64,000 nt of DNA from Heterostelium album PN500 (Eukaryota; Evosea; Eumycetozoa; Acytosteliales; Acytosteliaceae): assembly GCF_000004825.1 (NCBI RefSeq), contig NW_008805085.1:744001-808000 (forward strand), read 5' to 3'. The translations under genes were made by a program, and so were the position numbers. Within the stretch, counting starts at the first letter, position 1. The number at the start of each line of letters is the position of its first letter. Below the pieces are notes generated by a model. That model had not been told where the DNA came from. It saw only the letters and a list, made by a program, of their open reading frames with translations, and searched no databases. Below, piece by piece: positions 1-64,000 of this stretch.

Positions 1-491
1 TGATAGATAGTTACATGAAAGATACCAAGTGTAAGAGTACGCATTTTAATGGTGGCAACTAAAAAGGCAACGATCCAAAATACTCTGATTTTCCATGACC
101 GAGATACACCTTTTTTGAGCTCTGTGAAAACGAGGTATGCACTGAATGCCCACTGCAAGAGTGTGATGATGGTGTACACCCATTTGTATGGAGCACGAAC
201 GATCGATATTTCAACGACCATAAATAACAGTTTCCATGCTACGAGTAACAATGAAACTATAATCTCCAACTGTAAAGAACGCTTCCAAGTACGGAACTCT
301 CCGTACATCTGCTGGTAGTTTGTCAGGTTTGGCTTGAGCGCCAGCTTCCAAAGCTGGACACCTCCAAACACCAATATAAACAATGCTGGTATCAGCATTA
401 GAACTGTATCTTCAAAACAAATATTGAAATCTCCATTATGCCATACTGAGAACCCTTCGTCACCACAAAATGGTGTAGTTGAACTACTCAT
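1..491 (-). CDS. ABC transporter C family (MRP-type), N-terminal part
   Basis: Partial gene running off the left edge; 163 codons are visible from the ATG at 491. The start reads MSSSTTPFCGDEGFSVW, followed by FNICFEDTVLMLIPALF and then several hydrophobic helices separated by short charged loops. The pattern F-C-x-x-x-G-x-x-x-x-W with C-F-E-D-T-V-L and a Pro-containing first helix matches the extra N-terminal membrane domain (TMD0) of ABCC/MRP transporters, which export glutathione conjugates and other organic anions from the cytoplasm. The nucleotide-binding domains lie outside the window, so transport activity is inferred from the N-terminal domain alone. No intron is needed in the visible part. 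Another protein with a TMD0-like domain is less likely. Confidence 0.75.
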   Translation of the reverse strand, partial: MSSSTTPFCGDEGFSVWHNGDFNICFEDTVLMLIPALFILVFGGVQLWKLALKPNLTNYQQMYGEFRTWKRSLQLEIIVSLLLVAWKLLFMVVEISIVRAPYKWVYTIITLLQWAFSAYLVFTELKKGVSRSWKIRVFWIVAFLVATIKMRTLTLGIFHVTIY

Positions 492-1785
492 CTTTCTAAT
501 ATACTATATTATATATAAATAAAAATATCTATTATTATTTAATTAAAAAATAATATACATCAATAATATATATATTAGATATAGATATTTATTTTGTTGT
601 TTTTGTTGTTTTGTTACTTTAACTAGTTAAATAAAGCCGACAAAACTAAAAACTAAAACAATTTTTGTAAAAATTAAAAAAAAAAAAAACTAAAAATTAA
701 GAGTTTTTTGGTTTTCGCTAATAAATAAATAAGGTAAAGGTGCAAAAATAAATAAATGAAATGAATCTAATATTTATTTAATTAAAAATAAATAGATTTT
801 CGATTTTGTTTATATTTGTTTTTTTTGTAAAATGATTTGATATTTTTTTTTGATATTCAGCGAGAATGGTATTTATAAAAAGAACAACTTTAAAGTTGTT
901 GTTGAAATTTAGAATCAATTAAAATTTTTTTACATAATAATGATAATACATACATCTGCAGATTATTTTTGGAAGAACACACAAAACAAAAATTTAAACC
1001 AAAAAAAAAAATAGAACACCCACATTAAAAAAAAAGAATGTCGTTCCATTATTAGGTTGGAGTTCCATGCAAAAAAAACCATCGATTTCCAAGTATTGCT
1101 GATGACCAGACTCTACACACTGACTTTCACCTCGAAGCAACAACGAAAACTCATTGAGATTTAATGTAAATTAAATAATAAATAATCACAATTAATTTAA
1201 ATTAATTAAATCAATTAATTTGGTATTTGATTTAGCGGTTTTTTTTTTGGATTTTGTGAACATACATAGTAATAATAATAGTAATGCAATCTTCATGCAA
1301 ACAATAAGAACAAGAAGACAAAGATTAATAGATAGATATATAATTCTATAAGATTAGAAATTGTTAGCAATTGCAGCACTATCTCGATACTACCATATAG
1401 ACCACAACCACTTCAGAAGTTGTTGTTTGGTTTGAATCGATCGATTATTGGTTTCTTTAATGATCGTTCTGACAGAATCTTTTGTTTAACTCTGTTAATA
1501 CTCTGTTATATATTCAATTCTCTCTTGAATAACAATTTTCTTATATTATTATTCTTAATTTTCCAATTGTGTTTTTTATCATTATCAGAGTGATTGAATC
1601 AATTTGATAGTTTAATGTAATCTGAAGTGTACGATTTTGATTATCTATTCTGAAGTAGAAGTCCAATTAAATAGATCACCTGACATTCTGATTCTTGTTT
1701 AATAAGTATCTATCTATTTTGTTTTGTTTTTTCGACAATTTGGCTTCTCTATATTAGTAAGTAATCTGTGATTATTCATATAAAC
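492..1785. other. gene-free AT-rich stretch
   Basis: Very AT-rich sequence with A and T runs between the divergent ABCC gene and the duplicated fragment at 1786. I see no supported gene. It presumably holds the ABCC promoter, because the region just upstream of 491 is almost pure A/T. Confidence 0.6.
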
Positions 1786-1920
1786 ATAAGAAAGGATTTT
1801 CCAAGGATACTCAAATTAGTTCGTGTAGAATTAAATACAATCCAGCTGCATATGCTTTGTGGATTCAATTTTCGTTACTTGTATTGGAATCGATATGGTA
1901 CTCTACGAAGACTCAAAAAT
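1786..1920 (+). pseudogene. truncated duplicate of the gene at 2411
   Basis: About 135 bases align closely to the third exon of the neighbouring gene (about 2905-3045). Shared blocks include ACTCAAATTAGT, AATCCAGCTGC/AGTCCAGCTGC and GTTACTTGTATTGGAA. The copy has no start, has small insertions and deletions, and covers only a small part of the parent, so it cannot encode the domain. It ends in one arm of an inverted repeat (1863-1955). I read it as a decayed partial duplication of a host gene. Confidence 0.7.
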
Positions 1921-1955
1921 GATATCGAATCCAATACAAGTAACGAAAATTGAAT
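1863..1955. repeat. 34-bp inverted repeat inside the pseudogene fragment
   Basis: Arms at 1863-1896 and 1922-1955 match at 33 of 34 bases in inverted orientation, with a 25-base spacer. Both arms derive from the same part of the gene at 2411 (around GTTACTTGTATTGGAA), so a transcript through here would fold into a hairpin related to the neighbouring mRNA. Confidence 0.85.
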
Positions 1956-2410
1956 GAGTGTGGGAAAAAGTTACTTGACTGTGATATGTAATATCAAGAT
2001 CTGTATCTTGGTTTCTACGAAGGATTTTCAATCAAAGAACTATTGACAATGATTGTGTGATAGACAGGATTTGTTTGTTTGATAAAAGCCGAAAAATCTC
2101 AACCATATCACAAAACCAAAAAATTTGTTTTTTGACGGTCATTGCAAATTCTTTGCGTATGGCACCATTTCGTATAACTTGCATTCGATTTATGCTATAA
2201 TCACCAGATATTTTCTTTTTTTACACAACATTTATGTTATTCATTGAATAGATACACGAAGAAGATCATGTGATGGGTATACTGATCAAAAAAAAAAACA
2301 AAAAAAACAAAAAAAACAAAATTTCTTTATAAATACAATCTAGATCATTTTTATTTTAGAATAGAAAGAAATACACACCATTCAAATATATATAAAATAT
2401 AATTCATAGA

Positions 2411-3533
2411 ATGTCTATAGATAGATTCAATTGGACATTTCCAACAAAAGTTGAGACTACTTATTTAAAAAATTCAGTCGCAATGACTGAATATGATTGT
2501 TCTACATACAATCTCAAATATCTTGTGATGTTTTTTCAAGGAAGTAAGTATAATATTTTATTAATATAACAGTGAGCATTGTAATGATATATCACTTAAA
2601 TTTATGAATTTATCATCTTTAACAGTAAATTAATCAACTATTACAATATTCTATAGCAAATGGCGCAATGTATTTTAATTCAACCTTTGTTTATGGACCC
2701 CAAAAAGTTGGAGGTGTAGGCACATCATATTATCCAAGTGCCACACAATTCTACAAAGATGATAGTATTTATGTATTCCATCATGGTAAAGAGTATGTAT
2801 TTTTGAATTGATTTTATTTGTTAAATTAATATATTTATTGATTACCCTATTATACTTATTTTAACATTTTAGTTCAAACGGTCAGTTGTGGTATTTTCAA
2901 TACAAACACAAAACTGGTTTTAGCCATGAAACTCAAATTAGTACATGTAAAATTAAATATAGTCCAGCTGCTTATGCTTTATGGGATTCTATTTTTGTTA
3001 CTTGTATTGGAACCGATAATTGTGTATATTGGCTCAAAACTCAAGATGGAAAGAATTGGACCTATCCAATAAAGATATCTAATGAAACAACCGATTGTGG
3101 TCCAACTTTATGCAATAACAGCAATACTTTGGTTTGTTTTATTAAAGGTCAAGGTGGTATATTGAAAATGTCTACCTTTGACCGTAGTCTAAATAGCTGG
3201 AGTGAATTTACTACACCTACCTATTATTGGGCATACAAAGGTGGATATGTTCCAATTAATCTTGATACAGCTCCAACATCGGTCTATCTCCCCAATGGTA
3301 AAGTAATGGTACTCTGGCAAGACCCAAGCGATGACAACTACATTACATATTCAACATTTGATGGTAAGAGTTGGGCCTTACCAGTTGTGGTTGGTACTGG
3401 CACATATGAAAAAACACCTTATCCAGTTGGTGTTTCACGATGGAATAAACAAATTGCGGTTGGTTATAATGATACTACCTGCAAAAATCAAATGAACTTA
3501 CTATATGGAGATCTCATAGTCCCAAAAATTTAA
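2411..3533 (+). CDS. predicted beta-propeller, sialidase/lectin-like protein
   Basis: Three exons (2411-2543, 2657-2792, 2873-3533) give 309 residues in one frame with GT-AG introns. The protein shows recurring blade-like units ending in aromatic-rich strands, such as NGQLWYFQY, NCVYWLKTQDGKNW, LWQDPSDDNYITYSTFDGKSW and MNLLYGD. These alternate with Gly/Asn turns, as in sialidase-fold or fucose-lectin-fold propellers. There is no clear signal peptide, no FRIP motif and no set of catalytic Arg residues that I can identify, so enzyme activity is not supported; carbohydrate binding is a guess. A partial copy lies directly upstream at 1786-1955. I do not recognise a named family member. Confidence 0.7.
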
Positions 3534-4083
3534 AGAATAAAAAGTAATATAATTTATAGTTAAAAGATAGATTGTAATATTAATAGAAATAAACATTTTC
3601 ACTCTATAAAAATAATTACAATACTATCAATGATTTGAAAAAACAAATATAATAAATGGACTTATTTGAAAAATAAATAAAAAATACTGTAATAAAGAAT
3701 AAGTTTATTTATTTAAATTTAGATATGATATCGACAAGTTTGAAATAGTACATTATTTTAATCCTACCATAAGAGTTCGAATTTTTATATCTTTTATCTT
3801 TGACCACTGTTGTGATGGACAATAAATTTCTTTTCTTTGTATCCTCAGATTAACAATCCTCACTTTTTTAATTCTCAGTTTATTAATAATTCTTTTAGTC
3901 AAATAAATATTGTAAAACCTATTTATTTTGAAATGGATGATGTATTTTTTATTACAGATTCGGTTTTTCCAAAATTATCAAACATGTAAATATTCTGTGG
4001 TTTTCATTAATAGTTTAGTTTATAAATTCTTCCTACTCTTAAAATGTCTATTTCAATTAAGTTTAACTGTGTCATAAGAAAAA
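3534..4083. other. convergent intergenic spacer
   Basis: AT-rich 3' flank between two convergent genes. It contains AATAAA-like poly(A) signals on both strands but no coding potential that I can support. Confidence 0.5.
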
Positions 4084-5191
4084 CTATTTATTAAGTTTAG
4101 CTTTAATGATTTGTGAGATTTTCTTTTCTGCTTCCTCACTAGCTCTCCTTTTCTTTATTGTTGGTGCAGCATCACTTTGAGCATCTCTGATTGTTTTTGT
4201 AGTAGACTTTGGTTTGTTTACAGATGTAGCAACGACAGGTTCAACTTTCTGTTTCTCTTTGGCTTTCTCCGCTGTGGTGCCTTTATCATCGTTGACAACA
4301 AGCGACTTTGAAATAAATTGACTCCATCGATTTTTTTTCTCGACGATATCAGCATCCTCTTGATTGGATGTAATTGCAACGACCAGGTCGTTCAAATGTT
4401 GCAACTTACAAAAATAAATAGTATGGTTGCTCTTCTTACTGAAAAGCTTAATTGCCTCTGTACACTTTGATAAACAGAGATGACAGATGTGATCTTTAGT
4501 ACCTGTGCTATGAGGAGCGACGTCTTCGGCTATTCCTAATATCTTGGCTAGATTCTCACCATTATTCTTGAGATGATAGTAAGTGCACAAGTGGTAAGAG
4601 ACATCCAAAACCTTTAGAATATAACGATATGGTTTTTTATTACAACTGTTGGAATCTTCATTAGAATTCGAAAAAACACAAGCAGTACCTGTATTGCTTG
4701 TATTCAGTTTAGGTGCTACTAATTCCCCGATCTTTCCAATAGTATTGACATTTGGTTGTGATTGAAGTGGATTATTAATATTGGCCGGAGATGATGATGA
4801 TGATGAATCATGTATTTGTTTAGATAAACCTATCATCTCTAAACCTAAAATATTTTCAATTTTAGAATCAATCTAATAAAGAAAAGAAAAAAACATATCA
4901 TTAATAAGTGTATACTTTATTGATCAAAAGATCTCTATACTTTTGACATACATCGATACCATAGACTTCTTGATAGTATCCTCGTAAGACTTTGATGTTA
5001 CTTATGAAACATTTGATAAAATGATTGATAAAGGTATGCATAGATACCTTTTCTTTACAAAAGTAACATGAATCTTCACAATTATATAGACGAAGCATTA
5101 TAGCTTGTTCTTTCTCATCCAATTTAGTAATGTATTCTTTATCCTGCTTAGAGTAATCATCAGACGCTAATATATCTTTGAGTGTTTTCAT
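4084..5191 (-). CDS. uncharacterised Cys/His-rich protein with basic C-terminus
   Basis: Two exons (5191-4916 and 4872-4084) separated by a 43-base intron give 354 residues. The N-terminal exon contains CEDSCYFCKEKVSMHTFINH, with a C-x3-C-x2-C and His spacing that could bind zinc. A second cluster, HICHLCLSKC, lies in the middle. The region between them contains a Ser-rich stretch (DSSSSSSP). The last 60 or so residues are Lys/Glu-rich and end in KISQIIKAKLNK, suggesting a nuclear or nucleic-acid-binding protein. I recognise no family. The splice is supported by the frame running straight through (INK joined to IDSKIENILGLE). The function is unknown. Confidence 0.7.
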
Positions 5192-5360
5192 TTATCTATT
5201 TATTGTTCTATTAAATAATTATCAGAATTGAAACAGCTGTTATTAATAGTTTGGAAAAGATTTGTTATTTTTGGATTCTTGAAAAGAATCCAATTTTTGT
5301 GAAGATCATGATCACCAATTTTTTTTATTTTTTTTTGTTATTGTCAATCAAGAAAAATAG

Positions 5361-6157
5361 CTAATAATATTTACAACTATACATAAAGTTGATTCTTAGA
5401 TCAAACCATCTTTTTTCTTGTTTCTCAGAACACTTCACTCGTTTGGCTGTCAAAGTGTAAGTGAGCTCATGGAAGAGAGATACAGAATCCTTGGAGAAGG
5501 ATAATATTAATTTGAAGGTAATTTTGACCGAACTTCTATTGCTATCACACTTGCTATGACTCAGCCAGAATGAATAATGGAATGCGAACAACTACTCAGC
5601 TTTGTGGAGAGAGAAATTGGCAAAAAGTGAGTCAGCATCGATCTTGCAACTGAAAACCTTAATGATAGGAGCAGACAGCTTAGCAAAATCCCTAGAAGGG
5701 ATTCTGTGGGCAAAGAAGAAACTAAAGGCATCCGGTGTGAGCCAAACCTCGGTGAAATTGAAACGGTGCTCTTCCGGAACCAAATTGTGAATAGAGTCGC
5801 CCAGGAATAGATGTCGTCACCCAACTTGAATTTCGGAATGGAGCCAATCACCACTTTGTTTGCGTTGAGCCACCTATGAAAACTGGATGAATTTGGATCG
5901 GCAGCAAAGGTAGCAGTGGTCCATTCGTAAGCTTCCTTTTGGGAGATGGCATACATGGAGTATACCTTTACAAAGAAATCGCAGAAATTCTTTTGGGTTG
6001 ATTTAAGAGGACCTTTCCTTCAAAGGAAATCGGCAACTGAAAACATAGTATTAGCGTAGCCATGGGGTTGTTCCTCACGTTTATTCAGATTGGCAGGGGT
6101 CTTGTAGGCTTAGTAGGTTCCTTTTGAGGTAGGGACAGAGCCTGCTGAGTCCACCAT
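5361..6157 (-). pseudogene. broken coding relic, possibly from a mobile element
   Basis: About 800 bases on the minus strand have protein-like composition, and are richer in G and C than the flanks, but are interrupted by roughly three or more breaks. No terminal repeats and no reverse transcriptase or transposase motifs are visible. A Gag-like origin is possible but unproven; a dead host gene is equally possible. I treat it as a fossil and name no family. Confidence 0.4.
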
Positions 6158-6498
6158 GTTGCTTACTGAATTAAGTTGTAACAGTAAATACATATATATA
6201 GTAAGTATTATATTAAATATGTATTAAAATTCTGTGTATTTCATATTATCAAAGGTTAATATTAATTGGTTCAATAAATTAGAATATGGAAAAGGGGTAA
6301 GATATGTTCATTAAGTTGATGTGGAAGTCGAAGATTTCTTTTCGGTCCTTATTTAAATAAATAAACAAAAAATTAAATTTAATTTTTTGAAAAAAAAAAA
6401 AAAAAACGAATAAAAATTAAATTAAAAATAAAAAAAAACTATTATTTTTAATATTTGTTCTATCTATCCATATCTTTTAATAAATAAACGAGAAAAGA

Positions 6499-7319
6499 AT
6501 GACAGAAACAGAGACACTTGCAAATATTAATAAGATTCAGGCAGAGATCGATGCTATCAGTGAGCAGACCAAGAAGAAGATCGTGTTGATCGAGAAGAAC
6601 TACGCCAAGCAATTGCAGAGTGAATACGAGAAGCGAGATGCTATGATCGCCAAGTCTGGCGTACCAATGTTTTGGGGTACCGTTATCGAGCGTGGTCTCA
6701 TCGATATGTTTGACAGTCTCGATCAACAGGTGATTGGATACATCGAGGAGTTCACTGCCAGCTCAGAGTTCACCGAAGATGCCGTCATCAAGAAAATCAC
6801 CTTCAAATTCAAAGAGAATCCATTCTTTACCAACAAAGAATTGAGCAGAACCGTATCTATGAGCACCAAAGACAGTGATTCCGATTTCAATATTACACCT
6901 GCCATCATCGATTGGAAATCACCACAATCCGATAAGAAACCAGAGAAATCAGAGGTTAGTACATTTAAAACTATAGATTGTAATAATAAGAAACAACACT
7001 TACTTACTTACTTATTAATTAATTCAATTAACTATAGAATAATAAGAAGAGAAAAGAACAATCAAATATTAAAGAAAATAGTTTCATTTTAAAGTTGTTG
7101 GCCAATGCAGAAGAGGATGTTGAGTGGTTTGAAGAATTAATGAGAATGTACCAAGATCCATTCAGTATTTTAATTGATGACGATGAAGAAGAGGAAGGTG
7201 GTTTCGATTTTGGTGAAGACAGTGGAGAAGATGAAGATGAGGATGAGGAAGAAGTAGAAGAAGTTGCACCAAAGAAATCAGCTGCTCCAAAACAACAACA
7301 ACAAAAAAAGAAGAAATAA
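6499..7319 (+). CDS. SET/NAP-family histone chaperone
   Basis: Two exons (6499-6954, 7095-7319) encode 226 residues. The N-terminus is an alpha-helical dimerisation segment (LANINKIQAEIDAISEQ...). The NAP/SET core follows, with the typical IPxFW-like block (here VPMFWGTVIE), FKFKENPFFTN and ITPAIIDWKS. The C-terminal exon gives DVEWFEELMRMYQDPF and a long acidic tail rich in Asp/Glu, then a short PKK...QQQQKKKK end. This is the layout of SET (TAF-I), which binds histones H3/H4 in the nucleus and blocks histone acetylation. It is somewhat shorter than animal SET. The 3' splice site is an unusual TAAAG. The gene is convergent with XPR1 (227-base gap). Confidence 0.9.
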
Positions 7320-7546
7320 AATAATTATATAAATATCAATCGAATCAAATCAAAACTAAATCAATCAAAAAAAGAAAAATATATATATAATATAAGATAA
7401 TACTTTTTTTTTTTTTTGGGAAGGGAGTTTAAAAAATATATATTTTTTATTTTATAAATATTGTTATTTTAAAAATATTTGAAATGTTGTTGTTGTTGTT
7501 ATAAAACTATTATTATTATTCTGTTACTATTATTATTATCTTGTTA

Positions 7547-10336
7547 TTATTCAGATGAATCTCTATTTATTAATGATTCAGATTCTGGATTAACTTTTCT
7601 TTTGAATAGTTTGTTTTTGATGGTCTGCAGCCAACTGTTGTCTTTCGAGTAGTATTTGTTGGCAGAGTACATCCAGTTCTTTGAGCTGTTGGCAAACTCT
7701 TGGACACCTTCGGTGGCTGTGTTGGCGGGCGTAGTAGCGTTCGTCGATGAAATATCGATGGGTTCCATCGATTTCTTGAGTTCGTCGCTCCATGGCGCAC
7801 TCGAGAGATCGAACGCATGGTACTGCAGTGAGTTCTGAACGTGTTCGTTCTCCACTCTGAAGATCGCCCATGTGAATCTACGGAATATTTCGACTGTAGC
7901 CAGAATCGTTACGAACAACTCGTTGTTGATACCGATGTTGAACTCTAGCGGTGTGATAGTGAGCGTCCAGGCGAAACGGAATATGAAATTACTGAAAATG
8001 ACATAGTAGTACGCCCAGATGTATCGCTTGTAGATCAAGTGTTGTCTGAGCAACGGACGTGGAGTACCCATCCACATCAATCGCCAATCCACCAACACAT
8101 CCCATGTATACATATAGAGTGTTGCAAGAATGAAACAAATACACCATAGAATTCTACCGGGTGTCCATGGTTCCGGGTAATCTGCACAAGTAGTTAACAT
8201 ATTAATAATCACAAAGTTACAAGTAACTTACTTCCACTTCCACCTCTACTTACTTGAATAGTTTCCATTCAATGCAGAGAACAATACAACGGTGAAACCA
8301 ACACCATATTTTGTTGTGTTTCCAAGATGTATCTTTCTTTTTGTTGCTTTATAAACGAGTGCACATTGCATCATTCTCCATAGCAATGGTAAACCTGAAA
8401 TAATTGGAAGAGCAATATTGTTTACTTTGTTACATCTAGCACCATCTGTTGTTTTTTTTTTAAAAAGAAAAAGGAAATAATGGAATATTAGTACTGACTC
8501 TCAAATTCTTGAGGTTAATTTGGTTGTTTAAACAAACACTTACCATTGGTAATCCAATCACCAGTGAAGAAATAACAAGCGGTGTACTCCCAATCGAAAA
8601 TGGTTTTGACCATCGATGTCAAGACATCACCGAGGAACAACGCTCTGAATTTGGTACTACCGAACGGTGTTATGATGACATTACCCAGTGTTTTGAAGAG
8701 CATCAGCCGCGACTTGCGATGGAAGAATCTAAAGGGGAAGAATACGACGATCAAAAAGAAAATGACGAGCGCCAGTGGATAGACCTGTGCGGGCATATCG
8801 AGGAATTTGAAATTACCCATGATCGTTCCGCAAAACAAGAGGTACGTAAACAACCAGATCGAAGAGAGCGCAGATGCCGTCTTGAAAATACGACGACTGT
8901 CGACGGTGGTACGCGGATCAAATCCGAAAATCAATATATAGTTGACACGTTGTTTCTCCCAGATGAACACACAGACACCCCACAACCAAACCGCCAGAAT
9001 CGGAATACCGACACCACGGAAAATGGGAACGACCGAAACGAAACGACCCCAATCCGGATCAGAACCGACCGCACCACTAATAAATAATATAATCAAAAAT
9101 GCCAGCGCTGCCAAACTACTGCCGATGGCCAGACCCAACTTCATCATATGCCAATCGGTTGAATTCGACATCGATACCGGTCTTAACTTGTGTCTTGCAG
9201 TTGTTAACTTGTCTATTTTAAATATCTTACAAAATAATAACTAACCATAATAATAGCAATAACAACAATAATTAATAAAATGACCAACACAGTTAACCAA
9301 ATACATTATATATAAATAATATTAGTTTTACATACTTCTACATCCTCTTTCATATTCTTCCATATTTTAGAAGAATAGAAAGTCTCTTTTTCAATCAAAG
9401 CCATATGAGCTTCTCTTATACTTTTACAGGTGTGTCTGTCAAACTTTTTCAGTATCTTTGTGAAACCTGTATGATTCAATCGGACGTAGTTTTCCAACAT
9501 TGTCAAACCTTGATACAGCTCTAAAAATGCTCTGTGTATATTCTTTAATAACTTTGGATTTGGATTTTGATCTTTCAATATCTATTGAAATAGATAATAT
9601 CATTAGTTGTTTGATATTATCAAGTGGTGATTGTTGTTGTGTTTGTTTTGATATAAATATTTACCATCGATGCATGTTCCGTCAGTTTGTTATAATGAAT
9701 AATCAAATCCTTCTCTTTAGAAATAAAGAAATCGTTGATCTTCTTCAACTCTTCGTTCAACTTGTTAAAGAACAGTTTCTCTTTGTCCGCTTTACTCAAG
9801 AATGTATGTGTATCATCTGCCTGCATCACTTCTTTCATATCGATCCTACCAAGACTACTATGTCTACTATCTACACCATCTAATATTTGTCCATGTGGAT
9901 GTTGTTGTTGTTGCTGCTGCTGTTGTAGATGTTGTAGCTGTTGTAAATGTTGTTGATGTTGTTGTTGATCATGAACAACATTTGGTGGTTGCTGTTGTTG
10001 AGGCTGTTGTTGCTGTGGTTGTTGATGTTGAAGTTGCTGTGGTTGTTGTTGCTGTTGAGGCTGTGGTTGTTGTTGATGCTGTGGTTGATCTGGATGTATA
10101 TTTGGGAATTGAGTTGACATCATTGGCTGTGATTCATCACCAACTGGAACAATGATATAGTTTGGCGCATTCTTTCCCGAGTTTAACAACGATCGCTTTC
10201 TCAGCTCATCGGGCGGTGTCTTTGAAGTCACAGGAGTATACAGATACCGAAGATACTTCTTTAGCTTTCCATATGAAATGTATTTACTTCTCCACTCTGA
10301 AACACATTCATATCGAAGTTGTTTACCAAATTTCAT
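7547..10336 (-). CDS. xpr1: XPR1-like SPX-EXS phosphate exporter
   Basis: Five exons (10336-9665, 9581-9336, 9225-8544, 8445-8254, 8181-7547) give 808 residues in one frame. The N-terminus MKFGKQLRYECVSEWRSKYI starts an SPX domain, which senses inositol pyrophosphates. The domain is split by a Gln/His/Pro-rich insert (about residues 75-150) and resumes at ADKEKLFFNKLNEELKKINDFF and NHTGFTKILKKFDRHT. The C-terminal half has many membrane helices and an EXS domain (LFLGDVLTSMVKTIFDWEY, RMMQCALVYK, WDVLVDWRLM, LATVEIFRRFTWAIFRVENEH). Family role: phosphate export across the plasma membrane. Exon 3 uses a GTAAG acceptor, chosen because only it keeps the frame. The cytosolic tail is Ser/Lys-rich. 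Confidence 0.93.
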
Positions 10337-12313
10337 CTTTTAATACAACTCTATTAAAAGATATATATGATTATCTATCTATCTCTATGATATCTATACT
10401 ATCTATACTATCTATATAAACTATCTATCTAATCTTAATATTTCACTGGTAAAACTGTTGTAATTAAATTCTGAAAAAAAAAACAATAAATATCTGAATA
10501 ATCTTTATATCTAAAATATCTATAACTATCTGTGATGTTGTTTAATTTCTTTCTTGATCGGGTGGGTGCTGCTTTGACTAATTTCTAGCAGTCGCGACTG
10601 TTGTTGTTTTTTTTTTGTTGAAATAATTCGTTCGCAATTTTTGCAGATTGGTATTCGAAATTTCAAATAATCTTATCACTAATGAATGTTGCTAATTAAA
10701 TAATAATACCTGATAACTGATGATTGTTTTTAAATATTATTAGTTTTGTTTTTTTAAATAATTATTTACTATTTTTTTTTATTTTTTATTTAATGATTGT
10801 ATACGATAATAAGTAAAGTATATAGGATTGTAAAATGACTGAAGAGAAAATAAAAATGTGAATTTGATATTACACTACTACACTTCTATTAGAATCGAAA
10901 AGTGGAACAAACAACAAAAAACAACAAACAACAAATAACAAAATTATAATAAATAAATTATGGATGTTAAAATTAAACACAATAATCTCTCCAACTAAAT
11001 AAACATTTTAACCATATCAAAACCACAAACTAAATTAATTCTCTTTTTTTTTTTTTTGTCTGATTGGTTTTTTTTTTTTTTTTTTAACACATATAACAAG
11101 CATTATAATAGAATTTTGTATATAAATTTCTCTCTAAATTAAATATACTCACTAAATTTTTTTCAATATAAAATAAAATCTAATCTAACATAAATAAAAT
11201 AAAAACTTATATTAAATTTTGTCGTATCATATGATTTCTTTTCTTTCTTTGAAATAATAATTATTATTCTTAAAAAAAAATAAAAAAAAAATGAAGATTA
11301 TTTTATAAATATTACCTTTGGGATATTTCAATATCTGGAAAATGAAAGAAAAGATATGACAAAAAATATGTTTGTTGGTTTGTTAAGTTGATCAGTTTTT
11401 GTCAAACTCAAACTTTAGATAGATTTCAACAAGCAGTACAAATAGAGAAATCAAAACAAAAAATCATTTTAAAATTTTGATCAAATGTTTTCGTGCCTAC
11501 CGATATGAAACTTTTCATTTTACTAAACAAAGTTTAACTATCTCCATAGTTGTAGGGGTACTTTTTTGCCCAGTTTTTCGAAAATCAAAAAACAAAAAAA
11601 CATTTTTTTTCGCAAATAAAAGACTTCATCCCTGGTCAACTGTGTTTTAATCAATAAGATTTAAGCCTTGTTCCAGTTGGTGTTGACCAAGAGATTTTTT
11701 GTAAAAAACAATGAAAATCACTTTGTTGTTCCTATGCATGCAAATAAAATCGATTACAAACAATTATTATTACTGTTCATTTAGATTCTTTTTTTTCTTG
11801 TTCCTGGTGGTAAAGAGGGAGGAATCAAATGAAAAAATTACAATTATTCATTCAATTTCCTTAATAAGAACAGAAATGTCATTGATGACATCCCTATCCT
11901 TTTTATCAATCAAACAAAGAGGCTTTTTTTAAATGAGTGGCTTGTTTCAATTGTTTGTATTGGGCAGTGCAGGTTTGTGATTATTACACTTTTTTTTTTA
12001 TTATTGAAATTTCCCATTACGATTGTTGAAACGTTTTAAAACACCACGCTCAACAACCACATTTAAAAGAAAAGGTTGTAAAGAGTCACCCAGAGTTAAG
12101 AATGTTTCCGACACCATTAGAAAATCAAAAAAAATACAAAAAAAGTTTACAACAATCATGTAAAGATCCAAGAAGTGAACCTTTTAGCTGAACAACATGA
12201 ATAGATTAATTAGCCGTAGTAGGAGAAATAAAATGATCAAATAAAATTGATGAATAATACTCCAATCAAAGAGAAGAAGAATTATTATAATATTATTGAT
12301 TGTCTAGTTTTAT
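10337..12313. other. 2-kb gene-free region
   Basis: AT-rich sequence between the XPR1 start and the RRP1 end, with many A/T runs. Small open frames (for example 11711-11932 on +) are low-complexity and lack family features. A weak stem (TGGTCAAC near 11633 with GTTGACCA near 11683) was noticed. No gene is supported. Confidence 0.5.
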
Positions 12314-13898
12314 TTATTTTCTTTTGTTGTTTGATTTCTTGTTATTTGTTTGAGGTTGTTTCTTTGCTGGTGGTGATTGAGTTTGGATTTGTTTTTTTGC
12401 GATGTTGTTATTTGATTTATTATTATTCTTCTTTGGTGGTGGTGTTGGTGGAAGTTCCTCTTCCTCTTCCTCTTCCTCTTCCTCTTCCTCTTCAAATTCA
12501 ACTTCATCTTCATCATCTTCATCTTCTAGTTGAAGTAATGACTCGTCCAACTCTTCTTCCTCTCCATCATCTTCATCTTCATCCTCACCTTCCAACTCTT
12601 CTAAATCTTCATCATCTTCTAACTCCTCATCCAACTCTTCATCACCATCTTCTAATTCTTCATCATCATCATCGCCTTCTGGTTGATCGATAATATTTCC
12701 TTCATCATCGACAAAGTTTTCATCTATCAAGTTATCAGCTGACTCTTCCAAATCCTTAAGTTTCTTTGCAGTAGCTTCAAATCTATTGCTCAAATTGAAT
12801 AACAATTTTCTATTCTCTGCTTTAGTTTTCCTTTTTAAATTAATAAAAAACAGTTAGTATTACTTTTAAAATTGAGCAATCTGAAAGATAGATGTAATAG
12901 TTACTTTGAGGAGGCAATAGCTAAAAATAACTTTGATAACATTTTATAATCGGTTGGGAAGATAGTTTGAACGAGTTCACCGTTCTCGTCATACTCCTCT
13001 TCTACCATCCATGGATCACGCTCATCGAACGGCGAGAAGGTGGTCATGATACGGTGGAACACACGATCTCTGATACGCAAGGCGGCAACGTCGTCCTCGG
13101 ACTTGGCGAGGTAGTTGATGAATGGCATCAACAGCTTGTTGAGATAGGAAGCATCGATGTATCCCTCTGACACCTTGTAGAGTTCGACCAAGTAGATATC
13201 AGAGATGTGCAGAACGAGACCGTTGGTCTCGGCAGTGGTGGTGGGGGTCGACGATGGATTCAAACAGGTCTCTTTGAGCACATCGATAAAGTCTTGCAGT
13301 AGGATGACGCCCTGACCGTTCGGTGCATCTTGGTACTTCAAGAGGAACTTGAACGACTTTCTCAACATCTTTCTGACCAACGAGTAATACTTATCCAAAC
13401 GATAACGATCGATCAAATGCCACTTTTGGAACATCGTAACAAAGAACGCTCTGATAAATTGCAATGACATATCGGTCTTGTGGAAGATACCAATCAAATC
13501 TGAAATCTTTTCATTCAATTTCTCTTGCCATAATGGTTTATCTGCTCCCCATACATCTATTATAATAAAATAGTAATAAAATAAAGTACTATTAGTAAAA
13601 AGTATACACTTTTTGTATTTATTAATAGCTACTTACATGTAAATAATGCTTTCCAAATTTGTAGTAATTCAAGTTCAGTAAAGAGTGTGTTATGATTGAT
13701 TAATGTTTTTAGTTGAGTGAGATGTGCTAGTCTTGTCTTTGGATCTTCTGATACGAGACCTTCAGCAATCTCTTTGATTGGGTAAACCTTTACTTTTCTT
13801 TGTTTCTTTATTTCTTCTCTCTCGATTTCATCTTGAGTTCTCTTCTTTGTCTTTACAAGTTTATAGTTTGTTGAATCACCACCTCCTTTAATAACCAT
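12314..13898 (-). CDS. rrp1: RRP1/Nop52 ribosomal RNA processing protein
   Basis: Three exons (13898-13637, 13556-12905, 12830-12314) encode 476 residues. The Nop52 domain is evident: LVSEDPKTRLAHLTQLKTLI, LLQIWKALFTYVWGADKPLWQEK, LIGIFHKTDMSLQFIRAFFVTMFQKWHLIDRYRLDKYY and FHRIMTTFSPFDERDPW. RRP1 acts in the nucleolus on 27S pre-rRNA during 60S subunit assembly. After the domain comes a Lys-rich helix, then a very acidic stretch of about 100 Asp/Glu-rich residues, including a run of 13 Glu, and a basic Asn/Lys tail; the acidic block is typical of nucleolar proteins. The last intron ends in AAAAG. The order of charged blocks is as in yeast Rrp1, but the acidic region is expanded. Confidence 0.9.
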
Positions 13899-14111
13899 GA
13901 TTCTTTCTATATTATAATATTAATATTTTATTAATAATAATTAAAATTTTAACAATCAAAAAAGTACATAAAAAAAATTTCGTTCGTTTTTTTTTAAAAA
14001 TTTATTTATTATTTTTAAATGAAAACTATTTTTTTTTTTTTTGGACTGCAATCAGAAAATTTATAAGAATTTAATGAATGAATAATTAATTAATATTTAT
14101 TACATACTAAA

Positions 14112-15290
14112 ATGAATAGTTTAAATAATACCATAGATATGAATGATTTTGTTTGTTTAGATCATTTGAAAACTTTTGAAATCATTTGTCATCAATGTAA
14201 TCTATTATTGTGTGCAAGATGCTCCACCAATCATAATAAACAACATGAACACAATAAATTTTGTGATCATATCGATGATATCAAACAATCTTTATATAAA
14301 TATCAATCAAATACACAAAAACAATTTAAAAAACAAAAAACAACCCATATCAGTACTGACAATAATAACAATAATAATAGTAGCAGTATATTTGAGAATA
14401 GTAGAATATTAGAACTGTGGGAAACAATCAAATCATCAAATTTATATTTCAGAAAGTTAGAATCAACTGAATCAGAGATCAAGAATCACTTTCATAAGAT
14501 GCATCAATATCTGGTTGTTGAAGAGCAACGTTATCAGAAACCGATTCAAGAGAGTAAATCAAAGACACTCGATACAATCAAGAATAATATTGAAGAGTTA
14601 AAACATATCGTTAATATCATCAATTTAGAGGATCGTGAGAGTGATAGCGAAGATAATAATAATAACTCTGCAGATACAACCTCCAGCTATTCAATAGAAT
14701 CAATCATGGAATCACTGAATAAAAGCAATTCACTTTTATCATTTATCGAATCAAAAGATAAAACAGTTTTCAATATCAGTGCATTCACCAATGACAAATC
14801 ATCATACAAAGATCTAGAGTCATTGATTCTCGATTCAATTCACAAATACAATCAACAATTTAAGAAATCATTAATCAAATCCAACAAACCAGATACACCT
14901 CCTGACTACCAATTGAAAACTGAATCAATCAATACAACCATGATCAAAGAAATGGTGAATCAATCAATCCATCTTTCAATTAAACAAACCACTCAATCGC
15001 ATAGTCAAAATACCCCACAATCTACAAAAAACAAACTCTTATTTATTCATCGCACATCAAAATAATGGAGCTTTTATCATTGATTTTAAAAGAAATTCCT
15101 ACAAGAATCATATTCTTGGTTATGATTTTACCAATACTCAAAGTTCAATTGTTTCGGTTGGCAATAATCTCTATGTATTTGGTGGCTCTAAAAACCCAGA
15201 TAAATACATGATATTCTCAAAAAAACAACTTTACAACAAATACATATCTTACCTCGCCTTCTTATTAACCAACCTTGGATTCCGACATTT
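14112..15290 (+). pseudogene. dead copy of a B-box/kelch-like gene
   Basis: The first 317 codons (14112-15065) are a near relative of the gene at 41916-43712 on the other strand. Shared blocks include DFVCLDH.KTFEIICHQCN, CDHI.DIKQSLYKYQS, FRKLESTESEIK and NNIEELKHIVNIINLE. The frame is lost just before the propeller part. Downstream DNA continues the homology in another frame (FTNTQSSIVSVGNNLYVFGG, about 15128-15190) and once more out of frame to about 15290, after which the rest of the propeller is missing. The B-box cysteines and the coiled coil are intact, so a truncated protein could still be made, but as a member of this family the gene is broken. Confidence 0.8.
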
Positions 15291-15485
15291 TTTTTGGAGA
15301 AGATTACCCAAAAAAAATGTGTCCTTCTTGATCAAATTTAATTTATCTTTATCAAGAAAATTTCTTTTATAAATAAAAAATATTAAAATAATTGCTTACA
15401 TATAATAATTTCGTTATTGATAATATATATATTTTATTTAGATTATATGCTTTAAAATAAATATTATTACTATTATTATTTGTTT

Positions 15486-17488
15486 TTAATTATCACATGA
15501 TGGTCCAGTTGCACCTGCAAAGCATGAACAACTTAGAATATATCCGTCATCATTGATTTGAGCAACACCATTAAAACATGAACCAATTACACCTATTGCC
15601 TTATACTAATTATTATTATTATATAGTTTTTAATTAATATTAAATATTTAGATATCAAATAATAAATGTTTTGATTAAAGTTAAACTTACATATGAAAAC
15701 GATTGTTCATCATAAATAGTTACAAAATATGGTTCGTGTGCGTATGGAAGAGTAATGTTGGCTTTGTTTACTCCTTGAACAGATAGAGAATAGAAAGTGT
15801 ATGAACCTGGCTCGTTGGAAATAGAGTTGACGAATTGACCTCCGATCAATTGTTTTGGATATCCCAGGAAATATAAACCACCGGCATAGTTACCAGCAGT
15901 GTTACGATCTAGTATAGTTCCGTATAAATTAACCATAAATGGTCCTTCTAGTGAGTTCAATTGGTACAAATACTGAATATTAAAAAAATAAATAGTTTCT
16001 TCATATTAATTATCATTGGATACCATGATGAGGGTATATTAAAAAGTACTTACGATTGCACCACCATCTAGAGCAGCATAATTATCTGTTAATAATGAGT
16101 TAATAATATCTACTTGGGCAATGTCTGATCTATAACCTATATACAGGGCACCACCAGAGTTATTTGCATTGTTGTAAGTGAATACACATCCTGTTAAGAA
16201 GATAGAGGTTTGAATTGTGTAAATAGCACCACCAATACCATCAGCAGAGTTTTGATCGAATGTTGAATTGACAACGACCATTTGAATTGGGTTTTCGGCA
16301 TCAGCATATACAGCTCCTCCAGCACCACTAAACTGAGCCTGGTTACCTTGGAAGCTGGACAAACCAATGGTGATATTGATTCCAAAAATAGCTCCACCAT
16401 TTCCAGCGCTATTATATTGGAAGGTAGAACCGTAGACATTGATACCGTTCAAAGAGTATATGGCACCACCTGTGAAAGAACAATGATTTTCAATAAATGT
16501 TGAATTGACTACATCCATAAGGTAAATAGTAGCGACTGCTCCTGCCATATAAGCGTTGTTACCGATAAAGGTAGAGTTGATCAGGTTTGCAGATGACGAA
16601 TAAATAGCTCCACCCTCTTCATCGTAAATAGTGTTTTGATAGTAGTTGGATTGTATTGACACGACTTGACCGTAGGGAGCACTGATAACACCACCTCCAC
16701 TCTGTGCGGTGTTTCCAGCAAAGGTACTGTTGAGTACGTAGACTTTGCCGAATGAGCAGTATGCAAATCCACCATATCCACCGGCATAACTACCATTGGA
16801 AATAACATTACTGAAAAGAAGAGTAGAGGCCAAAGCACTCCTTGAATTACCACCGATAGCAATAGCACCTCCATTGTATTCGGCCTTTCCTTTAATAGAT
16901 AAATTGTCAAACATAATGTCAATTGGATTAGATCCAACATTCAATGTCAAAAATTGTGACTATAAAAAATTAAGTAGTTAGTAAATTGACATTTCAATGT
17001 TAATGTTATTATTAGAATGAATTTAACTAAAGTAACTTACTGAACCACATTGGATATCGACTAGACCATTGTAACCAATAAAAGAAATAGAGCCAGGGAA
17101 TTGGAGCACTCCTAAATATCCTGGGCAATCATTTGGTCCATATGATCCAGCTGAAATTAAAACTTGGTAGTTTTGAGTTTGTTGACTTTGATTGAATAAT
17201 CTTATACAAGAAATAATAGATGGACATCTTTAAAAAGGTAATTTTAAATTAAAAAATTAATTAACTATTTATTATAAAGAATTAAAAAAACAACTTAATT
17301 TAGTAAAAAACTTACACATATGCATTGGGTGTAGATGAACAAGATGAAACTTTATTATTTACTACACATGTTGCGACTGAACCTGTAGTGAACTTCTCTT
17401 TTATCTCTTGTTCAACAGAAGTAATGCTCATACAATTGATTGTTGCAATAGAAATTGCAATAAGTAAAATTGAATATAATAATTTCAT
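15486..17488 (-). CDS. secreted right-handed beta-helix protein
   Basis: Five exons (17488-17316, 17227-17041, 16959-16054, 15972-15691, 15605-15486) give 555 residues. A signal peptide is clear (MKLLYSILLIAISIATINC). The central exon carries about ten repeats of the type N-S-T-F-x-x-N-x-A-x-x-x-G-G-A-I (for example STFAGNTAQSGGGVI, STFIENHCSFTGGAI, STFDQNSADGIGGAI). These are the polymorphic-membrane-protein-like repeats that form a pectate-lyase-type parallel beta-helix. The C-terminus, CSCFAGATGPSCDN, is half of an EGF-like module. No lyase catalytic motif is seen. It is probably a cell-surface or extracellular-matrix protein; the binding partner is unknown. Exon 2 uses a TTAAAG acceptor. 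Confidence 0.88.
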
Positions 17489-18170
17489 TTTAATTATTAT
17501 ATGTATCTATATAAAGTTTTTTGTAAATAAAATGATTGATATTAACATCGCTTATATAAAAGCTTTTGATTGACACATCAGCTTGGGTTTTGAGAAAAAA
17601 TAAACGATTATATGTAGTATCTTGATTCTTGAAATTTGCAAATCCGACCCTATAATATCTTTGAAAAAATCTTAAAAATTTGTAGCTCCAAACAAGTTTT
17701 TTTTACAAAAATCTATTGAGAAGATTGATGACATTTTCTAATTTTTAGGATTTTTTTTTAAATGATCAATATCGTCATTAATCTTTGTTGTAGTTAACCT
17801 ATTAGTTTAGGACAAATAAAAAAAATGAATATAAATTGATTTCTAAAAAGAAATTTCAGATAAATATAAACAGTTCTACAAAAGATCTTGCTTGCTTAAA
17901 AATCAATCATTTTATTAATATTTTATTGTTTTTATGCTGACATTCCATATGGAATTAATATAACAGAATAGGTCATTACTCATTACTACTGAATAGTTAG
18001 TTAATTTTGTTTATTGGTAAACAAATTGTCTACATAGTGATATTAATTAATTTGTGTCTAGGTCTAGATACTAAATAAATACATGATCGTCGTTCTTCCT
18101 TTGTATAAAATAAAAGTTAAATTAGTTTGGTTTTATATATGTTTTTTTTTTTTTAAGTTTATTATTATTT
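17489..18170. other. gene-free spacer
   Basis: AT-rich, non-coding. It would hold the promoter of the beta-helix gene (reading left from 17488) and the 3' end of the GRWD1 gene. Nothing else is recognised. Confidence 0.5.
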
Positions 18171-19739
18171 TTATTCACTGTTTGAAGATTTAAATATGTT
18201 GAAACCTTCATAGGCAGTGGTAATGGCGACATGTGGAATTTGTGGATGCCAATGAACTTCTTTGACATCGTGTTGACCTTGGTGAATAAAGAAAAGTTGT
18301 GGTGGAACTTGATAGTCGTCGGTTTCTTCGGTACCCTCAAACTCTTCGGTATCCTCTTCCAGTGAGAAGTCCCATACTGTGACTTGATTGTCGTTCGAAG
18401 CGACAATCACTTGAGATTCATCGAATGGATTCCATTGGAGTGAAGAGATCGGACCGTTGTGATAGGTAAAGTTGGAGACTGGTGAGTCGTTCTTAAAGTT
18501 ACGCAAATCCCAGACACGGAAAGAACCGTCGTCGCCACCGGACACCATGAGATAGCCAACCTTTCGACTCCAAGAGATTACGTTGACATCCGATTCGTGG
18601 GCATGCACTGAAATCGCTGGTTTTCTCGAACGGATATCCCACACCTTGATCGTTTGATCGCTACTGCAACTTGCAAAGACATTGACTTCGCTCGGACTCC
18701 ATTGAATGTCCTCAACCGATGCTTCGTGTCCTTTGTAGGGTGCGGTGTCTGTCTTCCATGTTGCACCGGCTGCGTTTGTAACGTAGATCATATTGCTACA
18801 GTCACCACTTGCCAGTCGACCAACGGTGGTTGGTGACCAATCGAGTGCGTAACCCTCATCACTATGTGAAGTGACAACGTGAATCGGTGATGATTGATTC
18901 TTCAGTTGTTTATTCTCACCGTCCAACTCCTTCAAATTATTATGTATATTCCAAATGAAAACCTGTCTGCTATCGGACCATGTTGCAACTATATTTGGTT
19001 GTTGTTCCATTGCCTAGGTAGAATAAAAAGGGTGGTGAAGAAAATTAATAAATATTTCTAGAGTGGAGTGGAGTGTTTTTCAAATGTTAATTTTAACATA
19101 CCCTGATTCTATTTACAGCTCCATTGTGATTGATAAAATTAGTTTGTAAATCTACTTCCTTGTCAAAGTCTTCGTCTTCATCATCTTCTTCATCAGATGA
19201 TTCAGCGTCGGAATCATCTTCATCATGTTTAGTTTTGCACAGTGACGATACTTTCATCACTAAAATCTTATTATTCTTTGCTTGATCTGCTTGAGTACCT
19301 GCAACCATATACATTGTATGTGGATACTAATAATGATAAAAAATGACTAATTAGTAAATACTATTTTTTCTATTAAAAAATAAAGTAATTTAGTTACTTT
19401 TGATCTATTTAAACCTAAATTATCTCTTAATGGTTGGAAACTCAAACATGGCCATTCAACGGTCATTGTGTGCATCATGTCGTAGGCAGATGAATCGTAG
19501 ATCAGCTCTTCATCTTCATCCATTGCATCTACACCGGGTCTCCATACTCTGAGATTTGAACGATCATCTTCATCCTCTTCTTCGTCTTCTTGTTCTATCT
19601 CTTGATCGTTGTTCTCCTCTTCATCTTCATCATTCATCTCATGATAATCTTCTTCCTCATCTTGCTCCTCTTCAATTTGATCATTCTCCTCTTGATCATC
19701 ATCAAACTCTATATCATCATCACGTTCTCTCTTTGACAT
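18171..19739 (-). CDS. grwd1: GRWD1/Rrb1, acidic WD-repeat ribosome assembly factor
   Basis: Three exons (19739-19398, 19326-19102, 19013-18171) give 469 residues. A very acidic N-terminus (about 60 residues, mostly Glu/Asp) is followed by the hallmark WRPGVD and MTVEWPCLSFQPLRDNLG. A second acidic loop sits between the first WD units. WD repeats follow: EGYALDWSPTTVGRLASGDC, SVEDIQWSPSEVNVFASCSSDQTIKVWDIR, VISWSRKVGYLMVSGGDDGSFRVWDLR, SLQWNPFDESQVIVASNDNQVTVWDF and KEVHWHPQIPHVAI. In other eukaryotes this protein chaperones ribosomal protein L3 (uL3) and binds histones; it acts in the nucleus and nucleolus. The length and domain order match the family. Confidence 0.94.
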
Positions 19740-20327
19740 GATCTGCTTTCTATATATATTTCCTAATATAAATATATATATATTACTGAAAATAAAATCA
19801 AATCAATAAATAAATAAATAAATTATTAATAAAACCTTTTAGTTTTTTTTTTCGTTTTGTTTTTGTCGTTTTTTCAAAAATTATAAATATAAAATTAAAT
19901 CAAATGTTTTTTGTTTTTTTATATTAAAAAAATAAAAATAAAGAAGAATGTTGGAAAGGTATTTGTTCAAAAAAAAAAAAAGAATAACTCTTCTTGTATG
20001 TATGTTTGTTTTGTATTTATTTCAATTTTATAATTTATTCAATAAATAAATAGCTACCAATCTAAAATATATAAAAAACTAAAATAAATTTATAAATTCT
20101 ATCTAAAAAGAAATTATTATTTGAGTTATGATAAAACTTAAAACTAGAAGATGTGAATAAAACAATTAATAGTTAACTCTTAAGAATTGAGCTACAATCT
20201 TATTCATTTAAACAAACTAATATCTTTTAAAATTTTTGAAAAAAAAAATGATTAAAATTTAAAAAATCAAAAAAAAATAATCAAGTTCATTGATTTTACA
20301 TTATTAATAATTATATATTATGCAACT
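19740..20327. other. divergent promoter region
   Basis: AT-rich spacer between the divergent GRWD1 and dynactin p62 genes, so it likely contains both promoters. Poly-T and poly-A tracts are present; no specific element is recognised. Confidence 0.5.
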
Positions 20328-22178
20328 ATGCAATCAATAAGATGTACAAATTATCATTTAATAAATAAAGAACCATATGGAAATGATATAATAAAATATA
20401 GTTGTGAATGCTCAAAAGCTTATAATCTCACTGAACTCTATTTTTGTAATGGTTGTCAGAACTTAAATTGTAGATATTGTATTCATGAGGAGATAGATTG
20501 TTATTTTTGTCCAAATTGTTTAGATCATGTTTCTGTTGCTGAAGCAAGTTTATATGGTAATAGGTATGTAACACAACAATATCATAATAATAAACAATTT
20601 AATTAATTACAATCATTTTTTTTAAGATGTAAGAAATGTTATGATTGTCCAATTTGTTTTGGAACTTTAAATTATCAACAACAACAACAACAGCAACAAG
20701 GAACTACAACAACTACAACAACAGGTACAGAAGTATTCTTTTTAAATTGTGCTTTCTGTAAGTGGAATTCATTGGATTCCGAAGCAAAGGTTGATATACA
20801 AATCGGTAGAGTAACAAGAGAGGTAACACCTCAACAGACCGAGGTGACAAGAGTACTCGATGCACTACAGAAAGAGATGGCAGAGATGTCCACTCCATCG
20901 AAAGACAATGGTGCTAGATCTGTCAATCGATTAAAGATGGCTATGAAGCAGTTCTTCAATCCACAATTGTCTGCTTCGTCGTCGTCTTCGTCTTCCAGTC
21001 AACAGAGTGGAAGTGGTTCAAGTGGTAGTGGATCAGCAGCAAACAGTGCATCTCACGATGAGCGTTGGAGTATGAACAAATCGGTCGCACAACCACAACC
21101 AAGCAACCCTCTAATGCCACCCGGTAATCAGCTACTTGGAAAGGTCGCCATCAAGAAGCGTGTCAATCCTATCACCTCCACCGACACTGACAATATGATA
21201 CAACAACGTATCGATGCTCGTTCATTCAAAACAACCGAACAACAACAACAACAACAAGAAGATAGTGTCAATAACGATGACGAGATATCAGAGTCGTTGC
21301 TAAATATGAGTGACAGCTCGATTGCCAGTGGTATCAACCAGCGACTTGCATCGATCAATACACAGTCACCGCTACTCTCAAAGTTGACACCTCAACACCG
21401 ACAACTTATGACGAGACGTTCCAAGCGTTGCAAACGTTGCGACAAACTCTTGGTGAAGCCAGATATCAACCCGTCAAAGACCGAGTTCAAACGTCAGCAC
21501 TTTGCATTCACCTATGTACCGCGTATCACTATAACCAAGGCAGTCTGGCTAGCCAAAGATCTCTTTGATCTGTACATCACATTCACCAATCCACTGCACT
21601 CGTTCCTCTTTATGTCGTTCCCACAAGAGTTTGACAGCAGTGTCATCTCGGTCGATGACAACTCGCGCGTTGCCAACGTCATCAAGGAGACCTACATCGT
21701 TGGTCTACTCGACGAGACAGACGATCAAGTCAACGAAGCATTGAAACACCTCAAAGAACAAGAAAAGTTCATTGTAGAGCGTAAAGACAACAAACTGACA
21801 CTCAAAGTAATGGTAAAAGTCACTGGTGGTAGTGCAATCACCGAAGACTCAACTTCAACTGCAGTCGTCCAACAAAATTCAAATGAAAGATTTGAATCTT
21901 CATTTGATAATCTAAAGGTAAGTTCGAATAGAAATCAACATGATACAACAATCATTTCTAACCAAAGATAATCGATTATCTAGTTTACATTATTCTTTGA
22001 ATTTAGTACAAATAGTTCTTTAATCTTGAATCTTGGTGGTGGTGACAATGCAACACCCACTCCGGTAGCAACACCGACAACACCATCCTCTGTATCAGTA
22101 GTTCCAAAATCGACACCAATGAAAATATTATTTAACATTCCTGCATCACTCTTTGAAAATACTAGTATCCTTAAATAA
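20328..22178 (+). CDS. dctn4: dynactin subunit 4 (p62)
   Basis: Three exons (20328-20563, 20627-21917, 21984-22178) give 573 residues. The N-terminus has the p62 cysteine-rich array: YSCECSKAYNLTELYFCNGC, CRYCIHEEIDCYFCPNC, then CKKCYDCPICFGTL and FFLNCAFCKWNS. A central Ser/Gln-rich linker follows, then MTRRSKRCKRCDKLLVKPD and HFAFTYVPRITI, typical of the C-terminal half. p62 sits at the pointed end of the dynactin Arp1 filament and helps dynein carry cargo. The intron joining exons 1 and 2 ends in TTAAG and restores R-C-K-K-C. The upstream ATG at 20320 was rejected because it meets a stop after six codons. The gene is convergent with ISCA1 (68-base gap). Confidence 0.9.
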
Positions 22179-22246
22179 ATAATTTATATCTATAATATCT
22201 ATAATAATCATTACTACTACTACTATCATCTTATTAATATTAAAAG

Positions 22247-22839
22247 TTAATTTCTTGCAGGATCGGATTTATTTGCAAATTGTATGACTGGGTCTTTGAC
22301 GGTGAATGATTCACCACAACCACAAGTATTGGTTGCATTAGGATTGATGAATATAAACTCTTTCTTTATAGGTTCTTCTATGTAATCCATTTCAGTGCCT
22401 ATCACTGACATTAATGCTTTAGAATCTACAACTACTGTTACACCTGTGTGTTATTTGTTTTGTAAAGTAAATATGTATAAATATATATTGATCATCATTG
22501 TAGAAATAGTTATATTTTCGATAGATACCTTTATCGGTTACAACTTCATCTAGTTTATTGGGTGGTTGGTTTGTGAAATCTAGAGTATATGCTAAACCTG
22601 AACAACCTTTTTGTTTGACACCGAGTTTCATACCTAAAAAGTTCTCTTTTCCTTCTTGTTTCATTAACTCTCTAATTTTATTTACAGCTGAGTCGGTCTA
22701 TTATAATATAATAATGTGTTAATATTACTATTATTTCAATGTGAAATATGATGTTCATTGCAATCAATTAATTGTTTACCATTGAAAAGATAGCTTTTCT
22801 CGATGGTTTTCCTAATCTAACAACACCTGATATAGACAT
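22247..22839 (-). CDS. isca1: ISCA1-type iron-sulfur cluster assembly protein
   Basis: Three exons (22839-22780, 22697-22529, 22443-22247) give 141 residues. The A-type scaffold signature is complete: LGVKQKGCSGLAYTLDF with the first cysteine, GTEMDYIEEPIKKEFIFINPN, and CGCGESF with the last two. CGCGESF and GTEMDY favour ISCA1 over ISCA2. In mitochondria ISCA1/ISCA2 help make [4Fe-4S] clusters. The N-terminus (MSISGVVRLGKPSRKAIFSM) has Arg/Lys without acids, fitting a mitochondrial targeting sequence. The C-terminal extension after the CGC motif is about 20 residues longer than the human protein. The length is otherwise typical. Confidence 0.93.
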
Positions 22840-23451
22840 GATTTACTACTTGTTTTCTCGGAAATAAATAATATATGTGTAATAATAATAATAATAGAAT
22901 AATAATCAAATTATATCAATAGTTAAAATATATAATAAATAATAATAAATAAACGGTTAATTAATTAATGAATCATTCAATGACACAGAAATTACTCAAA
23001 AAAAATGATTTTTAGTAAAAACAAAAATAAAAAAACAACATGCTTTTTTTTTTTCCAATTCTTTTTTTGGATGCAAAAGAATTTCAAACATCATAATTAC
23101 TCGAAGAGGTATTATTATCCCTGGAGAAATTTCAAATTTTATATAATTTTTTAGATCAAAACAATTTTTAAAGTATTAGAGAAAGGTTTTTAAAAAAAAA
23201 AAATATAGTAAGTTATTAAGTGTTTATTATTATATTTTTGGTGTGTTATGTTAAAATAAAATTTAATCATATCTTTTTTTTGGGTGTTCAACACTGAGGT
23301 CCTAATTTTAGTTGGAAAGATCTGTAATTTATCTTTTTTTTTTTTTTTTAAACCTTCAGTAAAATGTTTTTTTTTTTTGCTTCATCAAACTTTTTTGGAA
23401 TGAAGTTGATTGTTCACTAAATTAATAATATAATTATATAAACATTATAAA
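22840..23451. other. divergent promoter region
   Basis: AT-rich spacer between ISCA1 and the first tandem B-box gene, with several T runs of 8-14 bases. No gene is seen. Confidence 0.45.
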
Positions 23452-23649
23452 ATGGATACAGATACTCCGTTTGTATGTATGGCACACAATAAAAAAAGTT
23501 TTGAGATTCTTTGTTTCAGGTGTAATACTCTATTGTGCCCAAGATGTTGTGCCTCACACAATCACGAAGACACCACTAAAAATCATTATAATCATGTGGA
23601 TGACATCAAGCTGTCTCTTCAAAGACATCTAACCAATAACTATGATATC

Positions 23650-23706
<57 letters not shown>

Positions 23707-25239
23707 TATAGTGACAGTGATAGTAACAATAATAATCAAGTTAATAGTGAAGGACGTAGTAAAGAATGTGATGGTACTACAACTGATTTTATTTTACAAA
23801 AGACCAAAGCAATATGGACAGACTTGAAATCATCGACCATCAGATACCAATCGTTGACATCCACCGAGAAAAGAATCATTAGCTACTTTCAGCGTATAAC
23901 TCAGCTACTTAACAAGCAGGGAAATATTCTAATGGAGCCAATCGTCAAAGAAAAAGAGACCATCTTCGAAAATTTCCAAAAGAGTATCAAAGAACTACAA
24001 CAATTAGTACAAGTATCGAATCTATGTAAGCTTGACAACAGTGAATTTGTCGATCGATCCAATGAACAGAGTGCATTAGACCATCAGAAAAACACTGGCA
24101 ATGGAAGATACAGGATAGAGGAAACTATGGAATCAGTCAAGAACTGTCAAACACTTTTGAAATTCATACAACTCGAGACTGACTTGTTTCCTAAACACTG
24201 TGAAAACAGTGAGGATCTAACTTCACCATATCAAGGCGATATAAATTCTGCGGTGTTGGATAATCTCACAAAAATCTTTATGAAGGAAGAAACCGCTAAA
24301 ACGCGTATGCAATTGTTGGACTACCTCCTTGAAAACAATATGGATACCAGTGGATATGAAGAGTTGATAGAGCAATCGATTAGAATCACTACAAAGCCAA
24401 TTGAAAAGCCAAGATCCTATATTTTATCAACACTAGCAGAAACCGGTGCAACTCTGATTGATGTTTCCAGCAATTCAGTAGAGGAACTGAGCTCACAATA
24501 CAACCTATGTGGTGCAATGGTAAAGGCCGGAGATTCCATTTATGTATTCGGTGGTGGCGGTGAGAATCAAAAGGATGAGAATAAATACTTTAAATTCTCT
24601 ACTCAGACAATGTCGTTGGTAGCTGCCCAAGAAATGAAAGAAGTTTATCTCGGGGAAATGCTTTCTGCCTGCTATGATGGACATGACCATATTTACATTA
24701 TCAGTAACTTCAACAAAACCAGTATCCACAGGTTCAATATTAAAACATCGAAATATGAATGTTGCCACAAACCCTTCGCCATAGGAGATCTATCCAAGGT
24801 AATTCTATCGTTCTTCTATAAAGGAATGCTGTACATTTTACCAAAGGATACACACACTCTCCAATTCTTCAATCCTACAGGACTAAAAAGAAGGTTAGAG
24901 GATTGTCACACATTCTCAAACGGTGGAGATAAGCCAGTGGCAGCCTGTACCGATGGTCATGGAAATATCTATATTTTCTACCCCAAGGATTTCATTAGAT
25001 TCAATATCGACACAAAGGTCAAAAGCCAGATTAACTCAATATTAAAATATTCCATTGATGCTAAATTGTCATTGACCTATCACTCTAATCCAAAAGAGAT
25101 TGGTGGCGAATGTATTTATATTGTTGGTGAAGGTGTTATCAGGTATTCAATAGAATCAAAACAATTTACACAAATTATAGGTGATTTTCAATATAGTAGA
25201 AGTGTTTGTTCATCCATTATTATAGATCAAAAGAATTAA
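23452..25239 (+). CDS. B-box zinc finger / kelch-like protein (tandem copy 1)
   Basis: Single exon, 595 residues. A B-box zinc finger lies at the N-terminus (C9, H12, C21, C24, C29, C32, H36 and further His). Next comes a poly-Asn run (about residues 67-87, an AAT repeat), then a helical coiled-coil region containing YQSLTSTEKRIISYFQRIT. From about residue 320 a kelch-like propeller follows, with repeats such as GDSIYVFGGGGE, ACYDGHDHIYIISNFN, ACTDGHGNIYIFYPKD and GECIYIVGEG. The order matches a dictyostelid-expanded TRIM-like family without a RING. The function is unknown; it is probably cytosolic. The gene lies 189 bases upstream of its tandem paralogue at 25429. Confidence 0.88.
23650..23706 (+). 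repeat. (AAT)n microsatellite coding poly-Asn
   Basis: An uninterrupted AAT repeat of about 19 units inside the B-box gene, coding asparagine. The run is probably length-variable between strains. Confidence 0.9.
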
Positions 25240-25428
25240 TAAAATGTAAAATAAACTTTTTTTTTTTGTATTTTAATAAAATTGCCCAATAAAAAAATAT
25301 CTTTTTTGACCTCAAAAATTAAACTTAAAGTTTAATTTTTGTCCAGAGGACCTTGCATGGTCCTTCACAAAAGAAATTTACTTATTCTTTAATTTTATTG
25401 TTGATCATTTTATTTTTTACTTATTTAA

Positions 25429-27129
25429 ATGGAAAGAGATAATTTTTTAGGATTAGAGTGTAATCACTTTAAGAAATATAAAATTCTTTGTACTGAGTGC
25501 AAACAAATAATGTGCTCATGTTGTTACACTCTTCATAATAATAGAATTAAACATGAAACAAATAACTATAGCAATCATATTAATACAATTATTGAATCAC
25601 TTCAAAAACATTTCAGTACCGATTTAAATAATAATAATTTTAAGAATGATAATAATGAAAAAAGTCGAGGTAGTAGTAAAGTAGATAGTTCAACCAACCG
25701 TGACTATATAACAGAGAGAAGAAATTTACTCTGGAATACTTTGAAATCTTCTACAAGTAGATATCAGTCATTGACGTCAACCGAGAAAAGGATCTCACAA
25801 TATTTCAGGGATGTTGTAAATGCTATTGTTGCAGAGGAAAAAAAAATAAGTGGTCCTATCGGTAAAGAAAAAGATGACATCATCAAGGAAATCAACCATT
25901 CTATCAATGAATTGAAATACCTAGTAAACATTGCCAATCTCTGTCTTATTGAACCAATTGACCAAGAGAATGAATCGCAATCCTCCACATTCAACAGTGA
26001 AATACAACCATTTCATGTCAATGAACAGCCGGACTCCAATGGTCGATATTTGGCAGAGGGTATAATGAATTCAATAAAAGAGTGTCAAACACTTCGCTCC
26101 TTTCTCCACTCCAACAGAGACTCGCTCTTTAATGAATACAGCTACAATCTTGCCGACCTGACCTCCATTTATCAAGGTGATATCAGAGCGATGATAATGG
26201 ATAATATCAACAAATATTGTAGTTATTTCGACTTTCCCAAAGAATCAGAGTTGTCTCCGGTGAATTACAATGTAGAGACCAATCTGGATATCGATCGCTT
26301 CGTAGAACTGATGCAATCGTCAATCAAACTATCACAACCAAAGGAGAATAACTCATATATTTTCTCGACACTAGATACAACTGGTGCAACACTGATCCAC
26401 ATGAAATCCAACACCGTCGAAGAGATTCCAACTCATTCAAACTTGAGCGGAGCGCTGGTGCCAGTTGGTGATACTATCTATATTTTCGGAGGAACCGACC
26501 ACTTGAGTATGAATAAGTTCTTTAGATTCTCAGTGGACTTTAATAAAACATTGGTGGCCGGAGAGATGAAGAATATCGATCTTGAAAGAGGCATTTCAGC
26601 GTGCTACGATGGCAAAGAACATATCTATATCCTAAGTAACTTTAACGACACCGGTATACATCGATTCAATACCCAAACAATGATCTTTGAAAGATGTGAT
26701 TCACATGATAAATACAATGGTTTTATCATTCTGTCATTCTTTTACAAAGAAAAACTATATTTCATTACCAAAGAGGATTGCGCAATTAGAACACTAGATC
26801 CAAAGAATGGAAAGATTGAACTTTTTAATAGCTTCCCTAGTTTCCTTAGACTCAACCCAGTGGCAGCATGTACCGATGGTCATGGAAACATCTATATCTA
26901 TGAAATAGACATGTTCTTTTGCTTCAATGTCGATTCGAAATCGAGTGCCGATCTTAAATTTCAAAAAATTCCTCTTCCATTGTCGTTGGCTTACCACCAA
27001 GACGGGTATATTTACGTTGTCGGTAATGGCTGTATCAGATATTCAATTGAATACAACGAATGGGTACAGATACTATCGGAGACTGACTATAATAGAAATG
27101 TTTGGTCATCTACTATCATTGTACTATAA
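25429..27129 (+). CDS. B-box zinc finger / kelch-like protein (tandem copy 2)
   Basis: Single exon, 566 residues, directly downstream of its paralogue on the same strand. The B-box uses C11, H13, C21, C24, C29, C32 and later His. The helical middle shares STSRYQSLTSTEKRI with copy 1 almost exactly. The propeller repeats correspond one by one (GDTIYIFGGTDH, ACYDGKEHIYILSNFN, ACTDGHGNIYIYEID, DGYIYVVGNGCIRYSIEYNEW). The poly-Asn run of copy 1 is replaced by a shorter Asn/Lys stretch. Conservation is higher in the propeller than in the linker, suggesting that the propeller binds a ligand. The two arose by tandem duplication; I cannot assign a specific role. Confidence 0.88.
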   Translation: MERDNFLGLECNHFKKYKILCTECKQIMCSCCYTLHNNRIKHETNNYSNHINTIIESLQKHFSTDLNNNNFKNDNNEKSRGSSKVDSSTNRDYITERRNLLWNTLKSSTSRYQSLTSTEKRISQYFRDVVNAIVAEEKKISGPIGKEKDDIIKEINHSINELKYLVNIANLCLIEPIDQENESQSSTFNSEIQPFHVNEQPDSNGRYLAEGIMNSIKECQTLRSFLHSNRDSLFNEYSYNLADLTSIYQGDIRAMIMDNINKYCSYFDFPKESELSPVNYNVETNLDIDRFVELMQSSIKLSQPKENNSYIFSTLDTTGATLIHMKSNTVEEIPTHSNLSGALVPVGDTIYIFGGTDHLSMNKFFRFSVDFNKTLVAGEMKNIDLERGISACYDGKEHIYILSNFNDTGIHRFNTQTMIFERCDSHDKYNGFIILSFFYKEKLYFITKEDCAIRTLDPKNGKIELFNSFPSFLRLNPVAACTDGHGNIYIYEIDMFFCFNVDSKSSADLKFQKIPLPLSLAYHQDGYIYVVGNGCIRYSIEYNEWVQILSETDYNRNVWSSTIIVL

Positions 27130-27346
27130 TAAAATAATTATAACTTTGTAATAAATAATAATTTTTATGTTTTTTTTCATTTTTTCAACCAATTAATTAT
27201 TTCTCGAAACTTTAACACAACGGTGGTGGTCAAATTCAAATTATTATTTTTCTTTCTCTCTGTTCAATTTAATTGTATACATATTTTTAAGATTCATTTG
27301 TTATTTTATTTTTTTGTACAGATTTATATAGTAGTAGTAGTAATAG

Positions 27347-28727
27347 ATGAATACATTGAAATTACATTTATCACCAACATTAGATGCATATGATCATTTT
27401 GAATGTGTATCAAAGTTATCGAATGACGTAGATTTAAAACAGTTGGCCACTTTGTTTTCAAAAGATCAAATTGGACAATGGAAGATACCAACTAAATATA
27501 TCAATAGTAGAAGAGATCTAAAAGTATTTCAATCGAGTACACTCTATAATGAATTATTAAAGTTTATCATTCAACTATCATTAAGTGTACAAGGAATGCC
27601 TAATGATAAAGATATACAAATATCAGACGTATGTATCAATCAATCGAACAAGTAAACAAACAATCAATCAAATCTAATCAATAGTTTATAAATACAATAG
27701 AATGTAAATAGATTTAAACAATTATTAGATAAACTATTAGGTTTCATAAATGAAATTCCACCAAAACCAAAAAGAACTAGATTTGGAAATGAATCATTTG
27801 TTGAATGGTTCGATAAATTAGAGAAAGTAAGTTTAGCTCAAAATCAATCAATGGAAATGTTAATGATTGAATGTGAAAATTAACTTTCTGTTGTTTGTTT
27901 AATGAAATGAATCTTAGGAATCACCTGTTTTATGTAGAGATTTAATTGGTGGTGCTGTCGATGATCTTTGGTTATCAGAGAATCCAGAGAATCATGTACA
28001 TACGTACGATGAGTTGGCAGTGTATCTGTTGAATAGCTTTGGCGATAGAACGCGTATCGACTATGGCAGTGGCCACGAGTTGAATTTCATTTGTTTGTTG
28101 CTCGGTCTCGTTCGTATCGGTTTCTTCAGTGCAACAGACTATCCCGCTATAGTTCTCAAGCTGTTCTACGGCTACATCGATCTGATGCGTCGTCTCCAGC
28201 AGGTCTACTGGCTAGAGCCAGCGGGCTCACACGGTGTCTGGGGACTGGACGACTACCACTTCCTGCCGTTCCTCTTTGGCTCGTCGCAACTCATCGAACA
28301 CTCACACATCCGTCCCAAGTCGATACGAAACGAAGAGACTGTCGCCTCGTTTTCGCAGCTCTACATGTATCTGCAGTGCATCCACTTTATCAACCAGGTC
28401 AAGACCGGATCGCTCATGGAGCACTCGCCAATGCTCGTCGATATCAGCGGCGTCAAGAACTGGTCCAAGGTGAACGAGGGAATGATCAAAATGTACAAAA
28501 AAGAACTGCTTGGCAAGCTGCCGGTAATGCAACACTTTTTCACGGGAACGCTTCTCGAGTTTGTCGATGACCCGTCGGTGGTCGACGACGAACCACCTGC
28601 GCCACGTGTCATGAAAGTACATTCATTCGCATGTTGTGGTTGTACCGACAAAGTTCCATCGATGTTTGCAATGTCCTCTGGTGTTCCTGCTTCAGCCCCA
28701 ACCACCACCACCCCCCCATCAGCATGA
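27347..28727 (+). CDS. ptpa: PTPA, PP2A phosphatase activator (PPP2R4)
   Basis: Three exons (27347-27628, 27701-27826, 27918-28727) give 405 residues. The family blocks are all present: IPPKPKRTRFGNESFVEWFDKLE, YLLNSFGDRTRIDYGSGHEL, VYWLEPAGSHGVWGLDDYHF, LPFLFGSSQL, and LMEHSPMLVDISGVKNWSKV with GMIKMYKKELLGKLPVMQHF. PTPA is a prolyl isomerase-like chaperone that loads metal into the PP2A catalytic subunit. Exon 3 is much more GC-rich than the flanking DNA. The tail after the domain is Cys- and Pro/Thr-rich (FACCGCTD) and is specific to this protein. Exon 2 could start at the first AG (27701); this keeps the frame and gives NVNRFKQLL. Confidence 0.94.
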
Positions 28728-31700
28728 CCACGATCAAAACCATAACCACGATCAAAACCATATTCATAACGGGGATTGTTGTGATAAACAACAATAAAAA
28801 TATTCACAAAAAAAGAAAAAAACCAAAAAAGAAAACAAACAAAGAATGGTGAATCAACCAAACACACACCCCAACTATTATTACCAGATTTAGTATTTTT
28901 ATCAAAATGTCAGTTGGTAACTTGATTTTATAGATCATTTTAATCTTGATACCAAAGTGTTAACGAACAATTTTTATTATTAGAGAACATGTTTGAGGTT
29001 GATTAAACAACCAACACACCAATTAACATCGACATGTTAATTCAATAATGAAAAAAAGTCAACATCAAATTGAAAGCCGTTGGTTAGGCAGCAAGTTTTT
29101 TTTTTTTTTCAAATCCTCAGTCACAGTTCTCAATTTATTTAATTAATTTTTTTGGATTTTTTTTTTTTTTTGGTTTAAAATGCGAATTCCCAAAAAAGGA
29201 TTTTAAAAAAAAAAAAACAAAATAGAAATAGAAATTGTCCAATTTTATTAATTTTCTGTGTAACTCAACCTCTCAGTAGACAACAAAAATTTCGTGAAAA
29301 AATAAAAAGAACAACAACAATTTTTGGGAAAATCAATCATTATTATAGTATGAAATACACATAGATAGATTGTCTTGTTTACCAATAGATTCAACAATTA
29401 TTTTTTTTTGTTTTTTTAAATTAATTTTACATTTGTCGAAGTTGTTTTTTTTTTTTTTTTTTTAGAGACCCTCCTCTTTAAAACTTTTTTTTTATTTTTG
29501 GTTTTTTTTTTTTTTAATTTTCAAAAAGTTATTATTGTTTTTTCTAACATCAACAACAGTGTAAAGAGAAAGTTTAATATAATTATATATATATAGTTTA
29601 AAAGTAGTAGTAGTAATATAATTTAATAATTTGTATATAATTTTAGTAGTTTGTATTTTGTTTTATTCTATTTAAGTAAGGATCTTTATAATCTATCTTT
29701 CTTTTTGGCTTATTTTGTTTTTTAAAAGAAAAGTAAAGAATCTTATAAACTAAAATCTTTAAAAGAACAAAAATAAATAACACACAACGACACACATAGC
29801 ACAAACACACACACAACATAAATACAATAGAGAGAGAAATAAAGAGATTTTAGATTTAATAAAAAACAACAAAAGAACAATAACAAGCAATATTTTTCAA
29901 TTTGGAGATCGAAACACCCATCAAACAACATAACGAGAGCAGCGATATATTCAAAACTATAGGAACACATCAACAACAGGCTAGTGTGTATTAAAAATAG
30001 TTCCAACATTTTAGCACTGCATGTTTTTTGCAAAAAAAGGTAAAAATAACAAGTAACCCCGCATCAACTATGCCCAAAAACACTTTGAAACTACAGATAA
30101 TATTAAATTCTCTTCACCTAGCTTGTTTGTTGAAATAATAATTAAACTACCAATCAATTAAAAAAAAACATAAAAAGAAAAAAAACAATTTAATCTTAAA
30201 GTTAAATTTGCTTTTAAAGTCTATTGCTATTATTTCCATTGTGTTATTGTAACTTTTAAAATTTAACAAATTCCAAAAGAGAGAGAGAGAGAAAGGAAGG
30301 AAGGAATAAACTTGGATATCTCATCACATCATCATCATCAACAACACCACAGCAACGACAATAACAATAACTCCAAAACAAACACCAAAAAAATATAGTT
30401 TTAAGGAAGTAGTAAGTTACTTAAAGATTAAAGAGCCGATCAAAATAAACAAAACAAACCAAAAAAAAAAGATAATAATATTATAATAATTTAAAGAAAG
30501 AAATATTACTTTGCATATTGAGAGTTGAAGATTGAAATTATAGTTGTTCAAAAGTAAAAAAAGAGGTATTACTCTATATTTATTTATAATATTCATATCA
30601 TCCATTACTCTTCAAACGGAGATACTCGAAATTTCAAACAACTTAACATCCAAAAAAACATTCAAAAAAAAACATTTGAATTCAAAGTTTGTTTTTTGTT
30701 TTGTTCAAATTTAGAACACATTAATTGGTTATATTTGTTTTTGGGTCATAACATTAATTTTGAGAATATTGCTATTGTTAGTTATCAAGTATTATTTAGA
30801 AGAGAATAGTAGACACACACACACACACGCGCGCACATATCAAATTGATTGATTTGGATTGAATTTAATTTAATTTAAACAATTTTGTTTTATTAGCGCT
30901 AAAATTATAAATCTTAATGTTCAAATCATAAATTCATAAATGGTCAATATATTCATATCAAAACTGCATCATCATCATCATCATCATCAATTAACATCAC
31001 ATTTTTTTACAAATAATATAATCTGCTATAACTTAACTATCATTCAATTTTTGTTGTTGTTGTTAAGTTTGTTTTTGTAGCTAACGACAACACGATCAAC
31101 TCTCTTCTCTTACTCCCTTCCCTTCCCTTCCCTCACCTATTGTCACAAATTATTTAATATAACATCGCTTTGAAGTGCAGGTATAAAAGTGTGTGCTGTG
31201 TGAATATCAAAATGACAACCATTAGATAATTAGCAGTTCAACAATACCACCACTCTTACCACCAACAGACACTTTGCAACAATTTACTTTTTTAATGCAT
31301 ATCCAAAAAAAAAAAACAAACAATAAGCAACAACAAAATTATTCAAATTTAAATACTAATCTATTTTTTTTTTGTTTTATTTTAACAATAACAGGTTCAA
31401 AAGATATTACCCTTTTTTATTCTTAAATCTTCTTTTTTTTAATTTTTATTCTTAAATTATTTATCTAAATATTATAATAAGGAGTCAGTTAGTAGTAATA
31501 GCACAACAACAACATTGTTCTTTTCTTATTTTTTTAAAAGTACAAAATTTATTTATATAATATACATATTTATATTGTTAGTTTTAAGCTAACAACAGTT
31601 ACAGTAATAATTCGATCGTGGATTTGTAAATAAGATTGATAGATAGCTAGATAGATATCGATATCCAATCAACAACCGACATAGATCACACCAGTAGAGA
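28728..31700. other. 3-kb non-coding region upstream of the gene at 31701
   Basis: The longest gene-free stretch here. It is extremely AT-rich, with many A/T runs and several simple repeats: GA/GGAA near 30279-30305, alternating CA/CG at 30813-30838, ATC at 30967-30989 and a C-rich CCCTTCCCTT run near 31107-31137. No open frame has family features. It probably contains a long promoter and 5' leader for the Gln/Ser-rich gene downstream. Confidence 0.5.
30813..30838. repeat. alternating purine-pyrimidine (CA)n(CG)n tract
   Basis: ACAC... running into GCGCGCAC, about 26 bases of strict purine-pyrimidine alternation. Such tracts can adopt Z-DNA in general; here only the sequence pattern is seen. 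Confidence 0.85.
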
Positions 31701-33329
31701 ATGAGTAGTTCTCCTCAATCGCCAAACAATATGAACGGTGTCGAACCCATATCTTCGCCAACCACTACAACATCGAACCAGCCACCAACTCCTCAGAATT
31801 GGAAGTTCAAACCTCAGACACCCACCGACTTTAGTAACAACATGGGCAGAAGGAGAAGAAGAAATTCAGAGCCTGGGATCGTCGTGCAAAAGTCGACCTA
31901 TAAAAATTTTGTCACCCACTGGAAACTCGATGCTAAAAAACCACCAAAAGCAAATGCAAACAGTCCAAGCACAACAGGCAACACAGGCAAACAGCAACCA
32001 CAACAACAGTCACAGCTACCTCAACAACAACAACAGCCACTCACTCAGCAACAACAACAGCAAAAGATATCAAACCTCGCACCCTCTGTCAATAAGCAAC
32101 AACAACAACAACAACAGCAACAACAACAAGCAAAACAACAATCACTTTCACCCTCAGCTGCCATCCCACCAACTTTTCCATCGCCATCATCTGCATTTAC
32201 ATCTATAAAATCACCAAATGGACTGCCTGCACCCTATAAAATGCCACAACAACATCATCATCCACAGCATCACGACGACCTTGGCGACTATCACTATGGA
32301 AACTACCACCACCACCTGCCACCCCCACCCACACAGTCACACCAAAGCTATCAACATCTTCGAAAGAATTCGCTCGGCGATGATTCATCGTACAAATTCC
32401 ATCCCTATGGATCGAACAAGCATCAGAATATTGATATGAATTGTATTAATAATAATAATAGTAGTAATAATATGCCAAGTGACATCATTGAAGAGCATCT
32501 GGCAAACGAACCACTGCCCAGTCACTACAGTCGGCTGTCACACAGAAGAGTTTCACTCCCAAATCTCACCAACAAATCACATACTTATTCACCGGAGCGA
32601 TCTCTCTCGCCAATCCACGAGCGTTCGCTACACGGACACGACCAAACATTCAACCAACTTTATCAAAACCCCTCATCTTTACAGAACGGCCTATACCTCC
32701 CACAACCCAAGTTTAACCATGATTTCATTCACAGCAGTAGCAAACACATTTCATCACAACAATCGTCGTCATCGTCGTCGTCATCGTCGCAATCGATATA
32801 CTCCTCATCACCATCGTCCTACTCGTCCTCGCCAACCACCTCATCAATGCATCACCACCACGATAAGAAGTTTCAACCTTTACAGCACCCCATTTCAAGA
32901 TCATCGACTCTCGACGCGCCTCTATCACCCACCGAAATCATCAGCAATACTAGTACTAGCAGCGGTGGTGGTAGTGGTGGTGTAGTCAACGATAACTTTA
33001 TCAATACATTCAATCAACTGAAATCAAGTAGCAGCGGTAGATTACCATCAATTCAAGCACTACTCAATGATGTTGAAAGTGTATCCATTACAGAGAATAA
33101 CAATAATAATAACAGTAATAATAATGTATATCAAATTGAAAGCTATCACTCACAACCAACAAGAACAAACAGCAAAGAAAACATCCACTACCAACAACAA
33201 CAACAACATCAACAGCAACAACCAAAACAATCAAACTCAAATCCATCATCCCCAAACTTAAGAAACCCCCCGATTTCCCAAACATCACCAGCAACCAAAA
33301 TGTCAGTAATGAATTTACTCGATGTGTAA
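31701..33329 (+). CDS. low-complexity Gln/Ser/Asn/His-rich protein, possible regulator
   Basis: Single exon, 542 residues, mostly disordered: Pro/Thr-rich start, GRRRRRNSEPG basic site, then STYKNFVTHWKLDAKKPP. Poly-Gln runs (about residues 95-150), His-rich and Ser-rich stretches follow, and the C-terminus ends in TKMSVMNLLDV. The short motif LPSIQALLND near residue 450 and the related end MSVMNLLDV resemble the LPSI-type motifs that many fungal transcription factors use, but no DNA-binding domain is visible. The gene follows a 3-kb non-coding region, as developmentally regulated dictyostelid genes often do. The protein is unrecognised; a transcriptional or nuclear role is only a suggestion. 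Confidence 0.75.
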   Translation: MSSSPQSPNNMNGVEPISSPTTTTSNQPPTPQNWKFKPQTPTDFSNNMGRRRRRNSEPGIVVQKSTYKNFVTHWKLDAKKPPKANANSPSTTGNTGKQQPQQQSQLPQQQQQPLTQQQQQQKISNLAPSVNKQQQQQQQQQQQAKQQSLSPSAAIPPTFPSPSSAFTSIKSPNGLPAPYKMPQQHHHPQHHDDLGDYHYGNYHHHLPPPPTQSHQSYQHLRKNSLGDDSSYKFHPYGSNKHQNIDMNCINNNNSSNNMPSDIIEEHLANEPLPSHYSRLSHRRVSLPNLTNKSHTYSPERSLSPIHERSLHGHDQTFNQLYQNPSSLQNGLYLPQPKFNHDFIHSSSKHISSQQSSSSSSSSSQSIYSSSPSSYSSSPTTSSMHHHHDKKFQPLQHPISRSSTLDAPLSPTEIISNTSTSSGGGSGGVVNDNFINTFNQLKSSSSGRLPSIQALLNDVESVSITENNNNNNSNNNVYQIESYHSQPTRTNSKENIHYQQQQQHQQQQPKQSNSNPSSPNLRNPPISQTSPATKMSVMNLLDV

Positions 33330-34840
33330 AATCTAGTTATAAAATAAAAACGAAAAAAACAAAAAAAATAACAAAAAAAAAAAAGTTATTTATAATCTAT
33401 TTAAAATCTAGTATGTCATTTCTTTTATTTATCCTCATTCATTATTATTATTTGTTCTCACTTTTGATATTATATATATATATATATTCTTTTAAAATTC
33501 CGAAATTAAACATAAGGATCGGAATTAATTAATCTTTATACGATCGTTGGTTCAATGAAAACAATAAACAATGATAGAACAACAATATTGTGAATAAAGT
33601 CAAATCTAATTTTGGAGTGACAATATTAATATCAAATCAAAACATTTAATTCAAAAAAATGTTTTCAACAAAATTTTTTAAGATGCTTTTTTTTTTTTTT
33701 AATGTTTTTTTTTTAAAAAAATTGTGGATTTTATAAAGTTGATTAACAACTATTATTAAACAACACAAAAACAAATATATAATTATATCTAGTTTAAACT
33801 TTGGTATAATAAGTGTAATAACTCATCAATTGTAAATATTAATAATAACATTCGTAAGTAAATATCTAAATTTAACTATCTATGTTTTTTAAATATATTC
33901 ATTTTTGGAATATTATTGTTATTTTAATATTTTTTTTTAAAACAAAATTTTTTTATTATTGTCAAAATCAATTTTGTTTATTTGAAAAAAAAAAAAAAAC
34001 AAAAAAACAAAATAAAAATTAAAAATTAGAAAAAAACAAAAAATAAAAAATTGGTTTTTTTCTCTCTTATTTTTTTATAGTTAGCCATATATTTATCTTA
34101 AATTTTGTTTGTTTGTTCCCTCTCAAAAAAAAAAAAAACAACAAAAATCAAATATAATTAGATCGTTCATCATCACACAAATATATAGTTATTCTATACT
34201 GTCTTATCTATCAACCAAACTTTATTTTTATTAATAAAATCTCTTTTTTTATTTATTTATTTTATTTATTTTACTTTACTTTTAGAGAAAAGAAAGAAAG
34301 ATTAAGAGATCAAGTTTAGTTTTTAGAAGTAGTAGTAGTAGTAGTATTAGTAGTTAGTAGTAGTAACAATAGTAGATAGTTTTTTTGTAGAAATAAATAG
34401 ATAGTCAGTGTATTGTAAATAAACAAAAAGAAGAAGAACAAGAAAAAGAATATAAAGGCGCTTTTCATATTCATTTAAACTACTACTTCTTTCACCCACA
34501 TTATTATTATTATTTCTAGTTACATTGGTAAGATATCAATTCAATCACTTACTCTATTATAACCAACAAATCACTTCTACTACTATTTTGGATATTTTTA
34601 TATCAAAAATTCAAATATATTTATTTTATTTACTTTCACACCCTCTTTTCACCTCTTATTTTTTTTTAATTTTTTTCCTTTATTTATTTCTTTATATATA
34701 TATTGATTGTGAACAAACTTGATCAAGAATATATAAATAAATAATACAAACAAATCAAAGATTATTAATGATTATATTTATTTTTTAATTATTTTTTTTA
34801 TTTTTACATAGTAATTTTAGATAAAGATTAATAACAAAAG
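33330..34840. other. 1.5-kb upstream region of the Rac gene
   Basis: AT-rich spacer with long A and T runs, an AT alternation near 33473-33487 and an AGT repeat near 34330-34365. No coding potential is supported. It likely includes the Rac promoter and 5' leader. Confidence 0.5.
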
Positions 34841-35625
34841 ATGCAATCAATTAAATTGGTAGTTGTAGGTGATGGTGCTGTAGGTAAGACCTGCCTACTT
34901 ATCTCATACACCTCAAACTCTTTCCCAACCGAATATGTACCAACTGTTTTTGATAATTATTCAGGTATTTATTGTTATTTTTTAATTATAATTTTCGATG
35001 ATTTATATATATATATTGATATTGATTGTTATGTTATGTTTTATCTTTTAGCAAATGTGATGGTTGACAATAAAACAGTTTCTCTTGGTCTTTGGGATAC
35101 TGCAGGTCAAGAGGATTACGATCGTCTTCGTCCATTGTCATATCCACAAACCGATGTATTCCTTATTTGCTTTGCCATTATAAGTCAAACCTCATACACC
35201 AATGTAAAGTCGAAATGGTATCCCGAGGTTAACCACCATTGCCCAAACAGCACAATCATCTTGGTCGGAACTAAATGTGATTTAAGAGATGACAGAGAGG
35301 CTTTAGAGAAACTTAAAGAGAAGAATCAAACTCCACTCACCCCACAACAAGGTGAGCAAATGGCTAAAGATATTAAAGCTTTCTGTTATTTAGAATGTTC
35401 TGCTCTCACTCAAAAAGGTAAATGATCAACACAGAACTAAAGTGAATAGAATCACTTTTCATATAGTCGACCACCTACAGTTTTATTAACATATTATTAC
35501 TACTACTACTACTACTATTATAATTAGGTCTTAAGCAAGTATTTGATGAGGCTATTAAGGCTGTGATTTTCCCAGATAGAGACAAGTCAAACAAATCTAG
35601 CAAATCAAAATGCACCATACTATAG
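34841..35625 (+). CDS. racB: Rac-family small GTPase, RacB-like
   Basis: Three exons (34841-34964, 35052-35417, 35528-35625) give 195 residues. P-loop GDGAVGKT, switch [38 protein letters not shown] and CSALTQKG are all present, with the Rho-specific insert. The C-terminus is basic and ends in the CAAX box CTIL; Leu at the last position predicts geranylgeranylation and membrane attachment. Rac proteins drive actin remodelling and NADPH oxidase or PAK signalling. The assignment to RacB rests on my recollection of [20 protein letters not shown] and VFPDRDK-like ends, so the subtype is tentative. Intron 1 interrupts switch I after FDNYS. Confidence 0.9.
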
Positions 35626-35997
35626 ATCTATTAATCTGTTAAATTTAAAAATCAAAATAGTTTTTTTTTTTTTTAATTCACCTTACCATATTAAAAACTC
35701 ATTCCAACAACAAAAACATTGCTTTACATAATTATAACAACCACAACAACAATAACAACCTCTCAACATTAATAACATTATAAACTATAACCTATCTCAT
35801 ACTCAATCATATGAGAAGTTGCTCTTCAAAAATTAGATAACAATATTATAAATATAAAATAAAATAAAAAAACAATATTAAAAAAAAACAAAAAAAAAAA
35901 AACAACTATTAACACAATCATTAAACAAATAATTATAGTTATTATTATTAAAGTTTTATTTATTTGATGATGTATTTACAGATAATCGTTATTCAGT
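35626..35997. other. convergent spacer
   Basis: AT-rich 3' flank between the Rac gene and the minus-strand PPQQGY gene; AAT/ATT-rich with A runs. Nothing else is seen. Confidence 0.45.
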
Positions 35998-36570
35998 TTA
36001 ACATCTTCTTCTTCTTCTTCTACTTCTTCCCATTAGTGAACCTACACCTACACCGACCATCATAGCGGGTAACATTGATTGTTGTCTAGGAGGTGCAGTG
36101 TGCACTACTTGTGCTGGTGGTGGTTGTTGTTGTTGAATAATAATAGGTGTTGGTTGTTGTACGATTACAGGTTGTTGGGCTGCTGTTCCTACCGATTGTG
36201 CGCTATAATGGTAGTAACTAGATCCTGCTGATGGAGGTGGAGCATATCCTTGTTGAGGAGGAAGAGGTTGTGGAGGCGGGTGATATCCTTGTTGTGGTGG
36301 ATAGTGATATACCTGTTGTGGTGGAGGTGGAGCATATCCTTGTTGAGGAGGAAGAGGTTGTGGTTCTTGATGATAACCTTGTTGTTGGGGTGGATAATGG
36401 TAGACTTGTTGTGGAGCCACTATCATAAAAAAAACAAAAAAACAAACAAGTATTAATATATTTTTAAAATTATAATCTTTTTAAATTTATTTACCTGAAG
36501 TGTTTTGGGCAGAGTAAGTACTGGTAGTATAGGTTCCAGGTGGTAAAGGTTTTCCAAGAGGGTCTAACAT
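35998..36570 (-). CDS. Pro/Gln/Tyr-repeat protein with poly-Arg-Cys end
   Basis: Two exons (36570-36495, 36419-35998) give 165 residues. The start is MLDPLGKPLPPGTYTTSTYS. The middle is built of repeats PPQQGY and QQVYHYPP (two longer units of about 31 residues, PPPQQVYHYPPQQGYH... and PQPLPPQQGYAPPP). A Gln/Pro stretch follows, then a Gly/Met segment MMVGVGVGSLMG and RSRRRRRRC. The PPQQGY repeats resemble the flexible heads of annexin A7 or rhodopsin-tail-like proteins. The Gly-rich hydrophobic patch with Arg run and final Cys suggests membrane or vesicle association. I recognise no named family. Confidence 0.75.
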
Positions 36571-36979
36571 TTTTATTTATATCAAGATATTTATAATAAA
36601 TAGTATTATTATTTAAATATATATATATATTGTTTAAGATTTATATTATTGATCAAGAAATAATAATACAAAAAAATCTTTCATTTGTAACAAAATTTAA
36701 TTTGTTTATTATTTTTTCTTAATAAGGAAATGTTTCTAATTTTGGAATAGGAAGATGGTAATTCATATTTTTTGGAATTTAAATTAAACTTTATAAAGTT
36801 TTGAACTTCATTCGGAAAGTAACTTCTATTTATTAATATTATTTAAATCTTATGAATAAATTGATTTTACTGATATAATAGATTATTAAAATTTCAACAA
36901 TTAAAAATTATTTATTTTTTTTTTTGTTTATTTGAGTTTATTGAGATGTTATTATTCATTTGTTTTTATAATCTGTAAA
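36571..36979. other. divergent promoter region
   Basis: AT-rich spacer between the PPQQGY gene and ESS2. An in-frame upstream ATG at 36932 exists but would add a hydrophobic stretch not expected in ESS2, so it is treated as leader. Confidence 0.5.
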
Positions 36980-38434
36980 ATGAGTACTAGCAATAATAAT
37001 AGACAAATAATAAATATAAATAAAGTAAATGAGCAAGAGGAAGAAGACGAGCAAGATAAATCTGTAGTTTTAGAGGAGGAGAAATATGTAGATTCTTTAT
37101 CGCGTATCATTCAGAGGGATTACTTCCCTGATTTACCAAATCTAAAGAGTCAGTTGGAGTGGATCGATGCAGTAGAGTCTAACGATATATCAAGAATGCA
37201 ATCCATTCAATTGCAATCAATAAGAAGACTAAACACATCGATAAGACAACAAAACAGTGTTAGACAACGTTTGCATACCAACCAATCGTTTGATACTCCT
37301 TCAACTTTTGGTGATTCAACACCCAGTAGTAATAACATTCAACAAACACCTTTAAATAGTAATAATAATAATGTAAATAGTAATAATAGTATACAACAAC
37401 AACAACAACAACAACATGAACAAAAAGATATAATAGATGGTATTAGTTTAGATCAATTCGTTGCGAATTACAAGAGTGAAGATGATGCTAGTTATAATGA
37501 AATAGCAAAGAAAAACAAGTTAGAGAATAATCAAAAGTATAAATGGATGGAAGATGCATCTTTGAAGCAGAATCAACAATTGTTGTTACTGGAGGATAAC
37601 GCCAAGAATGCACCTGACACATGGAATCATACGGTTCGAAACAGATTGATGTACTACCCAGAGGGCAAAACAAAGTCAACAGTCGATCCTTCAAATATTA
37701 TGGGTCCACCGAAAGAGATTGTTCGTGAGAATACAAGAATATCAGTAGATTTGAAAGAACGACAGAAGGCGGCAGCTCAGAAGCAGGCCGACGCCACACC
37801 GTTCCACTCACTGTCGCTACCCGAACAGTTGGCTCGACTACAAAGAATGGAACAAGACGGACACAAAGTAGATGCATCCACTCTTGGATTGCTGTCAACA
37901 CCACAGCTGACGCCAAGCAATCTCCAAGCGGACTATGGTGAGTCGCCTCTCATGACTTGGGGACACATCGATGGAACACCGCTACTCCTCCCTAATAATC
38001 CAATATCAACACCACTCAACATAACAGGTTCATCAAGAGGATCATTTAAAATACCAGAGACACAACTTAGAGAGAAGATTGCACATTCATTAGCTGATAA
38101 ATCAACAAATAACAACAATAATAATAATAACAAGACAAGAACAACAACAACACCGGGAACATCAATAACATCACTTTCACCAGCAGCTCAAAAACTACTA
38201 TCGATTAGATCACCTCACCTTTTAAATAAATCACCGTTACTGAAAGATCAACAACTTAGAAAGAGTTACCAACAATCACCAAAAAATAGTACACCTAGTA
38301 AACAAAAGAATCTATTAACGCCAACACCCAATCGATCATCATCAACAAAGTCATCATTGTCAACACCCAAACAAGATATAAATTCAACACCAAAGAGAGA
38401 GAAACATATCACAGATGATCTTTTAAATTTCTAA
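36980..38434 (+). CDS. ess2: ESS2/DGCR14 splicing-associated protein
   Basis: Single exon; 484 residues from the chosen start MSTSNNNRQI at 36980. Family blocks: LEEEKYVDSLSRIIQRDYFPDLPNLKSQLEWIDAV, LDQFVANYKSEDDASYNEI, YKWMEDAS, NHTVRNRLMYYPEG, TPFHSLSLPEQLARLQRM, and PLMTWGHIDGTPL with RGSFKIPETQLREKIAHSL. ESS2 is a nuclear protein found with the catalytic (C-complex) spliceosome. The C-terminal tail is Ser/Thr/Pro/Asn-rich with poly-Asn. An upstream in-frame ATG at 36932 was not used because the extra MSLLRCYYSFVFIICK does not fit a nuclear protein and starts in AT-rich leader. Confidence 0.9.
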   Translation: MSTSNNNRQIININKVNEQEEEDEQDKSVVLEEEKYVDSLSRIIQRDYFPDLPNLKSQLEWIDAVESNDISRMQSIQLQSIRRLNTSIRQQNSVRQRLHTNQSFDTPSTFGDSTPSSNNIQQTPLNSNNNNVNSNNSIQQQQQQQHEQKDIIDGISLDQFVANYKSEDDASYNEIAKKNKLENNQKYKWMEDASLKQNQQLLLLEDNAKNAPDTWNHTVRNRLMYYPEGKTKSTVDPSNIMGPPKEIVRENTRISVDLKERQKAAAQKQADATPFHSLSLPEQLARLQRMEQDGHKVDASTLGLLSTPQLTPSNLQADYGESPLMTWGHIDGTPLLLPNNPISTPLNITGSSRGSFKIPETQLREKIAHSLADKSTNNNNNNNNKTRTTTTPGTSITSLSPAAQKLLSIRSPHLLNKSPLLKDQQLRKSYQQSPKNSTPSKQKNLLTPTPNRSSSTKSSLSTPKQDINSTPKREKHITDDLLNF

Positions 38435-38896
38435 TGAATAATAATAATATTTATTAATAAAAAAATGTAAGATAATTTGTTTTTTTTTATTTAAAAAAAA
38501 TAAGATAATTGATAATTGTTTAAAGAGTATTCAATTCAAGATAAAGACCAGGACAAAGTTGATCGATTTTTTTTTCCATTTTTTTTGGTGGGTAGTCTGA
38601 TATTGTGCTCGTAATCTTTCAATTTTGTGACTCCGTTCGGCAAAAATCACAACATTGAGTTTTCTAAACACGTTTAGAAAATTACAAAATATCTTTATTA
38701 TGACAACATCTTATTATACTCCTTTTTTTTTAGTTTTTTTTATTTTATTAATTAATTTAATTTTTACTTTTTTCGTAATCAAATCAATCATTGTAATCTC
38801 GAAAAAAATATTAAGCACATTTCACAATCATCATAAAATATAAAAATCTTTCATCTTACACTTTGTAAATATAAAGTAAGAATAGATTATATTAAA
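38435..38896. other. gene-free spacer
   Basis: AT-rich DNA with a short stretch of mixed sequence near 38590-38660. It contains no supported gene and likely carries the promoter of the mucin-like gene. Confidence 0.45.
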
Positions 38897-41727
38897 ATGA
38901 TGAAATTATTATATTTAACATTAATAGCCATTGTTTTATTACAATCATTAACTTTTGTTGTAAGTTAATTTTATTTTTAAAATAATTATTATTTATTTTT
39001 TTAAAATTGTATTTTGATAATTAATATTAATATTCTATTTAGAATGGTGATGATCAAGTTTTTGGAAATCAAATTAATATAGGACCATGTAAATTCAATA
39101 GTTTGGTACAATTGAATTTCAGTTATGTTCCAATGCCAACTGGAAGCTATGATATCAGTGGTATTCAAATTATGCTTTTGAATGAAACCAGTGGTAAACC
39201 ATATCAAAAGGATCTGCTAAAGATTCTATCGGTTGATGTCATCGTTGACAAACCCGTTGTAAAGAAGATATTCTCTTTCACCTTGTCCAATATTGTGACA
39301 CCAATTGTATTGCCATCGCCATACGTTGTTTCGATTTTCGATAATACATCGACAACCATCCAATTGAGCTATTTCTCTTTGGACAATAGTACTATTGATC
39401 CAGTCGAATTGCACTTGGCATACTTTATCAAATATACTCCATCGAACGAGAGTAGATCGGTGCCAGTCATGAGAACTGCCAGTTCAGCAACCGCCAACTT
39501 TGGACCATTCAATGTTCCAGGCAAGGGTGGTTTGTTCCGTCAACAAAACAGTGCCAAGTGGCTTCAGGACTTGGATGCCGTCTACTTCCAGACTTCCGCT
39601 TCTACTGGTGTCGTCAATATCACATTCACCAACAACGCCACTGGAGAGGTCATTTGTAAATCTACACCAATCTACAAGGCTGGTAAATTGTACTCCATGT
39701 CGCCCTGTGACGCTGTCGTACCAATCACCAAAGGTACCACCTACAACACTATTGCCTATTACTCCAATGCCAAGCCTTTGAAGAGTGTATATGCATTCTT
39801 TAGCATCTATGTATCGAATATACTTGCTCCAACCACAACCACTGGATCAACAGCTTCATCTTCTGGATCATCTACCAGTGGATCAACAGTTACCTCCACA
39901 ACAGGTACCTCAACATCCACTACCTCAACTGGAAATGATACTACTATAGGTACTACCATCACTGGTCCATCAGTTGGAACTACAATTGGTACTACTATTA
40001 CTACTACAACTACTACTACTGACTCAACAACTTCAACCACCTCAACAACTGGTACTACAACTTCTACTACTTCCACTGGTCCATCTGTTGGAACTACCAT
40101 CGGAACAACATCAACAACCACTAGTACTACTGATACACCAACCATCACTACATCTACAACAGGTCCAGCTGTTGTAACTACTGTATCTACAACAGCAACC
40201 ACAGGTACAACTGTCAACCCAACTTCAACTCATGTTGTAACTTCTACTGGTCAAACCACTACCACCGTCATTCCAACTACAACTCATGTTGCCACTACAA
40301 CTGGTCAAACTACAACCACTGTAAATCCAACAACGACTCATGTTGTAACTTCTACTGGTCAAACAACAACAACAACAACCATCAATCCAACTACAACTCA
40401 TGTTGTTACTACAACTGGTCAAACTACTACCGTCAATCCAACAACTCATGTTGTAACCTCAACTGGTCAAACTACTATTTCACCAACCTCAACACATGTA
40501 GCTACTTCTGTTTCTACTGCCTCAACCACACACGAACCAATTACCGCTCTTTTGACATCCCTTGTTAGTACAGCAACCCATAGCAACACAGGTCCTGCTA
40601 CTCATGGTACTACTTCAGGTCCAGCCACCCATGGTACTACTGGTGGTCCAGCAACATCAGGTGGTTCTTCTGGAAAGACATCAGGTGGCTCATCAGGTGG
40701 TTCCTCAGGAAAGACATCTGGCGGTTCATCCGGTAAAACTCATGGAGGTACCCACGGAGGTTCTCAAGGTGGTAGTGCAGGTTCAGGTGGTCACAGTTCA
40801 TCATCGACCACCCAATCAGGTACTTCAGGATCATCCGGTTCACAATCAGGTTCACAATCAGGTTCACAATCAGGCTCACAATCAGGATCGCAGTCTGGAA
40901 CATCAGGTTCACAATCAGGATCACAATCAGGATCACAGTCAGGTTCACAATCAGGATCACAATCTGGTTCATCTGGATTCATCACCACTCATACAGGATC
41001 TGGAACTGGTTCACAATCTGGTTCTTCATCTCAACCAACTGGTGCTGCCTCTGGAGTTACTGGATCATCATCACAACCAACCACCTCTGGAATCACTGGA
41101 TCAGGTAGTACTGGAACAAGTTCGACCGGTAGAACCTCTGGAGATTCTAGTGGTCAGACTACTGGAACTGCTTCGACAAGCGGTCAATCCACTGGTACTT
41201 CAGATACTTCATCATCGACAAGTGGCCAAACTACAGGATCTGCATCGACTAGCGGACAAACTACAGGATCTGCATCGACTAGTGGACAATCTACAGGTAC
41301 TTCAGATACTTCATCATCGACAAGTGGCCAAACTACAGGATCTGCATCGACAAGCGGACAAACCACAGGAACTGCTTCGACAAGTGGTCAGTCCACAGGT
41401 ACCTCAGATACCTCATCATCGACAAGTGGTCAAACCACAGGATCTGCTTCAACAAGCGGACAAACTACAGGTTCTGCATCGACTAGCGGACAATCTACAG
41501 GTACCTCAGATACCTCATCATCGACAAGTGGTCAAACTACAGGTTCTGCATCGACTAGCGGACAAACTACTGGATCTGCTTCAACCAGCGGTCAAACAAC
41601 AGGATCAGCATCAAGTGGATCTTCAACTGGTGGCGAAACAACTGGATATACTTCAGGTGGATTGGCAGAGGATGCCAAATTCAATTTCAAATCGAATAAT
41701 AAGAGATTAAGAATGAAATTCTATTAA
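38897..41727 (+). CDS. large Ser/Thr-rich secreted, mucin-like repeat protein
   Basis: Two exons (38897-38959, 39043-41727) give 915 residues. The first exon is a signal peptide (MMKLLYLTLIAIVLLQSLTFV). A folded N-terminal region of about 280 residues follows (FSYVPMPTGSYDISGIQIML, HLAYFIKYTP, WLQDLDAVYFQT), with several N-glycosylation sites. The rest is low complexity: Thr/Val repeats (THVVTSTGQTTTT, 40220-40500), GGSSGKTSG repeats, GSQS repeats (40845-40970) and an exact 102-base repeat coding TSGQSTGTSDTSSSTSGQTT and related units. It ends in FKSNNKRLRMKFY, with no transmembrane segment or GPI signal evident. It probably belongs to the extracellular matrix or slime sheath. Confidence 0.85.
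41180..41590 (+). repeat. 102-bp tandem repeat, four units
   Basis: The segment CAGATAC(T/C)TCATCATCGAC recurs at 41201, 41303, 41405 and 41507, exactly 102 bases apart (34 codons), with only scattered synonymous changes between units. Confidence 0.9.
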
Positions 41728-41915
41728 ATTAATAAATCTAAACTTTTTAAAATTTCAAAAACAAAAAATTAAATGAGCAATATTTTCACAAAGACAAAGG
41801 TTGGATATTGAATATTCCAGAGAAATAACATGGATGAAATTTTATCATTCCAAATATTTTGCAAATAATTAAAGATTTTTATTAATATGGTATGAAGAGA
41901 TGTAATGAAGGAACA

Positions 41916-43712
41916 TTAAATTTGATAGGTAATCGTAGGACACAGACTGTTTTTATATATTTGGTAACTGGAAAAAACATCGGGTAACCATGTATTTGTT
42001 TCGATTGAATATCTTTGAGTTGAAGGTGAACCAAAAAGGAAAATGAAGTGCTCTTTGTCAGATGATCTGTAATAGGTCATTGAAAGTGTTTGTGGCTTGG
42101 CTGCATTGTCCTGTACTTTACTATTAATTTTGACAGGCGAAAGAGTAAATAATTTCATATGATCAAGATTTATACGAATGAATAATTCTTCAGAGTGAAG
42201 AAAGACATTGCCAACGCCATCGGTGCATGCTGCCAGTGTTTCCTTAAATTTGAGTGTCTTAAAGAATTTATGTGTTCCTTTGATTGGATCGAGTATCAAT
42301 ATGTTATCCTGATTTTTCGAGAACGAATAAAACAATCCATTATAAAAAACGGACATAATTTGAGAATTTGCACCAATAAATCTGTGTTGTTGTTCAAATT
42401 TCATTGATTTTATATCATAGAGAGTGATAGTCATCATTTGTAATTTTGGCAATGTCTTGACAAGATATATGTGATTCTTGCCATCATGGCATGCTGATAT
42501 CCAAGAGTTGCTACTATCATCAAGAGGTAACATGTGTATTTTGCCTTTTAATGTTTTTTTTGAGATTATCATGTATTTATCAAGATTGTTTGAACCACCA
42601 AAAACATAGAGATGCTCACCAACTGATACGATTGAACTTTGAGTATTGGTAAAATCAAAGTCAAAGTGAAGGTATTTTGAAGTTTTACTTCTAAAATCCC
42701 AGATAATAGCTCCTTTGTCTTGATGTGCGAAGAATAAATGGGTGTCTGGTAGTAACGGTGGTGAATGTACAAAACCTGGTATACTGTATATATTTTTCAA
42801 GTGAGATGGTTGTTTAATTGAAAGATTGATTGATTGATCTACCACTTGTTTGATCATGGTCGTATTGATTGGTTCAGTGTACAATTGGTAGTCGGGAGGT
42901 GGATTGGGTTTGACATATGATTTCTTAAACTGTTGATTATACATTTGAATTGAATGTAGAATCAGTGACTCTATATCTTTGTATGATGACCTGCCATTGC
43001 ACCCACTAATATCGAATACTGTTTTATCTTTTGATTCGATAAAACATAAAAGTGAATGGTTACGATCAAGTGACTCCATGATTGATTCTATTGAATAGCT
43101 GTCTGTTGTATCTGCAGAGTTATTATAATCATCTTCATCACTCTTGTCACTAGATTGATCAATATCGGACTCATATCTGGTACTACCTTCTAAATTGATG
43201 ATATTAACGATATGTTTTAACTCTTCAATATTATTCTTGATTGTCTCGAGTGTCTTTGATTTACTTTCTTGGATTGGTTGCTGATAACGTTGCTCTTCAA
43301 CAACCAGATATTGATGCATCTGATGAAAGTGGTCCTTGATCTCTGATTCAGTTGATTCTAACTTTCTGAAATATGAATTTGATGATTTGATTGTTTCCCA
43401 TACTTCTAATATTCTATTTTTTTCAAATATACTTTTACTATTATTATTTTTGTTATTATTATTTTCAGTTGTTAGTTTTTCTAATAATAATGACTCTGAA
43501 TGTGATTGATATTTATATAATGATTGTTTGATATCATTGATATGATCACAAAAGCTATTGTGTTCATATTGTTTATTATGATCTGTGGAGCATTTTGAAC
43601 ACAATAATAGATTACATTGATGACAAATGATTTCAAATGTTTTTCTATGATCTAAACAAACAAAGTCATTGTCATCTGTATCTATATCTATTGAAATATT
43701 TAGACTACTCAT
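41916..43712 (-). CDS. B-box zinc finger / kelch-like protein
   Basis: Single exon, 598 residues. The B-box uses C19, H22, C30, C33, C38, C41 and H45 (DFVCLDHRKTFEIICHQCNL). A helical middle follows (YFRKLESTESEIKDHFHQM, NNIEELKHIVNIINLEG), with an acidic Ser/Asp stretch. The kelch-like propeller runs from about residue 320 (SSIVSVGEHLYVFGGSNNLD, ACHDGKNHIYLVK, IMSVFYNGLFYSFSK, ACTDGVGNVFLHSEE, FIFLFGSPSTQRYSIETNTW). It is the intact relative of the dead copy at 14112 and is more distant from the tandem pair at 23452/25429. It is convergent with the mucin-like gene. The role is unknown. Confidence 0.88.
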   Translation of the reverse strand: MSSLNISIDIDTDDNDFVCLDHRKTFEIICHQCNLLLCSKCSTDHNKQYEHNSFCDHINDIKQSLYKYQSHSESLLLEKLTTENNNNKNNNSKSIFEKNRILEVWETIKSSNSYFRKLESTESEIKDHFHQMHQYLVVEEQRYQQPIQESKSKTLETIKNNIEELKHIVNIINLEGSTRYESDIDQSSDKSDEDDYNNSADTTDSYSIESIMESLDRNHSLLCFIESKDKTVFDISGCNGRSSYKDIESLILHSIQMYNQQFKKSYVKPNPPPDYQLYTEPINTTMIKQVVDQSINLSIKQPSHLKNIYSIPGFVHSPPLLPDTHLFFAHQDKGAIIWDFRSKTSKYLHFDFDFTNTQSSIVSVGEHLYVFGGSNNLDKYMIISKKTLKGKIHMLPLDDSSNSWISACHDGKNHIYLVKTLPKLQMMTITLYDIKSMKFEQQHRFIGANSQIMSVFYNGLFYSFSKNQDNILILDPIKGTHKFFKTLKFKETLAACTDGVGNVFLHSEELFIRINLDHMKLFTLSPVKINSKVQDNAAKPQTLSMTYYRSSDKEHFIFLFGSPSTQRYSIETNTWLPDVFSSYQIYKNSLCPTITYQI

Positions 43713-43938
43713 TTTAGTTTATAACTAAATGTTAATTATAATTAAAATTTCTTTAAATAAAAAATCAGTCATTTGGTATCTGAGGGGAGAAAAAAAAAAT
43801 TTCTTTTTTAATTAACACAAATTTTAAAGCTTTTCAACAATTGCTTAAAAGTTGGATGAAGTTAGTGGTCACTCAAGAAATGGGAAGGTGGGTTCATACA
43901 ATGAGGTTGTTTTACTTATTGTAAGTTTTTATAACTTT

Positions 43939-44448
43939 TTATTTTCTTTTAGATATTTTCTTTTGTCTTGATTGATTTGGTTTCTTTGATTTGTTATTCA
44001 TCTTCTTTTCAACCTTTTTATTCTTCTTGCTATTATCTGTGCTATTACTATTTGTTTTATTATTGTTATTCTTTTCGGCCTCTTTCTTTTCTTTCTTTTC
44101 TTCTTTTTCTTTCTTTTCCGCTTCTTTCTGTTCTTTCATTTCCAATTCAATCTGACGTTCCAAGTCTTCATCTTCCTTATCAAACTTATTCTTTGAAATC
44201 TTGCCACGCTTGAGTTTTTTGTGTAATTTAAAATCTTCGTCAATCTCTTCCAAATCCTTTTGATGTTGAATCTCCTCTCTCTGTCTCTTTGTCAACAAAT
44301 TCTTTTCATTACTAGCCGCTTCCTTTTCCTTTTCCTCCTTTTCCTTTTCCTTTTGTAATTCTTTTTCTTTTTCCAATTCTTTCTTTTCTTCTTGTTCTTT
44401 TAATTTCTCTTGTTTCTTATCTTTTTGTTTTTCTTTTTCTCTATATTA

Positions 44449-44487
<39 letters not shown>

Positions 44488-46211
44488 TAGTAAATAAATT
44501 AATATAAATGATAAATATTATAGATTATTTTTACATACTGTTTTAACTTTGATTTTCTATGTTTTTCACGTTTCTTATCTTTATATGGAATACGTTCTAT
44601 TTGCTCAAGTGTTACTCCACTCGACCACTCGAGTGACTCTGGTTTATCTTTGAATTCAGGCATTGCCGGTAGACGTAGGAGTGCGTAACCATGAGCGAGT
44701 TTATACATGTCTTGTCGGTGTGGAACGAAAATATATGAACATTGATGCTCATTGTATGCACGAGCATGTGAAACGAATGCAATTGTTCCCTTCTCCATTG
44801 TGTCACGATCGGTCATAACAATCTTTTTCGCCTGTGCAAGATAGTCTTCTGCCGGTGTCTCAATCGGTCGCTCTTCCAATGGCACCTTTCTGAGCTTGTT
44901 GAACTCAATGTAGGTGTCTTCCTCGCGCGTCAAGAACAACAGTGCATTTCCATCGCGACCAATTCTAGCGGTTCTACCGATTCTATGAACGAATGCCTTT
45001 GGATCCTGAGGAGCGTCGTACTGCACCACCCAATCGATATTGGGAATATCGATACCACGCGACGCCAAGTCAGTGGCCATCAACACACCGCTCTTACACT
45101 TGCCATACTCGTTGAAGATCAGCTGTCGTTTCTCGTGTGGCGCCTTTCCATGCAGTGAAAACACCGACTTGTCTTTCATGCACTTCAAATCGCGAACCAA
45201 CCGATAGAAGTAATCGACGTCTGCACAGGTCAAGAAGTAAACGATGATCTTGTATTGATCGATGTGATGCACCAAGAAGTGAACCAACTGATTGAACTTC
45301 TCCTCGAGTGTGCAGATCGTATAGAGATTCTTGAGTGTCGAGGGAATCGACTGCACTTCCAGTGTATCCTTTTGCTGGACGGTGATAGACACCTTCACTG
45401 GATTTCTCATACCGGTACGCGCCAGTTCCTTGACATCGCTTGTCTGTGTGGCAGAGAACAGTCCTGTACGTCGTTGCTTTGGTATTCTATTGAGAATGGA
45501 ATTGATCGTCAAATGAAAACCCATATCCAACAGACGGTCCGCTTCATCGAGAATCAACACTTCGAATTGCTTCACCTTGAGTTGATCCTTATCGATTCTA
45601 CTCATAAACTCATCGATTCTGCCAGGAGTACCAACGATAATATTTCCACCTTCTCTATTGAATCGTTGAATATCATCGTAGATCGGTGTACCTCCAATCA
45701 ATAATATCGATGTCAATATCTGTTTGAATGATGGTTCATCCGATTCATCTGATTCATTTGTTGATAAAGTAGAAGAAGGTGCTGTCAAATGAGTTGCAAT
45801 CTCTGGAGAAATGAATTTCTGTAAAACTTGAAATGTTTGTGTTGCTAATTCTCTATTGATTTTTTTTTTTTTTGACGTTTCTTAATATTTAGATATTTCA
45901 ATTTTGTATCATAGTAACAATATTAGTAATTACCTTGTTGGAGATATGATAATAGATGCAATATCAGTCTTCTTTAGTGGATCGGAACGTTTTTTAATGA
46001 TTTCAACTATTGGAATGATAAATGCCAATGTCTTACCGGAACCGGTGCAAGCTTCTACGAGTACATCCTTATTGGTAAGAAACAACGGAATCGATGATGA
46101 TTGCACTGGTGTCATATAGGTAAATCCAAGACTCTCAATGGTTTTCATTGTATCGCTTGAGAGTGTTGGACTAAATTGATCCCATTCTAAACCACCACCT
46201 ATCAAATTCAT
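43939..46211 (-). CDS. ddx55: DDX55/Spb4-type DEAD-box RNA helicase
   Basis: Three exons (46211-45934, 45852-44539, 44440-43939) give 697 residues. Motifs in order: Q-motif FTYMTPVQ, I ACTGSGKT, Ia SPTRELATQ, Ib TPGR, II DEAD, III FSATQ, V TDLASRGID and VI HRIGRTARIGR. The start ...WDQFSPTLSSDTMKTIESLGF and the DUF4217-like part (RDTMEKGTIAFVSHARAYNEHQCSYIF) with YALLRLPAMPEFK are diagnostic of DDX55/Spb4, which acts on 27S pre-rRNA in 60S assembly. A Ser/Asp insert sits between motif Ia and GGTP. The C-terminal 170 residues are Lys/Glu-rich and nucleolar-like. Intron 2 contains an AAT microsatellite (44451-44487). Confidence 0.94.
44451..44487. repeat. (AAT)n microsatellite in a DDX55 intron
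   Basis: About 12 uninterrupted AAT units in the second intron of the helicase gene. Confidence 0.85.
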
Positions 46212-46668
46212 TTTTTACTATCTATTCTAAAATCTAAATCTAAAGTATAAATAAAAATGAATAAATAAATAAAATAAAAATGATTGACCGTATTGTGTTT
46301 ATTATTATAATAATAATAAAAGGGTATGAATTTCTCAAACCAGAAAAGAGTGTTTCGTCGTTTTTCTTGTTTTTTAATAAAATCATTTTTTTAATTTTTA
46401 AAAAAACTAATATTTTTTTTTTTTTTTTTTTGATTTTTTTGATTTTTTCATGAAATCAGAATAAATGGTCATGCAGAATTAAACCAATTGTTTTATTGTT
46501 TTTGGTGGTTGGTTTTAGGAACCTGTTTTAAGAGTAGCAGTAATTAGTATAAATCAGATTTATTATTAGATATTATTTGTTTTTTTTTTTTTTAATTTAT
46601 TTATTTTTGTATTTTTAATATCTTGTCAAAATTACTTTTTAAAATCATATATATCTATCATCAATAGA
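46212..46668. other. divergent promoter region
   Basis: AT-rich spacer with T runs up to 20 bases, between DDX55 (reading left) and the RhoGAP gene (reading right). No element is recognised. Confidence 0.45.
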
Positions 46669-48695
46669 ATGATGGAACCAATATCACATTTCAATAATCT
46701 AACATTACAAGTGATATCGATTCGAGACGTTCAGAGTAAAGGCAAATTCGGTTCGTCAAAGATTAAGAAAGTGTTTGATCTACATGTTGCCTATGACAAT
46801 GATACATCTTTCACCATTGAGATCACTCAATCGAAATTACAAAAACTTATTACAGAGGTTTGTTAAATTATTTAATTATTATTAATTGTTTTTATTAGAA
46901 ATTAATAAATATTAAAAAAAAAATTTTTTTTAATTATCATTATTATTATTTTTAATAGATTAAAAAAGAATTATATAATATATCAATATCAAGTGTAACA
47001 ATCAATTCCAATGCAACCAATGATTTGACAACATTGTTTCAAACATTCAGTAGTAATCCAAAGATTGCGAAATCAAACAGTTTGGCAAAGTTTTTAGAGT
47101 CAGAGGGTAACAAAGTACTCTCTCGAAAATTCATCACAGAAGAGTTTATGAAAGATATCAATCATCAAGGTGTATTACAAAAGATCAAGAACAAACATAA
47201 TCTAACAAAGAAAGAGAGAATCTGTTTCATTAAATATCATAGAATATTATATTATTATACTCCATCAAAAGTAAGTAAATATTAAACATCTCAGTTAGAT
47301 ACAAATTTAATATTGATATCACTAACGAAAATACTATTTAAAGCAATGTAAAGGAGCAATTTGTTTAGATGAATGTGTTGTTTCGAAAACAAAAGACGCT
47401 CAAACCTTTGAATTACAAACACCGAGTGCAGGCACTTATCTGTTTTGTGCTCAGTCAGCGATGGAATGCGATCAATGGATCACTTGTTTGAAGAAATGTT
47501 TGGAGGTATGTCAGAGTGCCAAGATCAAAGTGAATGGACAACTCTCTGGTACTATCATTAAAGGTCGTGACTTTGCAAAGAAGGACTTGAATGGCTATGC
47601 CGATCCCTTTGCCATTACAAGAATCGAGAGACAACAAATTAGAACTCCAACCATCTACAAGACATTGAATCCAATATGGAATGAACAATTCTATTTGTAA
47701 GTTGTGTTTAATTAACAATCTAAATTGAATGGAATTGGAATATTCTAATCTTTTACTCTTTAAAATTTCAGTGATATAACAAAGAATGAAGGATATTTTT
47801 ATTTATTGGTTTGGGATGAAGATAAGTTTAGTGCAGCAGACTTTATGGGCAAGATTATAATCCCGCTTACTGCACTCCCACCAGGTCAGGAGCTGCAGAT
47901 GCATCTTCCGCTAATACCAAAGACCTCAAAGAACAAAGTAACAGGTGATGTATTTGTAAAACTAAAGTATATTTATACCACCGACACACCGATCTCCAAT
48001 GGCGTCTCTATCTTTGGACAGAGTCTTTCATCGTTTGAATCGAGACCGGAATCAAAGGATGGATTGCCAGGCATACTCTTTGATTTTATCAACTTTTTCG
48101 AACAGTACGGACTCAAAGAGGAAGGTCTCTTTAGAATCTGTGGTTCCAATCTCGATATCAAGAGTCATAAACAACAAATCGATTCCGGTCAAACCATTCT
48201 ATTCACTCCCGACAAGATTCATACACTTGCCGGTGTATTTAAATTATTCTTTAGAGAATTACCCGAACCTATTTTAACTTTTGGTATGTTATTGTTAAAA
48301 TTTTAATTTTAATTTATCAGAACAAATCAATTGATTCTAACATACTAATTAATTAATTAATTAATAAATTATCATTACATTCTTCAGAAAAATATGATGC
48401 ATTCTTATCAATCTCAACAAACAATGCAAATGTAAAACAAATAACAACACTCATCAAATCATTACCAAAAGTCAATCAAAAACTATTGCAATTACTACTT
48501 CCATTCTTTTATAACATTGGTAGAGTAGAGAATTCTAAATATAATATGATGAACTTTTCGAATCTTGCAATAGTTTTTGGACCGGCAATGCTAAGACAAG
48601 CAGTGGAAACCGATGACAGTATATTAAAGTTGAATTCTATCAATGATGTCACTCGTCGACTAATAGAATTCGCTCCATCCATCTTTGTAGAATAA
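46669..48695 (+). CDS. PH-C2-RhoGAP protein (Rho/Rac/Ras GTPase regulator)
   Basis: Five exons (46669-46857, 46959-47270, 47344-47696, 47772-48283, 48388-48695) give 557 residues. An N-terminal part resembling a PH domain (ECVVSKTKDAQTFELQTPSA, CAQSAMECDQWITCLKKCLE) is followed by a C2 domain (LSGTIIKGRDFAKKDLNGYA, TIYKTLNPIWNEQFYFDI, VWDEDKFSAADFMG). A RhoGAP domain comes last: LFRICGSN with the arginine finger, FRELPEPILTF, and YNMMNFSNLAIVFGPAML. Such proteins speed GTP hydrolysis on Rho-family GTPases at membranes; the C2 domain would bind lipid. A Rac gene lies 11 kb upstream, but a link is not shown. Exon 3 uses a TTAAAG acceptor. Confidence 0.92.
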
Positions 48696-48857
48696 TATAA
48701 AACAATAAGCTAAAGCGAACCATATTCTATCTATTTATATTCTAAAATAAAATTTATGTATTATTACAAACAAATTAAAAAGTATGCAATATAAGTTACG
48801 ATACATATGAAACAATGACCAGGTATAAGTGTGAAATATAAGTAATCATCTATATTC

Positions 48858-49140
48858 TCGACATATGGAATGGAGATTGCCTTCTCAATAGAAGACTATA
48901 CATTTAGAGAAGGATTGGATAGGGACCTTTCATTCATTGGACAACCTGTTACATACTACGAAGATCCGTTCTACTTGTATTTTTTTGGCAAATCACGAGA
49001 AACAGATGAGAATACAATGTCGATACAATAGAGTATGTGACTGTGAATCCAAACTATTGTATACTTGACTTTCTGGAAGCTGTTAAGTTGTGCGACTTTG
49101 GGACGTGAGTTTTGTTCGGGTATCAAGGTGCTGGCAGCTT
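48858..49140 (+). pseudogene. decayed coding relic of unknown family
   Basis: About 280 bases of more GC-rich, protein-like sequence between the RhoGAP gene and cathepsin Z, broken at least twice. The first part reads ...GMEIAFSIEDYTFREG and the second ...TIEYVTVNPNYCILDF. No domain, intron pattern or terminal repeat was recognised, and no intact relative lies in the window. Confidence 0.35.
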
Positions 49141-49325
49141 TAGCTTTAACAGATAATTTTGAAATTTAATTATAGATTAATAAATCATAAATCATTAATA
49201 GCTAAGCTGGAAACGATCACCTCTGAAGCATAAAGGGTTTCTTTCATATCATATACAATGAAAATAAGACAACTTTAAAACAAAAAATACACTATGAAAT
49301 AAGCATTTTATTATTGTTTTCCAAT

Positions 49326-50776
49326 TTAAAAAGCTGGCAATCCTTTCAAGTTTGGTGTGGCCCAAGCACAGTCTAATTCGATACCCAAGTTTTCGAATGG
49401 ACTACCTCTGACGATTCTGAAGAAACCTTGCTCTCCGTAGTACATTCCCCATGAATTTCTGACAATCCAATATGATTCACCATTCTCTTCTCCCCAACCA
49501 ACAATACTGACGATGTGATTTGGAATTGGAACTGCTACAAACTCTTTAAAAATACCACCAGTGTAACTTTCTAATTTATCTGTGGCATCAATAGAGCATG
49601 CCACTGGTCCTGTAAATACAATATATTAGCACTAATATTTAAATAAACAACATAACTAACCAATTAACTTACCTCTTGCATAAACTTCAGCCATAATTTC
49701 CTTCTCACCACTTACTTTACCAACCTCATCGACGGTAATATTGGTATATCTTTGAATGGCAACGCATGTACCATCTGGGTTGCAGGTTTTACAAGCTGGA
49801 GTACAGGCAAGTCCATTTACAGCTTGATATGGTTGACAGGTTTCGTCGACAATACCACTTTCAGCCATGAATTCATAAGCAGCACGGGGGTCTTTTTGAA
49901 AATGGATTGGATTAAGTCAATTTATATCGATATAGTAACAATTATAATATACTTACCACCACCATCACAAGTTCCACCACCATTACAATTGATCAAATGT
50001 TGTGGAGCCAAATTAACTTGAGGCCAAACAGCACGACGGATAATATTGATTCTGTCACTAAGGGCAGATGTGGAAGCGAAAGCCCAACAGCCACCACTGG
50101 ATGCATCCGTATTATAATGATTAATTCATTGAATTAAGAAATAGTTAGTAAAACATATTCATAAAAAAATTGGATGAAAAAAGGAAAAAAAAATTGGAAA
50201 ATGGAAAATAGAAAAGAGATAGATAAGGATACTTTATCCATCAATAGATAGTTGTAGCTGCTAGCCCTGTCTATACATCTCCATCATAGGTGATAAAGTA
50301 TACTTTATCATAAAATTTTCCAAAGTTGGTAAAGTTTGAGATATGTAGTTATGTAGAAGGATATGAATTGATATTGATACTAACCAATACTAGAATTAAC
50401 TATTAATAATTGTGTTTATAATATCTTTATAAATATTTAACTTACTTGTGGAATGTGCTGATTTCTGTTCATGGTCAAGTAGTTAACACCAGATACATTT
50501 GCCCAACTATTAAAAGTAGAAAAAGATATTATAAATATTAATATTAAAATTTAAAATATTTAAATATTCTACATACTTCCAAGAAGTTGGTACTTCAGTG
50601 ATATATTCACTTGGAAGTGGTGATTTGATTCTGTCTTGGAAGATTTCAGAACTCTTCTTGTAACACTTTTGACGAAGGCTACCACTGAAGACGTTGGTTT
50701 GTTGGTGCTCTTGAATGGCAGAGGCAACAACAGCTAATGCTACAACAGATACTAATAAATAAGCAGCAAATCTCAT
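49326..50776 (-). CDS. ctsZ: cathepsin Z (papain-family cysteine protease)
   Basis: Six exons (50776-50577, 50506-50446, 50389-50385, 50096-49957, 49891-49673, 49609-49326) give 302 residues, close to the family length. Signal peptide [20 protein letters not shown]; short propeptide with an N-terminal Cys segment typical of cathepsin Z; then [40 protein letters not shown] with the catalytic Cys, [48 protein letters not shown] with the catalytic His, and IVRNSWG with Asn. It is a lysosomal carboxypeptidase by family. The third exon is only 5 nt: without it the frame at the active site fails, with it Y-C-G-G-C-W is complete. Exon 5 uses an AAAAAG acceptor. Confidence 0.88.
50291..50310. repeat. 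20-bp perfect palindrome in a cathepsin Z intron
   Basis: TGATAAAGTATACTTTATCA is its own reverse complement. A related GGATACTTTATCC lies at 50227-50239, so the 288-base intron after the micro-exon contains inverted copies of one motif. Confidence 0.85.
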
Positions 50777-51792
50777 TTTTAAAATAATATTTATTTTGTA
50801 TATGAAAAAATAATGTTTAAAAGTGTCATGTGATTGTTTGACAACACACAATCCAAAAAAAATCAGACAGTTGAAAAAAAAATTTTAAATTTTTTTTATT
50901 TTTTTTTTTTTACAATAGAATCGGAATTGTTCAACAGAGAAGAAAAAAACGGCGAAGAACAAATCTATTTTTCCAACAACTTTTACCAAACAACATGATC
51001 ATTTTGGAATTTCAAATGTCGTTGAACAAATCCAACAATATCGTCTGATTATTAAAAAAAACATACAATTAATATACATAAAATAAATATTTATTATTAG
51101 TTAAAATTGAACAATCGATTGATGTTATAAACTTTAATTAATTGCAATATATTTGTATAACACCTCATTATTATTTATTTTAATTTTTAAATATTAATTT
51201 TTGTAAATAGAACAACACCTGTCAGATCGTACTAGTGTAAAGATAGGAGTGATCACATTACAAGTAATTTAGATATTACTTTCTTTTCTTGACTGGCTAA
51301 TACCATTATCGTCATCATTGTACTTGTTTGTCATTTTTCTTTCTCTTGATTGATTTCTTTGTTGCTTCTTGAAACGGTGATCATCTTAATCATCATCACC
51401 ACCATCAAACTGAGTCGATTATAATCGACAACTTGGGCAACATCATGGTTTGATATTTTCTACATACTAGCCATTATTTGATACACTGACGAGAATGGAA
51501 TCTGTTGAAAGGCCATACATGACATGATAATCTTGATTGTTGTTAGCTATTGCTCTTTATGATTATTATTATTTAAACTAATATAAAAAAATCTAGATTC
51601 ACCTATAATAATAATAAAGTTAGTAATATTGCAACAAGTTCAGTAATACGAAAAGATTAGAGTTCACAAAAAATACCTTAAAAAAGTAAGAAAAATATTA
51701 AATAATTTTATTTATTTTGTTTCTTGTTTTGCTTCTTGTATTCTATCATCTTATTCATGATTCGTCCTCCGGTCACCCATCTTTGAGGAAGG
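50777..51792. other. gene-free region upstream of cathepsin Z
   Basis: AT-rich near the gene, then mixed-composition sequence from about 51210 that may be decayed coding DNA. No gene is supported. Confidence 0.4.
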
Positions 51793-52027
51793 TTATCGGT
51801 CAAATGAAAGAACAAGTTCAAAATCAATCACCAATTCTCTACCTCAAACTGATGCAATATGATAATTGAATCTCTTAGAATTCGTAGGCAACTGTTTGGA
51901 CATCAACAAGTTAATTCATTTCCAAACAGGAAATGGATCAGCAACATAATTCATTACATGAGCAACATAATTCTTTGAAATAGAGAATTGGTAATTGATT
52001 TGAACTTGTTCTTTTATTTGACCGATA
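51793..52027. repeat. imperfect 55-bp inverted repeat
   Basis: Arms 51793-51848 and 51974-52027 match in inverted orientation at about nine of ten bases, with four mismatches and a one-base gap; the core is AGAACAAGTTCAA. The spacer is about 125 bases. The right arm overlaps a decayed open frame on the minus strand. Confidence 0.8.
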
Positions 52028-52270
52028 GGTACATTGAGTATGAGGGCAACTAACTGTAGATTAGTTCTTATCTTTCGTCTGTGGAACAGGATCGGTGGTA
52101 TGGATGGAGCAAGAACATTCTTTTGAAGTTTGCTCATTGACAAACTCAATCTTGTTATTTCTTCAAAATCAATATTTGATGCTAATAATGATTCCGAATC
52201 TGTCTTTGTAAAATAATTCAAAATAGAATTCTTTGAAAGATTTGATTGAGAGCTGTTTGAAGTTAACTAC
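51916..52270 (-). pseudogene. open-frame relic, unknown protein
   Basis: A stop-free minus-strand frame of about 118 codons without an ATG at its start. It has protein-like composition (SKNSILNYFTKTDSESLLAS, NLQLVALILNVPIG). No family is recognised. The inverted repeat at 51793-52027 copies part of it, which fits a rearranged, decayed gene fragment rather than a working gene. Confidence 0.35.
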
Positions 52271-52511
52271 TCTAAGCTATCTTTTCTCCAGAGTTTGAAT
52301 TATTTTCTCTTCTCTTTCTCTTATAATAATAATAATTATTATTATGAAATAATATAAAATCAATAATAAAAAAAAATAATAGAATGTTTGTTTTTACAAA
52401 AATAATATTTAATTTAATTTTCTACATAAGAAGAAATTTTCCATTTTGACATATGTTAGAAATTTAGAGTCTGTAAGTTTATTTTTTCAAGTCACAACCA
52501 TGTTTTCAAGT

Positions 52512-52618
52512 GTGAAAAATTAAAATTTTGATAAGTTATCTTGCTGCATTTAAATCAATCATTCTTCTCTTTACCTATAGTAAACTATAGATAACTTATC
52601 AAAATTTTAATTTTTCAC
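52512..52618. repeat. perfect 30-bp inverted repeat (hairpin)
   Basis: Arms 52512-52541 and 52589-52618 are perfect reverse complements over 30 bases (core AATTTTGATAAGTTATCT), with a 47-base loop that contains a smaller palindrome, CTATAGTAAACTATAG. No gene overlaps it. It could be a small non-coding RNA precursor, a short inverted-repeat element or a terminator-like structure. Confidence 0.9.
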
Positions 52619-53272
52619 TATGTACTATAGAAATCTCTATTTGATCAATAGAATCTTGATAGTTTTGTTGTTAATTGGACATTCCTTTCTTGGAATACAT
52701 TTTTTCTTTACTTTAATCTCTTTCTTATTTATTATTTATATTCAACATAAAAATAATACTCAAGAATTATTTTAAAAAAAAATATAACTTCAACACTGCA
52801 AAATGTGTTATCATTTTACAGGTTGGGTTTTTTTTTTGCACAGCTTTTTTTGAATTCTCGCATTATTTTTGCAAAAGCACACAAAAGCTATGCAAAATTT
52901 TTTCATTTTTTGGATGAAATTACACATATAAATACAACAATATCATTTGATTGTATTTGAATATCAACACCATATTATTATTTTTTTATTTTTACTCTTT
53001 TTTAAATATCACTGTCCTATTTTACTGTACTCTAATTATTTATACCAAAGATTTTATAATTTGGGGGTTTGTAATAAAATGATTTTCATTAATGATTTCA
53101 CACAAAAAAAAAAAAAACAAAACAATGATCACCTGCAATGAATTTACAATTACATTATTAAAAATAAATTGTATTAATCATATTAAATTTAATAACAAAT
53201 TATGATTAAAAAGATGATTCATTGTATAATTTATTTATACTTACTTATCTAGCTGTATAAAAAAATAAATAA
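52619..53272. other. gene-free spacer upstream of the gene at 53273
   Basis: AT-rich DNA with A/T runs, likely the promoter of the next gene. A 64-codon open frame at 52947 is low complexity and is not supported. Confidence 0.45.
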
Positions 53273-54219
53273 ATGTTTAGATTATTATACTTTCTATTGA
53301 TAGTATCAATAACTATTGGTGGCATTTTATCATATGAGGACAAGATAGATAAGTCGTCATCATATCCGCCAGGTTTATTTTATTATTGTGGTAAATAAAA
53401 TACATTTATTAATTCAAGTAATAGATTTTTAATAAATAAAAAATAGATCCATCAAGGCCAACTTATTGTTTCTGGGTGGGTCGTCCAGGTGCAGATCAAA
53501 CAATACCTCCAACCACATCTTTTAACCAACCACCATCATTTAATGGTAACCAATACATCCCACAATTACCATCGATCAACCTTGGTGGTTTTGATACTCT
53601 ATCGCTGGTTAGAGAGCTTCTAAAACAATTGATTGACCAGATTTTATTGAGCAAAGGTTGGACTCACTCTGTGGTAGAAACCTATTCTCCACCAACATCT
53701 GAAGGATCTACTTTTACCATAGGTGCAAGTGGTACTAGTACTTCATTTACATCTTCTGGATCCTCATTCTCATCGTCTTCACTCGGATCATCTTCCTCTT
53801 CAAGATCAGGTGGTGAAGGATCAACTCCAGCATTTCAGACAACTCCAGTGAACGGAAGAGTACCTGTTCAATACCAAGCATCGATCACAGGCTTTATAGG
53901 AGGAACATCGCCATCCATTCAAGATAGTTCGCCACCAGCCATTCAGTCGCGTTTCTATCCAAGTCAGTTGTTCCCACCTCAGGAAATAGATACTGATTCC
54001 GAATTTGATGATTTCGAAAAATCACTTCCGCCATCACAAATCTGGCAAGGTCCTGGTAATGGTGATGAGCACCAATCAAGTCTATCAACTGAATCTGATC
54101 AGCCATCAAGTCTATCAACTGAATCTGATCAACCATCAAGTCTATCAACTGAATCTGATCAACCAATTGATAATGAAACTTTCGGTGGTCAACTATTAGG
54201 TAATTTAATTGATAATTAA
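53273..54219 (+). CDS. secreted Ser/Pro-rich protein with 10-residue repeats
   Basis: Two exons (53273-53390, 53447-54219) give 296 residues. Signal peptide MFRLLYFLLIVSITIGGILS, then YPPGLFYYCDPSRPTYCFWV with two cysteines, which could form a disulfide. A region rich in Gln, Pro and hydrophobic residues (FDTLSLVRELLKQLIDQILL) is followed by Ser-rich stretches. Near the end is a tandem repeat of SSLSTESDQP (three copies, 54073-54162, 30 bases each). The donor was chosen after YYC because it joins to DPSRPTYC in frame. There is no transmembrane segment or clear GPI signal. The function is unknown; it is probably secreted during development. Confidence 0.75.
54073..54162 (+). repeat. 30-bp tandem repeat, three units
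   Basis: Three nearly identical 30-base units coding SSLSTESDQP or nearly so, in the 3' part of the secreted-protein gene. Confidence 0.85.
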
Positions 54220-54341
54220 AAAGAAATTAAAAAAAAAAAAGAAAAAGAAAAAGTAAACTTTATAAACAAATAAACAAAAATAATTTAATATATAAAGATA
54301 TTTTATTATTATTATTATTATTATTATTATAATTGTTATTT

Positions 54342-57300
54342 TTAACAATATGGTAGATATGTCATTATTGGTAATTGTATTACATCAGATGTTCCAATAT
54401 TACAAAAACTTATTCTAACTTTGGTGTATGGACCACAGAGTTGTCCGTCCAACAAGATGTCGAATGGTTTCTTTCGTTCGTCTTTTTGACATTCAATTTC
54501 GATGGCGTTCATAGTAAATAGTGTTGGATCTTCGCTCTTGGCTCTCTTCTTTTTGGCATCGAATTCGATGAGACCTAGTTCCATGAGTGCTGGTGATGTA
54601 TCTTTGGTCGATGTTTTACTGGTGAATTTCGGTAGTTGGTTGACAATCGATATCTCATAGTAGGTCTTAAAATCTAGTACGATCTGTTGAATTTGTGTTC
54701 CCAGTGGATTGACTATACCAATCTTGGCAGAGAGTGAGGCCGGTGGATATTTTGCCATACGATTGTTCAGCGTGCTTTCAATGATCGCTTGATCACCGGT
54801 GCCCTGACAGTAGGCATTCAAACCAATCTCGGCACGATGGAAGAAAGGTATGGTTTGATAGTTATCATCATTCCAACCCTCACATTTCATCAATGGAATA
54901 TCAAGCTTAAACGATGCTTCACGGAACAAGTATTCTACCTCTGACATGATGATAGCAGAAGGTGTACGAGTCAATGTCGAATCTGCTTCAGTCGATTGTT
55001 GTTGTTGTTGTTGCTGTTGTTGAGAAGCTTGTTGTAATGAATGAAAACTCATACTCTTTCTATCTTCTCTTAAACCAGACATTGATTCAATAACAGATTG
55101 ATCCGATTGATTGTTTGATGATGGTTTAAATGTTGGAATGATTTCATATAATGAACTAAATATAAATAAATTGGTTTTATTCATATGTTAGTTATTGTTT
55201 TGATTTTGATTTGATTTTCAAATTGTTATGATTTGTTTTTTTTTTTTTTAATAACTTACTTTAATATAGTTGATACTTGTCTTTGATACCAATTATCAAA
55301 TGTAGATACAAAGTCAGTGAATTTACAATTATTACCGGCAGGAATTAAATAGAATTGAATATCGAGATCACTGAATAACTCTGGTGAATGATACTTTAGA
55401 TAGACATAGGATCCTACTAAATGGTGTACTGATGCATCATTACCAACAATACATATCTTTATGGTTTGAGAGTATTGCTCCTCTTGGTAGTTTGACAATA
55501 GATTCACCAAGATATTCATTGTCTTTTTATAAACAGGTATATTGAATTGTGTAGATAGTTCATCTGGTTTCTTATTCTTTATACTCATTCTATAAAGTGA
55601 TGAAAAATGATAATATAAATTTGGTAATCTATAATCATAAAAAAAAAGATAATTAATATATTATAATTGTAAAATCTATTTTTTTTTTTATACAAACATT
55701 GTAGGTTGTGGAATATGTTTAAATAATGTCTTTTTAGATAATTTAATAATCTCTTCTCTAATTATACTCAATTCTTTCATTCTAATTGATTTACATTCAT
55801 TTTCATCTCTAAATAATTATATGGTTATTATTAGTAAATGGTTTGAACGATTGATATGATAAACTTACAAAATCATTGTTTTGTTTAATATATCTATAAT
55901 TTTAAGATGAATATGTGAAATATCGTTTGGTTCAACAAATTCTAATCCTAATGCTGAATTATCTATACCCATTATACGTTGATATACATCTATTGATAAA
56001 ATATAAAAGTTTGTTTTGTATTAATATGAATGATTTTTTATAACTTATTATTATTATTATTATTATAACTTACTTGCAATTATATTTGATTGTAATTGTG
56101 TAATGGATGGAGTTGAACTATTTTTAATGTTATGTTCAAATATCTCTTGAATCGATAGTGCATCTGAATTGTAACGATCTATTAACATATGAACGATTGG
56201 TCTATTCTTCATTTGATAGATTGACGATGTTATCGATGAGACTACGTTGGTTGCAACATTCGATGTGGAGGCTGGTGCTGGTGGTGTGGTCGATGCAGAG
56301 AGTGTCTGCATCACTGCAGGCATCTCATATGCCAACATGGCACGGTAGTAGCTTCCAGGACATTGGTGTTCCATTGTGAGTGTCTCCAAGATGTCATTGG
56401 CAAAGTCACAGTAGGGACGTGGCCACATGTAATAAGTCTTTACAATGGACAATGCCATAGAGATAATCGAAGGAGGAACAATCGGTGCTACCAAAAGATA
56501 GTGTTTCAACATCTGTAAAAAGTAGAGCATACGTTTCTCAAGAAGAAGTGGGTGTTTGAGAAAGAGAAAGAGATTTTCAAATATCATCTTTGTCTTTTGT
56601 AATGATTGTATTGGTTGTGGAATAGCTATAGGTTGTTGTTGTTGCTGTGTTGTTTGTTGTAACTGTTGTGGTTGTTGTTGTGGTTGTTGTTGTTGTTGCT
56701 GTTGTTGTGTTGATTGTGCTTGCTGTGGTTGTTGTTGTTGCACAATGATTGATTGTTGTTGTAATGTATTGGTAATGGCAGTGTTTAACCAACTTTTAAT
56801 ACTCTTTTGTGGCTCTGTTACATTGGATAGGTCAGAACAACGATCGATAAGGTAGAATATATAGTCGTTGGAATCTTTGAAACCTGGTGATAGAAGCTTT
56901 AACATATCAGAGGTATTGGCATCTCTTGACATCAAATCACTGTATTTACCAAGAATAAACTTCAATGCTGGATTGTTAGAGTTGAAATTGTTAAACAGAG
57001 CAATAAAGGTAAGACTTGTAATGATCGATAGCTTCATAGAGTCAATCTCTTTCTGTTCCTCTGGAGACAAGACAGGTTGTTGAGTAACTATGGTTTGTGC
57101 TTGTGTTTGCGAAGATATCGAATTTGGTGTATTAGGATTGGATGTTGGTGTTGAATTTGAAGTTGAAGTTGTTGTAGTTGTAGTTGTTGTTGTTGTAGAA
57201 TTGGTAGAAGATTGTAAGGATATAGAAGGTATCTGTGGAGATGTAACTGTTGGTGATAAAACAACATTATTATTATTATTATTGTTGTTGTTGTTATTGT

Positions 57301-58246
57301 TATTATTTTGAGATGTAGTAGTTGGAGTTGATCCGTTTGGTGTAGAGGATAATAATAAAGATGGAATGGTACTATTGATTGTCAATGGCACTGTTGGTAT
57401 GATATTATTATTGTTTGCATTCGATTGTTGAGTGGATGGATCTATTGGTTCGATTGTGATTATTGGTTCTTTGGAGGATGGTGAGTTTGTAATCGAGTAA
57501 ACATTGTTGCCAATGATTAGTTGTTGATGAATGATCTGTTGTGTCGGTTGGTTACCACTCACTGCCGACATCATTGTCATCAATGCTCTTGGACTGAGAT
57601 CTTCATCACTACTACCGACCAACTCATCGGAATTGTTATTATCATCGCCATCATCAACACTATTATCACCAGAAGCCGAAACAGGTACATTTGAAATACT
57701 ATTTAAATCTAATGTTGACATTGATGTGGTTAATGTTGTATTATTACTACTATTATTAATGTTATTATTATTTGTATTTGTATTTGATGTTAATATTGAC
57801 ATTAATATTGAAATGAGTGGAGTTGAACGTTTATCGAGCATGGTTGTAAGTTGAATATATTTTGTCAAGAGTATTGAGATTATAAGTGAAATGATATCAG
57901 GATTGCATTCTACATTATGCATTAGAGTATCCCAGACAACAGAGTGTGTAGATACTGAAGAACATAGTTTTAATTCAACTGAATGTTGTAATATTTCAGA
58001 TATCTGCATTAATGTTGGATGTGGTGAGAATGTACTATTATTATTATTACTATTACTACCATTATTATTATTAATAATAGTGTTCTTTGTTGATTGATGT
58101 GTTGGTGAATTTAATAATGTTACAGTTACATTATTACTATTATTACTATTATTATTAGTATCATCTAAACTATTCTTTTTAATATTATTATTAGTTCCAT
58201 TAGTATTACTTTTTACATTATTATTATTATCTATATCTTGATTCAT
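54342..58246 (-). CDS. PI3-kinase regulatory subunit, p101/PIK3R5-like
   Basis: Five exons (58246-56074, 55989-55869, 55808-55698, 55628-55260, 55155-54342) give 1195 residues in frame. The match to p101 is in pieces along the protein: YYMWPRPYCDFANDILETLT (p101: [20 protein letters not shown]), SYYRAMLAYEMP, IKICIVGNDASVHHLVGSYV then LDIQFYLIPAG (p101: LRVVVFGSDRISGKVARAYS, LQFFYVPV), FDNWYQRQVSTIL (LDPWYERNVLGL), and the end KPFDILLDGQLCG...VIQLPIMTYLP (CPFAVCLDQDE...LCLPIMTF). In animals p101 links class IB PI3K to G-beta-gamma. The first exon contains long poly-Asn, Thr and Gln inserts and an N-terminal helical region. Exon 3 uses a GTTTGT donor because the GTATAA donor breaks the frame. 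Family recognition rests on remembered p101 sequence. Confidence 0.75.
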
Positions 58247-58496
58247 CTTTTAAGATTGAATGATTATATTTTGATCAATCACTAATAAAATTAAGATATA
58301 GAATATTGATTAATCAATGAAAATAAAAAAAAGCATATTATTTTTTTTTGATTGGGGTAGACCCATTGGTTTTATTTTCACCCACCATCTCTTTTGCCAT
58401 ATTTAAATAAGATTTTTATTCAGTTATTTTTGTTGATTTTTTTTTTTTTTGACTATCAAATTATTATTTTATATTTATATTTTATAATTTATTTAT

Positions 58497-59879
58497 TTAT
58501 ACATTTTTTATACAATGTGGAATACCATTAATAAATGATTTGATTCCGTCACATTCTAGACAATCATCACCAAAGAAACCTATAATACATTTACAGTAGC
58601 TACTTGGTGGTGGTGTGATTACCGTACTATTGTTATTGTTGTTATTAATATTATCATTTGTTGTGGAACTTGGAGATAATGATGTTGTAGTTGTACTAAT
58701 ACTATTTATTTTAATTATTCCTTTCTCTGCTATTGGTAATAATACAGTGTTGTTGGCAAGACTCATGGTTGAAGCTGGCCAAACTACTTTATTCAACTTT
58801 CCATCTATCAACTCTTCGATAGTAGTCTTGTTTCTCATGATGATCGTCCTGTTGTCGTCAAATATCAACATGTTGCTAATGTCGTTGTTGCTATGAATCA
58901 GTTGATTGAATCCACCATTCACCGTATCGATCCAGTAGATTCCTTTGTTTGTCAATATATAAAGACTGTCCTTGTGAAACTCGATCTGTTTGATGCTTGC
59001 CGAGTTTGATGTTTCGGTGTATCCATCTGCCTTGTTGATGTCCGACGGTGTTATATCTATGGCGACATTGGAATTGCCATAGGCGTCACCACATTTCAAA
59101 CAAGCGAAAAACAACTTGTTGTCCTCGACCCAGAAGATATCCTTCTCAGAGATGGTCAGTGCCGAGCAAGTATTGTTGGTGTTGTACAACTTGATTTGCT
59201 TGACAAACATGTCCAACTCGTCATAGTTGTTCTTGACAATGGAGCTATTGGAACACGAGTAGAATTCATTGCTATACAATGTACCAGCTGGCGACATACC
59301 GAATGAAGATCGTGCATAGTATTCGCCATTCGACAAGACGTGAATCGATGAGCTTTGAGTATTGTTGACACCACTGACAAAATATTTATTGTAACCTGGT
59401 CGTCTGGCTCGGCTTGGATTTTCAGGCTCATCAACACTATTGACCACATCTACACTGACTAGAAATTCCACTGGCAAATCAATGACCGATTCAAACACCA
59501 GAGGCTTATCTGATTCGTAACTGACTGAAACTATCTGGTTATCATGGCAACTCAACAAAAAGAAGGTTGTATTCTCAAAGGATGCCAATCCACCTACCAA
59601 CTTACAATCATCCAAAGCCAACGTTTTCAGTTTAATTGATGAATCTACTACTTTACCTTTGGAATTGGTTGCAATACTATTAGTAGTAGATGTTGTAGTT
59701 GAAATTATATTTATGGTTGTATTTGTTTTTCTAATACTACTGGGTGGCACTACACATACACGATATGGATAATTTGGACACTCCCAATCATCTGTACAAC
59801 TGGAATTCGTTTTCGATATCAATAATAAAAGTATAAAATAACTGATAAAAATAGTATTATTATTTCTAAAAACAAACAT
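58497..59879 (-). CDS. secreted protein with EGF-like C-terminus
   Basis: Single exon, 460 residues. A hydrophobic signal peptide (FISYFILLLLISKTNS) is followed by a Cys pair (CTDDWECPNYPYRVCVVPP) resembling an EGF-like or short disulfide unit. A long middle region looks like a beta-propeller: KLKTLALDDCKLVGGLASF, TFFLLSCHDNQIVSVSYESD, DIFWVEDNKLFFACLKCGD, SLYILTNKGIYWIDTVNGGF, MLIFDDNRTIIMRNK. After a Ser/Thr/Asn linker comes an EGF-like end, YCKCIIGFFGDDCLECDG. No transmembrane helix is seen. It is probably an extracellular or cell-surface protein; the family is unknown. Confidence 0.8.
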   Translation of the reverse strand: MFVFRNNNTIFISYFILLLLISKTNSSCTDDWECPNYPYRVCVVPPSSIRKTNTTINIISTTTSTTNSIATNSKGKVVDSSIKLKTLALDDCKLVGGLASFENTTFFLLSCHDNQIVSVSYESDKPLVFESVIDLPVEFLVSVDVVNSVDEPENPSRARRPGYNKYFVSGVNNTQSSSIHVLSNGEYYARSSFGMSPAGTLYSNEFYSCSNSSIVKNNYDELDMFVKQIKLYNTNNTCSALTISEKDIFWVEDNKLFFACLKCGDAYGNSNVAIDITPSDINKADGYTETSNSASIKQIEFHKDSLYILTNKGIYWIDTVNGGFNQLIHSNNDISNMLIFDDNRTIIMRNKTTIEELIDGKLNKVVWPASTMSLANNTVLLPIAEKGIIKINSISTTTTSLSPSSTTNDNINNNNNNSTVITPPPSSYCKCIIGFFGDDCLECDGIKSFINGIPHCIKNV

Positions 59880-61580
59880 AGTTAATTAATTTTACAAAAA
59901 AAAAAAAAAAACTAATATTAAATATTAGTTTTTTATAGATTTAATATTAAATTGACGGTGTTATAATAATCTTTCAATCTAATCTACATTTTTATTTTAT
60001 CAACATTTCAAGTCGGATCAACTTTTGGGTAAATAAATTCGTTAACCATATAATTAATTAAATTATAAAAGTAGATTTAAAATTTAATAAATATATATAT
60101 AGATAAAATATATCTATATCAGATATTTCCTTTTTATATTTGTGTATTAAAAAAATATGTTGTTATTTATCTATCCATTTATATGAATAAACGTATTTAA
60201 TTTTCAAACCACTCTATATCAAAAATTCATGAATGATTGTGTGGGGTGGGAAATATCAGAAAGTTAATTTCATGCCCATTCATGTTTAATTTTCGACAAC
60301 CTGTTGTATATTGAAGTTGAAAAAAAAAAATTGTTTACCCCTATAAGTTTAAACGAAATAGTATTTTTTCTTTTTTTTTTTTTGGTTTATATATCAAAAA
60401 AGGAAATATTTAGGTTTTTTTTTTTATTTGTTTTTTTTTTTTATTGAAAGGTCATTTGAATCCACAACCGTATAAATATGATTTTTAATTTGTATTGATT
60501 TTGTTTTGAAAACCTTTTGTTTTTTAATTAGAAACCATATTGATTAAAAATTTAATATAAAGAATTGAAATCAACCAGATAGAAAACCAACTTTTGAAAA
60601 AACTTACTAAAGTTGAAATTTCAGTTAGCAAACCAAATTCAATAGGCATCAACACATCATAGCCATCAAAAATCAATGACAAAAATGTAATTAAAAAAAA
60701 AAACATTGGTTTCTTTAAATTAAGTTTGAGTTTTAGTTATCTATTAGAAAAATCATCGAATGTTGTTTTTTAATTAGAATATACATAGAAAGTATACTTA
60801 TATATTATATTCTTATTTTTTGTGTTCATTCTGCAATTCTTTGTAACACCACAACTCATGTTAAAAAGTACTTATAATCTAATCAACAAACATTTTAAAA
60901 TCAAAATTTCAAACACACACACAAACCCATAGACAAATAATAAAATAGAATAGAAATAAATTTATTAAATAAATAAAAATAAAAATTAAACAAATAATTC
61001 AACTTGAATAATAACAACAAATCATAAATAAAACAAAAATCTAAAATAGTTGGTTAAAGAATAATAATAAAAAAGATAAATTTAGATGAGAAACCAATCA
61101 CGATATAAACTACTACAACCACAAAACCTACTGTAACAACCAGATTGAAAAAATAAAATAATTCAAATATAGATTCGATTCATAAATAATACATATATTT
61201 TACTTTAATTTCAAGAAAAATCATCAAATTCGAAATAACCACCCTTGAATCTTTTTTTAAAAATAACTCAACTCTCACATTGTGAAATACAAAGAATTTA
61301 TTTTCACATTTCAAACCACAAAGCAGTAACTCATCACCACCAAGATCAACCACAAAACGTTTCAGATATTTTAAGAAACAGTTGGTAATAATACGATAAC
61401 ATATAAGTAAATTATTTTCAATTCCATTCCCATTTCAAATACGATTTTATAATAAATCTTAAAGTATAAATAAAATAATAAATATTAACAATAAAAAATT
61501 TAATTTTTAGTTAAAATAGTTAGATTAAAAATAATTTTAAGAAGTAAAAATAATATAACATTACATAAATAAATCCAAAA
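59880..61580. other. 1.7-kb gene-free region
   Basis: AT-rich divergent spacer between the EGF-tailed protein gene and the adenylate-kinase-like gene, with long A and T runs. No open frame with family features, tRNA or other RNA gene was recognised. Confidence 0.5.
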
Positions 61581-63007
61581 ATGTTTTCCAAAGTAAATAT
61601 TAAAATATTATTAAATGGAAATTAGAAATAAACTAATTAATTAATATATAGGGAACTACACTTTTAGCAAAGGATATTGTATCAACTTCAGCACTTAGAT
61701 TAACACAAAGAAGAGGCTCTACAGAACTAAATAGAGGTATTTCAATTAGAAGAAATTCAATATGTGGTCCATGTGATTCAACACCAAATTTAACCAACTT
61801 ATGTACAGCCACAAAATATGGACAATATCATACCGCCTCTAATCAACATATTTTTCACGAGAGTGACATCCCAACCATTTTGGAAAATGGAAAAGCAATT
61901 CTGGAAAGTACCGATGATTCTCTCAATCCAATAAAGAGAAGATCATCTTTCTCTGATCACATGGTAAATCCAACCGGTAGAAGATATTCTATGGAAATGG
62001 GTATGTGTTTAAATTTAAATACAAAATTTTTTTTTTTAACTATTATATTGATAATTTATATTATATATTACTTTTCTTTATATATAAAAAAAAGGTATTA
62101 ACCAACTAAATAATCATTTTTCAGAGATTTCAAAGGTTAAAGATATATTTCATTTGGATAATGAATTCAAAAATGTATACTTGCCTAATAAAATAAGATG
62201 TAAGATTATATAATATTTAAAAAAAAATATATTGATTTTTTACTTACCAATAAAATAATAATAGCTCAAAAATCAGTTGTTCAACTTGATGCAGAAAGAA
62301 CATTTGAAGCTGTTTGGGCACAACTTTCAACAAAGTACGGTGTGGAGAATCTAGATTTCCCAAAAGAAGTAACATTCTTATTGGGGGGACCAGGTGCAGG
62401 CAAAGGAACCAACACCAAAATTCTCCAAGAATCACTGAATGTAACATCGGAACCGATTGTTGTCAGCTCATTGCTCAACTCACCAGAGTGTGCAGAGATC
62501 AAGAAACAAGGAGGTCTTGTCAACGATAAGACAGTGTTGGAACTACTCTTGACGAAACTGGGCAAACCCGACTTTTTGGGTGGCAGCAAGAAGCCACAGA
62601 GCGTGATCATCGATGGATTCCCAAGAAACGAAAAACAAGTAAAGTTTGTCGAGTTGCTCTACGAGAAGTTGGCATCGCTCCGTCAACGTGTCAATCCACA
62701 CGCCACACTCCCAAAGTTTAGAATGACAGTGCTACACGTCTCCGAGGCAGAGTCTGTCGCTCGTCAACTCTATCGTGGTGCTAAAACCATGGAGGAAAAC
62801 GCCGTGCGTAGATCAAAGCAACTACCGGAGCTCGAAGTAAGAGACACCGATGTCGACCCTGCCGCATGCAAGAAGAGATACGATATCTACATGTCGCAAT
62901 ACAATCAAATCAAATCATTATCTGACCGCTTCCAATACGATGAAATCGATGCAAACGGTAATCTTTCAGAGGTAGAGTCTGAAATTAAAAGCATCTATAA
63001 TATATAA
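61581..63007 (+). CDS. adenylate/UMP-CMP kinase-like protein with N-terminal extension
   Basis: Four exons (61581-61592, 61652-62000, 62095-62199, 62265-63007) give 402 residues. The first exon is only 12 bases (MFSK). The N-terminal 180 residues are Ser/Arg-rich with basic phospho-site-like motifs (RRGSTELNRG, SIRRNSICGPC, IKRRSSFSDHM, GRRYSMEMG). The C-terminal kinase has P-loop LLGGPGAGKGT, the DGFPRN motif and an Arg-containing lid region (RQLYRGAKTMEENAVRRSK). These place it in the NMP-kinase family that moves phosphate from ATP to a nucleoside monophosphate; the substrate cannot be set from motifs alone. The N-terminus could be a targeting or regulatory arm. Exon 3 uses an AAAAG acceptor. 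Confidence 0.85.
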
Positions 63008-63672
63008 TATAATATAATTTTAAAAAATTAAATAAAATAAAAATATAAATATTTATAAAGAATACAAATAAATATAAAAATAGAAAATAAATCATGATGA
63101 ACTTACGAAATGATGATCAAAATTAAATATATATTTTTAGAGAAAGATTTGAAATGTTTCATTTACACACAATTTATTCGATATTAGTTATAGATCGATG
63201 TGTGTGGTATGAAAGTCATAGTATTCTTCTGTTAATAAAATTCCAAGAATCGTTTCTTTATACATCGGTAAGTTCTTCATCATTAATTAACCCGGGGGTC
63301 AATGAACATACAAAAAGCTTTGTTTTGAACAAAACAAAAAAATAGAATCGAGAAACACATTCTTTGGGGTGTGTAAAATAATAAAAAAATAATTAAAAAA
63401 AACCTGTAGAATTCGATACTTGGTTGGAAGGTTACAAAACCCCCACAAACCAATACATCTTTTGCATTTATAAATGTCTTTAAATATTAATTAAGACCTC
63501 CAAATTAATCATCATTTTAAAAATAAACAAATAATAATTAAATTTTTTTAGTTGTAAACTAAAAAAACATAAAAATAACTAAATAATTAATAAAGTAATC
63601 AAAAACTATTTTTATATGTTAAATATCTAAAAATAAATATTTTAAATATTTTAAATAAAATTTTTTTAAATC
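63008..63672. other. gene-free spacer
   Basis: AT-rich DNA between the kinase gene and the hemerythrin gene, which lie on the same strand. It includes a short stretch of mixed sequence near 63150-63310. No gene is supported. Confidence 0.45.
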
Positions 63673-64000
63673 ATGGAAACATCAATAACAACAACAACAT
63701 TAAATACCTCAGTGGAAATAATAAATTTTAATCATAGTAATTTTCATTTGAAAGGATGGCAATGGGCACACTTGACTATACATAGATTGTTTGATATGAT
63801 AGATAATAAGCTGACGTCCTGGAAACCAAATCCACATGATGTTAGAAAAGTGATTAAAGCAATTAGAATGGTATCAGATTATTTAGACAGTCATCATAAA
63901 CAAGAAGACCAGGAAGTTTGGCCATTCCTCATTTCACACAATCCAGAAGTAAAAGAACATTTAGATTTTCTGGATACACAACACGCCAAATGGCATCAGC
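63673..64000 (+). CDS. hemerythrin-like (HHE) domain protein, N-terminal part
   Basis: Partial gene, cut by the right edge after 109 codons. The ATG at 63673 follows an A/T-rich leader. The metal-binding pattern of the hemerythrin fold is seen: WQWAHLTIHRLF (H33, H37), YLDSHHKQEDQEVWPFL (His, His, Glu), and FLDTQHAKWHQ at the end of the visible part. Such four-helix proteins bind a di-iron centre and often sense or store oxygen, iron or nitric oxide. The remaining helix and any other domain lie outside the window, so the role is open. Confidence 0.85.
   Translation, partial: METSITTTTLNTSVEIINFNHSNFHLKGWQWAHLTIHRLFDMIDNKLTSWKPNPHDVRKVIKAIRMVSDYLDSHHKQEDQEVWPFLISHNPEVKEHLDFLDTQHAKWHQ

What the first reader, a model, noticed from the sequence alone, without database searches (positions are those of the whole stretch)
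50385..50389. Five-nucleotide micro-exon rebuilding the cathepsin Z active site
Joining exon 2 (ending HIPQ) directly to the next usable exon (acceptor at 50097-50098) gives a broken frame (W-W-L-L-G) at the catalytic cysteine. Between them the minus strand reads TTCTAG-TATTG-GTTAGT. Splicing in those five bases gives Tyr-Cys and the frame becomes YCGGCWAF, the canonical active-site motif, and the total becomes 303 codons with every other exon in frame. A 5-nt exon is near the lower limit of what spliceosomes use. It splits the catalytic block, so skipping would give a dead protease.
Basis: partly seen in the sequence, partly recalled or inferred. Interest (0 to 1): 0.8.

Follow-up and report, generated by a model that had tools for sequence, protein, structure and literature searches.

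The report
Five-base exon in slime-mould cathepsin Z
In the slime mould Heterostelium pallidum, the gene for the protein-cutting enzyme cathepsin Z very probably contains an exon of only five letters that the public gene model missed; it is a new example of a known kind of tiny exon, and RNA reads could confirm it.

Summary
On the minus strand, TTCTAG|TATTG|GTTAGT lies at 50395-50379. Splicing in 50389-50385 gives HIPQ-YCGGCWAF and a 909-nt CDS of 302 residues; skipping it breaks the frame. The window is from Heterostelium pallidum PN500. NCBI's protein for this gene (P0001) bridges the gap with a 26-nt exon and reads [17 protein letters not shown], without the first Cys. That Cys is present in 119 of 119 other listed homologs (best 120 of 2,486 hits). 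Of 4,999 enumerated splice paths 153 are open; the 5-nt exon gives the best protein (479.6 bits; NCBI's path 463.5, rank 7), and only paths with it read YCGGCW. AG-TAYTG-GT arises in 14 of 20,000 shuffles and, apart from the locus itself, in 1 of 336 real GT..AG stretches of that length. Against it: the donor GTTAGT is in 0 of 88 filtered intron calls, and no RNA evidence was reachable. Exons of 1-7 nt are known in plants, flies and humans, so this is a new member of a known kind. Its origin is open.

The parts
50577..50776 (-). Exon 1 of cathepsin Z (200 nt): start codon, N-terminal region, start of the protease domain (ends ..TGGAA|gtatgt)
   Evidence: same residues in the NCBI protein P0001
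50446..50506 (-). Exon 2 (61 nt), ends ..RNQHIPQ at CCACAA|gtaagt
50390..50445 (-). Intron 2a, 56 nt, GTAAGT..TTCTAG
   Evidence: 15 of 88 filtered intron calls of a rough gene finder are 56 nt or shorter
50385..50389 (-). Micro-exon 3, TATTG: Tyr88 and the first two bases of Cys89
   Evidence: Cys present in 119 of 119 other listed homologs
50097..50384 (-). Intron 2b, 288 nt, GTTAGT..ATCCAG; TACTAAC at 50150-50144 is a branch-like motif and the next AG downstream is the exon-4 acceptor
50277..50302 (-). 26-nt stretch that the NCBI model (and the gene finder) uses as exon 3; judged a false exon
49957..50096 (-). Exon 4 (140 nt), starts with the last base of Cys89; carries catalytic Cys92 (GGCWAF)
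49673..49891 (-). Exon 5 (219 nt)
49326..49609 (-). Exon 6 (284 nt) with the stop codon; regions of the catalytic His and Asn (NHIVS, RNSWG)
50362..50384 (-). First 23 nt of intron 2b: can pair with the stretch holding the branch-like motif (about 50163-50144); GUUAGUA is the exact complement of UACUAAC

Best explanation
The Heterostelium pallidum cathepsin Z gene contains a 5-nt internal exon, TATTG, that is normally included in the mRNA. The spliceosome removes a short 56-nt intron and a 288-nt intron on either side of it. Because 5 nt is unlikely to hold both splice-site complexes at once, the two introns are probably removed one after the other, most likely the short one first, which joins the 5 nt to exon 2 and leaves an ordinary exon end for the second step. 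Inclusion is needed for the frame: skipping gives a stop 12 codons after HIPQ, before the active-site block is made. Shown here: the sequence, the frame, uniqueness among the enumerated splice paths, conservation of the encoded Cys, and the odd public model. Inferred: inclusion in mRNA, constitutive use, and order of splicing.
For: Exact GT-AG flanks and frame. Enumeration of 4,999 paths with 0-2 introns (GT or GC donors, AG acceptors, introns of 25 nt or more): 153 open and in frame; the micro-exon path ranks first at 479.6 bits; the best other is 470.2 (a 1-nt exon with one GC donor), NCBI's is 463.5 (rank 7), the best single-intron path 442.4 (GC donor); all 3 paths that read YCGGCW use the micro-exon. 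The Cys is present in 119 of 119 other listed homologs and 113 of 119 read YCGxCW. Pfam Peptidase_C1 scores 174.1 bits and matches the profile from position 1; the NCBI protein scores 162.5 and matches from position 22. Chance is low. The micro-exon donor scores higher than the donor of NCBI's 26-nt exon (35th against 20th percentile) and the two acceptors tie (9th) in a model trained here. A paralogue has a single intron 1 nt from this point and reads QYCGSCW.
Against: No RNA evidence. The donor hexamer GTTAGT is in 0 of 88 filtered intron calls and 2 of all 305 calls of the gene finder. The acceptor scores low (9th percentile), as do three other acceptors of this gene (2nd to 10th), so the acceptor model does not separate the rivals. 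No CTAAY branch-like motif was found in intron 2a. Conservation of the micro-exon in other species could not be tested, and the one close paralogue does without it. The deposited model omits it, though its choice agrees with an ab initio one.
Confidence: 0.87

Rival explanations
1. The deposited model is right: a 26-nt exon (50302-50277) is used, and this species' cathepsin Z has lost the first Cys and gained residues (YTLSPMMEI in place of YC).
For: It is the NCBI protein and it is in frame with GT-AG sites; a gene finder trained on 212 kb of this genome makes the same choice.
Against: 119 of 119 other listed homologs keep the Cys; the path is 16 bits worse by profile; its donor is weaker. 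[quoted passage not shown] PMC5282741 (Results part 1) says the existing P. pallidum models are Augustus predictions, so the model may not rest on RNA; I could not check that for this gene.
Confidence: 0.05
2. The reference lacks five bases: the true sequence is CCAG|TATTGTGGTGG with one ordinary intron, and the TATTG in the intron is coincidence.
For: The paralogue has exactly that arrangement, CAG|GTACTGTGG, with one intron. Base errors causing odd gene models are documented in D. discoideum (PMC5282741, passages).
Against: It needs an exact 5-nt loss plus a coincidence of about 0.1-1%; the D. discoideum examples in the passages seen are single-base errors.
Confidence: 0.05
3. The gene is no longer functional, or another unusual splice path (non-GT-AG, or several products) is used.
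For: The region is odd: a 20-nt perfect palindrome and several imperfect inverted repeats in intron 2b, and a 2-nt exon path that is also open (464.9 bits).
Against: The other exons are open and conserved, and the GT-AG micro-exon needs no special rule. AT-AC and three-intron paths were not enumerated.
Confidence: 0.03

Closest known systems
Ultra-short micro-exons in plants: 1-nt exons of APC11 and VPS55; 5-nt exon of rice Os08t0562700 (PMC4674806, part 1 of 3 read; PMC8831610, passages)
   Same: Too small for annotation pipelines and missing from gene models; AG/GT flanks; the 1-nt APC11 exon is constitutive and required for the frame.
   Different: Those have cDNA or RT-PCR proof, and the 1-nt cases are conserved across land plants; here neither kind of evidence is available, and the host is an amoebozoan.
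Human MPC1 4-bp constitutive micro-exon (PMC9929638, abstract and one section)
   Same: Length not a multiple of three; in the published minigenes both flanking introns leave as separate lariats.
   Different: Inclusion of the MPC1 exon is constitutive by experiment and depends on elements in the flanking introns, mapped by minigenes; none are mapped here.
Drosophila 3-7 nt micro-exons (PMC8042270, abstract and one section)
   Same: Size class and AG/__/GT rule.
   Different: Found from reads and tested by RT-PCR; some micro-exons of the Drosophila set are alternatively spliced.
Cathepsin Z/X (procathepsin X, PDB 1deu)
   Same: RNQHIPQYCGxCW motif and alignment over residues 49-284 at E 2.5e-75.
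   Different: No difference of kind seen in the protein; the unusual part is the gene structure.

Membership tests
Spliceosomal micro-exon | Internal exon of 30 nt or less flanked by AG and GT | tested here: met
   ttctag|TATTG|gttagt
Spliceosomal micro-exon | Included in mature mRNA | not testable with these tools
   No reads or cDNA of this gene held; look-ups in supplementary files are capped at 0
Spliceosomal micro-exon | Inclusion restores a conserved protein sequence | tested here: met
   Only paths with the micro-exon (3) read YCGGCW among 153 open paths
Conserved micro-exon | Same micro-exon in related species or paralogues | tested here: inconclusive
Cathepsin Z/X (papain family C1) | Peptidase_C1 domain | tested here: met
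   174.1 bits, cut-off 20.7
Cathepsin Z/X (papain family C1) | HIP insertion before the active-site Cys block (recalled as typical of cathepsin X), regions of the catalytic Cys, His and Asn | tested here: met
   RNQHIPQYCGGCW, NHIVS and RNSWG align with 1deu
Intron born from an inserted element | Terminal inverted repeats plus flanking duplication in intron 2b, or other copies in the genome | tested here: not met
   Ends of intron 2b no more alike as inverted repeats than shuffles (133 of 500 as good); no direct repeat flanking it and no good copy of the exon start in the intron (best has 5 of 13 mismatches); single match in the genome. The paralogue's intron does have both marks

The most novel reading that the evidence does not exclude
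The micro-exon was made when an inverted-repeat insertion split an exon five bases after its 3' splice site, and the paralogue shows a second, younger case of the same process: its intron at this point holds an exact 13-nt copy of its own acceptor and exon start (CAGGTACTGTGGT), with a perfect 15-nt inverted repeat just inside the two copies. In the cathepsin Z gene the copy upstream became a used 5-nt exon and the downstream one lost those bases. The unusual donor GTTAGTA, the exact complement of the branch-like TACTAAC, may hold the second intron shut until the first is removed, which would set the order of splicing.
Probability: 0.12. Interest if true: 0.6.

Novelty: new member of a known kind. 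Interest (0 to 1): 0.42.

Why it matters
If confirmed, it shows that a social amoeba with short introns uses a 5-nt exon. Six of the nine paper searches made looked for micro-exons or very small exons, five of them with Dictyostelium or Amoebozoa among the terms; judged by titles and abstract starts of the listed papers, none reported such an exon in a dictyostelid. The lists were capped (15 of 25 and 12 of 34), and of the papers naming Dictyostelium or Amoebozoa only PMC5295588 was looked into, where the word is a mapping option. It also points to an error in a deposited enzyme sequence, and suggests that other dictyostelid models with short, poorly conserved inserts at exon joins may hide micro-exons. 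It would give a genetically tractable organism in which to study how a spliceosome handles a 5-nt exon.

Tried and rejected
Single-intron and zero-intron models: the best single-intron path scores 442.4 bits, needs a GC donor and reads NRNHGGCW.

A repeated transposon as source of intron 2b: only the locus itself matched in the 32.9-Mb genome at E up to 0.001, and its palindrome has one other place at 2 mismatches, while the backward control also gave hits.

Shared descent of the focal and paralogue introns: the local alignment score was 38, above 500 of 500 shuffles and above 2,855 of 2,855 real non-coding stretches (maximum 31). I do not rely on it, because predicted introns of two other protease loci (L028, L029) score 32-33 against the focal intron through a common T-rich tract and ACTAA-type motif. 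A 43-nt piece before the T tract scored 22 (0 of 8,565 null stretches as good, maximum 19), but extending it to 54 nt left 5 of 8,565 as good; the piece after the T tract (934 of 8,565 as good), intron 2a (3,146) and the end of intron 2a with the micro-exon (3,322) showed nothing.

Terminal inverted repeats of intron 2b: 133 of 500 shuffles as good. Branch-motif enrichment in this genome: ACTAAY in 8 of 55 introns against a shuffle mean of 3.0 and maximum 8; weak.

The gene finder: two earlier settings gave poor models that joined exon 1 to exon 4 here, and are not used. One search is rough too: 88 of 305 intron calls passed the flank filters, three introns of this gene are among the 88, and it adds a false intron at the end of this gene.

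Structure prediction was not run: the spliced protein is not a contiguous reading of the window, so I did not submit it.

Full report
What is there. The window is G000:C24:744001-808000 of a 32.9-Mb, 39-contig genome. The best protein hit to the spliced gene is NCBI's 'cathepsin Z precursor [Heterostelium album PN500]' at 97% identity (P0001), so the organism is Heterostelium (Polysphondylium) pallidum PN500. On the minus strand the gene has exons 50776-50577, 50506-50446, 50389-50385, 50096-49957, 49891-49673 and 49609-49326. Together they make 909 nt, 302 residues plus stop, with RNQHIPQYCGGCWAF. Without the 5-nt exon the frame reads [16 protein letters not shown] and stops.

What the five bases encode. 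TATTG is Tyr88 and two bases of Cys89; the third base comes from exon 4. The catalytic Cys92 (GGCW) is wholly in exon 4. From general knowledge of papain-type enzymes, the first Cys of CGxCW forms a disulfide and the second is catalytic.

The deposited model. P0001 agrees elsewhere but reads [17 protein letters not shown]. The path behind it is a 26-nt exon at 50302-50277 (rank 7). My own rough gene finder, trained on 212 kb of this genome, chose the same 26-nt exon. A 2017 paper calls the existing P. pallidum models Augustus predictions (PMC5282741, Results part 1). The omission is therefore what an ab initio predictor would be expected to produce. P0001's cluster at 90% identity has one member sequence, so no corrected version was seen there.

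Is another path possible? I enumerated 4,999 paths with zero, one or two introns between exon 2 and exon 4 (27 GT and 12 GC donors, 19 AG acceptors, introns of at least 25 nt). Of these, 153 are open and in frame. They were scored against a profile of 42 homologs (built), those of 250-345 residues among the 119 listed hits other than P0001; 77 were left out by length. The micro-exon path is first at 479.6 bits. The next three (470.2, 469.5, 468.4) need GC donors and do not read YC. All three paths that read YCGGCW contain the micro-exon; the other two shorten exon 2 and score 418.7 and 412.5. AT-AC and three-intron paths were not tried.

Conservation. The search found 2,486 proteins and listed the best 120. 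All 119 listed besides P0001 have the Cys; the residue before it is Tyr in 110, Trp in 7, Asp in 1 and Phe in 1 at the first motif found. YCGxCW occurs in 113 of 119. The four other dictyostelid records that I recognised by name in the list - Acytostelium, Cavenderia, D. discoideum and D. purpureum - all read HIPQYCG. Pfam Peptidase_C1 scores 174.1 bits from profile position 1 with the micro-exon, and 162.5 from position 22 for P0001.

Chance. AG-TAYTG-GT in range occurs in 14 of 20,000 dinucleotide shuffles of the 349-nt stretch. Among real GC-poor GT..AG stretches of the same length it occurs in 2 of 337, one of which is this locus, so in 1 of 336 others (2 of 319, before later loci were added). 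Over all held DNA it occurs 12 times in 424,592 positions, this locus included. Within the stretch, only three AG-N-GT candidates of length 3n+2 up to 32 nt exist: 5, 26 and 2 nt.

Splice signals. In 88 filtered intron calls from 212 kb, GTAAGT (20) and GTATGT (13) lead. The hexamer GTTAGT is in none of the 88 and in 2 of all 305 calls; this counts against the micro-exon, mildly, because T at +3 occurs in 22 of 88. By the position model the donor TTGGTTAGT is at the 35th percentile and the 26-nt-exon donor at the 20th; their acceptors tie at the 9th. Other acceptors of this gene score low (2nd, 7th and 10th) or high (99th), so the acceptor model says little. Introns of 56 nt or less are 15 of 88, and of 250 nt or more 6 of 88. 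In intron 2b, TACTAAC at 50150-50144 is followed by no AG until the exon-4 acceptor (sequence). Intron 2a has no CTAAY motif.

Possible structure. The first 26 nt of intron 2b can pair with its last 110 nt at -13.9 kcal/mol: 2 of 1,000 shuffles reach this (mean -6.0), and 0 of the 15 filtered introns of 140 nt or more. The pairing joins GUUAGUA with UACUAAC. The whole intron folds at z = -2.0, with 5 of 200 shuffles as good. This could hold the second intron until the first is gone, or only bring its ends together; neither is tested.

The paralogue. C3:641655-642998 (L032 2499-1156) encodes a second cathepsin-Z-like protein of 296 residues with HLPQYCGSCW. By reading the exon joins against the protein alignment, its other three introns sit at the same codon positions and phases as those of the focal gene. 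Here it has one 237-nt intron at CA^G TAC TGT, 1 nt from the focal CAA^TAT. That intron holds an exact 13-nt copy of its own acceptor and exon start at L032 2079-2067, and a perfect 15-nt inverted repeat just inside the two copies. The 13-mer has only these two occurrences in the 212 kb held, and the inverted-repeat arm has no other exact copy in the genome, with one further place at 1 mismatch. This looks like an insertion with duplication at nearly the same place. Its link to the micro-exon is conjecture, since the focal intron shows neither duplication nor clear inverted ends.

Mechanism. Published work shows that a 4-bp human exon is constitutive, that in minigenes both flanking introns leave as separate lariats, and that the exon can be cut to zero length (PMC9929638, abstract and one section). 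The simplest reading here is stepwise removal of two GT-AG introns. With introns this short, recognition across the intron is likely (general knowledge); the order (56-nt intron first) is inference.

Verdict. The micro-exon is very probably real and required, and the deposited protein is very probably wrong at the active-site block. It is a new member of a known kind, in a lineage for which the paper searches listed no earlier example (titles and abstract starts, two lists capped). RNA reads would settle it.

Noticed in passing
L032 1920-1932, 2067-2079 and 1935-1949, 2049-2063 (paralogue intron): An exact 13-nt duplication of the acceptor and exon start, with a perfect 15-nt inverted repeat just inside: a probable insertion footprint in the paralogue's active-site intron.
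   Followed up: partly
50384-50362 with about 50163-50144: The 5' end of intron 2b, GTTAGTA, is the exact complement of the branch-like TACTAAC; an extended pairing of 19 bp is predicted.
   Followed up: partly
50291-50310: Perfect 20-nt palindrome TGATAAAGTATACTTTATCA in intron 2b, with a near copy of part of it at 50225-50238; no other exact copy in the genome.
   Followed up: partly
P0001 (NCBI record of this gene): The deposited H. pallidum cathepsin Z sequence appears wrong at YTLSPMMEI.
   Followed up: yes
36932-38431 +: An ORF matching nuclear protein Es2 (Pfam, 224 bits), which I recall as a spliceosome-associated protein, lies about 11 kb from the micro-exon gene.
   Followed up: no
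23452-25239 +, 25429-27129 +, 41916-43712 -: Three ORFs of 566-598 residues with Kelch motifs in one 20-kb stretch, possibly a local gene family.
   Followed up: no
L028 about 2597-2875 and L029 about 2454-2722: Two predicted long introns at protease loci share a T-rich tract plus TTTACTAATACTAT before the acceptor, perhaps a common 3' architecture of long introns here.
   Followed up: partly
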